Positions 1 to 64,000 of a stretch of DNA of 64,000 nucleotides are shown here, piece after piece. The notes beneath the pieces are model-generated. The model was not told the DNA's origin. It ran no database searches and saw only the letters and a list, made by a program, of their open reading frames with translations. Within the stretch, counting starts at the first letter, position 1. Each line of letters begins with the position of its first letter. The translations under genes were made by a program, and so were the position numbers. The DNA lies in the NCBI RefSeq assembly GCF_003096415.1, contig NZ_QEKH01000015.1, positions 62,001-126,000 of the forward strand, in the 5' to 3' direction. This stretch comes from Victivallis vadensis (GTDB lineage: Bacteria > Verrucomicrobiota > Lentisphaeria > Victivallales > Victivallaceae).

Positions 1-135
1 CTCCCGAGCCAGAGCGCGGCCGCGTTCGCCGCAGCGGTCGGCGACGGCGGCAATCTCCGCTCCCGCCCGCCGGTAACCGGCGATATGATACTGCGCCATG
101 CTGCCGGCGCCGACCAGACCGATTTTCAATGCCAT
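1..135 (-). CDS. Gfo/Idh/MocA-family oxidoreductase, N-terminal fragment
   Basis: Only the first 45 codons lie in the window; the rest is off the left edge. The start is firm: an AGGAGG-type ribosome site precedes the ATG at 135. The peptide opens with a short beta strand and the glycine-rich dinucleotide loop GLVGAGSMAQ, then a helix and a strand ending in an acidic residue (AAVAD). This is the usual Rossmann start of NAD(P)-dependent sugar dehydrogenases of this family. It is divergent from the AraC regulator at 243, so the two may form a regulated sugar-use pair. The substrate cannot be read from this fragment. Confidence 0.8.
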   Translation of the reverse strand, partial: MALKIGLVGAGSMAQYHIAGYRRAGAEIAAVADRCGERGRALARE

Positions 136-171
136 GCCGGATTCCTCCTTCCCGAAAAGCGCACAAGCCGT

Positions 172-200
172 TTGATTTCCTGTTCCGGTATTATTATATT
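172..200 (+). promoter_or_regulatory. Promoter of the AraC-type gene
   Basis: TTGATT, a 17-bp spacer and TATATT lie 43 bp before the ATG at 243. The shape matches other promoters in this window. Confidence 0.6.
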
Positions 201-242
201 ACATCGAAAAGAAACATTCTTCCGCAAAACAGGAAAGATACT

Positions 243-1124
243 ATGCGTTTTCAATCAAAAACAGGAGAAATATCGGAAACGCAGTACGCGCCGATCCGCC
301 TGCCGTCGGATTTTCCGGTTTCCGGCGTGGATGTGAACATACGCGGCGAAATTCCTCCTATTCCCCCCCATATTCACGACTGTTTTGAGCTGGGATACTG
401 TTATTCCGGCGAAGGCCTTTTTCTGGTGGAGGATAAAATCCTGCCGTTTCGCGCGGGGGACGCCGCCATCATCAACCACCGCGAAGTGCATGTGATGGTG
501 AGCAGTCCGGGAGGAAAAACCAACTGGTCCTTCCTGAATCTCGATCCGGCCGCGCTGCTCGCCGGCTATGTGACCGAACGGGAGGAGCGGCTGGAAACCG
601 CCTCTTTCTGCGGCAACCGTTTCCCGAACGTGATCAGCGAAGCGGAATATCCCGAACTGGTGCAGCCTGTGCGGGAGATCATCGAAACAAGAGTGCGGGA
701 ACCGGCCGGCTTCAGCTCCGAGATCCGTTCCCTGGTCTGGCTGCTGCTGGTGCGGCTGCACCGGGCTTTCCACTTTGAAACCCAGTCGTCCCCCCCGCCG
801 GGAGTTTCGCGACTGATGCCCGCGCTGCACCATATCGCCCGCCATATCGACCGCCCGGTGGAAATCCCGCGCCTCGCGGCGCTCTGCAGCACCAGCGAAT
901 CCAACTTCCGCAAGCTCTTTCACCGCTCCTTCGGCTGCGCCCCCAAGGTCTACCTCGGCCGGATGCGGCTGAAAAGCGCGGCGGTGATGCTCGAAACCGG
1001 TTCACTGCCGGTTCTGGAGATCGCGCTGCGTTGCGGCTACCAGTCGCTGTCGAACTTCAACCGCCAGTTTCACGCTTGTTACGGAGTCTCTCCCTCCGCT
1101 TTCCGCGCCGCCCGCAAAAGCTGA
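243..1124 (+). CDS. AraC-family transcriptional regulator with cupin sensor domain
   Basis: A 293-residue DNA-binding regulator. The N-terminal half (about residues 30-115) has the cupin pattern: PPHIHDCFELGY with histidines and a glutamate, then a second beta-barrel motif. The C-terminal 100 residues hold two helix-turn-helix units; the second ends in the conserved GYQSLSNFNRQF followed by GVSPSAFR. The ATG at 243 is preferred because AGGAAAG lies six bases before it; the frame is open further upstream but without a site. It is divergent from an oxidoreductase gene, which suggests local control of sugar catabolism. The ligand is unknown. Confidence 0.88.
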   Translation: MRFQSKTGEISETQYAPIRLPSDFPVSGVDVNIRGEIPPIPPHIHDCFELGYCYSGEGLFLVEDKILPFRAGDAAIINHREVHVMVSSPGGKTNWSFLNLDPAALLAGYVTEREERLETASFCGNRFPNVISEAEYPELVQPVREIIETRVREPAGFSSEIRSLVWLLLVRLHRAFHFETQSSPPPGVSRLMPALHHIARHIDRPVEIPRLAALCSTSESNFRKLFHRSFGCAPKVYLGRMRLKSAAVMLETGSLPVLEIALRCGYQSLSNFNRQFHACYGVSPSAFRAARKS

Positions 1125-1182
1125 ATTTCCCCGCCTGCCCCGGATCAGCTTAAAAAAATCGTAAAAAATTCTGTCGCACCTA

Positions 1183-1211
1183 TTGACAATCGCATCCGAC
1201 TTTGGTATAAT
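1183..1211 (+). promoter_or_regulatory. Consensus sigma-70-type promoter
   Basis: A perfect TTGACA, exactly 17 bp, then a perfect TATAAT. It points at the pseudopilin gene at 1636 and would give a leader of about 420 nt. Confidence 0.8.
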
Positions 1212-1635
1212 TGGAGTAGGCCTTTTGCTGAAAACAGCAAATGCCATAAAACGGACGGCAAGGTGCCGCGGCCGGGTGCGCACGCCAATGCCCCTACGGG
1301 GGGCGTGCGACGGCTGGTACAGGCGAGCCGTGGTTGGTCGACAAAACCATCTACGTGGCGCACAAGTAAAGCTACATTGCCATTTACGTGGCGCACAACA
1401 AGCGCGGTCAGCGCCGCGAACGAATGTGAGGGAATTATTTTGCGGCCGCAAAATAACGAGGAACGATAGTGACGAAGCCGAACGTAGTGAACGAAGCCCC
1501 TCCGGCATAGTGAGCGCAGCGAACGGTGAGGAGTTGGCGGGCGTAGCCCGACAAGTAAGCAGACATGACATTTGAGTTGTTGCCGGTAACGGCCTGAAAA
1601 ATAACCGCAACCCATTTATAACGGAGGTTAACTCA
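1212..1635 (+). other. Long structured leader before a pseudopilin gene
   Basis: About 420 bases with no credible gene. It contains a copy of the GC-rich module (GGCAAGGTGCCG near 1258). It has two copies of TACGTGGCGCACAA at 1352-1365 and 1385-1398, and a perfect 22-bp palindrome at 1435-1456 centred on GCGGCCGC. The stretch after the palindrome is rich in short AGCGAACG-like repeats. The last 15 bases hold the GGAGG ribosome site for 1636. It may be a repeat element captured between promoter and gene, or a regulatory leader. Confidence 0.55.
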
Positions 1636-2430
1636 ATGAGCAATAAAGAGTTGCATATCAAACAACAGAGCAAGACAACCAGATTCTTCACTTTGATTGA
1701 GCTGCTGGTCGTAATTGCGATCATCGCCATTCTGGCAAGCATGCTCCTGCCGGCTCTGAATCAGGCGCGGGAAAAAGCCAAGGCGACAACCTGCCTGAAT
1801 AATATGAAGCAGATCGGACTGGCGGACGCTCAATACGGACTTGATTACGCAGGCTGGCTTTACGGCCCCAATCTGAAAGTTCCCCAGCCGACCGGAGTGA
1901 GCGGCGCGTTGACCATGGACCGTTGGACCATTTCCATGGCAAATCTCGGCTACCTGCCGATGTACCATACCGGTCGGAAAGGGAAAAGATGGCTGCCGGT
2001 CTGTCCGAGCATTTATCCCTTCGGTACGTTCGAACATGAAAATATGGGATATGCCAAGCGCGGGCTGCAAACGGGATATAATCAGAACAAGGATTGTTTC
2101 TGGACATTTTCCGGCAAATTTCGCTACATCGGCATGAATGGCGGCGTTCCGGATTCCACAATGAAGGAACGGGATGACACCGCCGAAGAAACGGTGCGCA
2201 ATACTCCGCCGTCGGAATTCGTGACCACGTTCGACAGCTGCCAGAACGACAACGGCAACTACCGCCAACTGGTTTACGCGGCGTTCGACTGTTTCGGACT
2301 GCTCCATAACGGGCGCGGTTCGATCCTGTTCCACGACGGCCACGCCAAAGCCGACCGCCGCAAATACCACGTACTGAATTACGGACGGCTGCTTTCCGCT
2401 CCCCAACTCACCATCCAGATGCCGGATTGA
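1636..2430 (+). CDS. Prepilin-like (type II pseudopilin) secreted protein
   Basis: 264 residues. A short basic leader is followed by [20 protein letters not shown] and [12 protein letters not shown], the classic N-terminal cleavage/methylation helix of type IV pilins and type II pseudopilins. The rest is a globular domain ending in a histidine/DG segment (ILFHDGHA), seen in the large pseudopilin families of Planctomycetes and Lentisphaerae. The residue before the mature Phe is Phe, not the Gly usual at prepilin peptidase sites. GGAGG nine bases upstream supports the start. The GntR regulator follows within 10 bases, then a secreted glycosidase, so it probably serves uptake or display of that polysaccharide. 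Its exact role is not known. Confidence 0.9.
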
Positions 2431-2438
2431 TCGCACCC

Positions 2439-3536
2439 ATGAAAAGAACCTTGCCAAGCACCATCGGACACAAAGTGAAAGCGGGACTGCTCGACCGGCT
2501 CCGCACTCTTCCGGTCGGTTCCCGGCTGACGCCGGAGCGCCGGCTGGCCGAAGAGTATCAGGTCAGCCGCTCCACAATGAGCAAAATCCTGACCGAACTG
2601 GTCAACGAGGGATATCTGGCCCGCAAGGTCGGCAGCGGCACCTATGTTTCGCCCCGGAACACCGAAGTGCTGCCGTCGCGCCTGCCGTCGCAGAACAGCG
2701 GCGAACTGCTGGTCGCCTATCCCGACTTTTTTTCCTACGAGTTCTGGCACACGGTCCACGAACTCGAAATCGCCGCGATGCACGCCAATTTGCATCTGGT
2801 CAACCTGCGGCTCCACCCGGAGTCGGATTCGGAGACGGTGCTCAATCTTGCCGAAAACTGCCGGCGGCTGACCGGCATCGTGCTGCTCGGAGGCACGCCG
2901 CTCGGACGGCCGCTGCTGCGGGAACTCGACAAACTCGGCGTGCCGGTCGTACTGCTCGGAAAGCTGGAGAACGGCGGCATTTACCGCAATATCCACTGTG
3001 TCCACAGCAACCATGTCCAGTCCGGCTACCTCAAGGTGGAAGCGCTGCTCCGCAACGGGCACCGCCGGATCGGCGTGGTGCTGAACGAACCCCCTTCGCC
3101 GACGATTCAGGAGACGATGCGGGGCATGAAGGAGGCCGTCCACAGCTATAAATTGCGGTGGCACGACCTGATCATCTCCGAAAGCAGCATCCGCTTCTGG
3201 GAAGACCCGATGCACGGCGGCTATGTGCTGACCCATGAGGTGCTGAAAAAATCGCCGGACATCACCGGGCTGGTGGTCGACACCATGCTCGGCGCGATCG
3301 GCGCGCTGCGGGCCCTGCACGAATGCGGCCGCCGCTGCCCGGAAGACGTCAGCGTGGTCACCGCGCTTTCCCACGCCGGGCTTGAGGAGTACTGCGTTCC
3401 CCGGCTTTCGTCGGTGATGATCGCGCACGAAAACCTGGTGGCCGCCGCCCTCGACCTGATCGGCGGCAGGCTCTCGGCGCGGGAAATCGTGATTGACGGA
3501 GAACTGGTCGAACGCGAAAGCATCCGCAGGCTTTGA
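2439..3536 (+). CDS. GntR-type regulator with LacI-like sugar-binding domain
   Basis: 365 residues in the AraR layout. A winged helix of the GntR family covers about residues 15-70 (RLTPERRLAEEYQVSRSTM and EGYLARKVGSGTYV). A periplasmic-binding-type effector domain follows (GIVLLGG, HNGHRRIGVV-like strand, LVVDTMLGAIGALRAL). The ATG at 2439 lies eight bases after the pseudopilin stop; an in-frame TTG at 2427 overlaps that stop and cannot be excluded. There is no strong ribosome site, which suggests coupling to the upstream gene. It probably senses a sugar released by the enzyme encoded at 3623 and controls this operon. Confidence 0.88.
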   Translation: MKRTLPSTIGHKVKAGLLDRLRTLPVGSRLTPERRLAEEYQVSRSTMSKILTELVNEGYLARKVGSGTYVSPRNTEVLPSRLPSQNSGELLVAYPDFFSYEFWHTVHELEIAAMHANLHLVNLRLHPESDSETVLNLAENCRRLTGIVLLGGTPLGRPLLRELDKLGVPVVLLGKLENGGIYRNIHCVHSNHVQSGYLKVEALLRNGHRRIGVVLNEPPSPTIQETMRGMKEAVHSYKLRWHDLIISESSIRFWEDPMHGGYVLTHEVLKKSPDITGLVVDTMLGAIGALRALHECGRRCPEDVSVVTALSHAGLEEYCVPRLSSVMIAHENLVAAALDLIGGRLSAREIVIDGELVERESIRRL

Positions 3537-3622
3537 AGGTTTGACTTTCGGCGGCTTGGGGCGCCGCCCCGGATTTATCTTTCGGGAACGAGTGGTAAAA
3601 ATAAAGAAGGTGCAAAAAGAAA

Positions 3623-6178
3623 ATGACTATGAACTGGAAAACACTGGGATTGGCCGCATGTGCGGCGCTGGCCGGCTCCGTATTCGGCGGAACGCAGATG
3701 AATCCGAAGTCGTTCGGGGCGCTGAAAGATATGCCGGTCTATATTCAGGAGTGGCACGTCTGGTGGGGCTTCCCCTACCCGGACCGGCAGCAGCCCTTTT
3801 CGCACATGAGTTCGACGCTGACCGCCGAGCGCGAACCGTGGCGGCTGAACTGGAACCGCAACGGCTATCCGCTGGTCGGGCTGTATGACGCGGCGAATCC
3901 CGAGATCATGCGCTGGCAGATCCGGTGCATGAAAGCCGCCGGACTCACCTCGGTCGCGTTGATGATTCACCCGGAATGGAATACCGGCATCGGCTTCATT
4001 CAGGAGGAACAGGCCAACATCATCCAGACGGCGCTCGACATTGCCGCCGAGGAGAACTTCCCGATTTTCTTTATGGACGAGGTCGCATTCCGGCACGGGA
4101 GCGCCGCGCAGAAGATCGATGTGTCGGTCAAGCGGATCACCGATTTCATCAAAAAATACGGCAGCCATCCCGGTTTCTACAAAGTCGACGGCAAGCCGTT
4201 CTACTATTTCCAGACCTACGGCTGGAAGGTGTCCGCACCGGAAATCGAGCGGATGTGCGCCGAAGTCGACCGCGCCACCGGCGGCGTCTATTGGGCGATG
4301 TTCGGCCCGGTGACCCGGTTCGGCAAGGTTCCGCAGCTTTCGATGATCGTGGACGGCGCCAGCATCCACCGCCGCGACCGCACCACCCGGGAGTGGCGGC
4401 TTAAGGAGCAGGACCCGGCGGTGATTTTCGCCAACGGCCGCAAATTCGGCAAGAAGATCGCCGATATGCAGTACCCGAAGTTCGACGGCACCGGCCAGCC
4501 GTGGCGGCAGACCGGCGTCGCCCAGTACGGCATGGATGGCAGGATGCTCGAAACCACCCTGCTCGACAGCCTGAAGGCAAAACCGGATTTCATCATGCTC
4601 TCCAGCTGGAACGACTGGGAGGAGGGGGCCAACTTTGAGCCGGGCTGGGATTTCGACGGTTTCGCGGGCGATCCCTACACCTACTGCAAGGTAATCGCCC
4701 ACCTGAAAGGAGTTGAATTCGTACCGCCGCCGCCGCCGCCCAAAGAGGCGGTGCATCCGGCAGTCTGGGAGAAGCTCGGCTACGGCGACGGGGCCGGGCC
4801 GCTGATCGAACGGATCGACCGTTCCCACGTCCGCGGCGGCGCGCTGACCGTGACGGTGCGGGACAGCGCCGGCGAAGTGACCGCTCTGGAGGCGGTGCCG
4901 GAGGGGGATCTCTTCTGGAAAGCGCCGCAGACTCCCGGCGGCAGCGCCTCGGGTACTTTGCAGGCCCCGAAATTTTCCGCGCCGGTTCAGCTCGCCAACG
5001 TATTCGGCTTCACGCCGGGACGGGCGGTGCCGGTCAAGGAGCCGAGCATCGAATTCCGGCTGCCCGGCGGCGCGGAACTGCCGGACGAGTTCGCGGTCGG
5101 CGTCGCCTGGGCGTTCAACCCGGAAAAGCCGCTGCAGCCGGTTCAGGCGGTTCTCTCGAACCGCATCCCGGTCAAGCTGCGCGAGCCCAAAGGCGGCGTC
5201 CGAAACGAAATGACGCTGGACTTCACCCCCTATCCGCGTTCCGGCGCGCTTCCCGCCGAGAACTGGAACGGCTGGCAGGTCGGGGCCGCCCTGATCCCCC
5301 GCCCCGCCGACCTCTCCCGGCCGCTGAAACTTCAGGCCAACGGCGTGAAGCTCGGACTGGTTTCACTGCTCGGAGCGCCGCGCGACGAACGCACGTTTAC
5401 CAACGGCGAAGCGGTTGACTCCGAGGGGAAGATCAAGAAGTTCCACATCACGCTTCCCGATGAAATCCTCGCCGCTCCGGGGGCGCACTTCCTGTGGCTG
5501 CGCGCCCGCGACGCCGCCGGAAACTGGGGCAGCCCGGTGCTTTACGCGGTGCCGAACTATGAGTTCTTCGACCGCGAAGCCCGTGCCGCCGTGCCGCAGG
5601 AGCCGGAGCTTCAGGTTCCCGGTGCGATCCTCGCCGACAACTGCAGCCGCGCCGGTAACTGGAAGGGAGGCAGCGTGAAAGTGGAAACCGTCGAACAAAA
5701 GCAACTCTCCGGACAATTGCGGATCGCCAACTCACTCGTTCACCGCGACCTCAAGCCCGCGCTGGACCGGGGCGGCTTCCACCTCACTTTCGATGCGAAC
5801 CACAGCAGCTACCAGCGCAAGATGATCGTCTGGCTCACCGATGCCGCCGGAAAGCACGGTTACGGCGTCGCGTGGGATTCGGCCAAACCCGATCAGGCCG
5901 GAGGCTCCGGCGTCGTGCAGATCGTGAAGCTCGACAGCGATACGCCGCTCGACTGGAACAACAGCGGCAAAGTGCTGGCCGCCGCCGATTCCGGCCATCC
6001 GGCGGTATCGGAAACGCCCGCCCGGTTTGAATTCCTGCGCAATGGCGACAAACTGACCGTCAGGGTGGACGGCAAACCGGTGGTCACCGCCGCCGATCCG
6101 GATTTCAAACGGTTCGACCGGCTCTATTTGCGCGGCAACGACAACCAGACCGTCGACCGCATCATCCTGACACCGTAA
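3623..6178 (+). CDS. Secreted GH71/GH99-like glycoside hydrolase
   Basis: 851 residues with a signal peptide (about 1-22, cleaved near VFGG). Residues 30-360 resemble the GH71/GH99/WbsX barrel: a conserved start (VYIQEWHVWWG), a middle with FFMDEVAF, and near residue 327 the motif SSWNDWEEGANFEPG, whose acidic cluster is typical of the group. A proline run (about 367-372) leads to beta-rich domains. The last 200 residues look like a LamG/CBM-type module. It follows a pseudopilin and regulator in one operon. Related enzymes cut alpha-mannan-like substrates, but the actual substrate is not shown here. MNWK at 3629 is an equally possible start. Confidence 0.75.
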   Translation: MTMNWKTLGLAACAALAGSVFGGTQMNPKSFGALKDMPVYIQEWHVWWGFPYPDRQQPFSHMSSTLTAEREPWRLNWNRNGYPLVGLYDAANPEIMRWQIRCMKAAGLTSVALMIHPEWNTGIGFIQEEQANIIQTALDIAAEENFPIFFMDEVAFRHGSAAQKIDVSVKRITDFIKKYGSHPGFYKVDGKPFYYFQTYGWKVSAPEIERMCAEVDRATGGVYWAMFGPVTRFGKVPQLSMIVDGASIHRRDRTTREWRLKEQDPAVIFANGRKFGKKIADMQYPKFDGTGQPWRQTGVAQYGMDGRMLETTLLDSLKAKPDFIMLSSWNDWEEGANFEPGWDFDGFAGDPYTYCKVIAHLKGVEFVPPPPPPKEAVHPAVWEKLGYGDGAGPLIERIDRSHVRGGALTVTVRDSAGEVTALEAVPEGDLFWKAPQTPGGSASGTLQAPKFSAPVQLANVFGFTPGRAVPVKEPSIEFRLPGGAELPDEFAVGVAWAFNPEKPLQPVQAVLSNRIPVKLREPKGGVRNEMTLDFTPYPRSGALPAENWNGWQVGAALIPRPADLSRPLKLQANGVKLGLVSLLGAPRDERTFTNGEAVDSEGKIKKFHITLPDEILAAPGAHFLWLRARDAAGNWGSPVLYAVPNYEFFDREARAAVPQEPELQVPGAILADNCSRAGNWKGGSVKVETVEQKQLSGQLRIANSLVHRDLKPALDRGGFHLTFDANHSSYQRKMIVWLTDAAGKHGYGVAWDSAKPDQAGGSGVVQIVKLDSDTPLDWNNSGKVLAAADSGHPAVSETPARFEFLRNGDKLTVRVDGKPVVTAADPDFKRFDRLYLRGNDNQTVDRIILTP

Positions 6179-6577
6179 GGGAGGGCCTCCGGCGGCCGGG
6201 GGCGCTTCGCCCCCCGGTCCCTCCGACCGGCAAGATGCCGGCGCCGGGTACGGTTTTGAGATCTTTGCTGCGCAAAAATCTCAAAACCGGAGTTATTAAT
6301 ATAGGGGTATGATAGGTCTATAAGCGATATCTGCCACCGGGTGCTACCCGGTCGAGTTGCAAGGGTGAAGCGCCTTGCCCGTCGGAGACAGTCACGGCAG
6401 CGGCACCTTGCCGCCGCGTAGCGCACAAGGTCTGGAGGCCGCAAGACCCGCCTGTCTTCAAAATGGCAGGCTTTCCCCGACGACTCGTCTCTGGTGGGGG
6501 GGGGTAAAGCACCTTGCCGCTGCTACAGCGCCTGCCGTGAAAGCGACACGGCTTCCCCTTTCGAAAAGTCGGCAGTG
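6179..6577. repeat. Intergenic GC-rich composite repeat
   Basis: No gene. It carries a GGGGCG/CGCCCC hairpin near 6199-6215 and the module GACCGGCAAGATGCCGGCG at 6225-6243. A second relative reads CGGCAGCGGCACCTTGCCG at 6396-6414, with the words GTCGGAGACAGTCACGG just before it. These modules recur near 11960, 22193, 27847, 40615, 46551-46960 and 57460 in either orientation. It lies between converging genes, a usual place for REP-like elements. Confidence 0.7.
6251..6289. terminator. Long hairpin between converging genes
   Basis: CGGTTTTGAGAT at 6251-6262 pairs perfectly with ATCTCAAAACCG at 6278-6289, and TTTGC/GCAAA extends the stem inside. It can stop transcription from both sides, though neither side has a clean T-run. 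Confidence 0.5.
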
Positions 6578-7669
6578 TTATTCCCCTCCGGCTGTCCGGG
6601 GGGACGCGACGGTTTTTCCCGGCCGGTAGACCGGCATAAAACAGCGCAAGGCCGGTGCGGAGAGTTTTTGCTCGATCAGGTCGATCAGCATTTCCGTCCC
6701 GGCACGTCCCATTTCGGTCAGCACATGGTCGATGACGCTCAGCGTCGGATCAGTGAAGTTGATGAGTTCAAGGTAATCCAGTCCGATTACGCTCAGGTCG
6801 CGCGGTATTTCGACACCGCTTCGGCGCGCCTCCCGCAAAATTGAAATTCCCACCAGCGAATTGTAGGCGACGATCGCGGTCGGCGGTTGCGGCAGCGCCA
6901 TGAAGTAACGGAAGGAGCGTTCTCCTTCAAGCTCACAGTAACGCTCATCGACGGTTGGTCGCGGCACGCACGTTTCCCCATTGAAGAGCAATGCGGGATC
7001 GGAGTCGCACAACCCGTTCCGCTGGCAGGCGCGGAAGGCCTCCTCGCGCAGAAAGGAATCGCGGGGAAGTTCCGCCAGGCAGCCGCCGGCGAAGCCGATC
7101 CGGCGGTGTCCCGCCTTCACCAGCTCTTTGACGGCCAGCTCGATCGCGGCGCGGTTGTCGAACACCACCCGGCTCAGGCCGGTTTGCGCGTCCGGCTGGT
7201 CGATCGCCACGATGTTCGTGCTGACCTGGAGCAGCCGGTCGATCCACTCCGCATTGGAATCGGAATGGATCAGGATCACGCCGTCGATGCGGGCTTCCGC
7301 AATCTTTTCGGCGCAGCTTTCCGGCAGTTCCCGGCTGCTGATGTTCAATACCAGCAGATTGTAGCGGCGGTCGCGCGCCGCCTGTTCGGCGCCGCGGAAG
7401 ATCGCCATCTCATAATCATTACTGAGGCTGCGCCAGCGTTTGGGCTGGACGTAAATTCCGAGCGTCATGGAGCGGCGCGTCTTCAGGCTCCGGCTCGCGA
7501 AATTCGGGTGATATCCCAGTTCAGCGGCGACATCCAGAATCCTCTGCCTCACGGAGGCACTGAATTTCGTATTACCGCGCGCGCCGTTCAGCACGGTGGA
7601 GACGACGGCGATCGAACAACCCGCCGTCTCCGCCACCGTCTTCAGTGTAACATTGTTTTTCTTGTGCAT
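6578..7669 (-). CDS. LacI-family transcriptional regulator
   Basis: 363 residues. An N-terminal LacI helix-turn-helix (TLKTVAETAGCSIAVVSTVL, then a hinge helix around SASVRQRILDVAAELGYHPN) is followed by a sugar-binding domain (GVILIHSD, HRRIGFAGG, LSVIGLDYLEL). The ATG at 7669 has GGAG six bases upstream and is preferred over the longer open frame to 7735. It is the last gene of a reverse run after the pseudopilin (10936) and the glycosidase (7785). Two AAACGTTT-type half palindromes in the control region of that run (10977-10987 and 11056-11066) are the expected LacI operator type, so autoregulation of the locus is likely. Confidence 0.9.
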   Translation of the reverse strand: MHKKNNVTLKTVAETAGCSIAVVSTVLNGARGNTKFSASVRQRILDVAAELGYHPNFASRSLKTRRSMTLGIYVQPKRWRSLSNDYEMAIFRGAEQAARDRRYNLLVLNISSRELPESCAEKIAEARIDGVILIHSDSNAEWIDRLLQVSTNIVAIDQPDAQTGLSRVVFDNRAAIELAVKELVKAGHRRIGFAGGCLAELPRDSFLREEAFRACQRNGLCDSDPALLFNGETCVPRPTVDERYCELEGERSFRYFMALPQPPTAIVAYNSLVGISILREARRSGVEIPRDLSVIGLDYLELINFTDPTLSVIDHVLTEMGRAGTEMLIDLIEQKLSAPALRCFMPVYRPGKTVASPRTAGGE

Positions 7670-7784
7670 AAGCTCCGCCTTCGGTCCGGTTTGCCGGTCC
7701 GCGTTAAGTATAGCCGGTCGGGGAGGAAAAGTCAATGGAAGCGGCGGAAAAAAGAGCCGCCTCGTTTTTTACCGGAGAGTCCGG

Positions 7785-10286
7785 TCAGGGGCAGCGGGCC
7801 AGTTCATACCAGACGGTCCTGTCGCGGCCCGTATCGAAGTCGAATCCGGCGGCGTTCCGGGCGATCCGCCTGTTCCGTTTTCCATTCTCATCGAGGCTCC
7901 ACACATCGTAGCGGCCGTTCTTCAGTTCCAGCCGGCCCCTGACGGGAAGAATCCGCGCGGGGGCGGTTCCCGGCAGGCTCCAGCCCTTTCTTCTGGCGTT
8001 TATGTCGCCGGAATTTATGCTGCTGTTGACGGCGGTAAGCAGCAACCGCGGCGCTTTCGCGAGGAATTCGCTCTCTCCCGCCGAAAGAAAGCAGACTCCG
8101 AACGGCGATTCCATGCGGAAGGCGCAGTCGGGCAGTTCGAACCGTTCACCGGCGTCGAAAAAGCCTTCCACGCCCTGCACCCGGGCGGTCCGGATCAGGA
8201 AGCTGCCTTTTTTCCAGTTGCGGACGAATTCTCCGGTATCCCCTCCGATGGTGTCCCCGGTATAGCGCGGGAGCTTTTTCGCGTCGGCGAACGGAATCTC
8301 GCCGGGATATTTTTTCCCCGCTTCCCGCTGCGGATACAGCATGCGCAGTTTGTGCTGTTCGGGAACGGAAAACATTCCGTCATGGTAAAAGCCGGGCGAA
8401 CGCGGTTTGCCGAAAATGTCTTCCTCCGCAAGCCGGTAATAGACCGTCTGCACGGCGGGGCGGATCACTCCCGCGCGCAGCAGGTAGGCCGCGAGCGGGA
8501 ACGTCGCCAGATACGCGGTGTCGAACCTGACGTCGAGGCGATGGCCGATCCGGTTGTCGTTGCCGCCCTGCGAAGCGAAGACATAGAAGCCGTCCCACTC
8601 CTGGAAAGCGTGGATCGTCGCGAAAAACGGCAGTCCCGCCGTCCGGTACTTCGACCGCTGAAAATCGGCGATGGAGGTGCGGTGCTCGCTGGAGACCAGC
8701 GGCATATCGGAGAGGGACGACATCGAGAAGCGGGCGAAAAGCTCTTTGGTATAGGCGTTTTCGTTGTACGGCGGTTTCACGAGGTCGTTCCAGCGGTCGC
8801 CGGGGAGGAGGCGCGTTTTGGCGTCCACGCCGTCCATATACCCGGCGAAACCCCAGTACAGATGCGCATCCATGAAGTCCATGCCGGAACCGGCGGAGGC
8901 GGAATGGTGGTAAAAATTCTCTCCGAAATTCGAACCGGAAAACACTCCCCCATAGCCGAGGCCTTGCACGAATTGCTTCCATTCGGCGAACGCCCCCTGA
9001 AGCATGTCGTGGAAATAGCGCACGGAATCCGGTTCGCGAAGTTCGAAATCGAACGCCTGTTCCAGCAGCCCCCGCCGTTTCCGGTCGGCCTGATACTGTC
9101 GATTGAGGATTGCCCTGGCTCTGTCGGGAAGGTTGCGCGCCAGCGAGCCGTTGTGATAGCCGATGCTGATCTCGTTGACAATGCCGAGGCAGGCGAGCTG
9201 CGGGTCCCGGATCAGCGGAATGCCGGTGTAACGGTTGGGCCGGCAGTAGAAACCGCGGACCCACCGCTTCACATACTCTTTGACGTCCGGGTCGAACATC
9301 ATCAGAAGTTTCAGTTGATGAATGCTTTTCCCTTTGGACCAGTACGGAATCTCGCCTTCGGCGGGGCACAAAGAGGCGTCCACGATCTCGTTGGTCACGT
9401 AAATTCCCTGTTTTTTCAACGCCGCCAGCAGGTAATCCAGCTTTTCCAGCGCCCTGTCGCTGAATTCCAGGGTGCTTTTCGTGCCGTCAGTGAACAGCGG
9501 TTCGCACTGCTGCCAGCCGGGAGCGAGGTGATGCAGCCGAACCATGTTGACGCCGAGGGCCGCGAGCTTTGCCGCGAGGGCGTCCGCCTCCGCATGGCTC
9601 TTCCAGTCAAATACGCGCGAGGCGACCAGATTGATCCCGAACCAGCGGACCGTTTCACCGTTCGGAAACACGAAATCACCGTCCCGGACTTCCGCCCAGC
9701 CGAATTTCCCGGCCGGTTTATGGTTCAGGAAACTGTGGTTCGCGATGGAATCCGGCTCGATGGAGCGGATCGTGAATGGAACGCCCGCCGCTTCCGCCGG
9801 TTCCTTTACGGAAATGCGGATATTGTGGACATCCATCGTGACCGGAACATGGCTCTTGATCAGCACTTTGAGGGAATGGACGTTTGCCGGGGCGCGGTAG
9901 GAGCAGGAAAAGTTTTCGCTCTTGCCCGCCGTGTGACGCAGCGGGATTCCCTTGCCGTTTTCGCCCTGACTGAAAACAGTCTTCCCCGCGGCATCAAGAA
10001 AGACGAGGCGGAGCTGCGTGTGTTTCGCATCCGTTCCGGCCGGATCGTCGAAATCGATGCCGGCCGTGACCGTGACTGCGCTTCCCGGAGGAATCTCCGC
10101 CGGAACTGTCCGGGCCGCCTGATAATAGGAGGCGCCGTCTTTGCGGAATTCGACGCGGTTCTCCGCCGCATTGAAACGGGTCCGGATCAGTTGCCGGCCT
10201 TTCATATCCGGGGAAAATGAGGTGTCGATTTCCAGACCGGAAAGCGAAATGCACAGACAACCAAGAGCGACAATCAGGAATTTCAT
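7785..10286 (-). CDS. Secreted GH5-like (clan GH-A) glycoside hydrolase
   Basis: 833 residues starting MKFLIVALGC, with a signal peptide of about 19 residues; a GAAGG-like site precedes the ATG. Residues 25-165 form a beta-sandwich. A TIM barrel then opens with WFGINLVASRVFDW and LAALGVNMVRLHHL, characteristic of GH5-type enzymes. The likely acid/base is the Glu of GIVNEISIG (about residue 371) and the likely nucleophile the Glu of LVSSEHRTS (about 534). A C-terminal beta domain follows. It is translated just after the pseudopilin (14 bases) and before the LacI gene. The substrate is not evident. Confidence 0.8.
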   Translation of the reverse strand: MKFLIVALGCLCISLSGLEIDTSFSPDMKGRQLIRTRFNAAENRVEFRKDGASYYQAARTVPAEIPPGSAVTVTAGIDFDDPAGTDAKHTQLRLVFLDAAGKTVFSQGENGKGIPLRHTAGKSENFSCSYRAPANVHSLKVLIKSHVPVTMDVHNIRISVKEPAEAAGVPFTIRSIEPDSIANHSFLNHKPAGKFGWAEVRDGDFVFPNGETVRWFGINLVASRVFDWKSHAEADALAAKLAALGVNMVRLHHLAPGWQQCEPLFTDGTKSTLEFSDRALEKLDYLLAALKKQGIYVTNEIVDASLCPAEGEIPYWSKGKSIHQLKLLMMFDPDVKEYVKRWVRGFYCRPNRYTGIPLIRDPQLACLGIVNEISIGYHNGSLARNLPDRARAILNRQYQADRKRRGLLEQAFDFELREPDSVRYFHDMLQGAFAEWKQFVQGLGYGGVFSGSNFGENFYHHSASAGSGMDFMDAHLYWGFAGYMDGVDAKTRLLPGDRWNDLVKPPYNENAYTKELFARFSMSSLSDMPLVSSEHRTSIADFQRSKYRTAGLPFFATIHAFQEWDGFYVFASQGGNDNRIGHRLDVRFDTAYLATFPLAAYLLRAGVIRPAVQTVYYRLAEEDIFGKPRSPGFYHDGMFSVPEQHKLRMLYPQREAGKKYPGEIPFADAKKLPRYTGDTIGGDTGEFVRNWKKGSFLIRTARVQGVEGFFDAGERFELPDCAFRMESPFGVCFLSAGESEFLAKAPRLLLTAVNSSINSGDINARRKGWSLPGTAPARILPVRGRLELKNGRYDVWSLDENGKRNRRIARNAAGFDFDTGRDRTVWYELARCP

Positions 10287-10300
10287 GAATAAGCCTTCTT

Positions 10301-10936
10301 TTATTGGTAAATCTTCCACAGGGGGATCAATGTTGCTTTCGACTCCGCAGCGACGTGCGAATCCACATACAAGACGTTGACTCTCAGGCTGCCGTGGCGG
10401 GTGAAGTCGATCCCTTCATACCCGGAGTCGTTGTAGTGCCAGTTGGTGTTGTCCGTCGCGAGGTTGGTCTGCGCGGGCTTTCTGACCCGGGAGACCGGGG
10501 CGCTGGCGCAGATCGTGTCGCTCCATTCGCCCTTCCCGTCCAGAACCGCGTAATCGGCGACCCGGCGGTTCTGCGCATAGCCCGGAGCGTTGCTGTTTCT
10601 CTGCACATATTGCCGGCAGCTGAATACGCCTTTCATCAGTGCGGCCTGGTTGTTCTCATAATGATTCTGGCGGGTCACATAGAGTTTCAGCAAAGTCATA
10701 TACCAGTAATCCCCCGCAGAACCGGAAACACTTCGAACCTGAACGATCCTGTCGTTGAAATCCCCCTGATAGAACGAGTGGTAAGTGCCGATCTGCTTGA
10801 GGTTCGACCGGCAGTTGGAGTTATGCGCCGAGGCCCGCGCCCTGTTGAGGGCGGGCAGCAGCAGCGCCGCTAAAACCGCAATGATGGCGATCACAATCAA
10901 CAATTCGATCAGCGTAAATTTCTTCAGCACTTTCAT
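10301..10936 (-). CDS. Prepilin-like (type II pseudopilin) protein
   Basis: 211 residues. [20 protein letters not shown] leads into [16 protein letters not shown], a standard pseudopilin helix with the conserved Glu at position 5 of the mature protein. The C-terminus has the related [12 protein letters not shown] segment. The residue before the mature Phe is Lys. The frame is open 105 codons upstream, but that part overlaps promoter and operators and is not coding-like. It is the first gene of the reverse operon with the GH-A enzyme and LacI regulator. Confidence 0.9.
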
Positions 10937-10976
10937 GATCCGTCTTCTCCAAATTTTGTTCCACCAGATAAAAAAC

Positions 10977-10987
10977 GAACGTTTCAT
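10977..10987. promoter_or_regulatory. Candidate LacI operator O2
   Basis: GAACGTTTCATC around the palindrome AACGTT, in the leader of the pseudopilin operon. It matches the upstream site at 11056-11066. Confidence 0.45.
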
Positions 10988-11055
10988 CATTGATACCATG
11001 AAGAAATGCGACAGTCTGCCGTCTCCTTGAAATATAACCGCGAAAAACGAAAGAC

Positions 11056-11066
11056 TAAACGTTTCA
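11056..11066. promoter_or_regulatory. Candidate LacI operator O1
   Basis: TAAACGTTTCA with a perfect AAACGTTT core, just downstream of the reverse -10 element. The central CG is typical of LacI-family sites. The word CGTTTCATC is shared with the site at 10977. Confidence 0.55.
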
Positions 11067-11075
11067 TCTCTTAAT

Positions 11076-11104
11076 AGTATGACATAAGAGAGCCAGATTG
11101 TCAA
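11076..11104 (-). promoter_or_regulatory. Promoter of the pseudopilin/GH/LacI operon
   Basis: On the reverse strand TTGACA (11104-11099), 17 bp, CATACT (11081-11076). The candidate operator overlaps the expected start of transcription, so binding would block it. Confidence 0.6.
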
Positions 11105-11232
11105 GAGGGAAACGGAAAAATCATCGAATTTTTCAAAAAAACAGCGCCGGCTATCCGAATGCCGAACCGCTCGGCAAATCCCCGGGCGGGAACTTTTCCG
11201 CCGGTAAAGTGATGCTTTCCGAATGAAACTGC

Positions 11233-11261
11233 TTGCAAAATACGGATTCATGCGCTATTTT
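11233..11261 (+). promoter_or_regulatory. Possible promoter of the small secreted ORF
   Basis: TTGCAA, 17 bp, TATTTT, about 40 bp before the ATG at 11303 and divergent from the LacI-controlled promoter. Confidence 0.4.
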
Positions 11262-11302
11262 ATAAAGACCTTTTATTAATAATTCTGTATTGGTTTCCGG
11301 CA

Positions 11303-11707
11303 ATGAATCTGAGGCGGCTCACATTTCTCTGCACCGCAGTGCTTTTTCTGATCTGCGGAATCGGCTACGGCGGGACAACCGTTGCAGCCGAAAAGGCGGA
11401 ATGTGCCCGGTTGCGCAATTATACGGTCTGCGACGAAACCATGCAGGAAGGGATGGAGAGCGCCCGGCTGCGCCAATTCGATTTCTACGGCAGTTCCATC
11501 CTGTTTTCAGAAACAGAAGTCACGGAAACCAATCTGCTCCGCCGGCTCGGTTCCTCGTCGGAACAAGTGGAGATTCAGGTCCGAAGCAGCGCTTTCTTTT
11601 TCCTGCCGGAACATTCCGGAACCCGGGAGGTTTTTGAGGAGAAACTGCCTCCAGACTCTTATTGTCAGCTCCCCGAGGGGCGGGCTCCGCCGTTTTCCTG
11701 CTGCTGA
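11303..11707 (+). CDS. Small secreted hypothetical protein, possibly broken
   Basis: 134 residues that I do not recognise. The first 25 look like a signal peptide (MNLRRLTFLCTAVLFLICG), followed by a polar domain with several cysteines. The ribosome site is weak. After its stop, two other frames stay open for 60-80 codons with similar composition, so the gene may have been longer and lost its frame near 11680. It stands alone between the LacI-controlled locus and the CBS protein. It could be a real orphan secreted protein or a decaying gene. Confidence 0.4.
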   Translation: MNLRRLTFLCTAVLFLICGIGYGGTTVAAEKAECARLRNYTVCDETMQEGMESARLRQFDFYGSSILFSETEVTETNLLRRLGSSSEQVEIQVRSSAFFFLPEHSGTREVFEEKLPPDSYCQLPEGRAPPFSCC

Positions 11708-12104
11708 ATCTCCCGGAATTTCTGTGCTTTCCTCTTTCTCCGTTTCCGCGTCATGTCCGGAAAAAGCGGAGGCATTTCAAAAACATTCGGAGTGAGTGCT
11801 CCCGGAATGTTTTTGCAGTGTCTTCCGCAGTCGGAGAGTGTTTTGAATTCATCGAATCTCCTGTTGATTTATTCCAATCAGGTTCAATACCCCGCCTTTG
11901 GGGTGACTTTTAAAAGTCACGGAATTGTTTTTCACGATGCGAAAAACAATTCCCTATACGGCACCGGCACCTTGCCGGTCGAGGGCCGGAGCGCCCTGGT
12001 CGCCGAAGGAGAAATCCCGGATACCCCGCTGTTTGCGGCGGGGGAAGTTTATTTTCCAGAATCATACTGTTCAATCACCGTTTTCGTTCAGGAATGTTTA
12101 TCAT
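11708..12104. other. Non-coding stretch with palindromes and a GC module
   Basis: No convincing gene. It contains a perfect 18-bp palindrome at 11903-11920 (GTGACTTTTAAAAGTCAC). Next to it is a hairpin with 13-bp perfect arms, GGAATTGTTTTTC at 11921-11933 and its complement at 11941-11953. The GC-rich module at 11959-11980 follows, then about 45 bases homologous to the tail of the cassette at 22.1 kb (GCGCCCTGGTCGCCGAAGG). An AGGAATG ribosome site for 12105 lies at the end. Confidence 0.6.
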
Positions 12105-13025
12105 ATGAATACCGTTGTTCAATATCCCGCTTCCATTACGATTCTGCCCGACCTTACCGCTTCCGGCTGCGATGAGTTGCTCAAGCGGCTGTCGGAAGTT
12201 GCCGTCAAAGATGCGCACGCCGCCAAATGCGGCGTGCCGGCGGAAAAAATCTTTGAGCTGATCAAGGCCCGTGAAGAGCAGTCTTCCACCGCGGTGGGCG
12301 GCGGCCTGATGCTGCCTCATATCCGGCTGGCCGGACTCGAACAGCTGGTCGTCGTGTTCGGCCGGTTCGCCGAACCGTTCGCCGGCTGTGAAACTCCCGA
12401 TGAAATACCGCTCGATATCGCCTGTCTGCTGCTGGTGCCGGAAGAAAATCCAGTGGAGGGCCTCCGGTTCATGGCCGATCTCGGCGGCTGCATCCGCACT
12501 CCGGCAAAGCGCACCCGGCTTTTTGCGGCACAAGATGCCGATGAGCTTCGGGAAGTGCTGGCCGAACAGCGCACACAGACCCACACGCTGGTAGCCGCGG
12601 ATATCATGATTCCCGCCCGGGTATTCGCGACGCCCGGCATGCAGCTTAAGGAAGCAACCCGGCTGATGGCGGAAAGCCACCAGGAGATCATCCCCGTGCT
12701 GGACGGCAAAAAACTGGTCGGCGAACTCAGCAGCGTCGAGCTGTTCAAACTGGGCATTCCGGATTTCTTCAGCCAGTTGAAAAGTGTCGGATTTATCCGT
12801 TATTTCGACCCGTTCGAAAAATATTTCGCGGTGGAAGCCGCTTCCCGCGTGGAAGATGTGATGAATCGCGAACTTCCGTCATTTCATCCGGACGCCACTC
12901 TGATCGAAGTGGTGTTCGCGATCAGCGTTCTCAAACAGCCGGTAATTTATGTGACCAATCATAAACAGGAGTTGCAGGGAGTCATCAGCCAGGCGCAACT
13001 GCTCGGGCGAATCATCAATCTTTAA
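12105..13025 (+). CDS. PTS EIIA-like / CBS-domain regulatory protein
   Basis: 306 residues. The first 150 resemble a PTS EIIA domain of the fructose/nitrogen type, with the phosphorylatable-histidine motif as GGLMLPHIRLAGLEQ near residue 68. Two CBS domains follow (TLVAADIMIPARVF and HQEIIPVLDGKKLVGELSS; then VEDVMNRELPSFHPDATLIEV). No EI, HPr or EIIBC genes are nearby, so the role is probably regulatory rather than sugar transport. The NhaD-type transporter starts 18 bases later. A paralogue of the same pair lies at 15844-18259. CBS domains usually bind adenine nucleotides. Confidence 0.8.
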   Translation: MNTVVQYPASITILPDLTASGCDELLKRLSEVAVKDAHAAKCGVPAEKIFELIKAREEQSSTAVGGGLMLPHIRLAGLEQLVVVFGRFAEPFAGCETPDEIPLDIACLLLVPEENPVEGLRFMADLGGCIRTPAKRTRLFAAQDADELREVLAEQRTQTHTLVAADIMIPARVFATPGMQLKEATRLMAESHQEIIPVLDGKKLVGELSSVELFKLGIPDFFSQLKSVGFIRYFDPFEKYFAVEAASRVEDVMNRELPSFHPDATLIEVVFAISVLKQPVIYVTNHKQELQGVISQAQLLGRIINL

Positions 13026-13043
13026 CCAAGGTACCGTTTTATT

Positions 13044-14354
13044 ATGTGGACAGGAATTACAATCTTCATCCTCGCCTACATCGCGATCGCGTCGGAAAAG
13101 GTGGATAAAACCATCGCCGCCATGATCGGCGCAGGGCTGATGGTGGCGTTTCACGTCGCCGACTTCACCGAAATGCTGGGGAAAGTCGACCTCAACGTGC
13201 TCGGGCTGCTGATCGGCATGATGATCATCGTGAACGTGATGGCGACCACCGGCGTCTTTGAATATCTGGCGGTGCTGATCGCCCGGCAGACCCGGGGCAA
13301 CGGCGTGCTGGTGACCGTCGAGTTTCTGCTGGCGACAGCGATTATCTCGGCATTCATGGACAATGTGACCACGATCATTCTGATGGCGCCGATCACCATT
13401 CTGATCACCCAGCTGCTCGGACTGCCTACGGTGCCGGTGCTGATTCTCGAAGCGCTGTTTTCCAACATCGGCGGTACGGCGACGCTGGTCGGCGACCCGC
13501 CGAACATCCTGATCGGCGCGAGTTGCAACCTGAGCTTCAACGACTTCATCATCAATTTGGCCCCGGTGGTGCTGCTGATCATGGTGGTCTGCCTCGGAGC
13601 CGTGGTGCTGCTGATGCGTAAAAAACTTCAGAGCAACCCTGATTCAGTCGTCCAGGTGCAGCTGACCCAGCCCCGGCGGGCGATCCTGGATCCGGCCCGG
13701 CTGAAACGTTCGCTGATCGTCTTCGCGCTGGTGCTGCTCGGCTTCTTCACCAGCCGCCTGATCCATCTGGAGCCGGGTTTGATCGCGATCTGCGGAGCTT
13801 TCGTGATGGTGCCGGTCTGCCGGCTTGAACTGGCCCACATGCTCGAAAAGGTGGAGTGGAACACGATCCTGTTCTTCTGCGGGCTGTTCATGATGGTCGG
13901 CGCCCTTGAAATCGACGGCGTTTTCACCCTGCTCGGCGAACACATGGTTTCACTGACCAGGGGCAATTTCGCGCTGACGATGATGATCATCCTGTGGGGT
14001 TCCGCGATCCTGTCGGCGATCATCGACAACATCCCGCTGGTGATTTCGATGATCCCGCTGATCAACTCGATCGTGCCGGTTTTCGCCAGGCAGATGGGAA
14101 TCGAAGCCGATACCGAAGCGATCCGCCAGCAGATCAGCGAACCGCTGTTCTGGTCGCTGGCCCTCGGCGCCTGTCTCGGAGGCAACGGTACGCTGATCGG
14201 CGCTTCCGCCAACGTGGTGATCAGCCAGATCGCCCACAAGAACAATTACAAACTTTCGTTCAAGGACTTCACCTGTTACGGCGCTCCGATCATGGTATTG
14301 AGCGTCTTCATCAGCATGGTCTATCTGTTCCTCCGTTATATCCATCAGTGGTAA
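13044..14354 (+). CDS. NhaD/ArsB-superfamily ion transporter
   Basis: 436 residues with about 11-12 membrane segments. It has the two inverted-repeat signatures of the ion transporter superfamily: FMDNVTTIILMAPITIL with SNIGGTATLVGDPPNILIG in the first half, and IIDNIPLVISMIPLI with GACLGGNGTLIGASANVV in the second. These place it with NhaD Na+/H+ antiporters and related anion carriers. The substrate is uncertain: NhaD-type Na+/H+ exchange or organic/inorganic anion uptake are both possible. It follows the EIIA/CBS gene in one operon and precedes a strong terminator. The paralogue at 16754 is about 65 residues longer. Confidence 0.85.
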   Translation: MWTGITIFILAYIAIASEKVDKTIAAMIGAGLMVAFHVADFTEMLGKVDLNVLGLLIGMMIIVNVMATTGVFEYLAVLIARQTRGNGVLVTVEFLLATAIISAFMDNVTTIILMAPITILITQLLGLPTVPVLILEALFSNIGGTATLVGDPPNILIGASCNLSFNDFIINLAPVVLLIMVVCLGAVVLLMRKKLQSNPDSVVQVQLTQPRRAILDPARLKRSLIVFALVLLGFFTSRLIHLEPGLIAICGAFVMVPVCRLELAHMLEKVEWNTILFFCGLFMMVGALEIDGVFTLLGEHMVSLTRGNFALTMMIILWGSAILSAIIDNIPLVISMIPLINSIVPVFARQMGIEADTEAIRQQISEPLFWSLALGACLGGNGTLIGASANVVISQIAHKNNYKLSFKDFTCYGAPIMVLSVFISMVYLFLRYIHQW

Positions 14355-14357
14355 GCG

Positions 14358-14406
14358 GCTCCGGCGGCGGGTCTTCGCCGCCGGAGCTTGAAACGACTGT
14401 TTTTTC
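14358..14406 (+). terminator. Rho-independent terminator
   Basis: A perfect 12-bp GC stem (14358-14369 with 14376-14387), a six-base loop, and a T-run TTTTTT 12 bases beyond the stem at 14400-14405. Confidence 0.7.
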
Positions 14407-14427
14407 GCCAAACCGCCGACTTGCGTC

Positions 14428-14456
14428 TTGCACGTCTGCGGTTCGGGTGTTATATT
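14428..14456 (+). promoter_or_regulatory. Promoter of icd
   Basis: TTGCAC, 17 bp, TATATT, about 60 bp before the ATG of isocitrate dehydrogenase. Confidence 0.7.
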
Positions 14457-14516
14457 ACCTGAGAATTTTGTATATAACATCCGGCCGTTTCGCGGCTGAA
14501 TCAGGAAACAGTCACT

Positions 14517-15767
<1,251 letters not shown>

Positions 15768-15843
15768 GAAACTGCCGTTTTGCAGTCCGGGAATGAGGAG
15801 TTGCCGGGCGCGGCGGAAAATATTTAAAACTGAGGTCAGTAAT

Positions 15844-16752
15844 ATGAAGCTGGTTTCCATTCTGAATGAAGAGCTCGTATTCACCAATGTCAAAGGGGTC
15901 AGCCGTTCCGGGATTTACACGGATATGCTGCGTCGGGCCAAAGATGCTCTCCAGCTTCCGGTCGATCCCGACCGGCTGGTTTCCGGCATGATCGAGCGCG
16001 AAGACACCCTTGAAATTCCGTATGAGGGGGTTGCGCTGCCTCATATGCGTACCGAGGAGATCGATGATCTGTATATCATCATCGGTCTTCTGCCCAAGCC
16101 GGTCCAGCTGCAGAGCATCGATCCCGAACAGTGCCAGCTGGTGATCATGTCGCTGATCTCCTCCGAAACCAGCGATCTCTATTTGAAGGCGCTTTCCGCG
16201 CTGATCCGGTTTCTCGGCACCGGCAAGAACCGGCAGACGCTCTGTTCTGCGGCGAATGCGCGGGAATTCCTCGACATTCTGCGTTTGGCGGATGTGAAGA
16301 TCCGGAGCACCCTGACCGCGGAGGATGTGCTGGTCCGCAAGGTCACCGCGTTGAAGACGGACGACAAGCTTTCCACCGCTCTGGATATGTTCAGCCGCGA
16401 CGACCGCGACAAGCTGCCGGTGGTGAACGATCAGGGCAAGCTGGTCGGCGAACTCTCCGCCACCGAAGTGCTCCACCGCTTTATTCCCGAATATATCTTC
16501 CGGCTGGACAACCTTGATTTCGTGAACAGTTTCGAGCCGTTCAACCGGATTTTCAAGGAAGAGAACGAGCATATCGTCGGCGACTACATGCGTCAGCCGG
16601 AGCTGGTGGTCAAACCGGATACTCCGCTGATCCAGTTCACGGTCAAAATGACCAAGAACAACGTCAGCACCTGCTTCGTGGTGGACAGCGACCAGAAGTA
16701 TTTCGGGGAGATCATGGTGAAAGATATTGTGAAAAAGGTATTGCGTGGTTGA
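15844..16752 (+). CDS. PTS EIIA-like / CBS-domain regulatory protein (paralogue)
   Basis: 302 residues with the same architecture as the protein at 12105. An EIIA-like N-terminal domain carries the histidine motif GVALPHMRTEEID near residue 65, followed by two CBS domains (LTAEDVLVRKVTALKTDD with DKLPVVNDQGKLVGELS, then VGDYMRQPELVVKPDTPLIQF). GAGG nine bases before the ATG supports the start. It lies 76 bases after icd and overlaps or abuts the next transporter gene, so the two are likely translated together. It probably senses energy or phosphorylation state and acts on the transporter; this is inference from the pairing. Confidence 0.8.
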   Translation: MKLVSILNEELVFTNVKGVSRSGIYTDMLRRAKDALQLPVDPDRLVSGMIEREDTLEIPYEGVALPHMRTEEIDDLYIIIGLLPKPVQLQSIDPEQCQLVIMSLISSETSDLYLKALSALIRFLGTGKNRQTLCSAANAREFLDILRLADVKIRSTLTAEDVLVRKVTALKTDDKLSTALDMFSRDDRDKLPVVNDQGKLVGELSATEVLHRFIPEYIFRLDNLDFVNSFEPFNRIFKEENEHIVGDYMRQPELVVKPDTPLIQFTVKMTKNNVSTCFVVDSDQKYFGEIMVKDIVKKVLRG

Positions 16753-16753
16753 T

Positions 16754-18259
16754 ATGGAAACCCTGTGGTTCTGGGTCGGAACGATCGTTTTTGTCGGCAC
16801 TTATGTCCTGATCGCTTCCGAAAAAGTGCATAAGACCGTGGCGGCGCTTCTCGGAGCGTCGCTGATGATGTTTTTCATCCTGCCGGGACCTTCGCATTCC
16901 GGCGAAGGACATGAGTCGCGGGAAAACGTGGTGACGGAGCAGGCCGTTTCCGATGTGGAAACGGCGGAACAGGCGAAAATGACGGAATCGCCTGCGGATT
17001 CGCAACCGTCTGCGCTTCAAAAAGTTGAGGATGCGATATCCCATGCTGACGGCAATATGGCGGAAAAAGCCGGCAGATATGACAAGCTGGATACTTTCGC
17101 CCGCTATTCCAATTTCGACGTGGTTTTCACACTGGCGGGAATGATGCTGCTGGTCAACCTGCTTTCCGGAACCGGCCTGTTCCAGTATGTCGCGATCAAG
17201 TGCGCGAAGCTCGCGAAGGGGCTGCCGATCCGTACCATGATCCTGCTGGTGTTCGCAACCGCCGTTCTGTCGGCGTTTCTGGACAATGTGACGACCATTC
17301 TGCTGGTTGCACCCGTCACTTTGCTGGTGGCCAATGAACTCGGTGTGCCGCCGATTCCGTTCCTGATGGCGGAAACGATGGCCTCCAATATCGGCGGAAC
17401 CGCCACATTGATCGGCGATCCTCCGAACCTGATCATCGGTTCGGTCGCCCAGCTCGACTTCGCGGCCTTCCTGATCAATCTGGCGCCGTTCATCGTCGTG
17501 GTGATGATCCTGTACAGCATCTGCCTCTGGGTCTACTACTCCAAACGGATGAAAGTGACGGTCGAAAAACGGGCGCTGATCATGGAACTTGATGAAAACG
17601 CCGCGATCACCGACCGCCACAACCTGCGGCGCGGCGGCATCGTGATGCTGTTGACGATCATCGGTTTTCTGGTCCACGGCGCGGTCGGGCTTCAGCCCTG
17701 CGTAGTGGCGATGGCCGGCGCGGCGCTGGCGCTGGCGCTGTGTAAGGTGGATGTGGACCACGCCCTCGAAAAGATCGAGTGGAGCACGCTGTTTTTCTTC
17801 ATGGCGTTGTTCATTCTGGTCTGCGGCGCGGAGCAGTGCGGGCTGATGGCCAAGATCGACAATGTGCTGCAGCTGATGGGCGGCTGGTCGGTATTGACCA
17901 TCGTATTGGTGATCATGTGGGGCAGTGCGCTGGCGGCGGCGGTGATGAACAACGTCTCCTTTACAGCCGCGATGGTCACCGTGGTCGCTTCGTTCATCGC
18001 GGCGACTCCGGCCTTCCGCGACAGCGTCGAATGCCAGCATCTGCTGTGGTGGGGACTCGCCCTCTCCGTCTGTCTCGGCGGCAATGCTTCGCTGGTCGGA
18101 GCCGCGGCCAACCTGGTGACGGTCGGCATTGCCGAAAAGAACGGATACAAGGTGAGCTTCTCGCAGTTCCTGGTTTACGGAGTGCCGGTGACTCTCGGCA
18201 GCATGGTGCTCGCCTCCATCTATATCATCGTGCGCTACTATTTGTATTGCCAGGGATGA
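16754..18259 (+). CDS. NhaD/ArsB-superfamily ion transporter (paralogue)
   Basis: 501 residues. It shares with the protein at 13044 the signatures FLDNVTTILLVAPVTLL with SNIGGTATLIGDPPNLIIG, and a second-half equivalent with NNVSFTAAMVTV and CLGGNASLVGAAANLV. The Asp of the second motif in the paralogue (IIDNIP) is replaced (VMNNVS), so ion coupling may differ. A polar insert of about 70 residues, rich in Glu and Ser, follows the first membrane helices (roughly residues 45-115). The ATG at 16754 begins one base after the previous stop; a GTG at 16745 overlapping that gene is the alternative start. Confidence 0.83.
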   Translation: METLWFWVGTIVFVGTYVLIASEKVHKTVAALLGASLMMFFILPGPSHSGEGHESRENVVTEQAVSDVETAEQAKMTESPADSQPSALQKVEDAISHADGNMAEKAGRYDKLDTFARYSNFDVVFTLAGMMLLVNLLSGTGLFQYVAIKCAKLAKGLPIRTMILLVFATAVLSAFLDNVTTILLVAPVTLLVANELGVPPIPFLMAETMASNIGGTATLIGDPPNLIIGSVAQLDFAAFLINLAPFIVVVMILYSICLWVYYSKRMKVTVEKRALIMELDENAAITDRHNLRRGGIVMLLTIIGFLVHGAVGLQPCVVAMAGAALALALCKVDVDHALEKIEWSTLFFFMALFILVCGAEQCGLMAKIDNVLQLMGGWSVLTIVLVIMWGSALAAAVMNNVSFTAAMVTVVASFIAATPAFRDSVECQHLLWWGLALSVCLGGNASLVGAAANLVTVGIAEKNGYKVSFSQFLVYGVPVTLGSMVLASIYIIVRYYLYCQG

Positions 18260-18260
18260 T

Positions 18261-18677
18261 ATGAACAGCAATTCCGTCGAATACCGCGAGCTTTCCGTCA
18301 TTTCTCCGGAAATGACGGAAGAGATGACGGAACTCTACCGTCAGGCCGGCTGGCTGGCCCCGGAAGAATCAGGAGCATTCATTCCGCGCGCCATGGCAGG
18401 TTCCACGGTTGCGCTGGGAGTTTTCGACGGCTCCCGGCTGATCGGGATGGGGCGTGCGGTTTCCGACGGCGTGTCGGATGCCTATATTCAGGATATCGCC
18501 GTTTCGCCGGATTACCGCAAACGGGGCATCGGCGGCGAAATCGTCCGCCATATCGTTGCCGCGCTGCGGGCCCGCGGCATCGACTGGATCGGACTGGTCG
18601 GAGAACCCGGAACCGAGCATTTCTATGAAGAGCTCGGTTTCACCCGCAAACCCGGCTATACCCTTTGGAAGCTCTGA
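18261..18677 (+). CDS. GNAT-family N-acetyltransferase
   Basis: 138 residues. The acetyl-CoA binding signature is clear: AYIQDIAVSPDYRKRGIGGE, with the Q/RxxGxG-type loop RKRGIG, followed by a helix and HFYEELGFTRKPGYTLWK, the usual final beta strand. It starts one base after the transporter stop, so it is at the end of that operon. The acceptor substrate (small amine, peptide or protein) cannot be told from sequence. Confidence 0.85.
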   Translation: MNSNSVEYRELSVISPEMTEEMTELYRQAGWLAPEESGAFIPRAMAGSTVALGVFDGSRLIGMGRAVSDGVSDAYIQDIAVSPDYRKRGIGGEIVRHIVAALRARGIDWIGLVGEPGTEHFYEELGFTRKPGYTLWKL

Positions 18678-18687
18678 TTCGGAGCTC

Positions 18688-21381
18688 TCAGGGGCGCAGC
18701 GGAGCGAGCAGCAGCTCTTCCGGCTTTTCCGCCAGTGCGAATCCGGCGATTTTTCCGGTGAAGCCGCGCAGCGTCACCGTGTGCCGTCCGGCTGAAAACG
18801 GAATGGGGCGGTTAGGCCTGCCGGTGTAGGTGTGGGCGCCGAGAACGCGCCATTTTTCCTGCGGGCCGGGCTGGCCGAGCAGGATCAGTTCCGATGTTTC
18901 TCCGCCGTCGATGCTGACCGGAATTTTGCGTTCCGGCCCCGCCGTACGCAAAAAGAGATAGTAATTCCCGGCTTTCGGAACATCCGCCGTAAGTTTCGTC
19001 CCCTCCTTTTCGGCCGGACCAGTCGTGCCGCGGATCACATTGGCCCGGTCTTTCGCAAGCAGCGCCGCGTCTCCGGTCGAATCGGCGTAGACGGAGACCG
19101 GGCGGGAGAAGCCGTCCGGCAGCCGGATCAGGAACGCCCCCGCATTCAGCCGTGCCGACGTGATTTCCGACCGGTCTATGGAAACGGTCAGCTTGACCGG
19201 TTTGCCGTAAGCCAGCGTTCCGGTTTCAGGAGTGACCCGGATGAAGCGGCCCGCCGCGTTGCGCACGATCCGGAATTCGGAACGGAAAGCCGGGTCGGTG
19301 ACCGTGACCGTGACTTCGGCAGGTTCCGCCGGAACCGCTGCGAATTCGATCCGCGCCGCGTCGACGTGGATCGGCACCGGGCGGAACGGCAGGTCGGAGT
19401 GAAGCACACCGACCGAAGGCGCTCCGGCGCCGGTCGTCAGGCCGGGGACCGGTTCGCCCGCTCCGATGCCCGGCGAGCCGGCGGCCAGCGTGTAGTTGCC
19501 GCGCGCCGCGTCGACGAAAACCGGCGGCTTGGCGATGCCGTGGCGCTCCTGATTGTACTGCCGCTGCAAAGTGCCGATCAATCCTTTCTGATTCGTGAGC
19601 AGCAGGTCGTAGTCGAAATCCGCGATGGCGCGGAAGATTCCGACCACCGCCAGACTGCCGGAGACTGCCGCAAGGTTGTTGCGGCCATACCCTTTGAAAA
19701 TCCGCTTGAGCGCCTCATTCTCCTCCTTTTTCCCGCCGTAGCTGCTCAGGGCCGACCAGTCGCCGACCATGGTGTTGTGCAGGAAATAGAGCTTCCCGCG
19801 TCCCGCGACACTGTAGTTGTTCTTGATCGCGGTGTTGGTGAAGCCGAGTTCATCGCCCGGTTTGCAGAAAAGATTGCCGACCAGGTAGGAGGGACCGGCC
19901 AGGCAGGGGGCAGTGCTGACGCCGCACAGGACGCCTTCGCTCTTGTTGAACAGGAAACGGCAGTTCTGCTGGCCGCCGTCCAGTTCCATGCCGTCGTCGT
20001 TGCCGAAGGCGAAATAATTGCCGACGATTTCGGCGTCGCGACAGACGCTGCCGTTCACGGAACCGTTGTTCATACCCTCGACCGCATCATTCCAGCGGTG
20101 CCGGTCGCTGCCGATGAAATCGTTATAGCGGAATACCGCCTGTTCCGTGCCTCCGACGAAAATGCCGTTGGGTCCGGCCGGGTGCGAATAGAACCAGCTG
20201 TTCGCGGTGCCGCGCGGATCGTGGATGTAGTTGCGTTCGACGAGGATATCCCGGCAGTCCTGAATGCGGATTCCGGCGTCGTTGTTGAGCGCGCGCCCCG
20301 CTTCGTAGAATTTGCCGTCAAGTTCGGGGCGGCGCACGCCGATCCGGCCGAAGCCGGAGATGTCGCAGTTCAGGATCCGGATATGGGCGGCGTCATCCAG
20401 CCGGATGCCGTTGATCCGGCCGCCGCGGATGGTCAGCCCGTCCAGAATCACGTATTCCGCCTGGTCGAGCCGGATCACGTCGTCCGCCGCCGTGCCGCCG
20501 TCCAGCACGAAGCCGGGCTTGGCCGTGTAGCGCACATACCCGTCGGGAGCGCCGGAGTCGCGGATGATCAGCGGCAGTTCGGTGCCGGGGCCGAGTTCGA
20601 TGGTCCGGCCGACCGGGACGCGGCTGGAAAGCGTGCGGAAATTCCGCTCGATCACCTCTTTTTTCCCGGCGTCATCGACGGTGAGCCGCAACTGATAGGG
20701 GGTATCTTCCTTCAGGTTCAGCAGACTGCCGCGCGCGCTTTTTTCCGGCGGCTGGTAGGCCAGCGGCAGCGCCGGAATCCACCTTTGCGTTCCTTCCGGG
20801 CGGAAGCTGACCTCGCAGCGGAAGCCGTCGAGGTCCGAAGCGCGGCGGTGGTTGAGTTCGATGCTGCACGCTTCGTAGCCGGGAACCAGCTTTACAGGCG
20901 GCAGCTCCCGGCGGTACTCCGCCTCCGGAAGCAGGCGGAAGTTGCTGAAACGTGCCATCGCACCGACATATTCCGAGGCGGAAACGGTGCGGCACAGGAG
21001 TTCGATCCGGTCGGCTCCTTTCGGATCGAATTCGACGCAAAGCTCTCCGGGGCGGACCCGGCTGCGCCGGGAGTCGAGCCGGTTCAGCTCTTTGCCGTCC
21101 CGGTACAGTTTCACCTGCAAATAGGCCATGCCCGGTTTGCTGCCGCTGACGGTCCCGCAGAATACCAGCGGCACTTCCGGAAGTTTTCGCAGCGTCCTGA
21201 TCGCGGAGCCGTCGAACCGGCTCTGCTTTTCCACCTTGAGCTGCAAGGCACCGTTTTCTTCGGAGAGGGAAAGCTCGTTGCGGTTCTGATTCCGCCACGC
21301 TTCCTGCGGGAGCGGAAGCGGTTCCGCCGCAACGGCCAGCACCGCCAGCACGCCGCCGATGACCGATTGAAGTTTCCGCAT
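18688..21381 (-). CDS. Secreted right-handed beta-helix protein (probable polysaccharide-active)
   Basis: 897 residues with a signal peptide (MRKLQSVIGGVLAVLAVAAE). After a beta-sandwich N-terminus, residues about 290-560 form a parallel beta-helix: repeated hydrophobic strands such as YVILDGLTIRGG, IRILNCDISGFGRIGV and ILVERNYIHDPRG. This fold is used by pectate lyases, alginate lyases and NosD-like proteins. The C-terminal 200 residues are beta-rich and resemble a carbohydrate-binding module. GAGAGGAT precedes the ATG. It lies 15 bases after a pseudopilin and in a reverse run with a sugar-sensing GntR fusion. No catalytic residues can be assigned safely. A decayed relative is at 58272-58778. 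Confidence 0.75.
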   Translation of the reverse strand: MRKLQSVIGGVLAVLAVAAEPLPLPQEAWRNQNRNELSLSEENGALQLKVEKQSRFDGSAIRTLRKLPEVPLVFCGTVSGSKPGMAYLQVKLYRDGKELNRLDSRRSRVRPGELCVEFDPKGADRIELLCRTVSASEYVGAMARFSNFRLLPEAEYRRELPPVKLVPGYEACSIELNHRRASDLDGFRCEVSFRPEGTQRWIPALPLAYQPPEKSARGSLLNLKEDTPYQLRLTVDDAGKKEVIERNFRTLSSRVPVGRTIELGPGTELPLIIRDSGAPDGYVRYTAKPGFVLDGGTAADDVIRLDQAEYVILDGLTIRGGRINGIRLDDAAHIRILNCDISGFGRIGVRRPELDGKFYEAGRALNNDAGIRIQDCRDILVERNYIHDPRGTANSWFYSHPAGPNGIFVGGTEQAVFRYNDFIGSDRHRWNDAVEGMNNGSVNGSVCRDAEIVGNYFAFGNDDGMELDGGQQNCRFLFNKSEGVLCGVSTAPCLAGPSYLVGNLFCKPGDELGFTNTAIKNNYSVAGRGKLYFLHNTMVGDWSALSSYGGKKEENEALKRIFKGYGRNNLAAVSGSLAVVGIFRAIADFDYDLLLTNQKGLIGTLQRQYNQERHGIAKPPVFVDAARGNYTLAAGSPGIGAGEPVPGLTTGAGAPSVGVLHSDLPFRPVPIHVDAARIEFAAVPAEPAEVTVTVTDPAFRSEFRIVRNAAGRFIRVTPETGTLAYGKPVKLTVSIDRSEITSARLNAGAFLIRLPDGFSRPVSVYADSTGDAALLAKDRANVIRGTTGPAEKEGTKLTADVPKAGNYYLFLRTAGPERKIPVSIDGGETSELILLGQPGPQEKWRVLGAHTYTGRPNRPIPFSAGRHTVTLRGFTGKIAGFALAEKPEELLLAPLRP

Positions 21382-21396
21382 GGTGAATATCCTCTC

Positions 21397-22545
21397 TTAC
21401 CAGATATGATCGAACCAGAAATAGTTGTGCTTTTCGGCGGAATAACTCCCGTCCTTGCGGGCCATCAGTTCCGCGTGGGATACTTTGGCCGCGTGCAGGT
21501 CCGCAAATGCGATATTGACCGCCTGACTGTGCCGCCGCGACAACACCTTCTGCTGCCAGATTTCCACCCGGGAGCCGTCCGTGGAGCCGTCGTAGCAGTT
21601 GTAGGCGATATCGCCAGCCAGCAGCCGGAGCGACGGCTTGCGGATCGACCGGAATTCATGCCATCGCTGCGGATTGGAGTTTTCCTTGCCCGCCTGTTTC
21701 GCGGTGCTGGTCAAATAGGTGTTGAACGCATAGCTGTTGTTCATGCCCTTCGGGTCATGATCAGGTTTGACGTTCTGGCCGTCGCGCCGGCCTCCCGGGC
21801 AGAGCGCCACGGGCATCACATCATTCTCAAACATATTGGCTTCCGTCACGGAAGCCACCGGGCTGCCGCCGAGGTAAGGCACCAGCGTGGACTGCTGGAA
21901 ATTGGGCGCGGCCGGCCCGAACAGGAAGCGCGCGGTCCAGCCGGCGTCGTCTTTCCACATGATGCTGCCGTTGTTGTCGTCGGAATACAGCGCGGAAGCC
22001 GTCGCGATCTGCTTCAGGTTGCCGAGGCACTTGGCGGCATGCCCCGCCGCGCGCGCTTTGTTCAGTGCCGGGAGCAGCATCGACGCGAGAATGGCGATGA
22101 TCGCGATCACTACGAGCAGCTCAATCAGCGTAAAACTATTGCGATATCGGGATTTCGCCTTCGGCGAGCAGGGCGCTTCGCCCCTGCACCCAGACCGGCA
22201 AGGTGCCGGTGCCGTGTACGGGGCGGTGGACAGGCGGGGCAACGGTCGTTCGGCAGGGAAGAAAGAGCCGCAATAACGTGAAGTTGTCTTCCCGCTTTTC
22301 TGCGGAAAGACAACTTCACGTTTTTGCTCCGACTTGCCGCTTGCAGAGCATTGGCAGAGGCGTAAGAGCTTGCCGGACATCAGGGAGATGTTGAGATTGC
22401 TTGGTACGGGGAGAGACGCGGCGCAAGTCGCCGCTTTCTCTCCCCCGAACCCCTCTCTTTCGCGCAGAGCGGTATACGGGAACCGAGTGTATATTTTACA
22501 AGTAATATTCACGAGCAGTTCAATCAGGGTGAAATTTCGTTTCAT
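21397..22545 (-). CDS. Pseudopilin carrying an in-frame repeat cassette
   Basis: 382 residues if read from the ATG at 22545. It begins [12 protein letters not shown], runs through 125 codons of repeat-derived sequence without a stop, then repeats the motif as [20 protein letters not shown] with the normal [16 protein letters not shown] helix and a typical pseudopilin domain ending with [10 protein letters not shown]. The downstream motif has no start codon or ribosome site of its own in the preceding bases, so reading through the cassette is the only obvious way to make the protein. Whether the product is cleaved at the first, second or neither motif is unknown. It lies between a GntR regulator and a beta-helix protein in one reverse operon. 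Confidence 0.75.
22135..22509 (-). repeat. In-frame repeat cassette, copy A
   Basis: 375 bases (125 codons) lying exactly between two FTLIELLV-coding segments (22510-22533 and 22111-22134). The segments differ at four bases, so this is not a fresh target duplication. It includes a perfect inverted repeat with 16-bp arms at 22275-22290 and 22307-22322. The GC module is at 22193-22214. By eye about nine bases in ten match copy B at 27.58-27.87 kb with no gaps. The first 79 bases match copy C at 58.18-58.26 kb, again without gaps. Confidence 0.85.
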
Positions 22546-22557
22546 GGCAGCCTCCTG

Positions 22558-23901
22558 TCAATTCTTTTTACGACGGATTTCATCACGGACTTTCAATATG
22601 GTGCGCAGCGCCGAAGCCAGCTCGGCTGCTGCCGGTTCCAATGGGCGGTCGGAGTGGATGATGTCGGAAACCCCGCCGTAAATGATTTCAGTCAGCGGCG
22701 GAGAGTCCACGTTGTATTCGGCGGACATCGTGTTCATCTCGTTCAGGAACAGCAGGTCGCGCGGATCTTCGGAGTCGATGCTCGCCTGCGCCGCCTGCTT
22801 CAGGATCGGAATCCCGTAACGCCGTTGGCCGATGTACTGCTGCATTCGCTCTCCGAGCAGGAAGCGGATATACTTTCCCGCCAGCGCATTGTCGGCGCAC
22901 TCGCGGCGCACGCAGATCAGGTCGGTCGCCTGCGTGGTCACATTCCGGCCGCCCGGGATCTCCGGCAGCGGCACCGTGCCCCAGTCGTCGAAGCCGCTGT
23001 GGTGAATCACGCTGTACAACTCGCGGTCGGCCATCGCCAGCGCGATGTCGCCGTTGTGAAAGGGGCACTCGACTTCCGCGCCCCGGCTGACGAAACCGTA
23101 GACGGTTGTGCACAGCTCGCGCAGCAGCGCCATGCCCCGGATTGTTTCCGGGGAGTCGATGCAGACTCTGGTGGAGCCGTCCGGCAGGCGGTCGATCAGC
23201 TTGCCGCCGGCCCGGAAGATGAAGTTCATCCAGAAATAAGGGCGGTCGAAATAGGTGAAAACCCGCTCCGCCGGGTAGTGCCGCCGCAGGGTGCGGATCA
23301 GCCCGATGAACTCCTCCCAGGTCCAGTTTTTGCGGGGGGCGGGGAGACGGTGGGCCGCCAGCATGCCGCGGTTGAAGAAGATCACCCGGGGCGAGAAGAT
23401 GAAGGGAATTCCGAACAGCCGTCCGTCCGGTTCGCTGAAGCCGCGGAACGGACGGCTGAAGAAACGCCCTTCGTCATGGATGCACTCCGGCAGGAAGCGC
23501 GAGAGGTCCATGTAGTCGTCGCGGTGCTCCTGCAATTCAAAGGTGGTGCGCAGTTCGAACATGCCGCGCCTGAATCCCCGGCTGAACCGCAGCTCCGGCA
23601 GTTCTTCGGCCAGAAATCCCAGCATGCCCGGAATCCACTCCCGGAACGGCTGGAAGATCACCAGATGGTTGCGGATCAGCCGGTTTTCCCAACCGTGCCG
23701 GACATAGGCGCCGCGCCGGGAAACACATTCGATCACGCCGTCCTGTTCCAGCGACGAGACCACATGCTGCGCGACCAGAAACGAGATATGCAGCTCCGCG
23801 GCGAGATCCCGCGCTCCGGGCAGTTTGCTTCCCGCCGGAAAGCGCCCGGATTCGATCCCGTCCAGCAGGAACTCCCTGCCCTGTGACAATTTGTCTTTCA
23901 C
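22558..23901 (-). CDS. GntR-type regulator fused to a solute-binding-protein domain
   Basis: 447 residues. A GntR winged helix spans residues 1-70 (SGRFPAGSKLPGARDLAAEL, then a wing with RRGAYVRHG). The remainder resembles an ABC-type extracellular sugar-binding protein of family 1: FGIPFIFSPRVIFFNRGM, WTWEEFIGLIRTL, GDIALAMADRELY, and a late FLLGERMQQYIGQRRYGIP. There is no signal peptide, so the binding-protein fold acts in the cytoplasm as ligand sensor. It is first in the reverse run ahead of the pseudopilin and beta-helix genes. A strong promoter with a palindrome over the -35 element suggests autoregulation. Confidence 0.85.
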   Translation of the reverse strand: MKDKLSQGREFLLDGIESGRFPAGSKLPGARDLAAELHISFLVAQHVVSSLEQDGVIECVSRRGAYVRHGWENRLIRNHLVIFQPFREWIPGMLGFLAEELPELRFSRGFRRGMFELRTTFELQEHRDDYMDLSRFLPECIHDEGRFFSRPFRGFSEPDGRLFGIPFIFSPRVIFFNRGMLAAHRLPAPRKNWTWEEFIGLIRTLRRHYPAERVFTYFDRPYFWMNFIFRAGGKLIDRLPDGSTRVCIDSPETIRGMALLRELCTTVYGFVSRGAEVECPFHNGDIALAMADRELYSVIHHSGFDDWGTVPLPEIPGGRNVTTQATDLICVRRECADNALAGKYIRFLLGERMQQYIGQRRYGIPILKQAAQASIDSEDPRDLLFLNEMNTMSAEYNVDSPPLTEIIYGGVSDIIHSDRPLEPAAAELASALRTILKVRDEIRRKKN

Positions 23902-23934
23902 ATCCCGTTCTCCTGAATTTTCGGTTCCGCATTA

Positions 23935-23963
23935 ATTATGATACATCTTTCTGACTAAGTCAA
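23935..23963 (-). promoter_or_regulatory. Promoter of the GntR-SBP operon with overlapping operator
   Basis: On the reverse strand TTGACT (23963-23958), 17 bp, CATAAT (23940-23935). The palindrome TGACTAAGTCA (23952-23962) covers the -35 element. Confidence 0.65.
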
Positions 23964-24004
23964 TAGGCTTCCAATAAAAAATCGAAAAAAATTTTATCCC
24001 GGAT

Positions 24005-24017
24005 TTGACTCAGTCAA
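24005..24017. promoter_or_regulatory. Second operator-like palindrome
   Basis: TTGACTCAGTCAA, a perfect 13-bp palindrome and near copy of the site at 23952-23962, with 54 bp between centres. A pair of this kind fits a dimeric GntR protein, possibly looping. Confidence 0.6.
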
Positions 24018-24029
24018 TTTGCGGGGCAT

Positions 24030-24056
24030 AAAAAAGCCCCCGGAAATTCCGGGAGC
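24030..24056 (-). terminator. Rho-independent terminator of pilT
   Basis: On the reverse strand a GCTCCCGG/CCGGGGGC stem with loop AATTT, followed directly by TTTTTT. Confidence 0.8.
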
Positions 24057-24076
24057 CTTTCGGGAAAAACCGAAAC

Positions 24077-25174
24077 TCAGAGCGCGTCGTCCTGCGCGTT
24101 GGCGGGAAGCGGCATTTCAGCTTCGATCATCATCTTGCGCAGGTCGTCGCGGTCGATCGCGCGGAAGAACGCTTCCTCCGACGAAATTTTTTCGTCCCGC
24201 ACCAGCTCCATCAGCGCGCCGTTCAGCGTGCGCATGCCGAGCTTGTAGCCGGTCTGGATGCTCGACTCGATCATGTGCACCTTGTTTTCGCGGATCAGGT
24301 TGCTGATCGCGTGGGTGACGAGCAGAATTTCCAGCGCGGCGACACGCCCCTTGCCGATCTTTTTGCAGAGGGTCTGCGACACGATGCCCTTCAGCGATTC
24401 CGCGAGCATCATGCGGATCTGGTCCTGACGGTTCGCCGGGAACTGCTGGATGATACGCACCGCGGTACGGGCGGCGGTGGTGGTGTGCAGCGTGCCGAAC
24501 ACCAGGTGGCCGGTTTCCGCCGTTTCCAGCGCAATTTCCATGGTTTCGAGGTCGCGCATTTCGCCGACGAGCACGATGTCCGGGTCTTCACGGAGGGCGG
24601 CGCGCAGCGCGGCGGCGAACGAACGGGTATGGCGGCCGACTTCGCGGTGGTTGATCAGGCACTTCTTGTTGGGGTGCACGAATTCCACCGGGTCTTCAAC
24701 CGTGATGATGTGGTCGGTGCGGGTCCGGTTGATGTAGTCGATCATCGCGGCCAGCGTGGTCGATTTACCCGAACCGGTCGGCCCGGTGACCAGCACCAGC
24801 CCCTTGTTCAGGGTGCAGAGGTCGCGGATCGCGGGCGACAGCCCCAGCTGTTCGAAGGTCAGGATGTTCGCGGGAATCACACGGGCCACCACGCCGACGC
24901 CGTGCAGGTCGCGGAACACGTTCACGCGGAAACGGTCGCCGGTCGGCAGCGAATACGCGAGGTCGGTATCGTTGCATTCGCGGAACTGATTCTGGTTGCG
25001 TTCGCTCATGATCTCGAAGACCAGCGCCTCGATGTAGTCGCTGTCGAACGGGTCCGAGTTGGTGAATACCATTTCACCGTCGATGCGGTACGCGACCGGG
25101 CAGCCGCTGGAGAGGTGCATATCCGATGCCTTGTGCTCCAGCATGAAGTTCAGAAAAGCGTCAATGTGCGGCAT
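24077..25174 (-). CDS. pilT: PilT-type pilus retraction ATPase
   Basis: 365 residues, normal PilT length. This hexameric cytoplasmic ATPase powers depolymerisation of type IV pili. Seen: an N-terminal PAS-like domain (SDMHLSSGCPVAYRIDGE), Walker A GPTGSGKST near residue 130, the Asp box (IITVEDPVEF), Walker B (DIVLVGEMRDLETM), the His box (GHLVFGTLHTTTA), and the C-terminal PilT pattern AISNLIRENKVHMIESSIQTG. The last fits PilT rather than PilB or GspE. It is a lone gene with its own promoter and terminator between two carbohydrate loci. Its presence shows that pilus machinery works alongside the many pseudopilins. Confidence 0.95.
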   Translation of the reverse strand: MPHIDAFLNFMLEHKASDMHLSSGCPVAYRIDGEMVFTNSDPFDSDYIEALVFEIMSERNQNQFRECNDTDLAYSLPTGDRFRVNVFRDLHGVGVVARVIPANILTFEQLGLSPAIRDLCTLNKGLVLVTGPTGSGKSTTLAAMIDYINRTRTDHIITVEDPVEFVHPNKKCLINHREVGRHTRSFAAALRAALREDPDIVLVGEMRDLETMEIALETAETGHLVFGTLHTTTAARTAVRIIQQFPANRQDQIRMMLAESLKGIVSQTLCKKIGKGRVAALEILLVTHAISNLIRENKVHMIESSIQTGYKLGMRTLNGALMELVRDEKISSEEAFFRAIDRDDLRKMMIEAEMPLPANAQDDAL

Positions 25175-25222
25175 AGCAAGAAAACACTCCTGTTCTATTT
25201 CAAATTATAAAATCATTTGTTG

Positions 25223-25251
25223 AAAATATTATCATTTGCCTGTTTTTTCAA
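25223..25251 (-). promoter_or_regulatory. Promoter of pilT
   Basis: On the reverse strand TTGAAA (25251-25246), 17 bp, TATTTT (25228-25223), about 50 bp before the ATG. Confidence 0.55.
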
Positions 25252-25290
25252 GTGGAGAATCCGAAAATCAACCGTTTTTCCATACCTGGA

Positions 25291-26334
25291 TCAGCCGCTT
25301 CCGGCGATCAGCAGCTCCGGTCGGACCTCCCGGCGGAAGCACTCCGTTTCCCGGTCGATCAGCTGCCGGATTCCCTGAATGGCCAGACGGCCGATTTCGC
25401 GGTCGTCCAGCCGGGCGGCGCCGAGCACTCCGGCGGCAAGCCCGGTCCGGCGGTCCCCGTCGAGGAGCACCATCGGCAACTGCTCCGGCGCAATTTCCAG
25501 CTCGCGCAGCGCATCCTGCACGCCGCTCTCCATGCTCCGGCTCATCACGATCAGGCCGTCGAACTTCTCGCGGCGAAGTGCGCCGAGCAGGGTTTCGCGG
25601 GCGCTTTCGCGCGCATACCGCGAAACGAGCGCGGTGCATTCGACGCCGGTTCCGGCCAGCGCGTCTTCGACTCCGGCGCGGATCGCCTCCACCACCGAAT
25701 GGCCGCCGGGGCCGCACAGGAACAGCAGCCGGCGCGGATTCCGGGCGCACAGTACGCCGGTCAGTTCCGCCGCCGTCCGCCGGTAGGATGCGGTCACGAA
25801 GCTGAGCCGCCCGGGGGCCGCGGAATCAGGCACGCTGGTGATAAACAGGGCCGGAGCGCGGTTTTCCAGCAGTTCGCCGAGGTAGCCGGCCTCGCGGTGT
25901 TCGCCCCAGACCAGCAGCCCGTCGACGGTTCCGGCGCGGAAGAGCGGCCAGTAGCGGCAGTTCGCGTCGCGCTTTTCACCGAAGAGCAGCAGCAGGTTGC
26001 TGCCGCTGCCCTGCAGCATCTCCTCCATTCCGGCGAGGATGTCCACGAAATGCAGGTCGGTGAACACATGGTCTTCGGTGTCCAGCTGAGACGGCACCAG
26101 AAGCCCGATCACTCCGGCGCGGCGGCGGAAAAGCCGCTGGGCGTTCACATTGGGGACGTAATCCAGCTCCCGCGCGGCGGCGAGCACCCGCTCGCGGGTC
26201 GCCTCCGGAATTTTGGTGCCGGTGCGCCCGTTGAGCACCTTTGAGACGGTGCAGGTGCTCAGCCCGACGTATTCCGCCAAGTCGCGGATGCTGCACCGTT
26301 CCCGTACGGCGTTCTTTTTTCGGTTGCCGGTCAT
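25291..26334 (-). CDS. LacI-family transcriptional regulator
   Basis: 347 residues starting MTGNRKKN. The LacI helix-turn-helix is clear (SIRDLAEYVGLSTCTVSKVL, then IPEATRERVLAAARELDYVPN), followed by a two-lobe ligand domain (VIGLLVPSQ, VDGLLVWGE, PRRLLFLCGPGGHSVVEA, GLIVMSRS). The frame is open far upstream into the AraC gene, but the ATG at 26334 begins the normal domain. It lies 73 bases downstream of an AraC gene in the same direction, so two different regulators serve the agarase-like locus that diverges at 27411. ATGCTGAAGCAT just upstream is a possible operator. Confidence 0.9.
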   Translation of the reverse strand: MTGNRKKNAVRERCSIRDLAEYVGLSTCTVSKVLNGRTGTKIPEATRERVLAAARELDYVPNVNAQRLFRRRAGVIGLLVPSQLDTEDHVFTDLHFVDILAGMEEMLQGSGSNLLLLFGEKRDANCRYWPLFRAGTVDGLLVWGEHREAGYLGELLENRAPALFITSVPDSAAPGRLSFVTASYRRTAAELTGVLCARNPRRLLFLCGPGGHSVVEAIRAGVEDALAGTGVECTALVSRYARESARETLLGALRREKFDGLIVMSRSMESGVQDALRELEIAPEQLPMVLLDGDRRTGLAAGVLGAARLDDREIGRLAIQGIRQLIDRETECFRREVRPELLIAGSG

Positions 26335-26358
26335 CGTGGTTCCGTCCTGAAATAATGG

Positions 26359-26370
26359 ATGCTGAAGCAT
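26359..26370. promoter_or_regulatory. Operator-like inverted repeat
   Basis: ATGCTGAAGCAT, five-base arms around GA, 25 bp before the LacI start. Tentative. Confidence 0.3.
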
Positions 26371-26407
26371 AACAATAGCACTTCCCGCGCCGATTTTCAA
26401 CCCGGAT

Positions 26408-27283
26408 TCAATCCGAATGGCGGCAGGAGGGCGAAAAGCCCCGCCGTTTCCTGAATTCCGTCGCGAAATATTGCGGCGAGGAGTAGCCGAGCATCGCCGC
26501 GACCTCCTTGACCGAATGGCTGCCGGAGGCGAGGATTTCCGCCGCGCGTTCGGTGCGGAGCTTCGCATGGTACTCGATCGGCGTCGTGCCGAGTTCGCGG
26601 GCGAAGAGCCGGTAGACGGAGGCGGGGCTGAGCGCCAGCGCCCGGCACAGCTCCTCCAGCCGCAGCGGACGGTCCAGACGGGCGCGCAGGTAATCCTGCG
26701 CCTGCTGGATTTCCGCCGACAGCCCGGCCCGTCCGGCCAGCTTGGAGAGATAGAGCAGAAATTCATAGGTGAAGGCCGAAGCCTCGTGCGGGTCGCCGTT
26801 GGGACAGAACGCATCCGCCCGGTCCAGCCAGCGGTTGAACTCCTCCGGGGCCGCCGGGCGCAGCAGGTCGACTTCATCGAGATTCAGCGCGCCGGTCACG
26901 CCCTCCAGCGCCGCGCCGCGGATGATCACGGTACGTTTTTCGGCATAGTCGGAGGTGACTTCCATGCAGCTTTCACCGCCGTCCGGATGGCCGAGGAATA
27001 TGCCGCCGGGGCCGATCAGGTGGCGGCGGCCGTGCCGGGTAAACGCGAACTCCCCGGAAACCACGAATTCGACCGCGAAGATATCGGAGTTGCGGCGATG
27101 GCGGAAACACCCTTTCACCCACTCGTCCCGTCCGGCGGAGCGGATGTAGACCGGCAGCCGGTTCCGCAGTTCGCCGCCGCAGCCCGGCCCCGGCACGAAA
27201 TGATGCAGGGGATACTTCCCGACATCGAAGCCGTCAAGCTCCGACGTCCCCACGGTCAAGTGCATTTTTCTTCTTCTGAGCAT
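26408..27283 (-). CDS. AraC-family transcriptional regulator
   Basis: 291 residues. The N-terminal half is a cupin-like sensor (WVKGCFRHRRNSDIFAVEFVVSGEFAFTRHG region, then GPGGIFLGHPDG). The C-terminal 100 residues carry both AraC helices: LRLEELCRALALSPASVYRLF and SVKEVAAMLGYSSPQYFATEF, with a short tail RRGFSPSCR. The ATG at 27283 has AGGAA upstream; an internal ATG at 27265 with GAAGAAG is also possible. It is divergent from the pseudopilin and agarase-like genes, the usual arrangement for an activator of that operon. Confidence 0.88.
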   Translation of the reverse strand: MLRRRKMHLTVGTSELDGFDVGKYPLHHFVPGPGCGGELRNRLPVYIRSAGRDEWVKGCFRHRRNSDIFAVEFVVSGEFAFTRHGRRHLIGPGGIFLGHPDGGESCMEVTSDYAEKRTVIIRGAALEGVTGALNLDEVDLLRPAAPEEFNRWLDRADAFCPNGDPHEASAFTYEFLLYLSKLAGRAGLSAEIQQAQDYLRARLDRPLRLEELCRALALSPASVYRLFARELGTTPIEYHAKLRTERAAEILASGSHSVKEVAAMLGYSSPQYFATEFRKRRGFSPSCRHSD

Positions 27284-27342
27284 GATGAAAGTATTCCTAA
27301 CGATTCTGATAATATTTTATACGTTTATACACACTTATCCTG

Positions 27343-27371
27343 TTGGATTTCTGCAGATTTTCAGATATAAT
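27343..27371 (+). promoter_or_regulatory. Promoter of the pseudopilin/agarase-like operon
   Basis: TTGGAT, 17 bp, perfect TATAAT, 39 bp before the ATG at 27411. The weak -35 fits an activator-dependent promoter. Confidence 0.65.
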
Positions 27372-27410
27372 ATAACTGTGATTTGAGAATTAATCAAAAG
27401 GAGTACCGGC

Positions 27411-28589
27411 ATGAGCGCAATACAGCAGAACACTCACCCCCATACCCACACACTTGTTCCCGCTCTGCGTAAAAGAGAGGCGGCAAGGTGCCGCAGCCGG
27501 GTAACGGGATGTGCGTCGTCACTACGTTCCTCCTACTTATCCCGCTGGGGAGTTTCGCTCCCCCGGCCCCTCGTTGTCTCTCCTGTTCCCGCTCTGCGTA
27601 AAAGAGAGGGGTTCGGGGGAGAGAAAGCGGCGGCTTGCGCCGCGTCTCTCCCCGTACCAACCAATCCGAACATCTCTTTTGTTTCCGGCAAGCTCTCACG
27701 CCTCCGCCAATGCTCTGCAAGCGGCAAGTCGGAGCAAAAACGTGAAGTTGTTTTTCCGCAGAAAAGCGGGAAGACAACTTCACGTTATTGCGGATCTTCC
27801 TTCCCCGCCGGCCGAACGCGCCACCGCCTGTCGACCGTCCCGTACCCGGCACCGGCACCTTGCCGAACGCAGGGGGTGCGGGGGGCGGCGGACACGCCCC
27901 CCGCATACCGCCGCTTAAGGCCGTTTACCCTCATTGAGCTGCTCGTGGTGATCGCAATCATAGCGATATTAGCGGCGATGCTGCTGCCGGCACTGCAGCA
28001 GGCGCGGGAACGGGCGAGGGAGGTGCAGTGCCTGAACAACCAGAAACAGTGCGGAGTGGTGTTCGCATTTTATGCCGATGCGAACAACGGCTGGATGCCT
28101 GCCGCGAAGTTCGCGCTGCCGGACCGGCCGGGGATCAGTTTGCCGTGGCGGGTGGCGCTGGGGCAACTCGGATTCATGCCGGAGTGGGAGGAGGGGAAAC
28201 GGAGCTTCGGGAACTGCCCGAAGAACCTCGATTACCTGATCAGCAACGAGAACAGCTACGGCATGCAGATGGGAAAGGCGGAGCTGCCGGGATGCGGCCT
28301 GACGTGGAAAACCGGCGGGGGCGAACTTTTTTACGCCCGGCGGGAGACCCGGTTCGGGAGCGGCGACCTGCTTTGCGCGGATTCGACCCGGGCCACGGTC
28401 AACACCACGTATGAAATCTACTACATCGGCTACGGCCGGGGTGTGGCGGTGGATTCCGGGACCGGCAAGAACCTTGCGATCCGGCACGGAGATAAGGCGA
28501 ACGTGCTGTACGGCGACCTGCACGCGGCGGGGAAGCGGTACTCCGAAGCGGCGCAGGAACAGGTTTACAACTATACATTCCGCCGGTAA
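27411..28589 (+). CDS. Pseudopilin with a repeat-derived N-terminal extension
   Basis: 392 residues from the ATG at 27411, which has a strong AAGGAG site eight bases before it. The first 171 codons are repeat-derived and open throughout. The pseudopilin proper then starts with [20 protein letters not shown] and [16 protein letters not shown] and ends with [14 protein letters not shown]. No start codon with a ribosome site lies just before FTLIELLV, so translation must pass through the repeat. Unlike the gene at 22545, no first FTLIELLV precedes the cassette. It is followed after 12 bases by the secreted agarase-like enzyme. The extension would make ordinary Sec/prepilin targeting impossible unless it is removed, so the gene may be impaired. 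Confidence 0.7.
27455..27923 (+). repeat. In-frame repeat cassette, copy B, with nested direct repeat
   Basis: The core (27584-27866) matches copy A at 22.1-22.5 kb, with the same hairpin at 27739-27786; one arm is changed by C-to-T, which keeps G-U pairing in RNA. A 26-bp word (TGTTCCCGCTCTGCGTAAAA plus GAGAGG) occurs at 27455-27480 and again at 27584-27609, so extra repeat material is nested in the head. The GC module is at 27847-27865. The tail (GGCGGACACGCCCCCCGCAT) is shared with copy C at 58.1 kb. Confidence 0.85.
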
Positions 28590-28601
28590 GGGAGAAATAC
28601 C

Positions 28602-30692
28602 ATGAGATTCCGTCGAATTGCGATTCTGTTTCCGGGCCTGCTGGCCGGTGCGCTGTGCGGGGCATCCCCGACGGTGCTGGACCTGACCGCCGCCGGAGCC
28701 GTCAAAGTGGAGGAAAACATCGGCAGTTGTCCCCGAAACGGCAGACTGGAGCTGACGGTGCCGGCGGCTTCCGGGCTGTATGCGGAAAAGGGGTTGTTCC
28801 CGAATATCCGCTTCGCGCCGCGGAACGGGAAATATTTCGATTTTTCAGAGGCGGGCGTGCTGGCGGCGGAGGTGGAGAACCTGTCGCCGTATCCGATCGA
28901 CATTGTGCTGGAAATTCAGGGGGAGCTGCCTGACGGGCGCAAGGCGCTCTCGAAAAGCGGCATCGCGCTGAATGCGGGGGAAAAGAGCGTGCTGCGCCAC
29001 CGTTTTTCGCCGGTGGTGAACACGTCTTTCGCGCCGGGCGGAGTTTTCGACCCTTTTCCCGGTTTCCCGAATCCGCGCCGTCCCGACCCGGCGAGGATTA
29101 CCCGGATCGTGCTGATGTGCCGCCGTCCGATGCGTGAATTCCGGTTCGCGGTTTCGCCTTTCGTCGCGGAAGCTCCGCCGGAACGGCCTGCCGCCGCACT
29201 GGCTTCGCCCGCCGCTTTCTATCCCTGCATCGACCGCTTCGGCCAGTACCGTCACGCCGACTGGCCGGGTAAAATCCGGCGGGAGGCGGACTTCACGGCC
29301 GCGCGGGAACGCGAGGAGAGCGATCTCGCCGCCCATCCGCTTGGAACAGCCGGACGCACCGTTTACGGCGGCTGGGCCGACGGGCCGACGCTGAAAGCGA
29401 CCGGACACTTCCGGGTGGAGAAATACCGGGGGAAGTGGTTTTTCGTCGATCCGGCCGGGAAACTTTTCTGGTCGTTCGGAATCGACTGCCTCTATCCGGC
29501 CAATCCGACCTGCGTGGACGGCAGGCGGGAGTATTTTGAATGGCTGCCCGAACGGGACGACCCGAAGTTCGGCGGCCTGTACGGCGTGAACCGCAGAAGC
29601 TCCGCATTCTACCGGAAGAAAGGGATCGAAACTCCGCGGACCTTCGATTTCCATCTCGCAAACCTGCTGCGCAAATACGGCGACTGCAGCCCGGAACAGT
29701 TTGCCCGGATCGCCGCCCGCCGCCTTCCCTCCTGGGGCTTCAATACCGTGGGCAACTGGAATACCGCCGAAGTGCGCCGCATCTGCCGGATGCCCTATGT
29801 GGTGCAGGCGAAGGCCGCCGGTTCGCCGTTGCTCGGCACCGCGCCCTACAACCTCTACGACGTATTCGAGCCGGGCTTCCAGGCTGCGATCGAAGCGAAT
29901 ATGAAGCGGGAGTTCCGCGCCGCGCTCGACGATCCGTACTGCATCGGCTTTTTCGTGGACAACGAGGTCCGATGGGACAAACTGCCCCGGCTTGCCGAAC
30001 ATGTGATCGCGATGCCCGCGGAAACGCCTGCCCGCCGCGCGCTTGCCGCCCGGCTGAAGGAAAAATACCGCACCATCGACGCGCTGAACCGGGCGTGGGG
30101 GACCGGTTATCCCGGCTGGGACGGCCTCGGCAGGCTCCCCGCCGGGAAGCGGATTCCGGAGGCCGACTGCCGCGACTTCAACCGGCTGGCCCTGGAGCGG
30201 TATTACCGGAGCTGCCGGGACGCCGTCCGGAACGCCGCGCCGCGCAAGCTCTACCTCGGCAGCCGTTTCGCGGGTTTCCAGACACTCGACGCCGCCGAAG
30301 CCGAAGCTGAATACGCCGATGTGGTCAGCGCCAACCTCTACTACCGGTCGATTGCCCACTACACCGGCGTTGCGGACAAGCCGCTGCTGGTCGGGGAGTT
30401 CCACTTCGGCACGACGGTTGCCGGCTCCGGCAGCCCCGGCCTGCAGGAGGCGTCCGGCCGCGAGGAGTGCGCCAAAGCGTTCACCCGCTACTGCGAAAGC
30501 GCACTCTACAATCCCAACTGCGTCGGCGTTCACTATTTCCGCTACGCGGACCAGCCGGTCTCCGGGCGCACCGGGGACGACGAAAATATGCAGGTCGGCT
30601 TCGTCGACGGCTGCGACACCCCCAACCAGCCGATGATCGACGCGGCACGGCGGATCGGAAACAGACTCTATGAAATCCGGCTGAAGCGTTGA
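28602..30692 (+). CDS. Secreted agarase-like (GH50-type, clan GH-A) glycoside hydrolase
   Basis: 696 residues with a signal peptide (about 1-20). The N-terminal 230 residues are beta-rich. The catalytic part opens with GHFRVEKYRGKWFFVDPAGK and WSFGIDCLYPANPT, a pattern known from GH50 and related beta-agarases, then LPSWGFNTVGNWN. The likely acid/base is the Glu of FVDNEVRW (about residue 455), and the likely nucleophile the Glu of LLVGEFHFG (about 599). GVHYFRYADQP closes the barrel. It is the last gene of the operon started by the pseudopilin at 27411 and is followed by a terminator. Agar or a related galactan is the best guess for substrate, not proven. Confidence 0.75.
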   Translation: MRFRRIAILFPGLLAGALCGASPTVLDLTAAGAVKVEENIGSCPRNGRLELTVPAASGLYAEKGLFPNIRFAPRNGKYFDFSEAGVLAAEVENLSPYPIDIVLEIQGELPDGRKALSKSGIALNAGEKSVLRHRFSPVVNTSFAPGGVFDPFPGFPNPRRPDPARITRIVLMCRRPMREFRFAVSPFVAEAPPERPAAALASPAAFYPCIDRFGQYRHADWPGKIRREADFTAAREREESDLAAHPLGTAGRTVYGGWADGPTLKATGHFRVEKYRGKWFFVDPAGKLFWSFGIDCLYPANPTCVDGRREYFEWLPERDDPKFGGLYGVNRRSSAFYRKKGIETPRTFDFHLANLLRKYGDCSPEQFARIAARRLPSWGFNTVGNWNTAEVRRICRMPYVVQAKAAGSPLLGTAPYNLYDVFEPGFQAAIEANMKREFRAALDDPYCIGFFVDNEVRWDKLPRLAEHVIAMPAETPARRALAARLKEKYRTIDALNRAWGTGYPGWDGLGRLPAGKRIPEADCRDFNRLALERYYRSCRDAVRNAAPRKLYLGSRFAGFQTLDAAEAEAEYADVVSANLYYRSIAHYTGVADKPLLVGEFHFGTTVAGSGSPGLQEASGREECAKAFTRYCESALYNPNCVGVHYFRYADQPVSGRTGDDENMQVGFVDGCDTPNQPMIDAARRIGNRLYEIRLKR

Positions 30693-30712
30693 CATGCGCC
30701 CGAATCCCCCTG

Positions 30713-30737
30713 ACGCCGCACCGGCGTCTTTCTTTCT
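30713..30737 (+). terminator. Rho-independent terminator
   Basis: GACGCCG and CGGCGTC arms around a three-base loop, followed by TTTCTTTCT. Confidence 0.65.
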
Positions 30738-30771
30738 GCCGCGAAAAATCACTTTTTCCGGATCAAGACAG

Positions 30772-30800
30772 TTGCAAAATTAGACATGACTAATTATATT
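30772..30800 (+). promoter_or_regulatory. Promoter of the chelatase-like gene
   Basis: TTGCAA, 17 bp, TATATT. The -10 lies downstream of the first in-frame ATG (30786), which decides against that start and favours the ATG at 30897. Confidence 0.65.
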
Positions 30801-30896
30801 ATGGGAAATCCGGAAAAAAGAAACACAATCAACGACCCGGAACCGATGCCGCAACCGGACGGGAGCGGCGGCGTTCCGGAAGGAGAAAATCAGATC

Positions 30897-33800
30897 ATGC
30901 GAAAAATTCCCCGGAAGTATCTGTTCATCATCCTCGGCGCGGTGCTGGTCGCCGTACTCGCCGCCCTGTGGCAGTTCTACGGCTCGCCGACCCGGGTGGC
31001 GTTCGTGAACTACCCCGAATACATCCTCGCTCCGATGCTGGACCAGCCGATCAATTCGTCGGTCGAGGTGGTTCCGCTCAAATGGACCGAGAAAAACGGC
31101 GAGGAGCTGAAGAACTACGACTGCATCATCTTCTTCGGGATGGGACTCAACTTCACCGAAAAGCAGCAGGAGATTCTCTCCAAGCTGAAAAAGCCCATCT
31201 ACACCACCGCCTCCACCCGCAAGGAGACCGCGCTCAATACGCTGACCGACGAGCAGCTCGACAAACTTCAGCAGTACCTCGGCGGCGGCAAGGAGAACTT
31301 CCGCCGGATGCTCGACTTCATCCGCTACGACATCGACGGCAAGCGCATCAACGCGCCGAAGCCGGAGCCGCCCAAGAAACTCGAACGGCGGCCCTTCTTC
31401 CATATCGCCGAGGAGGATTCGTTCAAGACCTATCAGGAATACCTCGACTGGTATAAGAAGACCGGGCGGTACAAGGAGAACGCCGCGACCGTCTGCGTGC
31501 TCTCCGGCAACGGCGGCGGCGCGCTGGAGGACCTGATCGGCGCACTGGAACAGAAGGGAATGAACGTCGTCGCCGCCAACGGCATGTGGAATCTGCTGCC
31601 GATGTTCGAGCAGGTCAGACCTGACCTTGTGATCTACCAGCCCCACGGCCGCCTCGGCGAAAAGGCGGTTGAATTGCTGCAGAAATACAATATTCCGCTT
31701 TTCTGTCCGATCAAGGTCAGCCAGCCCTATGAGGAGTACCTGAAGGACCAGCGCGGCATGACCGGCGGCATGCTGAGCCAGAGCGTGACCATGCCGGAAC
31801 TGGACGGCGGCGCGGTTCCTTTCGTGCTTTCGGCGCTCTACCGGAACAAGCGCGGCCTGCTTGAGTTCCGCACCATTCCCGACCGGCTCGAACGCTTCGC
31901 CGAACTGGTCAGAAAGACCACCGACCTGAAGCGCAAGCCCAATGCCGACAAGAAGATCGCGATCATCTACTACGGCTCCATCGGCAAGGAGGCCGCGACC
32001 GGCGGGCTCGGCGTGTCCCAGTCCATTTTGAATGTGCTCAGGCGGCTGCGGCAGGCCGGCTACACCACCGGCCCCCTCCCGGAAACCGCCGAGGAGCTGA
32101 ACAATGAGATCGAGGCGAGCAACGCCGCTTTCGGCACCAACGCCGGCAATGCCGCGGCGGCCCGGGCCGTGCCGCGCGTGCAGACCGTCACCATCACGCC
32201 GGCCGACTATCTGGCGTGGGTCAAAAAGAGCATGCCCGCCGACCTCTACGAGACCGTCACGGAGCGGTACGGCGAATTTCCCGGCAAATCCTTCCGGACT
32301 CCCGAAGGCAATATGGCCATCGGGCGGATTCAGTTCGGCAACGTGATCCTGATGCCGCAGTCGCTTCCCGGCGAGGGCAGCGACGAGAACAAGCTCGTCC
32401 ACGGCGTCAAGATGGCCCCGCCGCACACCTATATCGCGACCTACCTCTACTTGCGCCATGGCTTCAAGGCGGACGCGATGATGCACTTCGGCACCCACGG
32501 CAGCCTCGAATTCACCCCGTGGAAGCAGGTGGCGCTCTCCAGCTACGACTGGCCGGACGTGCTGGTCGGCGAGATGCCGCACTACTACTTGTACATCATC
32601 AACAATGTCGGCGAGGCGCAGATCGCGAAGCGCCGCAGTTACGCGACGATGGTCAGCCACCTGACTGCCCCTTTCATGCAGGCCGACGGCTACGGCGCGG
32701 TCACGCAGCTCCATGAAAAGCTCGAAAACTACGAGGTTGCGGAAAATCCGATGCTCAAGTCCGAATACGCCAAGACGATCGTCGAAATCGCGACGAAAGA
32801 GCACTACGACCGTGACCTCAAGCTCTCGCCTGACTTTGCGGCGGGCAAGCTGAACGAGGAGGACCTCGGCAAGCTGCACAACTTCCTGCATGAGATTCAG
32901 GATGCCAAGGTCAACCGCGGTCTGTACGTGATCGGCCGCCCCTACTCCGAGGACGAGGCGAATGAGACTGCCCGGCTGATGACCGTCGACGCGATCGCCG
33001 ACGCGCTTTTCAAGGCCGACCTCGAAGCGGGCAAGGTCAGAGAGGAACAGCGCAAGGACCTGCATTTCTTCACCGAAAACTACCTTGCCAAAGCCCACGC
33101 CCGGGCGAAGGAGGCGCTGGTCAACCCGGAGAAGTTCAAAAAGAAGCAGGCCGCTCCGGCGCGTCCGCAGGGCCATCCGCAGGGGATGTCCGCTTCCGCT
33201 GACGATATGCGCAGGATGATGGAGTCCGGCAAGCTGCCCGACGGCCGCGCGATTCCGCCGGAGATGGCCGCCGCGATGCAGCAGATGGCCGGGCAGATGA
33301 AGCAGTCGCGTCCCGCCGGCCCGCCGCGCGGGATGGGAATGCCGGGCCGCATGCAGCAGCAGGCGCCGAAACCGAAACCGGCCCCGGAGGAGATCACGTT
33401 CCAGGCCAAGGCGGACCTGCTCAAATCCACCGAAGCGGAACTGGCCTCCATCGTGAATGCGTTCAACGGCGGCTACCTCTACCCGTCGCCCGGCGGCGAC
33501 CCGGTGCTGAATCCCGACACCGTCCCGACCGGCAAAAACCTCTACGGCATCGACCCGGAACGCACTCCGACCAAAGAGAGCTACGCCGTCGGCAGACAGC
33601 TCGCCGAGGCGCTGATTCAGGCCAAGCTCAAATCGACCGGCGAATATCCGAAGAAGGTCGGCTTCTCGCTGTGGGGCGGCGAGTTCATCCGGACGCAGGG
33701 GACCAACATCGGTGAAATCTTCTACCTGCTCGGCGTCGAACCGATCTGGGATTCGCGCGGCCGGGTGCAGGATGTGCGGCTGATTCCGATGTCGGAGCTG

Positions 33801-35036
33801 AAGCGTCCCCGCATCGACGTGGTGGTGCAGACCTCCGGCCAGTTCCGGGGTGCGGCGACCAGCCGGATGCGGCTGATCGACAAGGCGGTCCGTCTGGCCG
33901 CGACTGATCCGGACGGGGAATTCGGCAACTTCGTGCGCGAGGGTTCGCTCGAAATCGTGAAGGCCCTGATCGCCGGCGGCATGTCGCCGGAACAGGCCAA
34001 ATCGCTCGGCAACGCCCGGCTCTTCGGCGGCGTGAACGGCAACTTCGGCACCGGCGTGACCGGAATGGTGCAGAACAGCGGCCAGTGGGAGGATACCAAA
34101 GGCATCGCCGAGGTCTATCTCAACAACATGGGCGCGCTCTATACCGACGAGCACTGGGGCGAACATGTGCCCGGCGTTTTCAAGGCGGCATTGACCAACA
34201 CCGACACGGTGGTGCAGTCCCGTTCCTCCAACAGCTGGGGACCGCTGTCGCTGGACCATGTCTATGAGTTCACCGGCGGCCTCAGCCTCGCGGCGCGGCA
34301 TGTGACCGGCAAGGACCCCGACGCCTATTTCAACGATCTGCGCACGCCCGGACGCGCCAGAATCCAGGAAGCGGGCGAGGCCGCGATGGTCGAAGCGCGC
34401 AGCACCGTGCTGAATCCGAAATATATCAAGGAGATGATGAAGGAAGGGGCTTCCGCGACCGGCAGCTTCGTGGAGGTTTTCCACAACACCTTCGGGTGGG
34501 AAGTGATGAAGCCGGATATGCTCGAAGACCACCTGTGGCAGGAGTACAAGGAGGTCTATGTCGACGACAAGCTCAACCTTGACATCCGGGAGTACTTTGA
34601 AAAGAACAATCCGGCCGCGCTGCAGGAGATGACCGCCGTGATGCTCGAAACCGTCCGCAAAGGTTACTGGAAAGCCGATGCGGAAACCATTCAGCAGATC
34701 GCGAAAACCCATGTCGAGCTGATGAAGAAGTTCGACCTGCCTCCGACCCGCAACGAGAAGCTCCGCGAAATGATCAAAGAGCAGCTCAAGGACCCGGAAT
34801 TGCGCAAGGAGTATGAAAAGCAGGTCGCCAAGACTCTCGAACGGCAGCGTCAGCTCGCCGAAGAGCGGAAAAAGGCCGAGGAGGTCAGCGGTCAGAAACT
34901 CAAGGAGGAGGTCATTGAACAGCCGAAACAGAGTGACGGCGCCAGGCGTTCGGCGGTCTATATGATCTTCGGCATCATCGCGGTCGCGCTGCTGGCGATT
35001 TACTTCGGCAACCGCCGCAAGGATAAAGCCGCCTGA
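30897..35036 (+). CDS. Membrane-anchored CobN/HmuS-like metallo-chelatase large subunit
   Basis: 1379 residues. It has one N-terminal membrane helix (LFIILGAVLVAVLAALW, about 10-26) and one at the C-terminus (AVYMIFGIIAVALLAIYFG). Between them lies a full CobN/BchH-type domain, with the hallmark FGTHGSLEF near residue 530 followed by TPWKQ. Around residues 745-830 a Met- and Pro-rich low-complexity insert separates the halves (MRRMMESGK, AAMQQMAGQM, RGMGMPGRM). The start is chosen for its AAGGAG site and because the promoter overlaps the upstream ATG. No cobalamin or chlorophyll genes are near. Membrane anchoring resembles HmuS, a CobN relative that removes iron from haem in Bacteroidota; that role is an inference. 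Confidence 0.8.
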   Translation: MRKIPRKYLFIILGAVLVAVLAALWQFYGSPTRVAFVNYPEYILAPMLDQPINSSVEVVPLKWTEKNGEELKNYDCIIFFGMGLNFTEKQQEILSKLKKPIYTTASTRKETALNTLTDEQLDKLQQYLGGGKENFRRMLDFIRYDIDGKRINAPKPEPPKKLERRPFFHIAEEDSFKTYQEYLDWYKKTGRYKENAATVCVLSGNGGGALEDLIGALEQKGMNVVAANGMWNLLPMFEQVRPDLVIYQPHGRLGEKAVELLQKYNIPLFCPIKVSQPYEEYLKDQRGMTGGMLSQSVTMPELDGGAVPFVLSALYRNKRGLLEFRTIPDRLERFAELVRKTTDLKRKPNADKKIAIIYYGSIGKEAATGGLGVSQSILNVLRRLRQAGYTTGPLPETAEELNNEIEASNAAFGTNAGNAAAARAVPRVQTVTITPADYLAWVKKSMPADLYETVTERYGEFPGKSFRTPEGNMAIGRIQFGNVILMPQSLPGEGSDENKLVHGVKMAPPHTYIATYLYLRHGFKADAMMHFGTHGSLEFTPWKQVALSSYDWPDVLVGEMPHYYLYIINNVGEAQIAKRRSYATMVSHLTAPFMQADGYGAVTQLHEKLENYEVAENPMLKSEYAKTIVEIATKEHYDRDLKLSPDFAAGKLNEEDLGKLHNFLHEIQDAKVNRGLYVIGRPYSEDEANETARLMTVDAIADALFKADLEAGKVREEQRKDLHFFTENYLAKAHARAKEALVNPEKFKKKQAAPARPQGHPQGMSASADDMRRMMESGKLPDGRAIPPEMAAAMQQMAGQMKQSRPAGPPRGMGMPGRMQQQAPKPKPAPEEITFQAKADLLKSTEAELASIVNAFNGGYLYPSPGGDPVLNPDTVPTGKNLYGIDPERTPTKESYAVGRQLAEALIQAKLKSTGEYPKKVGFSLWGGEFIRTQGTNIGEIFYLLGVEPIWDSRGRVQDVRLIPMSELKRPRIDVVVQTSGQFRGAATSRMRLIDKAVRLAATDPDGEFGNFVREGSLEIVKALIAGGMSPEQAKSLGNARLFGGVNGNFGTGVTGMVQNSGQWEDTKGIAEVYLNNMGALYTDEHWGEHVPGVFKAALTNTDTVVQSRSSNSWGPLSLDHVYEFTGGLSLAARHVTGKDPDAYFNDLRTPGRARIQEAGEAAMVEARSTVLNPKYIKEMMKEGASATGSFVEVFHNTFGWEVMKPDMLEDHLWQEYKEVYVDDKLNLDIREYFEKNNPAALQEMTAVMLETVRKGYWKADAETIQQIAKTHVELMKKFDLPPTRNEKLREMIKEQLKDPELRKEYEKQVAKTLERQRQLAEERKKAEEVSGQKLKEEVIEQPKQSDGARRSAVYMIFGIIAVALLAIYFGNRRKDKAA

Positions 35037-35065
35037 CAGCCGGCGGTGACGGAACCGTAAAAACA

Positions 35066-35106
35066 GCAGGTCCCGCGATCAGCGGCATCGCGGGGCCTGC
35101 TTTCCT
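35066..35106. terminator. Bidirectional terminator
   Basis: 14-bp arms at 35066-35079 and 35087-35100 with one G-T pair. TTTCC follows on the forward strand, TGTTTTTAC on the reverse. It serves the chelatase gene and the converging epimerase gene. Confidence 0.75.
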
Positions 35107-35161
35107 GCAGCGACCGGAGAGGGGAGGCGATCCTCTTTCTCCGGCCGCCGGAGGCCTTTCC

Positions 35162-36337
35162 CTAGAATTGGCGCATCAGGTCGGAGCAGACCATCAGACA
35201 GCGCGGCAGGTGGAAGAAGGTTTTCCATTTGCCGCCCTTGAGCATATGCGTCGGCTCACCCTGCCGGTTCAGGTAGGCGAACCATTCGCCGTATTCCGGA
35301 TCGGGGAAACGCTTCCACGTCCATTCATCCACCTTGTGGAACCACTCTGCAAAGTGTTCGTCGCCGCTGGAACGGTACGCATACAGACAGGCGATCAGCG
35401 CTTCGTTATGAACCCACCACAGTTTCATGTCGTGCTGAAGCTCAATATGCGGCTTGCCCAATGCATCCATGAAGTAGAAGATGCCGCCATGGCTCCTGTC
35501 CCAGCCGAATTCAAGGGTGGAGGAGATGATTTCGCAGATTTGCCGCTCCTTATCCGGATCGCCGCCGCGACGGGCGAGAGCGTTGAGCAGAAACCACATC
35601 GCTTCAAGCACGTGGCCGGGGTTGAGCATCCGCCCCTGACAGCTTTCGAGATCAAGCGAGCCGTCGGGCAGGATGTTTTCAAAGACCAGCTTCCGGTCCG
35701 GCTGCCAGAATTTATTCAGCACCAGATCGACGGCCCGGTCAAGCTCGGCGCTGTAACGGTCGCCGCCGAGAGCGTCGTCGAGAATCAAACCGAGATTGGC
35801 CAGCATCATATAGTGACCAAGCGACAGATAAGACTGCTTGCCGGGAAGGGATTTATTCCACTGCCCCGCCGGGTTTCCGGATTCAATGCGCGTGATGTAG
35901 GAGTTCATCGCCTCCTCGGCAGCCTGGCGGTAAACCGGTTCCCGCGTCGCTTTGTAGAGCACCGCCGCCCCCATCGCGGCAAAACAATCCGAAAAAACGC
36001 TGTACGGAGCCATCGACGGCTCCCCCTTGCGGTTCAGCGCGAAATAGTACCAGCCATTCGGATCACGCCCGTTCCTGTACAGGAAATCAAATCCTTTTTC
36101 CGCGATCTCCAGATAGCCGGACCGACTGAAGCGCGACAGGTGCAGTTCGGCGAATACATACACGATCCGCCACTGCATCCACATATATTTCGCAGGATCA
36201 TAAACCGACCCGTCCCGGTCGAGGCAGGTGAAATAACCGCCACATTCCCGATCCACACAGTGCTTTTCCCAAAAGGGTATCACGCTTTGCGTCAGTTCCC
36301 GTTCATAACGTTCAATCACCGGCTGCCAGTTACTCAT
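35162..36337 (-). CDS. AGE-family epimerase (N-acylglucosamine 2-epimerase / cellobiose 2-epimerase type)
   Basis: 391 residues forming the alpha/alpha six-barrel of the AGE family. These cytoplasmic enzymes epimerise sugars at C2. Seen: GGYFTCLDRDGSVYDP with KYMWMQWRIVYVFAEL near the N-terminus, NPGHVLEAMWFLL, WWVHNEALIACLYAY, and the C-terminal KGGKWKTFFHLPRCLM, all typical. The conserved His residues of the barrel (NPGHVLE, FFHLPR) are present. A strong GAGGTGA site precedes the ATG. The gene stands alone in reverse with its own terminator. Substrate choice (N-acylglucosamine, free mannose/glucose or a disaccharide) is not decided by sequence alone. Confidence 0.88.
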   Translation of the reverse strand: MSNWQPVIERYERELTQSVIPFWEKHCVDRECGGYFTCLDRDGSVYDPAKYMWMQWRIVYVFAELHLSRFSRSGYLEIAEKGFDFLYRNGRDPNGWYYFALNRKGEPSMAPYSVFSDCFAAMGAAVLYKATREPVYRQAAEEAMNSYITRIESGNPAGQWNKSLPGKQSYLSLGHYMMLANLGLILDDALGGDRYSAELDRAVDLVLNKFWQPDRKLVFENILPDGSLDLESCQGRMLNPGHVLEAMWFLLNALARRGGDPDKERQICEIISSTLEFGWDRSHGGIFYFMDALGKPHIELQHDMKLWWVHNEALIACLYAYRSSGDEHFAEWFHKVDEWTWKRFPDPEYGEWFAYLNRQGEPTHMLKGGKWKTFFHLPRCLMVCSDLMRQF

Positions 36338-36447
36338 TCGTCACCTCATCCAGACTGTAAAAACAAAGATAACTAAAACATTTTTATTGCGACAAAGCAT
36401 AATATAAATGGAGTTTTACGAAAAGCAAATTTTTATATCGGTGAGAA

Positions 36448-37164
36448 TCAAAAACCGTTGCAAGTGCGCCTTACCGGCTCCGTGATTTCACCAGAGACGG
36501 TCTGCATAAGCTGCCGGATCAGAGAGTCCGGAGTGACCGGGTCGATGCGGAGCAGCCGGAGCCAGTCATCCTCCCGGGAGAGCGTGATCAGCCCGGCATT
36601 CGCCAGCAGCCGGCGAAGCAGGCCGGGACGGTCGGGCCGGAGGGCTTTTTCCGTCAGTACGTAATCGAGATCAAGATCGAAAATAAAGCCGGGATGCTCT
36701 TCCGGAATGAATCCGGCGGCGGCCAGCCGCGCGGCGAGCCATTCCTCCTCGAACACCCGGTCCGCCAGCGGCCGGAAACGGTCCGGATCGTTCAGCAGAA
36801 GGTTCAGGTCCGGCCATGAAGCGTCCGCCGTTACCTGAATCCGGCTGTCGGCGCAGCCGGGATGGTCGGCGTGCGCAACCACAATCGAACGTGATGCGAT
36901 TCCGGCCTTGACCGCAAGGTCGAGGTGCTCGTCGTGGCACAACCGGCTGATCGCGGCTTTCACCGCCGCCGGTTCGCGGAAGTCGACCGCCGCGATCCAT
37001 TTCCGGCGCTCCGCTTCATCGGCGGCGGCCCGGCCGAAAGCGGGCAGCGTGTCGGTGTGGTGGTCGAAAGTGACCACTGCCGGGGCTTCGGCAAGGGTGC
37101 TTCGGTACGAGGCCCAGGCTGTCAGCACCTGATGATGGAGGTCGACGGTTTCGATTCGCATCAT
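36448..37164 (-). CDS. UPF0489-family protein, arginase-like fold
   Basis: 238 residues. It has the family marks VDLHHQVL at the start, VVTFDHHTD (residues 31-38), a mid HADHPGC and a late FIFDLDLDYV, an Asp/His set that suggests a two-metal centre as in arginases. Some UPF0489 members are peptide arginases acting on RiPP precursors, but no RiPP precursor or radical SAM enzyme is seen nearby. The ATG overlaps the stop of the histidine kinase gene by four bases (ATGA), so the two are coupled. It is the last gene of a four-gene reverse run. Its function here is unknown. Confidence 0.6.
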   Translation of the reverse strand: MMRIETVDLHHQVLTAWASYRSTLAEAPAVVTFDHHTDTLPAFGRAAADEAERRKWIAAVDFREPAAVKAAISRLCHDEHLDLAVKAGIASRSIVVAHADHPGCADSRIQVTADASWPDLNLLLNDPDRFRPLADRVFEEEWLAARLAAAGFIPEEHPGFIFDLDLDYVLTEKALRPDRPGLLRRLLANAGLITLSREDDWLRLLRIDPVTPDSLIRQLMQTVSGEITEPVRRTCNGF

Positions 37165-39089
37165 TCACTTTTCTTCCTGCCGTATCTGGCGCGCGGCAGG
37201 AAGAGGCAGAAATTCGAGCCTTTGCCCGGAGCGGTTTCCAACTGAATCCAGCCCTGATGGTTGGTCACGGTACCGTAGACCATCGCGAGCCCCATACCGG
37301 TGCCGCGCCCGACAGGTTTGGTGGTGAAAAACGGCTCGAACAGTTTCCGGCGGATTGCTTCGGACATGCCGCAGCCGTTGTCCGCCACCTGGATGAACAC
37401 GTAGTCGGAGGGCTTTGCATCCGCGTGTTCCGGCGGCGGAGTGAAAGGCAGCGGGGCCTCGGAAGCGGGGCCGGCGAAGAGCGTCAGGCGTTTTTCGCCG
37501 GTGTTGTTCTCCATCGCGTCGATGGCGTTGATCATCAGGTTCAGCAGCACCTGCTGGAGCTGCAGCGTATCCGCCCGCACTTTGCCGACCTGCGGCAGGA
37601 CATGCAGGGAAATCTCCAGATCCTGCCGTTTCCGCGGGCCGAGCAGCGCGAGACTGTTTTCGATCACCGGCTGGATATCCAGATCAACCACCTGATACTT
37701 GCCCTTCCGGGCGAAACCGAGCAGCTGGCTGGTCAGGTGTCCGGCCTGTTCGGCGATGGTGGTCACTTTTTCCAGATGGCGGGTCACCTCGGGGTCCTCC
37801 GGCGGATGCAGCAGCGTGATTACGTCGATATGGCCGAGGATCGCATGAATGTAGTTGTTGAAGTCGTGGGCGATGCCTCCGGCCAGCATACCGAGCGCTT
37901 CGATCCGCTGGGAGTGGGCGAGCTGTTCGCTGAGGCGGGCCTTCTCTTCCGCGAGCCGGGTCTCTTCGGTGATGTCGCGGCCGATCAGCACCAGCAGAAT
38001 CTGCCCGCGCATCCGGATCGGGGAAAGGGTGCAGGAGAGCACAATGCGACGGGGGGATTTTTCATCCAGCACACACCGGAACTGCACCGGCTGCTCCGGC
38101 ACACTGCCGAGATGCACGATCCCGCTGTCGAGAAGCCGGATGCGCGGATAGAGCAGCTGGTTGATCAACTGGGCCGGATTCTCCACGCCGAGCAGCTTTC
38201 CCGCCGCGATGTTGGCGTCGATGATCCGGCCGGCGGGATTCAGCATGATGATCAGCTCGCCGGCATTCTCCAGCACCATCCGGTAGCGGTCCTCCCATTC
38301 GCGCAGGTTGGCCTCCAGTTCCTTGGAGCGGCCGTAGCTGCCGATGAACGCGAACAGGATGTCCAGCGGACTCTTTTCGCCGGAGCGGATATCGACTTCC
38401 AGTTTTTCCAGATAGATCGTGGTCATCACAGCCAGCCAGACGGAGGCGATCAGCCGCGCGATGAAATTGCCGTCAAGGACGGTGCGCTCCAGACCGATGG
38501 CGGTCGCGATTCCCAGAAAAAGCGCAGTCCCGATCAGCTGGGTAACCAGAAACCCTCCGCAGACGCAGAAAAAACGGTTCAACCCGAAGTTTTTCAGCCG
38601 GGTGTAGGCGATCGGCAGCACGAACAGGTCGAGCAGATGGGACAACGCCACCAGATTCATCGAATTGCGGCTTTCGCCGAGCAGGTGGTCCAGCGCGGCG
38701 GCCGGCAGTCCCGAAGTGATGGAAAATCCGAGCCAGTTGCACTCCAGTCTGGTGATCTCCCCGATGTAGAGATAAAGCCCGTACAATACCACAATGCCGA
38801 TGATGGTCCGCTGCGCCGCCAGCGTTCCCTCCGTGATGTAGACCATCAGCAGCGCCGCCAGAATCGGCAGGAAGATGATCGTGTTGCCGACCTGGAAATC
38901 CAGAGTGCCGATCAGCGTGACCCGCAGATCCGCCGCCCCGATGAAATGTGAAAAGAGCAGCAGCAGGCCCAGCGACATGAAAAACGGAGCCTTGCCGATC
39001 GCGCGCCGCTGGCTGTAAAGCAATGCCAGTCCGACGAAGATGAATGTGAGCTCCAGAAAGGTGAGCAACAGCGCGTGCAGATACTCCAT
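37161..39089 (-). CDS. Membrane-bound PAS sensor histidine kinase
   Basis: 642 residues. The first 240 hold about seven membrane helices whose pattern ([35 protein letters not shown]) resembles the VUT/YhhQ transporter fold, used here as a sensor. A PAS domain follows ([20 protein letters not shown]), then a HisKA box [20 protein letters not shown] with the phospho-His, an N box ([12 protein letters not shown]), G1 (VADNGCGM), an F box ([20 protein letters not shown]) and G2. No response regulator is adjacent. The start overlaps the symporter stop by one base. The N-terminal match is by general pattern only and should be treated as weak. Confidence 0.85.
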
Positions 39090-40021
39090 CAGTGTCGTCC
39101 TCCGTGCGGCCGTAACAGGAGTTCCGCCCGGAGCCGCTTGCGTTTTTCCCGGACGGCCCGCATCTGAAGCTGGCAGGCGTTCCAGGCGTTGTGCCAGATC
39201 ACGTAGAAAGTCGGTCCCAGCGCGACCAGCGGATTCGCATAGGTGAGCGCCAGAAAAATGGTCAATGTGGTGTTTTTCTGCCCGAGCACCTGGCTGGCTT
39301 CGCGGCGGTAGCGCCTGCCGCCGATGAACCGGCCGAAGTAGAAGTTCACGAAACAGATCGCCGCCGACAGCAGCGCAATCTTCCACAACAGATGCGTGTC
39401 GATCGACCCTTGCTGGCCGCGCAGGAATTGCGACGCATTCGCGATGATCAGGAAGATCGCGATCACCCATGCGAAAAAGGAGACGTTCTTCAATTTTTTG
39501 GGCAGTTCCCGGTAATTCTTATAGAATTTACGCACCGGTATCGCCAGCAGCAGCGGGATGCCGACCACGATCAGCAAACTTTTGATCACGTCGAAAAACA
39601 CCGTCGGCGCCGGGTCGCCGATTGCGACCGGAATCAGGAACGGAAACAGGCAGGCCATCCCGAAGTTCGTGGCCAGAAACGCGCTGACCGCGAAATCGAT
39701 CCGTTCGCCGAGCAATCCGACGATCACCGGCGCGGCGGTTGCCGTCGGAGTGATTCCGGTGAAGAACGCGACCTCCGCCAGTTCCCTCTGGCCGAACAGC
39801 ATGAAAATCCCCCAGCCGCCCATGCCGACCGCGACATTGGCCAGCAGGATATAAAGGTGGTTCCATTTGATCGACCGCATGGAAAAACGCACCTGCAGCA
39901 TCACCATGAACATCATACCGACGATCAGCCATCGGATCATCCAGTTCAGGTGCGACGCCCACGGGCAGAAGTAGCCGACGATGAACGCGCCGAACAGTGC
40001 GAGATTGCGGAAATACGCCAT
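39089..40021 (-). CDS. Bile acid:sodium symporter (BASS) family transporter
   Basis: 310 residues with 9-10 membrane helices. The core resembles BASS carriers: MVMLQVRFSMRSIKW, then GITPTATAAPVIVGLLGERI and SAFLATNFGMACLFPFLIPV, and a second-half TIFLALTYANPLVALGP. BASS members move organic anions with sodium; bile acids, pantothenate and keto acids are known substrates elsewhere, and none is proved here. The start lies two bases after the gmhB stop and its own stop overlaps the kinase start, so the transporter and kinase may work as a sensing pair. Confidence 0.8.
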   Translation of the reverse strand: MAYFRNLALFGAFIVGYFCPWASHLNWMIRWLIVGMMFMVMLQVRFSMRSIKWNHLYILLANVAVGMGGWGIFMLFGQRELAEVAFFTGITPTATAAPVIVGLLGERIDFAVSAFLATNFGMACLFPFLIPVAIGDPAPTVFFDVIKSLLIVVGIPLLLAIPVRKFYKNYRELPKKLKNVSFFAWVIAIFLIIANASQFLRGQQGSIDTHLLWKIALLSAAICFVNFYFGRFIGGRRYRREASQVLGQKNTTLTIFLALTYANPLVALGPTFYVIWHNAWNACQLQMRAVREKRKRLRAELLLRPHGGRH

Positions 40022-40023
40022 GT

Positions 40024-40575
40024 TCACGGTTCGGGACTCCCCAGGTATTGCCGGACCGCATCCAGCAGGTCCTCCGCCACCGGAATGCCGCTCACGTCGG
40101 AGTTGCGGATCACTTCGCAGCCGTAGCCGGTTTTCACCAGATAGACTTTGCCGCACCCGGCGGCACGCCCGGCGGCGATATCGCTGAGCCGGTCGCCGAC
40201 CATCACGGAGTGCGGACAGTCGATCTCATATTTCTTCGCGGCTTCGAGCAGCATGCCGGGGGCGGGCTTCCGGCAGTTGCACGGGCCGGAATACTTCTCA
40301 TGGTGCAGGCAGTAGAAAAAATCGTCGATCTCCGCGCCGTCGCCGGCAAGCAGTTCGCGGATGCGCCGGTGAACGGCGAGGACATCCGCTTCGGAGTACA
40401 TGCCGCGGGCGACGCCGGACTGGTTGGTGACGACGATGGTTTTGAATCCGTGTTGTTTGAGCAGCTTCAACGCTTCGGGAACTCCGGGGATAATGACGAC
40501 CTGACCGGGATCGGAGAGGTAGTCCACTTCAACGTTGACCACGCCGTCGCGGTCGAGGAAAAATGCTTTGTTCAT
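40024..40575 (-). CDS. gmhB: D-glycero-D-manno-heptose 1,7-bisphosphate 7-phosphatase
   Basis: 183 residues, an HAD-IIIA phosphatase of the usual GmhB length. Motif I is FLDRDGVVN with both catalytic Asp, motif II is VVTNQSG, and motif IV is VGDRLSDIAAG. The zinc-binding loop is complete as CLHHEKYSGPCNCRKPAPGM (Cys-x-His and Cys-x-Cys), which separates GmhB from other HADs. It removes the C7 phosphate of heptose bisphosphate for LPS core heptose synthesis. It heads a four-gene run with a symporter, a kinase and a UPF0489 gene, which have no evident link to heptose. Confidence 0.92.
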   Translation of the reverse strand: MNKAFFLDRDGVVNVEVDYLSDPGQVVIIPGVPEALKLLKQHGFKTIVVTNQSGVARGMYSEADVLAVHRRIRELLAGDGAEIDDFFYCLHHEKYSGPCNCRKPAPGMLLEAAKKYEIDCPHSVMVGDRLSDIAAGRAAGCGKVYLVKTGYGCEVIRNSDVSGIPVAEDLLDAVRQYLGSPEP

Positions 40576-40938
40576 AGAATCACTCGCTCAAAAGTAGCCC
40601 GTATCAAAAATATTCCGCACCGGCACGTCGCCGGCCGTCGGGATGGACAGACCCGCCTGCTTTCAAAACGGCAGGCGTTCCGCCTCCCGCACTTAAAACT
40701 GCCTCCGCCGTCGAAATTACCCTGTCGCCTCTTGGAGTGCGAATCGCTTTCCGGCTCTATTTAGACACATATTCCCAATCGGTCAATCTGCAAGACGGCG
40801 TCCGACTTGAAAGCGGAACTGAAGTTCCGCACTCCAAAGACGCTTTGCGTCCCGGAAAGCTCCCGCCTCCTCAAGGCCGCATCTGCAATTACAATCTCCT
40901 GCCGCCGCTCCGCCGGGCGGTACTGCCGCATTGCGGTT
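40576..40938. repeat. Intergenic stretch with GC module and inverted repeats
   Basis: No gene. The GC module CCGCACCGGCACGTCGCCGG is at 40615-40634, followed by a CCTGC...GCAGG pair around 40657-40675. Further on are TTGGAGTGCG (about 40732-40741) and its distant complement CGCACTCC, GGAACTGAAGTTCC, and a small GACGC/GCGTC hairpin. No promoter for gmhB was clear. Confidence 0.55.
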
Positions 40939-41823
40939 CTATTTTATGGGAGAGAGCGGGATGTTTTCAAACACCGTCGCGGTTTCTTTCGCGAACCGCT
41001 CCCGCACCCTCTGCGCCACCTGCCGCCTGATCTCCACCGTTTCGCATACGGCGTACAGCGTCGGCCCCGACCCGGTGATCTCCGCATTCAGCGCCCCCGC
41101 CTCCTTCATCGTGTCGCGCAGCATCCGCAGCAGCGGAAACTTTTCGTACAGCGCAAACGCCAGATCGTTATGCAGATTTCCGGCGACCATCGCCGCGTCG
41201 CCTTCCCGCAGGCCCCGGAGCAGTTTTTCCAGCTTCTCCCGATCGCCGTTCCCGATCCGCGCCGGGTCAAGGTGAGTATACGCCCACTTGGCGCTGACCG
41301 GGAAATTCGGGTTCACCACCAGCAGCGGCGGCGGCGAAACCATCCCCTCCACCGGCCGGAACACCTCCCCCACTCCCGTCGCGACCGACACGTGCGGATA
41401 TAGGAAAAACGGCACGTCTGCCCCGAGCGTCAGCGCCAGCCGCGCCAGTTCGTTTTCCGGCAGCGCCTTGAAGTGCCCGTTCAGCCGCCGCAGCACCGCC
41501 CCGGCATCGGAACTGCCGCCGCCCATTCCGGCGGCCACCGGAATCACTTTTTCAATATGAATCGTCCAGGAGGGCAGAATTCCGGCGGCTTCAGCATAGG
41601 CCAGCGCGGCCCGTCCGGCCAGGTTTTCCAGATTTTCCGGCAATCCCGGCAGCGAACTTGTGACCCGGATTCCCGGCGCACCGTCATAATCGACGGTGAT
41701 CACATCCGCCGGATACGGCAGCGGCAGGAACAAGGTTTCCAGTTCGTGATAACCGTCGGGACGGCGGGCGGTAACTTTCAGGAACAGATTGAGCTTCGAT
41801 TGAGAGAATTCACGCTCGATCAT
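40939..41823 (-). CDS. ispE: 4-diphosphocytidyl-2-C-methyl-D-erythritol kinase
   Basis: 294 residues, a GHMP kinase in the MEP isoprenoid pathway; it phosphorylates the 2-hydroxyl of CDP-methylerythritol. Seen: the substrate motif KLNLFLKVTARRPDGYHELET, the ATP loop PVAAGMGGGSSDAGAVLR (about residues 93-110), LGADVPFFL, and the C-terminal GSGPTLYAV. All are diagnostic of IspE. It starts 28 bases after the oxidoreductase gene and is probably transcribed with it. Confidence 0.95.
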   Translation of the reverse strand: MIEREFSQSKLNLFLKVTARRPDGYHELETLFLPLPYPADVITVDYDGAPGIRVTSSLPGLPENLENLAGRAALAYAEAAGILPSWTIHIEKVIPVAAGMGGGSSDAGAVLRRLNGHFKALPENELARLALTLGADVPFFLYPHVSVATGVGEVFRPVEGMVSPPPLLVVNPNFPVSAKWAYTHLDPARIGNGDREKLEKLLRGLREGDAAMVAGNLHNDLAFALYEKFPLLRMLRDTMKEAGALNAEITGSGPTLYAVCETVEIRRQVAQRVRERFAKETATVFENIPLSPIK

Positions 41824-41851
41824 CTTTCCATTCCTTCCGCCGCTTCCCGCT

Positions 41852-42868
41852 TCAGTTCAGTTCGTCCGGAGTACACGGCGCAAACTTGAAACCGTACTGG
41901 TCGTTGTAGCGGCGCGCTTCGGTTTCGATCGCGACCGCGAGCTTCAGCGCGCGCAGGCCCTGTTCGCCCGGCACTTTCGGCTGGCACAGCGTGCCGGTCA
42001 TCCTGCTCCGGTTCACCGCGAGGATGAAATCCTCCAGCTCGGCGGCCAGCGCGTTCTTTTCGTCGAGGTTCACGTCCTTGCGGGCAAGGCCGATCCGGTT
42101 GCGCTTGAGCACCATGCCGAAATGCTTGCCGTAGTCCATCGAAATGTAGCAGTCCTCCTGAAACACCCGGAACCGGCGCAGCGGTTCCTGGCTGACCCGG
42201 CTCGCGGTCAGGCTTGCGCAGCTGCCGTTCCTGAACTTGATGCGGGCGTTCACGATATCCTCGGTCTTGCTCAGCACCGGAATACCGACCACGTCGAAGT
42301 GCTCGACCTCCGAATCCACCATCGTCAGCACCAGGTCGATATCGTGGATCATCAGGTCCACCACCACGCTGACCTCGGTGCCGCGGCGGGGCAGGCCCGG
42401 ACGCGGCGGCGGATACTGCGCCAGGCGGTGCGCTTCGATAAAGCGGGTGTTCGCCGCATATTTTTCCAGGAAATCCATCGCCGGGTTGAAGCGTTCCACA
42501 TGGCCGACGCCGAGCACCACGTTGTTCTTTTTCGCGGCTTCGACCATCGCCTCGGCTTCAGGGACGCTGGCGGCGATCGGCTTTTCGACCAGCACATGTT
42601 TGCCCATTTCCAGAAGCGGGATCGTGGTGGTCGCATGATAATTCGCCGGAACTGCGACGCTCAAGGCATCGCACTGTTCCGCCAGCTCGCGCCAATCGGA
42701 AAAAATCTTCAGGTTGAATTCCTCACCGACCCGCTTCGCGGTTTCGCTCTGCACGTCGAAAATGCCGACCATTTCGGCATTCGGGCTCTGCGCGTACAAT
42801 CTGGCATGGTGGCGGCCGAGCGCGCCTACTCCGATGACTCCGACCTTCAGCTTGCTGTCAATTTCCAT
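41852..42868 (-). CDS. Gfo/Idh/MocA-family oxidoreductase
   Basis: 338 residues. A Rossmann start (KVGVIGVGALGRHHARLYAQ) is followed by VAVPANYHATTTIPLLEMGK and the family signature HVLVEKPIAAS, then GVGHVERFNPA and an alpha/beta C-terminal domain with MIHDIDLVL, the usual catalytic His region. It is divergent from pyrH-lpxA. In some bacteria a member of this family, GnnA, oxidises UDP-GlcNAc and is encoded beside lpxA to give 3-amino lipid A. That role is possible here but its partner aminotransferase GnnB is not in the window. Confidence 0.85.
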   Translation of the reverse strand: MEIDSKLKVGVIGVGALGRHHARLYAQSPNAEMVGIFDVQSETAKRVGEEFNLKIFSDWRELAEQCDALSVAVPANYHATTTIPLLEMGKHVLVEKPIAASVPEAEAMVEAAKKNNVVLGVGHVERFNPAMDFLEKYAANTRFIEAHRLAQYPPPRPGLPRRGTEVSVVVDLMIHDIDLVLTMVDSEVEHFDVVGIPVLSKTEDIVNARIKFRNGSCASLTASRVSQEPLRRFRVFQEDCYISMDYGKHFGMVLKRNRIGLARKDVNLDEKNALAAELEDFILAVNRSRMTGTLCQPKVPGEQGLRALKLAVAIETEARRYNDQYGFKFAPCTPDELN

Positions 42869-42960
42869 GTTGAAAAAGATCCTTGAAAAGTGATTCCACG
42901 TTCATCATGGGGTAATATACACGTTTTTTCGATAAAAACACGCCGCAATCGCTGTTTTTC

Positions 42961-42990
42961 TTGGCGAAATCGGGCTTTTCATGGTATATT
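42961..42990 (+). promoter_or_regulatory. Likely promoter of pyrH
   Basis: TTGGCG, 18 bp, TATATT, about 40 bp before the pyrH ATG. Confidence 0.45.
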
Positions 42991-43030
42991 CAAAGCGTGT
43001 ACAGTTCAATTTCGCAGAAAGGGTCACGGC

Positions 43031-43750
43031 ATGAATCAGAAATTCCGCTTCAACCGGGTGTTGCTCAAGATCAGCGGCGAAGCGCTCAAGGGCGCGCAGG
43101 ATCACGGCTACGATGCCGAAGCCGTCCGCAAGGTGGTCCGGCAGGTCAAGAAAATCATGGACCAGGGCGTCGAAGTCGCGCTCGTAGTCGGCGCCGGCAA
43201 CATCTGGCGCGGCGTGATGGGCCGCTCCGGCGGCATGGACCGGGTCAACGCCGACTATATGGGCATGCTCGCGACCGTGATGAACGCCCTCTGCCTGCGC
43301 GACTTTTTCACCGCCGCCGGAATCCCCGCCGTCGTGCAGAGCGCGATCAAGATGGAGCCGATCGCCTCCGGCATCAACCGCGACGCGGCGGTCAAGGCGC
43401 TGGAATCCGGCCAGCTGGTGATCTTCGCCGGCGGCACCGGCAGTCCCTTCTTCACCACCGACACCACCGCCGTGCTGCGCGCGCTCGAAACCGATTGCGA
43501 CGCGGTGCTCAAGGCGACCAAGGTGGACGGCGTCTACACCGCCGACCCGGTCAAGGACCCGTCGGCCCAGCGGTTTGCGGAGCTTTCCTTCGACGAGGCG
43601 CTGGCCCGCCAGCTCAAGGTGATGGATTCGACCGCATTCTCGATGTGCCGCGACAACGACCTGCCGATCATCGTGTTCAATTTCGGCGAAGAAGGCAGCT
43701 TCGAACGCATCCTGGCCGGAGACACCTCCGCCGGAACCATAGTCAGTTAG
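43031..43750 (+). CDS. pyrH: UMP kinase
   Basis: 239 residues, full length. It phosphorylates UMP to UDP in pyrimidine nucleotide synthesis and is usually a hexamer regulated by GTP and UTP. Seen: VLLKISGEALKG, VALVVGAGNIWRG, DYMGMLATVMNAL, FAGGTGSPFFTTDTTAVLRA, LKATKVDGVYTADP, and the C-terminal MDSTAFSMCRDNDLPIIVFN, all conserved. In many genomes pyrH goes with tsf and frr; here it is followed by lpxA 22 bases later. Confidence 0.96.
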   Translation: MNQKFRFNRVLLKISGEALKGAQDHGYDAEAVRKVVRQVKKIMDQGVEVALVVGAGNIWRGVMGRSGGMDRVNADYMGMLATVMNALCLRDFFTAAGIPAVVQSAIKMEPIASGINRDAAVKALESGQLVIFAGGTGSPFFTTDTTAVLRALETDCDAVLKATKVDGVYTADPVKDPSAQRFAELSFDEALARQLKVMDSTAFSMCRDNDLPIIVFNFGEEGSFERILAGDTSAGTIVS

Positions 43751-43772
43751 CAGAAACAACGCCGGAGGTTTT

Positions 43773-44621
43773 ATGGCGATCCATCCCACCGCAGTAATCG
43801 CGCCGTCGGCCCGTATCGGCCGCGATGTGCATATCGGCCCCTATTCGGTGATCGGCGAAGATACCGTGATCGGCGACGACTGCTGGATCGACGCGCATGT
43901 GAAAATCTCCGACCAGACCACCCTCGGCCCCCGCTGCCGGGTCTACTTCGGCGCGCTGATCGGCGAAGAGCCGCAGGATCACCGCTTCCGCCCCGGCACC
44001 AGGGCGAGCACGGTGATCGGCGCGGAAACCACGCTGCGCGAATATGTGACCATCCACCGCTCTCCGTTCGAAGGCGGCACGACATCGGTCGGCGACCGCA
44101 CGCTGCTGATGGCTTTCGTGCATGTCGGGCACGACGCCCGGATCGGCAGCCGGGTCACGGTGGCGAACCAGACCGCGATCTCCGGACATGTGATCATCGA
44201 GGACGGCGCGGTGCTCTCCGGCTACATCCTGATCCACCAGTTCTGCCGGATCGGTGCGCTGGCGATGGTCGGCGGCCGTACGATCGTGCGGCAGGATATT
44301 CCTCCTTTCTGCATGCTGGCCGAAAACGAATGCATCTGCGGCCCCAACACCATCGGCCTGCGGCGCGCCGGCTATGAAAGCGCGCAGCGCATGGCGATCC
44401 GCAAGGCGATCAAGAGCTTTTTCTTCCACGGCCTCAACGCCGCCAATGCACTGGCCGAAATCGAAGCGATGCCGGAGAAAATGCCGGAGCTGGAGCATTT
44501 CGTGCACTTCATCCGTACCACCGAGCGCGGCATCATGCCCGGCGATCCCGAGCTGGCCGCCCTCGGCAAGCATCACGCGGATGCCGAAGAACCAACCGAA
44601 GAACAGGATTCGAAACCATGA
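43773..44621 (+). CDS. lpxA: Acyl-ACP--UDP-N-acetylglucosamine O-acyltransferase
   Basis: 282 residues, a left-handed beta-helix of hexapeptide repeats (IGRDVHIGPYSVIGEDTVIG and on). The first enzyme of lipid A synthesis. LpxA-specific marks are present: ALIGEEPQDHRF, YVTIHRSP, the catalytic-His strand LLMAFVHVGHDARIG, GHVIIEDGAVLSG, LIHQFCRIGALAMVGG, and QDIPPFCM followed by GLRRAGYES. The tail of about 20 residues is acidic and longer than in E. coli (262). The next gene starts inside its stop (ATGA), so translation is coupled to a lipoprotein of unrelated family. Confidence 0.92.
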   Translation: MAIHPTAVIAPSARIGRDVHIGPYSVIGEDTVIGDDCWIDAHVKISDQTTLGPRCRVYFGALIGEEPQDHRFRPGTRASTVIGAETTLREYVTIHRSPFEGGTTSVGDRTLLMAFVHVGHDARIGSRVTVANQTAISGHVIIEDGAVLSGYILIHQFCRIGALAMVGGRTIVRQDIPPFCMLAENECICGPNTIGLRRAGYESAQRMAIRKAIKSFFFHGLNAANALAEIEAMPEKMPELEHFVHFIRTTERGIMPGDPELAALGKHHADAEEPTEEQDSKP

Positions 44622-45826
44622 AAACCCGTGTATTTTTTCCGATGGCCATACTGGCGGCGGCGCTTTGTCTGGCTGCCGGCTGCATCGCCCCGACTTCGCG
44701 CCTCCACTACGACCCGGCGGGGCAGGATGCGGTGAAGATCGCCGTGATCCTGCCGCTCTCCGGCTCGAATCAGGCCTACGGCAGGCGGATTCTCGACGGT
44801 GTGGCGCTTGCGGCCGACGAATTGAACAACGGGCCCGGTATCGATGGCCGCACCGTCGAACTGCTGACCTATGATACGCAGAGCAATCCGGATACCGCGG
44901 CGGAACGGGTCCGGGAGGCGGTCCGCGACGGCGCCGTTGCAGCGGTCGCCGGCTACAACTCCACTGAACTGGACGCGATGGATGGGGTCCTTCGCCGCCG
45001 CCGCCTGCCCGCCATCACCCCGATGGCCACAATCGACGGACTGACGGAACAGAATCCGTTCCTGTTCCGCAGCTCGTTCACCGATTCCCAGCAGGGCCAT
45101 GCACTTGCCGCCTATGCCTGGTATTGGCGCAAGCTGCTCCGCCTCGGCGTGATCATGAATATGGAACCCGACGACGAGTATTCCCGCAGCGTCGCCCGCG
45201 AAACCGCACAGGCGTTCAAGGACCTCGGCGGCACGGTGGTCCGCACCGTCGAATTTTCCGGGGAAAGCAAGGATCTCGTGCCGACGCTGCGTTCGCTGCT
45301 CACCGCCGGGCCTCAGGCGATCGTCGTCCCGACGGAAACGGCGATGGCCGCAGCCATTGTAAAAGAGCTGCGCGCGCTCGGCTATCAGGGGCTGCTGCTG
45401 GGCCCCGACAGCTGGGATGAAGAGAGCTTCATGCGCAACTGCGGCGACCGGCCGGGGGATTGCGCCTATATCGCCTTTTACAATGAAAAGAACAAAACCC
45501 GCGAATACCAGTTGTTCCACGACAGCTTCCGAGAAAAATATTCCCACGAGCCGGGCAGTTGTGAAGCGCAGGGGTATGACTCGCTGAAGCTGCTCGCCAT
45601 CGGCCTCGGCAATGCCCGCAGCATTGAGGAATTCACCCGCAATTTGCTGACAGTGCGCGGTTATCCGGGCGCGGCGGCCTCCTATACCTTCCTGCCGCCC
45701 ACGGCGGAGCTGGACCGGACCATGTACATCAACACCATCCGCCCCGCCGGCAGGAACAACCCGCTGCCGCACGGAACCAACAGCCGGTCGTTCCCGTACT
45801 CCAAACTTGCCACTTACAACAACTGA
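44618..45826 (+). CDS. LivJ/LivK-type substrate-binding lipoprotein
   Basis: 402 residues. A lipoprotein signal with lipobox LAAGC (Cys about 22) leads to a branched-chain amino acid receptor fold: VKIAVILPLSGSNQAYGRRI, GVALAADELNN, VELLTYDTQSNPDTAAERV, AVAGYNS, and AIVVPTETAMAAAIVKEL. Such proteins bind amino acids or other small ligands outside the inner membrane. No ABC permease or ATPase is adjacent, so it may act with a distant transporter or as a sensor. It overlaps the lpxA stop by four bases. Confidence 0.85.
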   Translation: MKTRVFFPMAILAAALCLAAGCIAPTSRLHYDPAGQDAVKIAVILPLSGSNQAYGRRILDGVALAADELNNGPGIDGRTVELLTYDTQSNPDTAAERVREAVRDGAVAAVAGYNSTELDAMDGVLRRRRLPAITPMATIDGLTEQNPFLFRSSFTDSQQGHALAAYAWYWRKLLRLGVIMNMEPDDEYSRSVARETAQAFKDLGGTVVRTVEFSGESKDLVPTLRSLLTAGPQAIVVPTETAMAAAIVKELRALGYQGLLLGPDSWDEESFMRNCGDRPGDCAYIAFYNEKNKTREYQLFHDSFREKYSHEPGSCEAQGYDSLKLLAIGLGNARSIEEFTRNLLTVRGYPGAAASYTFLPPTAELDRTMYINTIRPAGRNNPLPHGTNSRSFPYSKLATYNN

Positions 45827-45840
45827 CAGGAGCCGTTCCC

Positions 45841-46506
45841 ATGTGTTATATCGTCAATCGTGCGGCGCAACCGCCCGATCTCGCCGGCGGATTCGATTCA
45901 CCCGGCTGGAGCGCCGCTCCGGCAATGCCCATCGCCTGCGTCCGCCCGGAAGGCAGCGATCATGTCCCCGAAGCCGCCCTGAAACTTCAGTATGACGCGA
46001 CCGGAATCTACGGTCTTTTTCAGGTTCGCGACCGCTATGTGAGATGTGTCGCAACCAAATGGAACGACCCGGTCTGCTGCGACTCCTGCGTCGAGTTTTT
46101 CGTGCAGCCTGCCGGCGGCACCGGTTACAACAATTTTGAAATCAACGCCTGCGGAACCATGCTGGCAATGCACGTGGACAATTCGCGCCGCGACCAGCGG
46201 GGACTCGCCCAGGCCCGCTTTCTGACCGAACAGGAACGCGAAGGCATCCGGGTCTTCCATACCATGCCTGACTCCCTTCCCGAAGAGTTGCCGGGGCCGG
46301 TCGAGTACCGGGTCGGATTCTTCCTGCCGTTCTCCCTGTTCCGCCGGACCAATCATGCACCGGTTCCGGTCAAGGGAACCGTCTGGCACGCCAACGCCTA
46401 CAAGTGCGGCGACCAGACCAGCCATCCTCACTGGCTGAGCTGGCGGCCGGTCAGCCGCCTGAACTTCCATTTGCCCGACTGCTTCGGCCAACTGATCTTC
46501 GACTGA
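45841..46506 (+). CDS. CBM9-like carbohydrate-binding protein
   Basis: 221 residues with no signal peptide. It resembles the CBM9-like domain found alone or on xylanases: LKLQYDATGIYGLFQVRDRYVRC, SCVEFFVQPAGGTGYNNFEINACG, a mid VEYRVGFFLPFSLF, and WHANAYKCGDQTSHPHWLSW. These are typical beta-sandwich strands with the surface Trp/Tyr used to grip sugar ends. It starts 14 bases after the lipoprotein gene. Being apparently cytoplasmic, its role is unclear. Confidence 0.75.
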   Translation: MCYIVNRAAQPPDLAGGFDSPGWSAAPAMPIACVRPEGSDHVPEAALKLQYDATGIYGLFQVRDRYVRCVATKWNDPVCCDSCVEFFVQPAGGTGYNNFEINACGTMLAMHVDNSRRDQRGLAQARFLTEQEREGIRVFHTMPDSLPEELPGPVEYRVGFFLPFSLFRRTNHAPVPVKGTVWHANAYKCGDQTSHPHWLSWRPVSRLNFHLPDCFGQLIFD

Positions 46507-47029
46507 CTCGGGAGATGCCTCCGGCGGCTCGGGGCGCCCCCGAGACTCCCGACCGGCAAAGTGCCGGTGCCGGAATCAGTATCTATACTGTTTATTTGCT
46601 CTATCGGCGGAACTCGCCTCCGGGTGCTACCCGATCGTGATCCAACGGCGAAACCGTTGGCCATCGGAGACGCCTGTGCGCTACAGCGCCCAGCTACCGG
46701 AGCCTGATTGTAAATCAGGCCGCGTAGCGCACAAGGTCTGCCGCCTGCCGCGAAAGCGGCATGGCCTCCCCCGCAACTCGCCACCAACGGCCGGTGGCGT
46801 TTCGCCCCCCCTGACCGGCAAGATGCCGGCATCGGGGTTATTCTCTATCAGTTTATTCGCTCTATCGGCGGAACTCCGCACCGGCACGTTGCCGGTCGTG
46901 ATCCAACGGCAAAACCGTTGGCCGTCGGAGACAATCACGGCAACGGCATGACCTCCCTCGCCTCCGGGGCTGCCCCCTCCGACACCTCCGGGAGTTTTCC
47001 AAAAAAAATGGACAAAAGTTCCGGCACTC
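46507..47029. repeat. Tandem composite intergenic repeat
   Basis: No gene. Two units in the same order. Unit 1 has GACCGGCAAAGTGCCGGTGC at 46551, then CTCTATCGGCGGAACTC, then the hairpin CCAACGGcgaaaCCGTTGG at 46642-46660 and ATCGGAGAC. Unit 2 has GACCGGCAAGATGCCGGC at 46813, CTCTATCGGCGGAACTC again, CCGCACCGGCACGTTGCCGG at 46876, the hairpin at 46903-46921 and GTCGGAGACAATCACGGC. Similar material is at 6.2-6.5 kb and 57.45-57.53 kb. Confidence 0.75.
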
Positions 47030-47058
47030 TTGCCATACGGGAAAAGAGGCACTATATT
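47030..47058 (+). promoter_or_regulatory. Promoter of the SurA-like gene
   Basis: TTGCCA, 17 bp, TATATT, 43 bp before the ATG. Confidence 0.65.
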
Positions 47059-47101
47059 ACAACGGTAAGGTTATCAATATATTCAGTCGGCATAAGGTAC
47101 T

Positions 47102-48085
47102 ATGAACAGATTTCGGGCAATTGTTGCGGGGACGGCGGTCATGGCGGCAGCGACGCTCTGCGGAGCTGAACAGCCGTACGAACTCAAACCCGACAATCAG
47201 CTGGAAGTCAACTCAGTGCTGGCTTCCGTCAACGGCGAACCGATCAGCCTGTGGGATGTCCTGCCCGCAACCCGGCAGCAGGAATATCAGGCTTATGCGG
47301 CTTATTCAGGCGACCGGCTTTACGAAGCGATCCGGCAGATCCGGCGCAAGACGGTCGACGACCTGATCGACCGGAAGCTCCTGATCGCGGATTACCGCGA
47401 CAAGCCTTTCGAGATCTCCAATCAGGAAATCGAGGCCGAACTCGACAATATCGCGGAACGGATGGGATACCGGGCCCGCAGCGAATTCATCCGCGAAGCG
47501 CGTGAAGCGGGCAGCTCTCTGGAAAAGATCCGTAAAAATGTGGAGGAAAGCCTGATTGTACAACTGATGATTTTCCGCCGGATTCATGTGGCGGAAAACG
47601 TGACTCCAAAGGAAATCTACGAATATTACAAAGCCCATTCCGAAGAGTTTGTGAAGCCGGAAACCATTGAGCTGGGCCTTTTGCTGCTCTCCCCCGACCG
47701 CAAGGATCTGGAAGCGGTGACTGCGGAAATCAGCAAAAAGCTGGCCGCCGATCCGGAAAACTTTGCGGCATTGGCCCGGCAGTACTCTTCCGGACCGGAT
47801 GCGGAAAACGGCGGCAATCTGGGGCTGATCGAACGTCGCCGCCTGCGGCCCGAATTTGCAGCGGCCATCCCCTCGCCGGAAAAAGGGAAGGTCTGCGGCC
47901 CGATCAGAACCGGAGACGGCGTTTCCTTTCTGAAGGTATTGAATCACAATCCGGCGGAGCGTCGGGAATTCCGGAAGCTGACGCCGGAAATCCGCCGCCG
48001 CATCGAACAGGACAAGCGGGAAAAAATCAGAGATGAGTATGTGAAGCAGTTGCGTCAGAATGCAATCATCCGTTATTTCTTTTAA
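47102..48085 (+). CDS. SurA-like periplasmic peptidyl-prolyl isomerase/chaperone
   Basis: 327 residues with a signal peptide (about 1-22, cleaved near LCGA). The N-terminal part is SurA-like: VLASVNGEPISLWDVL, a helical stretch with RKTVDDLIDRKLLIADY, and SNQEIEAELDNIA. A single parvulin domain follows (about 190-285: ELGLLLLSPDRKD, FAALARQYSSGPDAENGGNLGLI, GPIRTGDGVSFLKVL). It probably assists folding of outer-membrane or secreted proteins. E. coli SurA has two parvulin domains, so this form is shorter. Confidence 0.85.
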   Translation: MNRFRAIVAGTAVMAAATLCGAEQPYELKPDNQLEVNSVLASVNGEPISLWDVLPATRQQEYQAYAAYSGDRLYEAIRQIRRKTVDDLIDRKLLIADYRDKPFEISNQEIEAELDNIAERMGYRARSEFIREAREAGSSLEKIRKNVEESLIVQLMIFRRIHVAENVTPKEIYEYYKAHSEEFVKPETIELGLLLLSPDRKDLEAVTAEISKKLAADPENFAALARQYSSGPDAENGGNLGLIERRRLRPEFAAAIPSPEKGKVCGPIRTGDGVSFLKVLNHNPAERREFRKLTPEIRRRIEQDKREKIRDEYVKQLRQNAIIRYFF

Positions 48086-48100
48086 TTGGCCGGGATGGGG

Positions 48101-48129
48101 TTGATAAATCCCCTCCCGGACATTATATT
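48101..48129 (+). promoter_or_regulatory. Promoter of the kinase gene, inside a hairpin
   Basis: TTGATA, 17 bp, TATATT. The -35 forms the loop of an imperfect hairpin (CCGGGATGGGG at 48090-48100 with CCCCTCCCGG at 48110-48119) that may end the upstream gene. Confidence 0.6.
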
Positions 48130-48202
48130 CTTAAATCTGTTGTTTTTTACGTTATGATGACGACGAGCAATCGTGAACCTTTGACCAAATACGAGACTGA
48201 CG

Positions 48203-50884
48203 ATGAAAATTTACTGCGCCAAGTGTAATCATGTATTCAGCGCGGAAGTTCCGGCGGATGGGGATTCCGTCCCCTGCCCGAAATGCGGTGCTCCGGTTAA
48301 ATTTCCGGAAAACAAACTTGGTCCCGGCACTGTAATCGGTGACTTCGTGATTGAGCGCGCCTTGAGCAAGGGCGGCATGGGCGAGGTTTTTCTGGCCAAA
48401 CAGATTTCTCTGGACCGCCCGGTGGCGCTGAAGGTGCTGCAGGATAAGTTTCTGGATGACAAGGAGTATGTCGACAGCCTGTTCCGCGAAGCCCGTGCCG
48501 CCGGCAAGATCAGCCACCCGAATATCGTGCAGGCCTATGCGGTCGGCGAAGAGGACGGCATCTTCTATTTCGCGATGGAGTTCATTCGCGGTGAAACACT
48601 CAAGCAGATTCTGAAGCGCGAAAAGAAGCTTGAATTCACCATGGCCGCCCGTATCATCCGCGAAATAGCCGGAGCGCTTGATGCCGCATGGCGCGAACAG
48701 AAGCTCGTCCATCAGGACATCAAGCCGGACAACATCATGCTCGACGGCAACGGCTTCGCCAAACTGGCGGACCTCGGCCTCGCCCGGGTCGCCAGCACCG
48801 ACCAGGATGAGGAAGTCGGCGACGAGGTCATGGGAACTCCGCAATATATCAGTCCCGAGCAGCTGACCGGAATTCCGACCGATGTGCGCAGCGATATCTA
48901 CAGCCTCGGCGCCACGTTCTATCAGTTCGTGACCGGCCGGTTTCCCTATGTCGCCGATACGGCGGAGGAGATCGCCAAGATGCACGTCGCCGGCAACCTG
49001 ACGCCGCCGAAGGAGATCAATCCGGAAATTCCGGATGAACTCAATGATATCATCATGAAAATGATGGCCCGTTACCCGGAAGACCGCTACCAGACCCCGC
49101 AGCCTCTGATGAAAGCGCTCGACATATTCCTGCGCAACTATCAGTCCGGCAAAAGCAAAGTGCCGTCGCTCAATCTGAATTTCGGGCAGAAAACCGCTTC
49201 CCGGCCGGTTTCCACACAGACGGCTCCAAATAACGGAAAAGTGACGGATGGCGTCTCTGCTCCACAAATGGCGGCCCCGAAGCCGTTCGATTTTGGACAG
49301 ATGAAACCGCTCGGCTTCGGCAATGAGAAACCGGCGGCTCCTGCTGCGCCGGCCGCCCCGGCAGCTTCGTCGGCCCCGGTGATTCCGTCACTTTCCTCCG
49401 CTCCCGCTCCTTCCCTGAGCTTTGGGCTCAAGGAGGATAAACCGGCGGCTCCCGCTGTCCCGGCAGCGCCGCAAATGACGGAAAATTCCGCCACTTTGAG
49501 CTTGGGACTCAATAAGCCGGAAGAAAAACCAGCGGAACCGAAAGCGGAAGAAGCGCCTCAGGACGACGTGCAAAAACCGCCGTTTATGCAGAAGGACGCC
49601 GCTGAATTGGCCAAAATCGCCAAACAGGCGGAAAAGATCCGGAAACGGGAAGCCCGCCGCCAGCGCTGGGAAGAGAAGAAGATCGGCAAGAAACTCAAGA
49701 TCGCCGGAATTGCCGTCGGAGTTCTGCTGATTCTGGCGATCGCTCTGAGCATCACCCTTTACTGGATGGCGGGCGCGGGCAAACTGCCGGAATCGCTGAA
49801 GCCGACCGGGGAGAAATTCCGGGCGTTCATCGACGGCAAGGTGGATGCCGCCAAAGAGGAAATGGCGGAAAACGCCAGAAAGAAGGAGCAGGAGGAAGCG
49901 GCGGAAAAAGAACGGCTCGCGGCGGCCGAAGCCGCCAAGCCCCGGCAGGCTTATCTGGACGGCGTGGAGGCGGCCTTCTCCGCATTGCGCAGCAATCCGG
50001 ATCAGCCGGAAAACTTCGTAAAACTGGCGGAGGAGTTGTTCGACCGCTATCCGGCTCCCCGCAATGATGCGGAACGCAAGGCTTACGATACCCTGTTGCC
50101 GATGTACGGGCGTTTTGACGAGGTCTGCCGCGTCCAGCCCGCCCGTGACGCCGCCCGGGCAAAACACGAGGCGCAGATCGAAGCGCGCCGCCAGGCCGAT
50201 GCGGAAGCGCGCAACGCCAGCGCGGAAGCGGAAGCGGAAGCCAGAAGGCAGCGCGAAGAAGCGGAAAGAGCCGCCCGCGAGCAGGAAGCCCGACTCCGGC
50301 AACAAGCCGAAGAGAATCGGCGCATGGTGCAGGAACGCACCGCGAGGCTGAAGGCGAATCTGGCCGGTTACTACCCGGCGATGGTGGCCGGCTTCAACCG
50401 TCAGGTGTTCGACAACGACCCGGAAGCGCTGAAGCGGGCGATTCAGGTCAGCCGTGAGGCGCTGATTCCTTCGGTATCGGATTCCGCGGAAGAGAAACGG
50501 CTGATCGCCCAGATGGAAAGTTTCCGCCGGGAGCTGCCGAAGGAGGCGGAAAAACTGCGCAGGATCATCGCTGATTTCGGAAAGATCACTACGAAGAACT
50601 TCTTCAGCATCCAGCCGGGCAACAATATCCTCGACATTGTGAAAGTCGCTCCGGGAGTGGTGCAGTACCGGCTGTCCAACGGCACCATCCACAACCTTGA
50701 CCTGAAGGACGCCCGGATTCGCCAGATGCTTTTCAGCCGCCTTGACCGTTGGCTGAAAATCAGCAATTCGGAATTCTATTTCCGGATGATGAGCCGGGAA
50801 TATACTCCCGACCTGCAGAAAATCGCCCCGAAGGGATTCTGGCAGCAGTGCATCGTGCCGTTCATCGAAGCTGCTCAAAAATAA
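48203..50884 (+). CDS. Ser/Thr protein kinase with Zn-ribbon and membrane helix
   Basis: 893 residues. It opens with a zinc ribbon (CAKC and CPKC, residues 5-27). The Hanks-type kinase domain (about 42-310) has a Gly loop LSKGGMGEVFLAK, VALKVL with the ATP Lys, catalytic HQDIKPDNIML, DLG for DFG, and GTPQYISPEQ. The catalytic loop has Gln where Arg is usual, so it is a non-RD kinase. A low-complexity Pro/Ala linker (about 330-480) precedes a membrane helix (about 497-520). An Ala/Glu/Arg coiled coil (about 550-720) and a C-terminal domain I do not recognise follow outside the membrane. The architecture is common in Planctomycetes and Lentisphaerae. The target is unknown. Confidence 0.9.
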   Translation: MKIYCAKCNHVFSAEVPADGDSVPCPKCGAPVKFPENKLGPGTVIGDFVIERALSKGGMGEVFLAKQISLDRPVALKVLQDKFLDDKEYVDSLFREARAAGKISHPNIVQAYAVGEEDGIFYFAMEFIRGETLKQILKREKKLEFTMAARIIREIAGALDAAWREQKLVHQDIKPDNIMLDGNGFAKLADLGLARVASTDQDEEVGDEVMGTPQYISPEQLTGIPTDVRSDIYSLGATFYQFVTGRFPYVADTAEEIAKMHVAGNLTPPKEINPEIPDELNDIIMKMMARYPEDRYQTPQPLMKALDIFLRNYQSGKSKVPSLNLNFGQKTASRPVSTQTAPNNGKVTDGVSAPQMAAPKPFDFGQMKPLGFGNEKPAAPAAPAAPAASSAPVIPSLSSAPAPSLSFGLKEDKPAAPAVPAAPQMTENSATLSLGLNKPEEKPAEPKAEEAPQDDVQKPPFMQKDAAELAKIAKQAEKIRKREARRQRWEEKKIGKKLKIAGIAVGVLLILAIALSITLYWMAGAGKLPESLKPTGEKFRAFIDGKVDAAKEEMAENARKKEQEEAAEKERLAAAEAAKPRQAYLDGVEAAFSALRSNPDQPENFVKLAEELFDRYPAPRNDAERKAYDTLLPMYGRFDEVCRVQPARDAARAKHEAQIEARRQADAEARNASAEAEAEARRQREEAERAAREQEARLRQQAEENRRMVQERTARLKANLAGYYPAMVAGFNRQVFDNDPEALKRAIQVSREALIPSVSDSAEEKRLIAQMESFRRELPKEAEKLRRIIADFGKITTKNFFSIQPGNNILDIVKVAPGVVQYRLSNGTIHNLDLKDARIRQMLFSRLDRWLKISNSEFYFRMMSREYTPDLQKIAPKGFWQQCIVPFIEAAQK

Positions 50885-50894
50885 CGGAGGGATC

Positions 50895-51263
50895 ATGGAA
50901 TTCAAATTCGTTCACAACAATTTCAACGTTCTTGATCTCGAAAGAAGCCTGAAGTTTTACGCGGAGGCGCTGAAACTTAAGGAGGTGCGGCGGATCGCTC
51001 CGGCGAGTGGTGAATTCATCATCGTCTACCTCTCCGACGGCAGCAGCAAACACCTGCTGGAGCTGACCTGGATGCGCGACCGTACCGAGCCGTACGACCT
51101 CGGCGATGAGGAGTTCCACCTCGCCTTCGAGACCGACGACTACGCCGGAGCCCTCGCCAAACACAAGGCCATGGGCTGCGTCGCCTTTGAGAATAAGGAG
51201 ATGGGCATCTACTTCATTCAGGATCCCGACGACTACTGGCTTGAAATACTCCCGACCAAATAA
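50895..51263 (+). CDS. VOC/glyoxalase I-like protein
   Basis: 122 residues, two beta-alpha-beta-beta-beta units. Metal ligand positions fit glyoxalase I: His in KFVHNNFNVLDLERSLKFY, Glu in HLLELTW, His in EFHLAFET and Glu in DDYWLEIL. A lactoylglutathione lyase or close VOC relative is likely; detoxification of methylglyoxal is the commonest role. GGAGG precedes the ATG, 10 bases after the kinase stop. Confidence 0.8.
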   Translation: MEFKFVHNNFNVLDLERSLKFYAEALKLKEVRRIAPASGEFIIVYLSDGSSKHLLELTWMRDRTEPYDLGDEEFHLAFETDDYAGALAKHKAMGCVAFENKEMGIYFIQDPDDYWLEILPTK

Positions 51264-51441
51264 ATATGTATTCGGTTGTGCACCGCGATTGGTCGATTCT
51301 GAATAGCAGATTGTGGAGCGTTTCCTTCGCTCTCTTTACCGTTCCGGGATTCCACTCGACTCTTTCTTGCAGGAGGAAAGCAGGGATGTATGACTGAAAC
51401 CGGTTTTATTTTAGAAGTGTTTACGTCTCCAGTCGAACGAC

Positions 51442-52311
51442 ATGAACTTAGTTTTACGAAAAGTAGTTGTATTGGCGGCATGTCTGGTGCTGGTCTTCGC
51501 CGTTGCCGGATGCCGGTCGGTGCCGGAATACAGATGCGATCAATTTCCGGAATCAATTGAGACGCCGCCGGAAACGGTGGCGGTGTTCTACACTCCGGGA
51601 GCTTCGGAGTTGCTGGTGTTCGGCGATTGCGCGTTGGCTCGGGAACGCTTTATCCCGTGTTCCACTTTCAAAATCGTATCAACCCTGATGGGGTTGGATT
51701 CCGGCGCGGTTTCCGGCAAATCCGCCCGGCTCGGCTATGACGGACAAAAACATGAATATGAAGCGTGGAACAGGGACGTCACCCTGCAGGAAGCCTTTCA
51801 GGCCTCCTGTGTCTGGTATTATAAAAAGCTGGTTGGAAAACTCGACAAATCCTATGTGCAGCGCACCCTCGACCGCCTTCATTACGGCAACGCCGACATC
51901 AGCGTCTGGAACCGCAACGGGCACAATGTGTTCTGGATCGAGTCGAGCCTGCTGATCTCCCCGGAGGAACAGGTAGCGGTCTTGGCCGACATCTTTTCCG
52001 GCGGCGCCGGGTTCAGGCCGGAGCACGTCGCGATTCTCCGGGACTGCATGGACGCCGGAACCGTCGGTGATTTCAAGATGTACGGCAAAACCGGGACCGG
52101 GCGCAACCACAACACCAATTTTCTGGAGTCATGGTATGTCGGTTTTGTTGAAATACCGGGAAAGGACCGGGTATTTTTCGCCATCCACGGCGCCGATCCG
52201 AAGCGGAACATCGCCAGCGCCTCGCTCCGTGAAACGATCGCGGCCCTGATCCGGCAGCTTGGGCCGATTCTTCAGAAGTACGCCGGCTATCTTCCTGAAA
52301 ACGGTTCCTGA
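51442..52311 (+). CDS. Class D (OXA-type) beta-lactamase-like lipoprotein
   Basis: 289 residues. A lipobox (VFAVAGC, Cys about 24) indicates membrane anchoring. The class D active-site set is complete: STFK (in IPCSTFKIVSTLMG), SCV (in QASCVWYYKKL), YGN (in LHYGNADIS) and KTG (in MYGKTGTGR). The class D carbamylated Lys would be that of STFK. An alternative is a BlaR/MecR-type sensor domain or a penicillin-interacting homologue, but there is no long membrane sensor part here. The ribosome site is weak. It ends two bases from the converging YhhJ gene. Activity on beta-lactams is predicted, not shown. Confidence 0.85.
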   Translation: MNLVLRKVVVLAACLVLVFAVAGCRSVPEYRCDQFPESIETPPETVAVFYTPGASELLVFGDCALARERFIPCSTFKIVSTLMGLDSGAVSGKSARLGYDGQKHEYEAWNRDVTLQEAFQASCVWYYKKLVGKLDKSYVQRTLDRLHYGNADISVWNRNGHNVFWIESSLLISPEEQVAVLADIFSGGAGFRPEHVAILRDCMDAGTVGDFKMYGKTGTGRNHNTNFLESWYVGFVEIPGKDRVFFAIHGADPKRNIASASLRETIAALIRQLGPILQKYAGYLPENGS

Positions 52312-52313
52312 CA

Positions 52314-53432
52314 TCAGGTCATCGTGCGGCGGAAACGGATCCAGGAGATCACGAACAGCACCGTACCGATCACCGTCAGCCACAGGAACGGTTTCCAGAC
52401 CACATCCAGCCCCGCTCCGCGGTACAGGATCGCCTGGCTGAATTCCACGAAATGGGTGGTGGGCGCCAGCTGCATCACCAGACGGACACCTTCCGGCATG
52501 CTCTCCTGCGGCGTCATGCCGCCCGACAGCATCTGCATCGGCATCAATACCAGAATCAGCAGCATTCCGAGCTGGGGCATATTCTGCGCGGTACAGGCCA
52601 GGAAAATCCCCAGCGAAGTGACCGCAAACAAATGCAGCGCCATTCCCAGCATGAACAGCGCAAACGACCCTTCCGCCGGAACTCCGAGCATCCCCCGGAT
52701 CACGAACAGCAGCGACAGCCCCGCCGCCGCCATCACCACCAGCGCCATCGACCAAACCTTGGAGGCCATGATTTCAAACGAGGTCACCGGCATCACCAGC
52801 AGATGTTCCAGCGTGCCGTGTTCGCGCTCCCGGATCAGCGCCGCGCCGGTCAGGATGATCGCGAGCATCGTGATATTGTTGATCAGCTCCATCACCGAAC
52901 CGAACCAGGCCTGGGTCAGATTCGGGTTGAACCGGTTCCGGGTTACGATTTCGGCGGGCAGTGAGGAAGAACCCTCGCCGCGGTTTACAAACGTGTTGAT
53001 TTCATCCGTCACGATCTGCTGGATATAGCCGCTCCCGGTGAACGCCTGCGACATGCGCGTCGCATCGACGTTCAACTGAAGTTCCGGACGGTTTCCGGCC
53101 AGCACGTCCTTCTGGAAATCGTATGGGATCACCAGTACGAACGTGTAGTCGCCGCGGTCCATGCCCGGGTCGATTTCAGGGCGTGAAATCGGAATCGGCC
53201 GCAGAAAACGCGGCGGGAAAAAAGCGTCGGCAATGCGCTGCGAAAGCTGCGAATTATCTTCGTCGACGATCGCCAGCGCCGCGTTGGAAATGGAGTCCGG
53301 CGTCGCGGTGGCCGCGACGTAGACTCCCACTGTGAAAGTATAGAGGATCAGCCCCAGCAGCAGCGGGTCCCGCATCAGTCCCCGCAGCTCCTTGAAGCCG
53401 AGCTGAACGATATTTTTTATTTTCTGCATCAT
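52314..53432 (-). CDS. yhhJ: ABC-2 type permease (YhhJ-like)
   Basis: 372 residues with six membrane helices and a large extracytoplasmic loop after helix 1, the ABC-2 layout. Seen: KELRGLMRDPLLLGLILYTF, the loop with ALAIVDEDNSQLSQRI, then REREHGTLEHLLVMPVTSFE and the late SGGMTPQESMPEGV. GAGGAG before the ATG at 53432 supports the start over the longer frame. It follows the fused ATPase-permease and the HlyD gene in the order known for yhiI-rbbA-yhhJ of E. coli, so it probably forms a drug- or envelope-molecule exporter with them. Confidence 0.88.
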   Translation of the reverse strand: MMQKIKNIVQLGFKELRGLMRDPLLLGLILYTFTVGVYVAATATPDSISNAALAIVDEDNSQLSQRIADAFFPPRFLRPIPISRPEIDPGMDRGDYTFVLVIPYDFQKDVLAGNRPELQLNVDATRMSQAFTGSGYIQQIVTDEINTFVNRGEGSSSLPAEIVTRNRFNPNLTQAWFGSVMELINNITMLAIILTGAALIREREHGTLEHLLVMPVTSFEIMASKVWSMALVVMAAAGLSLLFVIRGMLGVPAEGSFALFMLGMALHLFAVTSLGIFLACTAQNMPQLGMLLILVLMPMQMLSGGMTPQESMPEGVRLVMQLAPTTHFVEFSQAILYRGAGLDVVWKPFLWLTVIGTVLFVISWIRFRRTMT

Positions 53433-53454
53433 CGCCGCGCGTCTCCTCTCGCCG

Positions 53455-56262
53455 TCATGAAGCCTGTTTCTTCTGCAGCACAATGCCCAGCCCGAGAATC
53501 ACGGGAATCGTCAGGAACAGGTAAAAAAGCGGCATGTGCAAATCGGAAAAGGCGAGCGCCTTGTTGAATACTCCGCGGCTGACCAGCAGCATGTGTGTGG
53601 TCGGATACACGTTGCCGATCACGCGCCCGAATCCCTCCAGCGTCGTGACCGGGTTGATCAGGCCGCAGAACTGGACAGCCGGCAGCAGCGTGCCGATCAT
53701 GGTCAGGAACATCACCGCGATCTGGCTGCGCGTGACCGAGGAGGCCAGAAGCCCCATGCCGGTCGAGATGATGCAGTAAGCCAGCAGCGCCAGCACCAGC
53801 GTCGGAAGGCTTCCCTTGATCGGCACGTCGAATATCGTCACGGCCATCACCAGCAGCAGCAGGGAGCTGAGCATCGAAAACAGCACGTACGGCAGCTGTT
53901 TGCCCAACAGGAATTCCGCCCGGGTCAGCGGCGTCACATACAAGTTGATGATCGACCCCATCTCCTTTTCCCGGACCACCGCCAGCGCCGCGAGAATCGC
54001 CGGGATCATCATCAGCAGGATCGGAATCACCGCCGGAACCATCGCCGGCAGGCTCTTCACATCCGGGTTGTACCGGTAGCGCGTCTCGACGGAGGCCAGA
54101 GCCGGATTCTCAATGCCGGAGTGATATTTCGCCCGGTTCGCCAGCCATTCGGCGTGCATCGCTTTCACATAGCCCTGAACCGTCTCCGCCCGCATCGGCA
54201 TCGCACCGTCGATCCAGAACGCGACCTCCGGCGAATAGCCCTGATCGACCATCTTCCCGAATCCCGGCGGAAACTCCACGACCAGACTGAGCTCGCCGTT
54301 CCGCATACGGTGATCGAGGTCCCTGTAATCCCGGACCGGCGGCTTCTCCACGAAGTAGCGCGATCCGGCGATATTCAGCGCATAGTTCCGGCTCATTTCG
54401 CTCTGATCGCGGTCCAGAACCGCAAAGGAGAGGTTCTCCACGTCCATGCTGATGCCGTATCCCATCACCAGCATCAGCAGCAGCGCGCCGAACAGCGCCA
54501 GCGTCGCCCGGATCGGATCGCGGCCCAGCTCCAGATTCTCCCGCCAGCAGCAGCTGTACCAGCGCTGAAAGCTGAAGATCGAGGAAAAAAAGCGCGCGAA
54601 TTTCGACGGCTCCTTCTTCGGCTCCACCGCAGTCAGCACCGCCTTTTCCTCCGCCTCCGCCCCGGATTCCGGGTCCGCGTCGCGCAGGTAGCCGATGAAC
54701 GCGTCCTCAAGTGTTTCCGCACCGCGCGCCTTGACCAGCGCCGCCGGAGTGTCGCAGGCGAGCGATTTCCCGGCGTGCATCAGCGAAATGCGGTCGCAGC
54801 GTTCGGCCTCGTTCATAAAGTGGGTGGTGATGAAAATCGTGACCCGGTCGCGCCGCGACAGCTCGATGATCAGCTCCCAGAAGCCGTCCCGCGCCACCGG
54901 ATCGACGCCCGAAGTCGGTTCGTCCAGAATCAGGATCTGCGGCCGGTGCACCACCGCCGCCGCCAGCGAGAGCCGCTGCCGGATTCCGAGCGGCAGGTCA
55001 TCGGGGAAGCTATCCGCCACGCTCTGCAGCTGAAACCGGTCCAGCATCTCCCCGACGCGCGGAACCACATCCTTTTCCGGAATCCGGAACAGCCGGGCGT
55101 ACAGCAGCAGGTTCTGCCGCACGCTCAGTTCGCTGTACAAAGAAAACGTCTGGGTCATATAACCCAGTTGGCGGCGCACCGCCATATTGTCGTTGCCGAT
55201 CGGCTTGCCGAAAAGCCACGCTTCGCCTTCGGTGGCCGGCAGCAGGCCGGTCAGCATCCGCATGGTCGTGGTCTTGCCGCAGCCGTTGGAGCCGAGGAAA
55301 CCGAAAATTTCACCGCGCCGGATCCGGAAACTGACATGATCCACGGCGGTGAACGAACCGAACCGTTTGGTCAGTTCGCGCGCTTCAATCGCGATCTCCT
55401 CCCCGTCACCACCGGGCAGGGGCGGCACGACCAGCTCCTTGTGAGCCGCGCGCTTGCTCTCCGGCAGAAGCCGGATAAACGCGCTGTCCAGGGAGTCGCT
55501 GCCGGTTTTCTCCAGCAGCTCGCGCGGGGTGCCGGTGTCGAGGATTCTGCCGTCGTCCATCGCGATCAGCCAGTCGAACCGCTGCGCTTCATCCATATAG
55601 GCGGTCGCGACCATCACGCCCATCTGCGGCTGCTCCGCCCGGACATGGTCGATCAGGTCCCAGAACTGGCGGCGCGCCAGAGGATCGACGCCGGTGGTCG
55701 GTTCGTCCAGCACCAGCAGGTCGGGGTCGTGAATCAGCGCGCAGCAGAGGCCGAGCTTCTGCTTCATGCCGCCGGAAAGTTTGCCCGCGGGACGGTTCAG
55801 AAAGGGATACAGCCCGGTACTGCGCGTGAGCCGGTCGATCCGGCGGCGACGTTCCGCCGCGTCATGTCCGAAGAGGCGGGCGAAGAATTGCAGATTCTCC
55901 TCCACCGTCAGCGTGAAATAGAGGTTCTTTCCCAATCCCTGCGGCATATAGGCAATGCGCGGACAGATCCGGTTCCGGTGCGCTTTGCTGCGCATATCGC
56001 CCCCGAGGACGATCAATTCCCCGGTCTGCATCGCATGCGCCCCGGTGACCAGCGACAGCAAACTGGATTTGCCGACGCCGTCCGGCCCGATCAGTCCGAC
56101 CAGCAGCCGCGGGCGGATCTCCACCGACACCCGGTCCAGCGCCAGAGTCTTTCCGTAACGCAGGCTCAGTTCCGTGATCCGGACCACCGGCTCCCCGCTT
56201 CGGGGATATTCCGGCTTCCGTTCGCTCACGGCAGCCTCTTGAGTTCCAGAAACGCGGGCCAT
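53455..56262 (-). CDS. rbbA: RbbA-like fused ABC transporter (two ATPases and permease)
   Basis: 935 residues, close to E. coli RbbA (911). The first ATPase has Walker [10 protein letters not shown], signature LSGGMKQKL and Walker [14 protein letters not shown]. The second has GSNGCGKTT, a divergent signature LPLGIRQRL, and [12 protein letters not shown]. From about residue 560 an ABC-2 permease with six helices follows ([20 protein letters not shown]). The first Walker A has Asp where Asn/Ser is usual. The ATG at 56262 has GGAGG and overlaps the HlyD gene by 37 bases; a GTG at 56229 with an exact GTGA overlap is the alternative. RbbA has been called ribosome-associated, but this context favours export. 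Confidence 0.92.
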
Positions 56263-57290
56263 TTCGCCTCCGAATCAAGCTTCACCCATGCAACGCCCGG
56301 AATCCCGGTCTTGACCATTTCCACATATTTTTTCAGAAGCGCCGGATCGATCCGCGCCTTGACCCGGAACATCAGCTTCTGCCGTTCCACCTGGGTTTCC
56401 ACCGTTTTCGGCGTGAACTGCGCGACGCTCGCGACATAGGAAACCTCCGCCGGAATCGGAATATCCGGCACCGCGTCAAGCACCAGCCGGACTTCCGCCC
56501 CGATCGGAACTTTGCCCGCAACCTCCTCCGGCAGGAAGAAGGTCATGTACACGTCGGTCAGGTCCACCAGATTCAACACGCGGCCGCCCGAGGAAAGCAC
56601 CTCGCCGGGCTGGGCGATCCGGTACTGAATCCGCCCCTCGCGGGGCGCCACCAGAAGGCTGTCGTCGATGTCGGCCTGAATGCGCGCGATATCGGCGTCC
56701 GCCGCCTGAATCGAAGCGGCCGCGCCGTCGGCTTCGGCTTTCGCCGCGCTGATCGCCGCCTCCGCCTGCTTCACCCCGGCCTGCGCCGCCGCCAGCTCGG
56801 CTTTCGCCGCAAGGAACGAGGTTTCGTCATCTTCATACTGCTGCTTGGAGGCCGCATCCGCCTGACTCAGGCGCTTGGAACGCTCGTAACGCTTGCGCGC
56901 TCCGTCGAGGGTGCTTTCCTTTTGCAGCACACCGGCTTTGGCCGCCTCCAACTCACTGACCCGGACCTCCACCATCGCTTTGGCGCTGGCCTCCGCCGTC
57001 ACCGCCTGCCGGCGCTGCGCTTTCGCCTGCTCCAGCTGCGCCTCCAGCACATTGGTCTGCATCAGCGCGAGCTTCTGCCCTTCGGTCACGAAGTCCCCCT
57101 CGTTGACCATGATCGTCTCGATCCGGCCAGCCAGTTTCGTCGCAATGCTGACCTCCGTGGCCTCCAGACGGCCGTTCCCGGAAACCAGATGGGCGTTGCC
57201 GTTCCGCTCCGCTTCCCGGTACGATTGGTAAAAATAGTATCCCGCTCCGGCCGCCACCACAACCACCAGCAGCCAAATGACCTTCTTCAT
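56226..57290 (-). CDS. HlyD-family membrane fusion protein
   Basis: 354 residues. One N-terminal membrane helix ([19 protein letters not shown]) is followed by a lipoyl-like half ([21 protein letters not shown]), a long Ala/Glu/Gln coiled coil (about 95-205) and the second half with [22 protein letters not shown], the usual closure of periplasmic adaptor proteins. It would link the RbbA/YhhJ pump to an outer-membrane channel; no TolC gene is in the window. AGGAGG nine bases before the ATG at 57290 decides the start over the GTG at 57299. First gene of the operon. Confidence 0.92.
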
Positions 57291-57383
57291 ATCACACACC
57301 CTCCTCTGAATTCCCGCATTCCGCAGGCATACTCCCCAGGCATTGTTTCACGGCGGAGCACTCAGCCGTTAACCTGGTATTGA

Positions 57384-57412
57384 AGATATCACGCAACTGC
57401 GTTGTTTTCAAG
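57384..57412 (-). promoter_or_regulatory. Promoter of the HlyD-RbbA-YhhJ operon
   Basis: On the reverse strand TTGAAA (57412-57407), 17 bp, TATCTT (57389-57384). The spacer holds the inverted repeat ACGCAACTGCGT (57392-57403), a possible repressor site. Confidence 0.6.
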
Positions 57413-57568
57413 CGATATGCCCAAAAACAGTCCCGGCCGCCGGAAATGAGATGCGCCGTGACAGTCTCGGACAGTCAACGGTTTCGCCGTTGGATCACGT
57501 CCGGCAGGTGAAGCGCATCCCGCCACCGGAGGCATGTGTGGTTTTCCGGTAAATTTTGCGTTTTCCTC
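57413..57568. repeat. Fragment of the composite intergenic repeat
   Basis: Reverse-orientation relative of the 46.6-46.9 kb units: GCCGTGACAGTCTCGGACAG near 57455-57474, then the hairpin CAACGGtttcgCCGTTG at 57476-57492. No gene seen. Confidence 0.6.
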
Positions 57569-57597
57569 TTGACAAACGGAATCCGATTCGTTATAAC
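57569..57597 (+). promoter_or_regulatory. Intact promoter facing a decayed locus
   Basis: TTGACA, 17 bp, TATAAC. The spacer contains GAATCCGATTC (57579-57589), an operator-like inverted repeat. It lies directly before the regulator fragment at 57602. Confidence 0.7.
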
Positions 57598-57601
57598 TGA
57601 T

Positions 57602-57985
57602 GTGGCCTGCCGCCATACCAGCTACACGCTGATTCCGGCCTACGAACGGGCCGCGCGAATCGTGGACGCGTCGCCGCGCCCGCCGGCAGTGTTCTGCACG
57701 GCGCAGGAGCTGGCGATCGGGCTGAACCGCTACTGCCATGAACAGGGAATCACGGGCGGGCGCGAGCTGTCGGTCTGCTCTTTCGGCCAACCGGAGATGG
57801 CGCGAATGCAGGTGCCGTCGATCACGGTGACCGATCGGCCGCCGCCGGTGGAAGTCGCGGAGGAGATGATCCGCGATGTGATGGATTCCGGCGTCGGCGA
57901 ACCGGTCAAACTGATGTACCGCGCCGGCGTCGGCAATCTGATCGTCGGTGAATCCACCGGTCCCCTTACTCCATTGCAACACTGA
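57602..57985 (+). pseudogene. C-terminal remnant of a LacI/GntR-type sugar-responsive regulator
   Basis: About 128 codons open in one frame. It resembles the last third of a LacI-type ligand domain: SYTLIPAYERAARIVDAS, PPAVFCTAQELAIGLNRY, ELSVCSFGQPEMARMQVPSI, and a tail with VAEEMIRDVMD. The DNA-binding part and first lobe are missing; the promoter sits almost on top of the first codon. A deletion between promoter and gene end would give this. It precedes remnants of a pseudopilin and a beta-helix gene, the same order as intact loci nearby. Confidence 0.65.
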
Positions 57986-58002
57986 AAAAGAAGGATATCC
58001 GT

Positions 58003-58271
58003 ATGAGAACCAAATCGAACACAGCGCCTTTTCCCCGCCGCCCCCCGCGCCAATGTTTTCCGCACCCGCTCTCGGCCTCCTGCCGGATGCGGGAGGCACG
58101 GCACGAGGCGGACACGCCCCCCGCATCCCATGATTGCAGGCTGACTGCCATAGGATTTACATTGATTGAGCTGTTCGTGAACATTATTTATGAAATATGC
58201 AATCAGTTTTCGTATGACGTTCTGCGCAAAAGAGAGGAGTTGAGGGGAGAGAAAGCGGTGCGGAAAACCGC
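58003..58271 (+). pseudogene. Pseudopilin 5' remnant with truncated repeat cassettes (copy C)
   Basis: An ATG with AAGAAGGA upstream opens MRTKSNTA, then runs into cassette-tail sequence (GGCGGACACGCCCCCCGCAT, shared with copy B). GFTLIELFV follows at 58153-58179, then about 80 bases of cassette head (shared without gaps with copy A: LRKREELRGEKA-like codons). It then breaks into a beta-helix fragment. The pilin domain itself is absent. So one cassette tail and another cassette head flank a single FTLIEL motif. Confidence 0.75.
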
Positions 58272-58778
58272 AACTGGTCCAAGCCCCGCATGGGCGCTTT
58301 GAAAGAACATGAAATGCGCGGGCCGGTTTCCAAGCGGTTCGCCTTCGCCCCCGGAGCGGGCTTCCTCGCTTTCAACAACACCATTTTCCACGAGCACGGC
58401 AACTTCTTCAACAAGCCCGGCCCGCTGGAATGCGAACTGGTGAACTTCCGCTTCTTCAACAATATCATCGTGACCGCCGCATTCCACAAAAACGCCAAAT
58501 ACCGGGGAAGCCTGATGGAGTTCTACAACAATCTGGTCGTCTCGCCCGGCAGCGCCGAACAGTCGAAGCTGCTCGCCGGAGAAGGCGGCAGCGTGCTCGA
58601 CAGTGTGGAGGCGCTGCAATTGAAGGCCCCCGCCGATTACGATTTCTCCCCGCTCGAAAACAGTCCGGCCCGGAATGCGGGAACTACCGCGATCCACCCG
58701 GCTTCCCATGCCGACATCGGCGCAATACCGGCCGGAACCTCCTGGAAAATGCCGCCGGTCGGACCGCTGACCGACTGA
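58272..58778 (+). pseudogene. C-terminal remnant of a secreted beta-helix protein
   Basis: 169 codons in one frame. Hydrophobic, Asn-rich strands such as GFLAFNNTIFHEHGNFFN, VNFRFFNNIIVTAAF and SLMEFYNNLVVSPG are rungs of a parallel beta-helix. It closes with FSPLENSPARNAGTTAIHPASHADIGAI, the usual end of these proteins (compare YTLAAGSPGIGAGEPVPG in the gene at 18688). The signal peptide and front half are missing. An ATG at 58290 has no ribosome site. Confidence 0.75.
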
Positions 58779-58793
58779 TTTCGGCTCTCCGGC

Positions 58794-58822
58794 TTTCAAA
58801 AAACGCGCAATCGGGTTATATT
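58794..58822 (+). promoter_or_regulatory. Promoter of the MscS-type gene
   Basis: TTTCAA, 17 bp, TATATT, 44 bp before the ATG at 58867. Confidence 0.55.
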
Positions 58823-58866
58823 ATATGAAGAAGAATAAAACCCGATTACCCGGAGGAGGAGAGACG

Positions 58867-60120
58867 ATGATCGAATGGCTGGATACTTTACAGGAAGCCC
58901 TGAAGCCCTACCCATGGGCCTACAGCGCAATCGTAGCCGGAGTGCTGATCCTGGTCGCATTTCTGGTGAACTGGATCACCAAGCGCATCCTGCTGCGCGG
59001 CCTGCAGCGGCTGCTGAGCACACTCCCCGCCCACGACAGCGCCGAGAACAAAGTGCGGCTGGCGATCATCTCCCGGCTGGCCAACATCGTCCCGGCGCTG
59101 GTGCTCGCCTACGGTGCGGCGGCAATACCGGATGTGCATGAACCGCTGGAAATCGTGATCCGCAACGTGTGCAGCGCCTTTATCGTGCTGACGGTTTCAC
59201 TGGCGCTCGCGAAAATCCTCGACCTGGTCGAAATCACCTACAGCCGCCGTCCCGATGCCGCCGCCAAGCCGATCAAAGGGTATCTGCAGCTGCTGAAAAT
59301 TTTCATCTTCGCGGTAGCGGTGATCCTGATCGTCGCGACGCTGATCAACCGCAACCCGCTGATCCTGCTGTCGGGGCTCGGCGCGATGGCGGCGGTGCTG
59401 ATGCTGATTTTTCAGGATACCATCCTGTCGGTGGTCGCCGGCGTGCAGCTCGGCACCAACGACATGGTCCGTATCGGCGACTGGATCGAAATGCCCAGCC
59501 AGAACGCCGACGGCGACGTGATCGAAGTTGCGCTGCACACCGTCAAGGTGCGCAACTGGGACAAAACCATCACCACCATCCCGGTCCGCAAGCTGATCAC
59601 CGACTCCTTCAAAAACTGGCGCGGCATGCAGGAAACCGGCGGGCGGCGCATCAAGCGCGCCCTCTATCTGGATCAGCGCAGCGTGCGCTTCCTCGATGAC
59701 GCGGAGATCCGGCGGCTCGAAGATTTCGTGCTGCTCGACGACTATCTCGAACACAAAAAGAAGGAATTGGCCGACTGGAACGCCGAACTCGCCAGACGCG
59801 GCGCCAAGCCGATCAACGAACGACGGGTCACCAACCTCGGCACCTTCCGCGCCTATGTCGAACAGTATTTGCGCAATCATCCCGGCATCCATCAGGAGAT
59901 GACGCTGCTGGTGCGCCAGCTCCAGCCCGGAGCCACCGGTATTCCACTTGAAGTCTACTGTTTCACCAATGACACCCGCTGGGCCGTCTATGAAAAAATC
60001 CAGTCGGATATCTTCGACCATCTGCTGGCCATCCTGCCGGTCTTCGACCTGCGCGTCTTCCAGCAGTGCAGCGACACCTCCGGCATGGTCGTCACCTCCC
60101 CCGCGCTGATTTCGAAATAA
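58867..60120 (+). CDS. MscS-family mechanosensitive channel (YbdG-like)
   Basis: 417 residues, the length of E. coli YbdG (415). Five membrane helices are followed by the MscS beta domain: the pore helix region LILLSGLGAMAAVLMLIFQDTILSVVAGVQLG, then DWIEMPSQNADGDVIEVALHTVKVRNWDKTITTIPVRKLI, a close fit to the YbdG/MscM branch including its insert. It opens under membrane tension during osmotic down-shock. The ATG at 58867 has a GGAGGAGGAG ribosome site; an ATG at 58825 lies in the same frame but at the promoter. Confidence 0.9.
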   Translation: MIEWLDTLQEALKPYPWAYSAIVAGVLILVAFLVNWITKRILLRGLQRLLSTLPAHDSAENKVRLAIISRLANIVPALVLAYGAAAIPDVHEPLEIVIRNVCSAFIVLTVSLALAKILDLVEITYSRRPDAAAKPIKGYLQLLKIFIFAVAVILIVATLINRNPLILLSGLGAMAAVLMLIFQDTILSVVAGVQLGTNDMVRIGDWIEMPSQNADGDVIEVALHTVKVRNWDKTITTIPVRKLITDSFKNWRGMQETGGRRIKRALYLDQRSVRFLDDAEIRRLEDFVLLDDYLEHKKKELADWNAELARRGAKPINERRVTNLGTFRAYVEQYLRNHPGIHQEMTLLVRQLQPGATGIPLEVYCFTNDTRWAVYEKIQSDIFDHLLAILPVFDLRVFQQCSDTSGMVVTSPALISK

Positions 60121-60124
60121 CATG

Positions 60125-60159
60125 GGGATTTTGCCTTTGGCGACCAAAGGCAAAATCCC
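60125..60159. terminator. Bidirectional hairpin terminator
   Basis: Perfect 16-bp arms (60125-60140 and 60144-60159) with a three-base loop, between converging genes. No T-run on either side. Confidence 0.6.
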
Positions 60160-60164
60160 GCCAG

Positions 60165-62129
60165 TCAGGAGCGAGAGAAACGAAGCCAGAGATAACTGCG
60201 CTCGGCGGGGAGAGTGCAGGTGAGGCGATCAATTCCGGTGACTTCGAATTCTCCGTCTCCGGCGATCCGGCGGATTGTATATTCCCGCGGATCGACCGGC
60301 AGCTCGAACTCATGCCCGGATCGGCTGTCGAGGTCGCGCAGCAGGATCAGGTGACAGACGGATTCACCCGCCCCGACCGTGAAAAAACCGGATGTGGTCG
60401 TACCGTCAGGGCAGGGGCCGACCGGCAGCGTGACCCCACTGTACAGCTCTTCGCGGTACGCTTTCCAGACCGGCACGATTTTTTTCAGCGCCTTGCGGCA
60501 CGTTTCCGACAGCGAGCCGAGTTCGCACCAGATCAGGGGGGAAGCCGCCATCACCGAACAGAAAATCCAATCCATCGGATAGTGGACCGGAGCGAGCGGG
60601 TCAGCGGCGTACTTCTCCTGGTTCCGTTCCGGATTCAGGCATTCGAAGCGCAGCCGCACCGGCGGAATCGCCTGCGCCAGCTGCCACAGGTTGCGGAACG
60701 TGGCGTAGGGCCACCAGCGGCGCCAGTCGGAATAGCGGTTCTCCACGAACAGCGTCCCGAATTCCGGCATGCCGAAGTAGCCGGGGCGCACTTCGGCGGT
60801 CACGTCGAGGTCGAAGGTCAGCTTTGCGCCGCTGCGCTCCATCGCGCTCCGGAAAAAGCGGCGCAGGTTGGCTTCGCCTTTGCGGGTGCGTGATTTGACG
60901 CCGTCGATCTTGATCCATTCCACTCCGAACTCCCGCTCGAAGCGGCAGACGGTTTCCACATCCTTCTCCCAGTTCGCGAAATCGTCGGCGGAGTCGGGGG
61001 AAAACCAGAGGCCGATGCCGACGCCCAGTTTCGAGGCTCTCTCCGTCAAGGGAGCAAGACCGTTCGGGAAACGCCCCGGATGCACCTTCCAGAAATCCGG
61101 GTTCACCGCGTGATACCCCTCCCAGACGCCGCCTCCGGCCTGCTGCGCCGCGCTGGAATTGACCGTGACGCCGCTCTGCCAGCCGTCGTCGATCTGACAG
61201 GCGTCGAGGCCGATCCCGGCGGCGATTTCCAATTCCCGGAGCATGAACTTCTCATTCAGCGCCTGATCCCGGTTGCGGTCGCCCCAGGTGTTGCTGATCG
61301 CGATTCCGTCCCGGCCGCAGCGCGGCGGGCGAAGCTCCCGCTGAAACTCCTGCAGCGCGCGCGTCAGGCCGCAGCGGCCGCCGGAATAGCCGATCGCCGC
61401 CCACGGATAACGGTCGCCGTGCAGACGCAAACTCCGGCAATCCCATTCAAAATCGACCGGGTCGGCAATCGGACGGGATTCCGGCAGCGGCGCCAGCTTC
61501 AGCAGCGCGATCCCCTCCCCGGAAAGCGGGCTCTCCACCGCCCACAATACCCCCCGCAGCCGCAACGGTTCGACCGGCCCGAGCCGGTATTCGCGAATAT
61601 CGAGCAGATTGTCGTGCCGGTCGGTCTGGTCCGCAAAGCGGAATTCCAGCAGCCGCAGATGCGGCGAGGCTGCTTCCAGATTTTCGCAGCATTCGAAAGC
61701 GGCGGACCTCTCCGCTTCCGGGGCCGGATCGATCTCCAGCCCGGTCGGGCCGGCGGCTTCCGCCACGGCGGCGGCCGCCAATTCGGACTCCCGTTCCACC
61801 GTGATTGCGGCGGCCCCGGCGGTCACCGCGAAATGATAGCGGGCGGTTCCAAGCTCCAGCCGGGCGTGCAGCGCCGGAGCGCCGGTACAGGTCAGCGGCG
61901 CGGCGAACGTCTCCCACCGCGCATCGGAAATTCCGGCGGCGATATCCGCCGGAACCAGCAGCTCCCGGCCGTCCAGCCGGACCGACAACGGCGAAAGCCC
62001 CTCCGGGAGCACCAGCCAGCGCCGTTCGAACCGGCGGTTGCCGACCGCGACGACTCCGGCTTCATAGACCGCAAAACAGCCCTCCGGCACGACAGCCCCC
62101 GGAACGGGCGTTGACGAAAGCATCATCAT
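60165..62129 (-). CDS. GH36-like glycoside hydrolase (alpha-galactosidase type)
   Basis: 654 residues with no signal peptide. A beta-sandwich N-terminus (1-270) precedes a clan GH-D barrel. Marks: GLDACQIDDGWQ (about 305-316), LGVGIGLWFSPDS, WIKIDGVKS with the nucleophile Asp (about 407), FDLDVTAEVRPGYF, and a C-terminal beta domain. The Asp for the acid/base is probably the late one near YPMDWIFCS but this is not firm. Reaction: likely removal of alpha-galactosyl or related end groups in the cytoplasm. AGGAAAGG supports the first of three consecutive ATGs (62129). It starts 19 bases after the membrane-protein gene. Confidence 0.75.
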   Translation of the reverse strand: MMMLSSTPVPGAVVPEGCFAVYEAGVVAVGNRRFERRWLVLPEGLSPLSVRLDGRELLVPADIAAGISDARWETFAAPLTCTGAPALHARLELGTARYHFAVTAGAAAITVERESELAAAAVAEAAGPTGLEIDPAPEAERSAAFECCENLEAASPHLRLLEFRFADQTDRHDNLLDIREYRLGPVEPLRLRGVLWAVESPLSGEGIALLKLAPLPESRPIADPVDFEWDCRSLRLHGDRYPWAAIGYSGGRCGLTRALQEFQRELRPPRCGRDGIAISNTWGDRNRDQALNEKFMLRELEIAAGIGLDACQIDDGWQSGVTVNSSAAQQAGGGVWEGYHAVNPDFWKVHPGRFPNGLAPLTERASKLGVGIGLWFSPDSADDFANWEKDVETVCRFEREFGVEWIKIDGVKSRTRKGEANLRRFFRSAMERSGAKLTFDLDVTAEVRPGYFGMPEFGTLFVENRYSDWRRWWPYATFRNLWQLAQAIPPVRLRFECLNPERNQEKYAADPLAPVHYPMDWIFCSVMAASPLIWCELGSLSETCRKALKKIVPVWKAYREELYSGVTLPVGPCPDGTTTSGFFTVGAGESVCHLILLRDLDSRSGHEFELPVDPREYTIRRIAGDGEFEVTGIDRLTCTLPAERSYLWLRFSRS

Positions 62130-62148
62130 GGAATACCTTTCCTGAAAT

Positions 62149-64000
62149 TCATTTTTTCCGTGAAGCGAGCGGGCCCGATTCGGGGCGGCGAAGAATCCGC
62201 ACCGCAACCGGTCCGGCGGCCGCCTCCGGCAACGGCGCGATAAAGACTTGCCCCACCTGCGCCGCATAAGCGGGAACCAGCCCGTTGGCGAAAGGAACAA
62301 GGCGCACCCGCCCCGCTTTCCCCCCGCCGGGCCCGATTTCAATGTTGACGTCATAATCGACCGGGCGCAGCGGCCGGACCATCAGCAGCGGAACGGTTCC
62401 GCCGCGCGAGCCCGCCCGCACCTCAAAATCGGGATTCTCCTGCTCCAGCAGCGGCCCGCTTCCGGCAAACTGCCCGGCCGACATCGGCACCAGAAACGGC
62501 AGGCCGCCGGACGGAGTCCCCGGCGGAACGAGCCGGAACACCACCAGCTGGTCTCCGCCGCACGGAATGCTTCCCAGCGGCACCGCTGCCGGATTCGCGG
62601 CAAGTTCCGCCCGGAACCGCTCCAGCTCGCCCGCCCCGGTGGCACCGTCGTCCAGCGCCAGAATCACGGTGTCGCCCGTCTGCGGCTTCGCGTCAAGCCC
62701 CGCCGTTGAATTGCGGAACAGAAAGTGAACGCGCTGCCGCGAAGTGGCGATCACCCGGCTCTCGCGCGGCACCTCCCGGCGAAGCTCTTCGATCACACTG
62801 CCGACATCGGGCCGCCAGTTCATCTTGGTCACCGCGTACCGGCCGATCAGGAAGTAGCTGCCGGCGGTCAGGGCCAGCGTTCCGAAGCAAAGCCCCCACA
62901 GTTGGATCGAAGCATGCCGGTTCCGGGGAATGCCCCGGCCGATGAAGCCCAGCAGGGCCGAACCGCGCCCCCGGTTGAGCCGCGCGGCATTCAGAACCGC
63001 AACGGCCAGCAGCAGAACCGAAACCTCCACTCCGTACTGCATTACGATATTCTTCACATCCGGGGAACTTTGCAGACATACTCCGGCCAGCAGCGGCAGG
63101 GCCGTCACGGCAAGTTTCGGATTCATCAGCACCGGCAGCGCCAGCGGCAGCAGCAGCGAACACACGAAAGCGAAGTTCTGCCACTCGAATACCGTCCGCC
63201 AGAACGCAGCCGGACGCAGGAACGGCGAACAGAGCACTTCCAGCGGCGTACTGCCCAACGCGGAGTAGTGGAACATCTGCGCGTAGCTCGCATGGGCGAA
63301 CAAATTCGGCATCACCACCGAGGAGATCACCAGAAAGAACGCCGCGCAGCCGAGGAAGAGCGCCGTTCCCGCCAGCCAACGCCGTTCCGCCAGCCAATAG
63401 AGCGCATAGCCGGCCCAGAAGACCGCCGCCGTCTCCTGAACCAGAAAGGAGAGGAGAAAAAGAACGGCCATCCCCATCCGGTTCTTCCGGGCGCGGCACA
63501 CGAAGAATCCCAGCAGGACCGGCACCAGAAAGTTGATAGGATGGTATCCGTAAAACAGCGACAGCACCTGCCCATTCAGCACCGGATTCAGGAAGGCGGC
63601 CGCGCCGAAAGCAAGCGCGGCGGCGACCGGCAGCCGCGCCGAGCGCGCCAGCGCATAGGTCAGCGGCACCGCCGAACCGAGCAGCAGCGCATTCACGGCA
63701 AAGACGGTGACTGCGGCCGGGTGAAGCCGGAAAAACAGCGCCATGACCACATTCGGCACCGGGTTCCAGTGGCCGGCGACGGCGAGAAAATCACTCCAGG
63801 AGCGGTTTTCGCCGAAAGCAAGCCGCAGGTAATTTTCCGAATACTCCCCCCAGTCGCTGAAGAAAAGAAAAAATCTGTCGTAAGCGCGGCACTGGATTCC
63901 GAAATACCACCAGACCGCGGCGGCGAATCCCAGCCCGGCCAGCACAACTCCGCAACGCGGCGGCAAACGGCGCCACCGGCGGTAATTCTCCGGCGGAAAC
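62149..64000 (-). CDS. DUF2079-type multi-pass membrane protein, 5' end off the window
   Basis: At least 616 residues; the frame is open to the right edge. About ten membrane helices occupy the N-terminal two thirds. FFLFFSDWGEYSENYLRLAF and the loop with GHWNPVPNVVMALF, then LFYGYHPINFLVPVLL, are typical of the DUF2079 family, which has the layout of GT-C glycosyltransferases. The acidic residues in the first loop would be the catalytic candidates. The last 150 residues form a soluble beta-rich domain. It is probably an envelope glycosyltransferase; donor and acceptor are unknown. Confidence 0.75.
   Translation of the reverse strand, partial: FPPENYRRWRRLPPRCGVVLAGLGFAAAVWWYFGIQCRAYDRFFLFFSDWGEYSENYLRLAFGENRSWSDFLAVAGHWNPVPNVVMALFFRLHPAAVTVFAVNALLLGSAVPLTYALARSARLPVAAALAFGAAAFLNPVLNGQVLSLFYGYHPINFLVPVLLGFFVCRARKNRMGMAVLFLLSFLVQETAAVFWAGYALYWLAERRWLAGTALFLGCAAFFLVISSVVMPNLFAHASYAQMFHYSALGSTPLEVLCSPFLRPAAFWRTVFEWQNFAFVCSLLLPLALPVLMNPKLAVTALPLLAGVCLQSSPDVKNIVMQYGVEVSVLLLAVAVLNAARLNRGRGSALLGFIGRGIPRNRHASIQLWGLCFGTLALTAGSYFLIGRYAVTKMNWRPDVGSVIEELRREVPRESRVIATSRQRVHFLFRNSTAGLDAKPQTGDTVILALDDGATGAGELERFRAELAANPAAVPLGSIPCGGDQLVVFRLVPPGTPSGGLPFLVPMSAGQFAGSGPLLEQENPDFEVRAGSRGGTVPLLMVRPLRPVDYDVNIEIGPGGGKAGRVRLVPFANGLVPAYAAQVGQVFIAPLPEAAAGPVAVRILRRPESGPLASRKK

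Follow-up and report, generated by a model that had tools for sequence, protein, structure and literature searches.

A decayed pseudopilin leader in Victivallis vadensis in which two translated palindromic repeats probably meet at FTLIELLV coding DNA

Protein-coding palindromic repeats are described from Rickettsia and Wolbachia, and the Rickettsia palindromic elements (RPEs) are palindromic repeats of ~150 bp that lie in frame in many unrelated genes at varied positions, are translated, occur in many copies and encode no enzyme, according to the summaries in PMC10969869 and PMC2996958 (Ogata et al. 2000, 2002). The cassette reported here, from pseudopilin genes of Victivallis vadensis, shares with the RPEs, as portrayed there, its in-frame and stop-free reading, many copies, palindromic structure and lack of an encoded enzyme; it differs in its length of ~400 bp, in its confinement to one gene family and one site (each of the 41 core copies is in the leader of a pseudopilin, none in other, unrelated genes), in the duplication of a motif and in its head-to-tail chains. 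By these described traits, protein-coding palindromic repeats are the closest known kind. Three further systems invite comparison. Antigenic variation at pilE/pilS of Neisseria proceeds by recombination among many pilin copies via conserved stretches and exchanges the mature variable region; the cassette would share the conserved-stretch recombination among pilin copies and differs in that DNA is gained in the leader alone, ahead of the mature protein. In integrons, too, a short sequence recurs at the head-to-tail joints between cassettes, whereas here the joint is protein-coding. REP/REPIN sequences with a RAYT transposase are hairpin repeats dispersed in one genome, mostly between genes; the cassette is also a dispersed hairpin repeat but sits within genes, and a profile search of the genome for the Y1 transposase (PF01797) gave no match, where 5 of 14 control genomes matched, so that mobilisation of the REP/RAYT kind was rejected. 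A search of the open-licence literature returned no prior description of the cassette.

The locus that led to the cassette lies in a stretch of 64,000 nucleotides of the V. vadensis genome (NZ_QEKH01000015.1, positions 62,001 to 126,000), referred to below as the window, and comprises the following features.

57536..57985, plus strand: C-terminal fragment of a LacI-family regulator, 5' of the stub (PF13377, E 4.3e-10, profile positions 64-167 only, N-terminal half absent)
58003..58302, plus strand: pseudopilin stub ORF of 99 aa in the order tail-motif-head, by direct reading (MRTKSNTAPF...GFTLIELFVNIIYEICNQ...AWAL, then stop)
58060..58155, plus strand: tail of a first cassette (SASCRMREARHEADTPPASHDCRLTAIG), 71-77% identical to the tails of other copies (query 58-177)
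58156..58179, plus strand: FTLIELFV junction motif, 24 nt, where the tail and head homology blocks overlap
58180..58258, plus strand: head of a second cassette (NIIYEICNQFSYDVLRKRE...GEKA), broken off inside its first hairpin, 84% identical to G000:C4:187948-188051 (E 3e-25)
58290..58778, plus strand: unrelated ORF fragment in another frame, 3' of the stub, from the ORF list and without a Pfam match

Searched as DNA against its own genome (5.2 Mb, 87 contigs), the stub ORF gave 43 matches in two classes, one covering motif and head (query 153-256, up to 84% identity, E 3e-25) and the other tail and motif (query 58-177, up to 77%, E 4.5e-19). The classes overlap exactly at query 153-177, which is the motif; in the window the tail block (58060-58179) and the head block (58155-58258) share the 24 FTLIELFV bases. 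This bears out the tail-motif-head order proposed in an earlier note on this DNA. Tail, motif and head occur in one stretch at only one other place in the genome (G000:C4:12796-12967, E 6e-22). Within the window the motif pattern has five matches, against none in 100 shuffles, and the stub's head and tail resemble 22431-22533 (80% over 103 nt) and 27840-27909 (73% over 70 nt), respectively; the note's comparison of the two ends with a copy A and a copy B thus has counterparts in the window, though its letters do not map simply onto these two copies. After FTLIELFV the stub reads NIIYEICNQ, the hydrophobic helix is absent, and the protein matched nothing in Pfam or NCBIfam; with the LacI-family piece and the ORF fragment on its flanks, this agrees with the note's view of a dead pseudopilin. 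The locus is probably a decayed pseudopilin leader in which two translated, palindrome-rich repeats meet at FTLIELLV coding DNA.

The repeat, ~400 bases overall, has a core of ~278 nt that is present in at least 41 copies in the host genome, all directly before the FTLIELLV of pseudopilin genes and all in one orientation at one site. Exact motif sites number 215 in the genome, about half of them examined individually, and a reversed control pattern has none. Two intact cassette-bearing genes and a cassette-free start lie within the window.

21397..22545, minus strand: intact pseudopilin gene of 382 aa with a complete cassette (motif-cassette-motif), PF07963 at aa 133-158
22510..22533, minus strand: upstream FTLIELLV of this copy with no helix after it, by motif search and sequence reading
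22135..22509, minus strand: head, core and tail of this copy, by repeat matches (RNA fold z -6.7)
22111..22134, minus strand: downstream FTLIELLV of this copy and start of the pilin helix, by motif search and Pfam
27411..28589, plus strand: second intact cassette-bearing pseudopilin gene, 392 aa, without an upstream motif, TIGR02532 at aa 172-192
27461..27590, plus strand: nested second module (...LPRPLV) between two PALRKRE repeats, repeat family D4 in the window
27591..27923, plus strand: core and tail of the 27411 copy, by repeat matches
1637..1769, plus strand: cassette-free pseudopilin start, for comparison, by sequence reading

The prepilin N-terminal methylation motif is recognised in the 22545 copy by PF07963 (31.9 bits, cut-off 21.2) and in the 27411 copy by TIGR02532 (21.0 bits, cut-off 16.3), PF07963 falling just under its cut-off in the latter at 20.3 bits. 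The second palindromic module, ~120 nt long, is nested in several cassettes (window 27461-27590; L107, L091, L054) between direct PALRKRE repeats (CCCGCTCTGCGTAAAAGAGAG), and L107 holds several partial or complete copies of it in a row. A repeat like this module (GGCAAGGTGCCGCGGCCGGGTGCGCACGCC...) also lies at window 1262-1330, ahead of the cassette-free pseudopilin start at 1637. A different dispersed repeat of palindrome-like form, whose hairpins read CCGGGTGCTACCCGG or CCGGCA..TGCCGG, occurs at 6307-6388, 46590-46671, 46851-46932 and 57455-57506.

The right joint is uniform, the tail ending at FTLIELLV in 41/41 copies. In full-length copies the downstream motif begins 335, 338, 347 or 353 nt from the core start, distances that differ by multiples of three, and shortened copies are also in phase except for the frameshifted L099. 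On the left, 22 copies carry an upstream motif at exactly -61 nt from the core, or at -178/-190 where the second module is nested. In our reading of the translated leaders about six more have a decayed upstream motif (FTMIEFLV, ITLIKFLM etc.) and 13 have none, several of these starting with the second module (AARCRC...). The motif is thus a junction, as the earlier note had held, and its suggested genome-wide check, that joints always fall within the 24 motif bases, is borne out by every tail but by only some half to two thirds of the heads; the 'always' fails for the remainder, where heads begin away from the motif, which the note itself had named as evidence against it.

The joint can be seen to the base at one syntenic locus, the only clean pair of empty and filled sites, which is empty in a relative (G005, L146) and filled in the host genome (L052). 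Identity of the flanks is 90.3% across the 1409 nt that precede the insertion and 91.4% across the 1552 nt that follow it, and the old leader is also conserved up to the motif. In L052, 373 nt are unmatched and the flanks overlap by 23 nt, the motif, in the empty L146, giving a clean insertion of 396 nt with the motif duplicated. In four further pairs (L093/L185, L035/L186, L098/L188 and L102/L189) homology restarts at the first bases of the motif, the leaders there diverging anyway; most other candidate ortholog pairs are too diverged for base-level joints. L053/L139 was rejected as an empty/filled pair, L139 being a mosaic with an imported LacI C-terminal piece.

Codon usage within the motif distinguishes its two copies. 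Codon homozygosity in the upstream motif is near or below background from F1 to L6 and becomes cassette-like from L7/V8 (22 copies; L7, p 0.05), and upstream motifs show no preference for the exact GAGCTGCTCGT form (11/22 vs 28/76, p 0.33). In the downstream motif it exceeds background at F1-L3 and E5-L7 and is back at that level at V8. The downstream L7 is CTC in 37/41 copies vs 40/76 elsewhere (p 3e-5), and the downstream T2 and L3 codons follow the tail type, with ACG in 19/22 long-tail copies vs 17/76 elsewhere (p 8e-8). The excess of codon identity over cassette-free genes covers the motif (0.593 vs 0.416, 0 of 200 permutations) and is not significant past it (p 0.125). On the simplest reading of these codons, the upstream motif would be target-like and the downstream motif would travel with the cassette, with L7/V8 as the place of exchange on either side; of the two halves of this reading, the upstream one is the weaker. 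The unit exchanged would then consist of head, core, tail and motif, and its point of entry would be the 3' end of the motif in the target. Simple transposition with target-site duplication was rejected: motifs at the same locus differ by 3.7 nt on average vs 4.2 when shuffled (p 0.008), only a slight similarity, and the downstream motif follows the cassette type.

We favour, with a probability of roughly 0.6, a translated palindromic repeat of the leader that spreads within the genome by recombination at FTLIELLV coding DNA. Recombination would take place between the FTLIELLV-coding stretches of roughly 200 pseudopilin genes by unequal crossover or gene conversion, possibly via excised circles, and the exchange would fall close to the motif's 3' end. 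The gene would then have the order motif-cassette-motif after each event, further cassettes could enter at either motif to form chains, and the upstream motif would then lose its function and decay. At 58003 a second cassette would have entered a gene already holding one, and a later deletion would have removed the remainder of the gene. Several observations weigh against this reading: about a third of the copies have no left-end motif, there is just the one clean empty/filled pair, upstream motifs lack a preference for the exact form, and the motif identity extends over 23-24 nt only, which is little for RecA exchange of the ordinary kind unless the helix region contributes. L139 (G006) is a mosaic pseudopilin locus with 96% syntenic flanks. 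Here FTLI is followed by a cassette-head remnant (FTLI/TCRIYKIH), then by part of the LacI C-terminus and by another pilin start; the LacI 3' end and the foreign pilin start were imported, and the right joint lies in the helix. Homologous exchange over motif plus helix is favoured because this import joins in the helix beside a cassette-head remnant.

A dedicated site-specific recombinase or transposase, with the motif as its attachment or target site as in integron cassettes or site-specific MITEs, is an unlikely agent of these events. The concentration of exchange near L7/V8 on both sides, the single orientation and site of all copies and the hairpin-rich cassette are what such an enzyme would leave, yet orientation and site are also forced by the frame and by a working motif, some joints lie elsewhere, the element encodes no enzyme and the Y1 (REP-type) transposase is absent from the genome. 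Slightly less probable still is an integron-like version in which FTLIELLV coding DNA would be a true attachment site and a putative recombinase would move short non-autonomous coding cassettes between pilin genes, with a protein motif as the joint and a cargo clipped off after translation. The earlier note's proposal that the motif DNA is the recombination or integration point stands for the junction itself; it is not supported as far as a dedicated site goes, since homologous exchange over short shared sequence fits the same data and foreign tracts can run past the motif (L139).

The stringing together of cassettes, also foreseen in that note, is recurrent, because five chain loci are seen along with apparent decayed older heads upstream of the present head in L052 and L044. 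Among all loci retrieved, the tail-motif-head order is present at the 58003 locus, L004/L105 (G000), L118 and L129 (G003) and L119 (G002), and chains thus recur in sister species also. L105 has the complete order tail-motif-head-core-tail-motif-pilin. In L129 two cassettes stand in tandem, the first with an internal deletion and the last 174 nt differing at 7 positions, which looks like duplication by exchange between its two motifs.

The cassette keeps its reading frame. Its length is a multiple of three and it is free of stops in 40/41 copies, the exception being the frameshifted L099, where random placement of the observed substitutions on the consensus gives at least one stop in about 20-21 copies (minimum 12 in 300 runs). 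The first, second and third codon positions have substitution rates of 7.3, 10.0 and 9.7%, the synonymous fraction is 0.335 vs 0.296 ± 0.013 expected, and in some copies a local frame shift is restored further on (SSHRRPTASLHCTA vs SSFPAGRPRLRLSTV). The cassette alignment contains three stems with 96.8% of cells paired and a covariation of 0.166 vs 0.060 in shuffles, and in the 21-bp stem the paired changes come in blocks; the RNA fold z-score of the 22545 copy is -6.7, and an Rfam search of the window found no RNA family match. As the frame is kept, the peptide hardly so, and the hairpins covary, the best reading of the cassette is a palindromic repeat that is required to remain translatable, its peptide almost unconstrained. 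Broken cassette genes are also present, L104 running from a pilin start into unrelated enzyme-like sequence, L103 having a frameshift after the motif and L099 one within the core.

In type IV pilins the leader is removed by a prepilin peptidase, for which the genome has one gene. A need for frame with a loose peptide fits a position before the cleavage site, as this enzyme should remove the leader; we infer that the host tolerates the extended leader because it is on the cytoplasmic side and is cut off by the prepilin peptidase. An old functional leader domain, serving in targeting, chaperone binding or mRNA regulation and copied through whole-gene duplication, is very unlikely: the conserved frame and the strong conserved hairpins with paired changes suit it, but past the helix the cassette genes have for the most part unrelated bodies, the empty site is clean, amino acid constraint is weak with local compensated frameshifts inside the cassette, and most relatives in the same genus lack it.

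Core DNA of the cassette is present in two congeners, G002 and G003, and at a single locus in one further genome. The latter locus (G035 contig 58; L110, L120), in a genome assigned to another genus, is probably bin contamination or a very recent transfer, because its protein is identical to that of the host's L042. Five other congeners gave no peptide-level cassette match, G007 has one weak match with a stop, and a search against 72,556 plasmids found no match, rejecting a plasmid-borne element. In G002 many cassette matches lie at contig ends (contigs 36, 40, 48, 49, 53, 73, 79, 80 and 93); short-read assemblies therefore break at the repeat, and the true number of copies in G002 is likely higher than counted. 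Similarity among cassettes of one genome is 87% in G000 and 90-93% in G002 and G003, against 70% when G000 is compared with the others, and cassettes at orthologous loci are no closer than those at other loci; this points to spread or homogenisation within each lineage; the timing of the spread is uncertain because most same-genus relatives lack the cassette.

Weak relatives of hairpin and tail occur in other genera of the family (L194, L196, L197, L198), several with in-frame stops and, in the loci read, outside pilin leaders, which suggests that the leader cassette was recruited from an intergenic palindrome family. That members of such a family instead fell into leaders many times independently, the motif joint being an artefact of selection for insertions that spare the motif, is the least probable explanation: the noncoding relatives with stops and the expected loss of insertions elsewhere in the gene allow it, but selection does not explain the fixed spacing of the upstream motif, and the codons of the downstream motif go along with the type of cassette.

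If the favoured reading is true, the cassette would be selfish DNA living in a part of a protein that is expected to be cut off after translation, and a very specific site would be reached simply via one nearly invariant motif common to a host gene family. This could go some way to explain why the leaders of these pseudopilins are so very long and repetitive, and would offer a testable view of the way in which large gene families become colonised by repeats.
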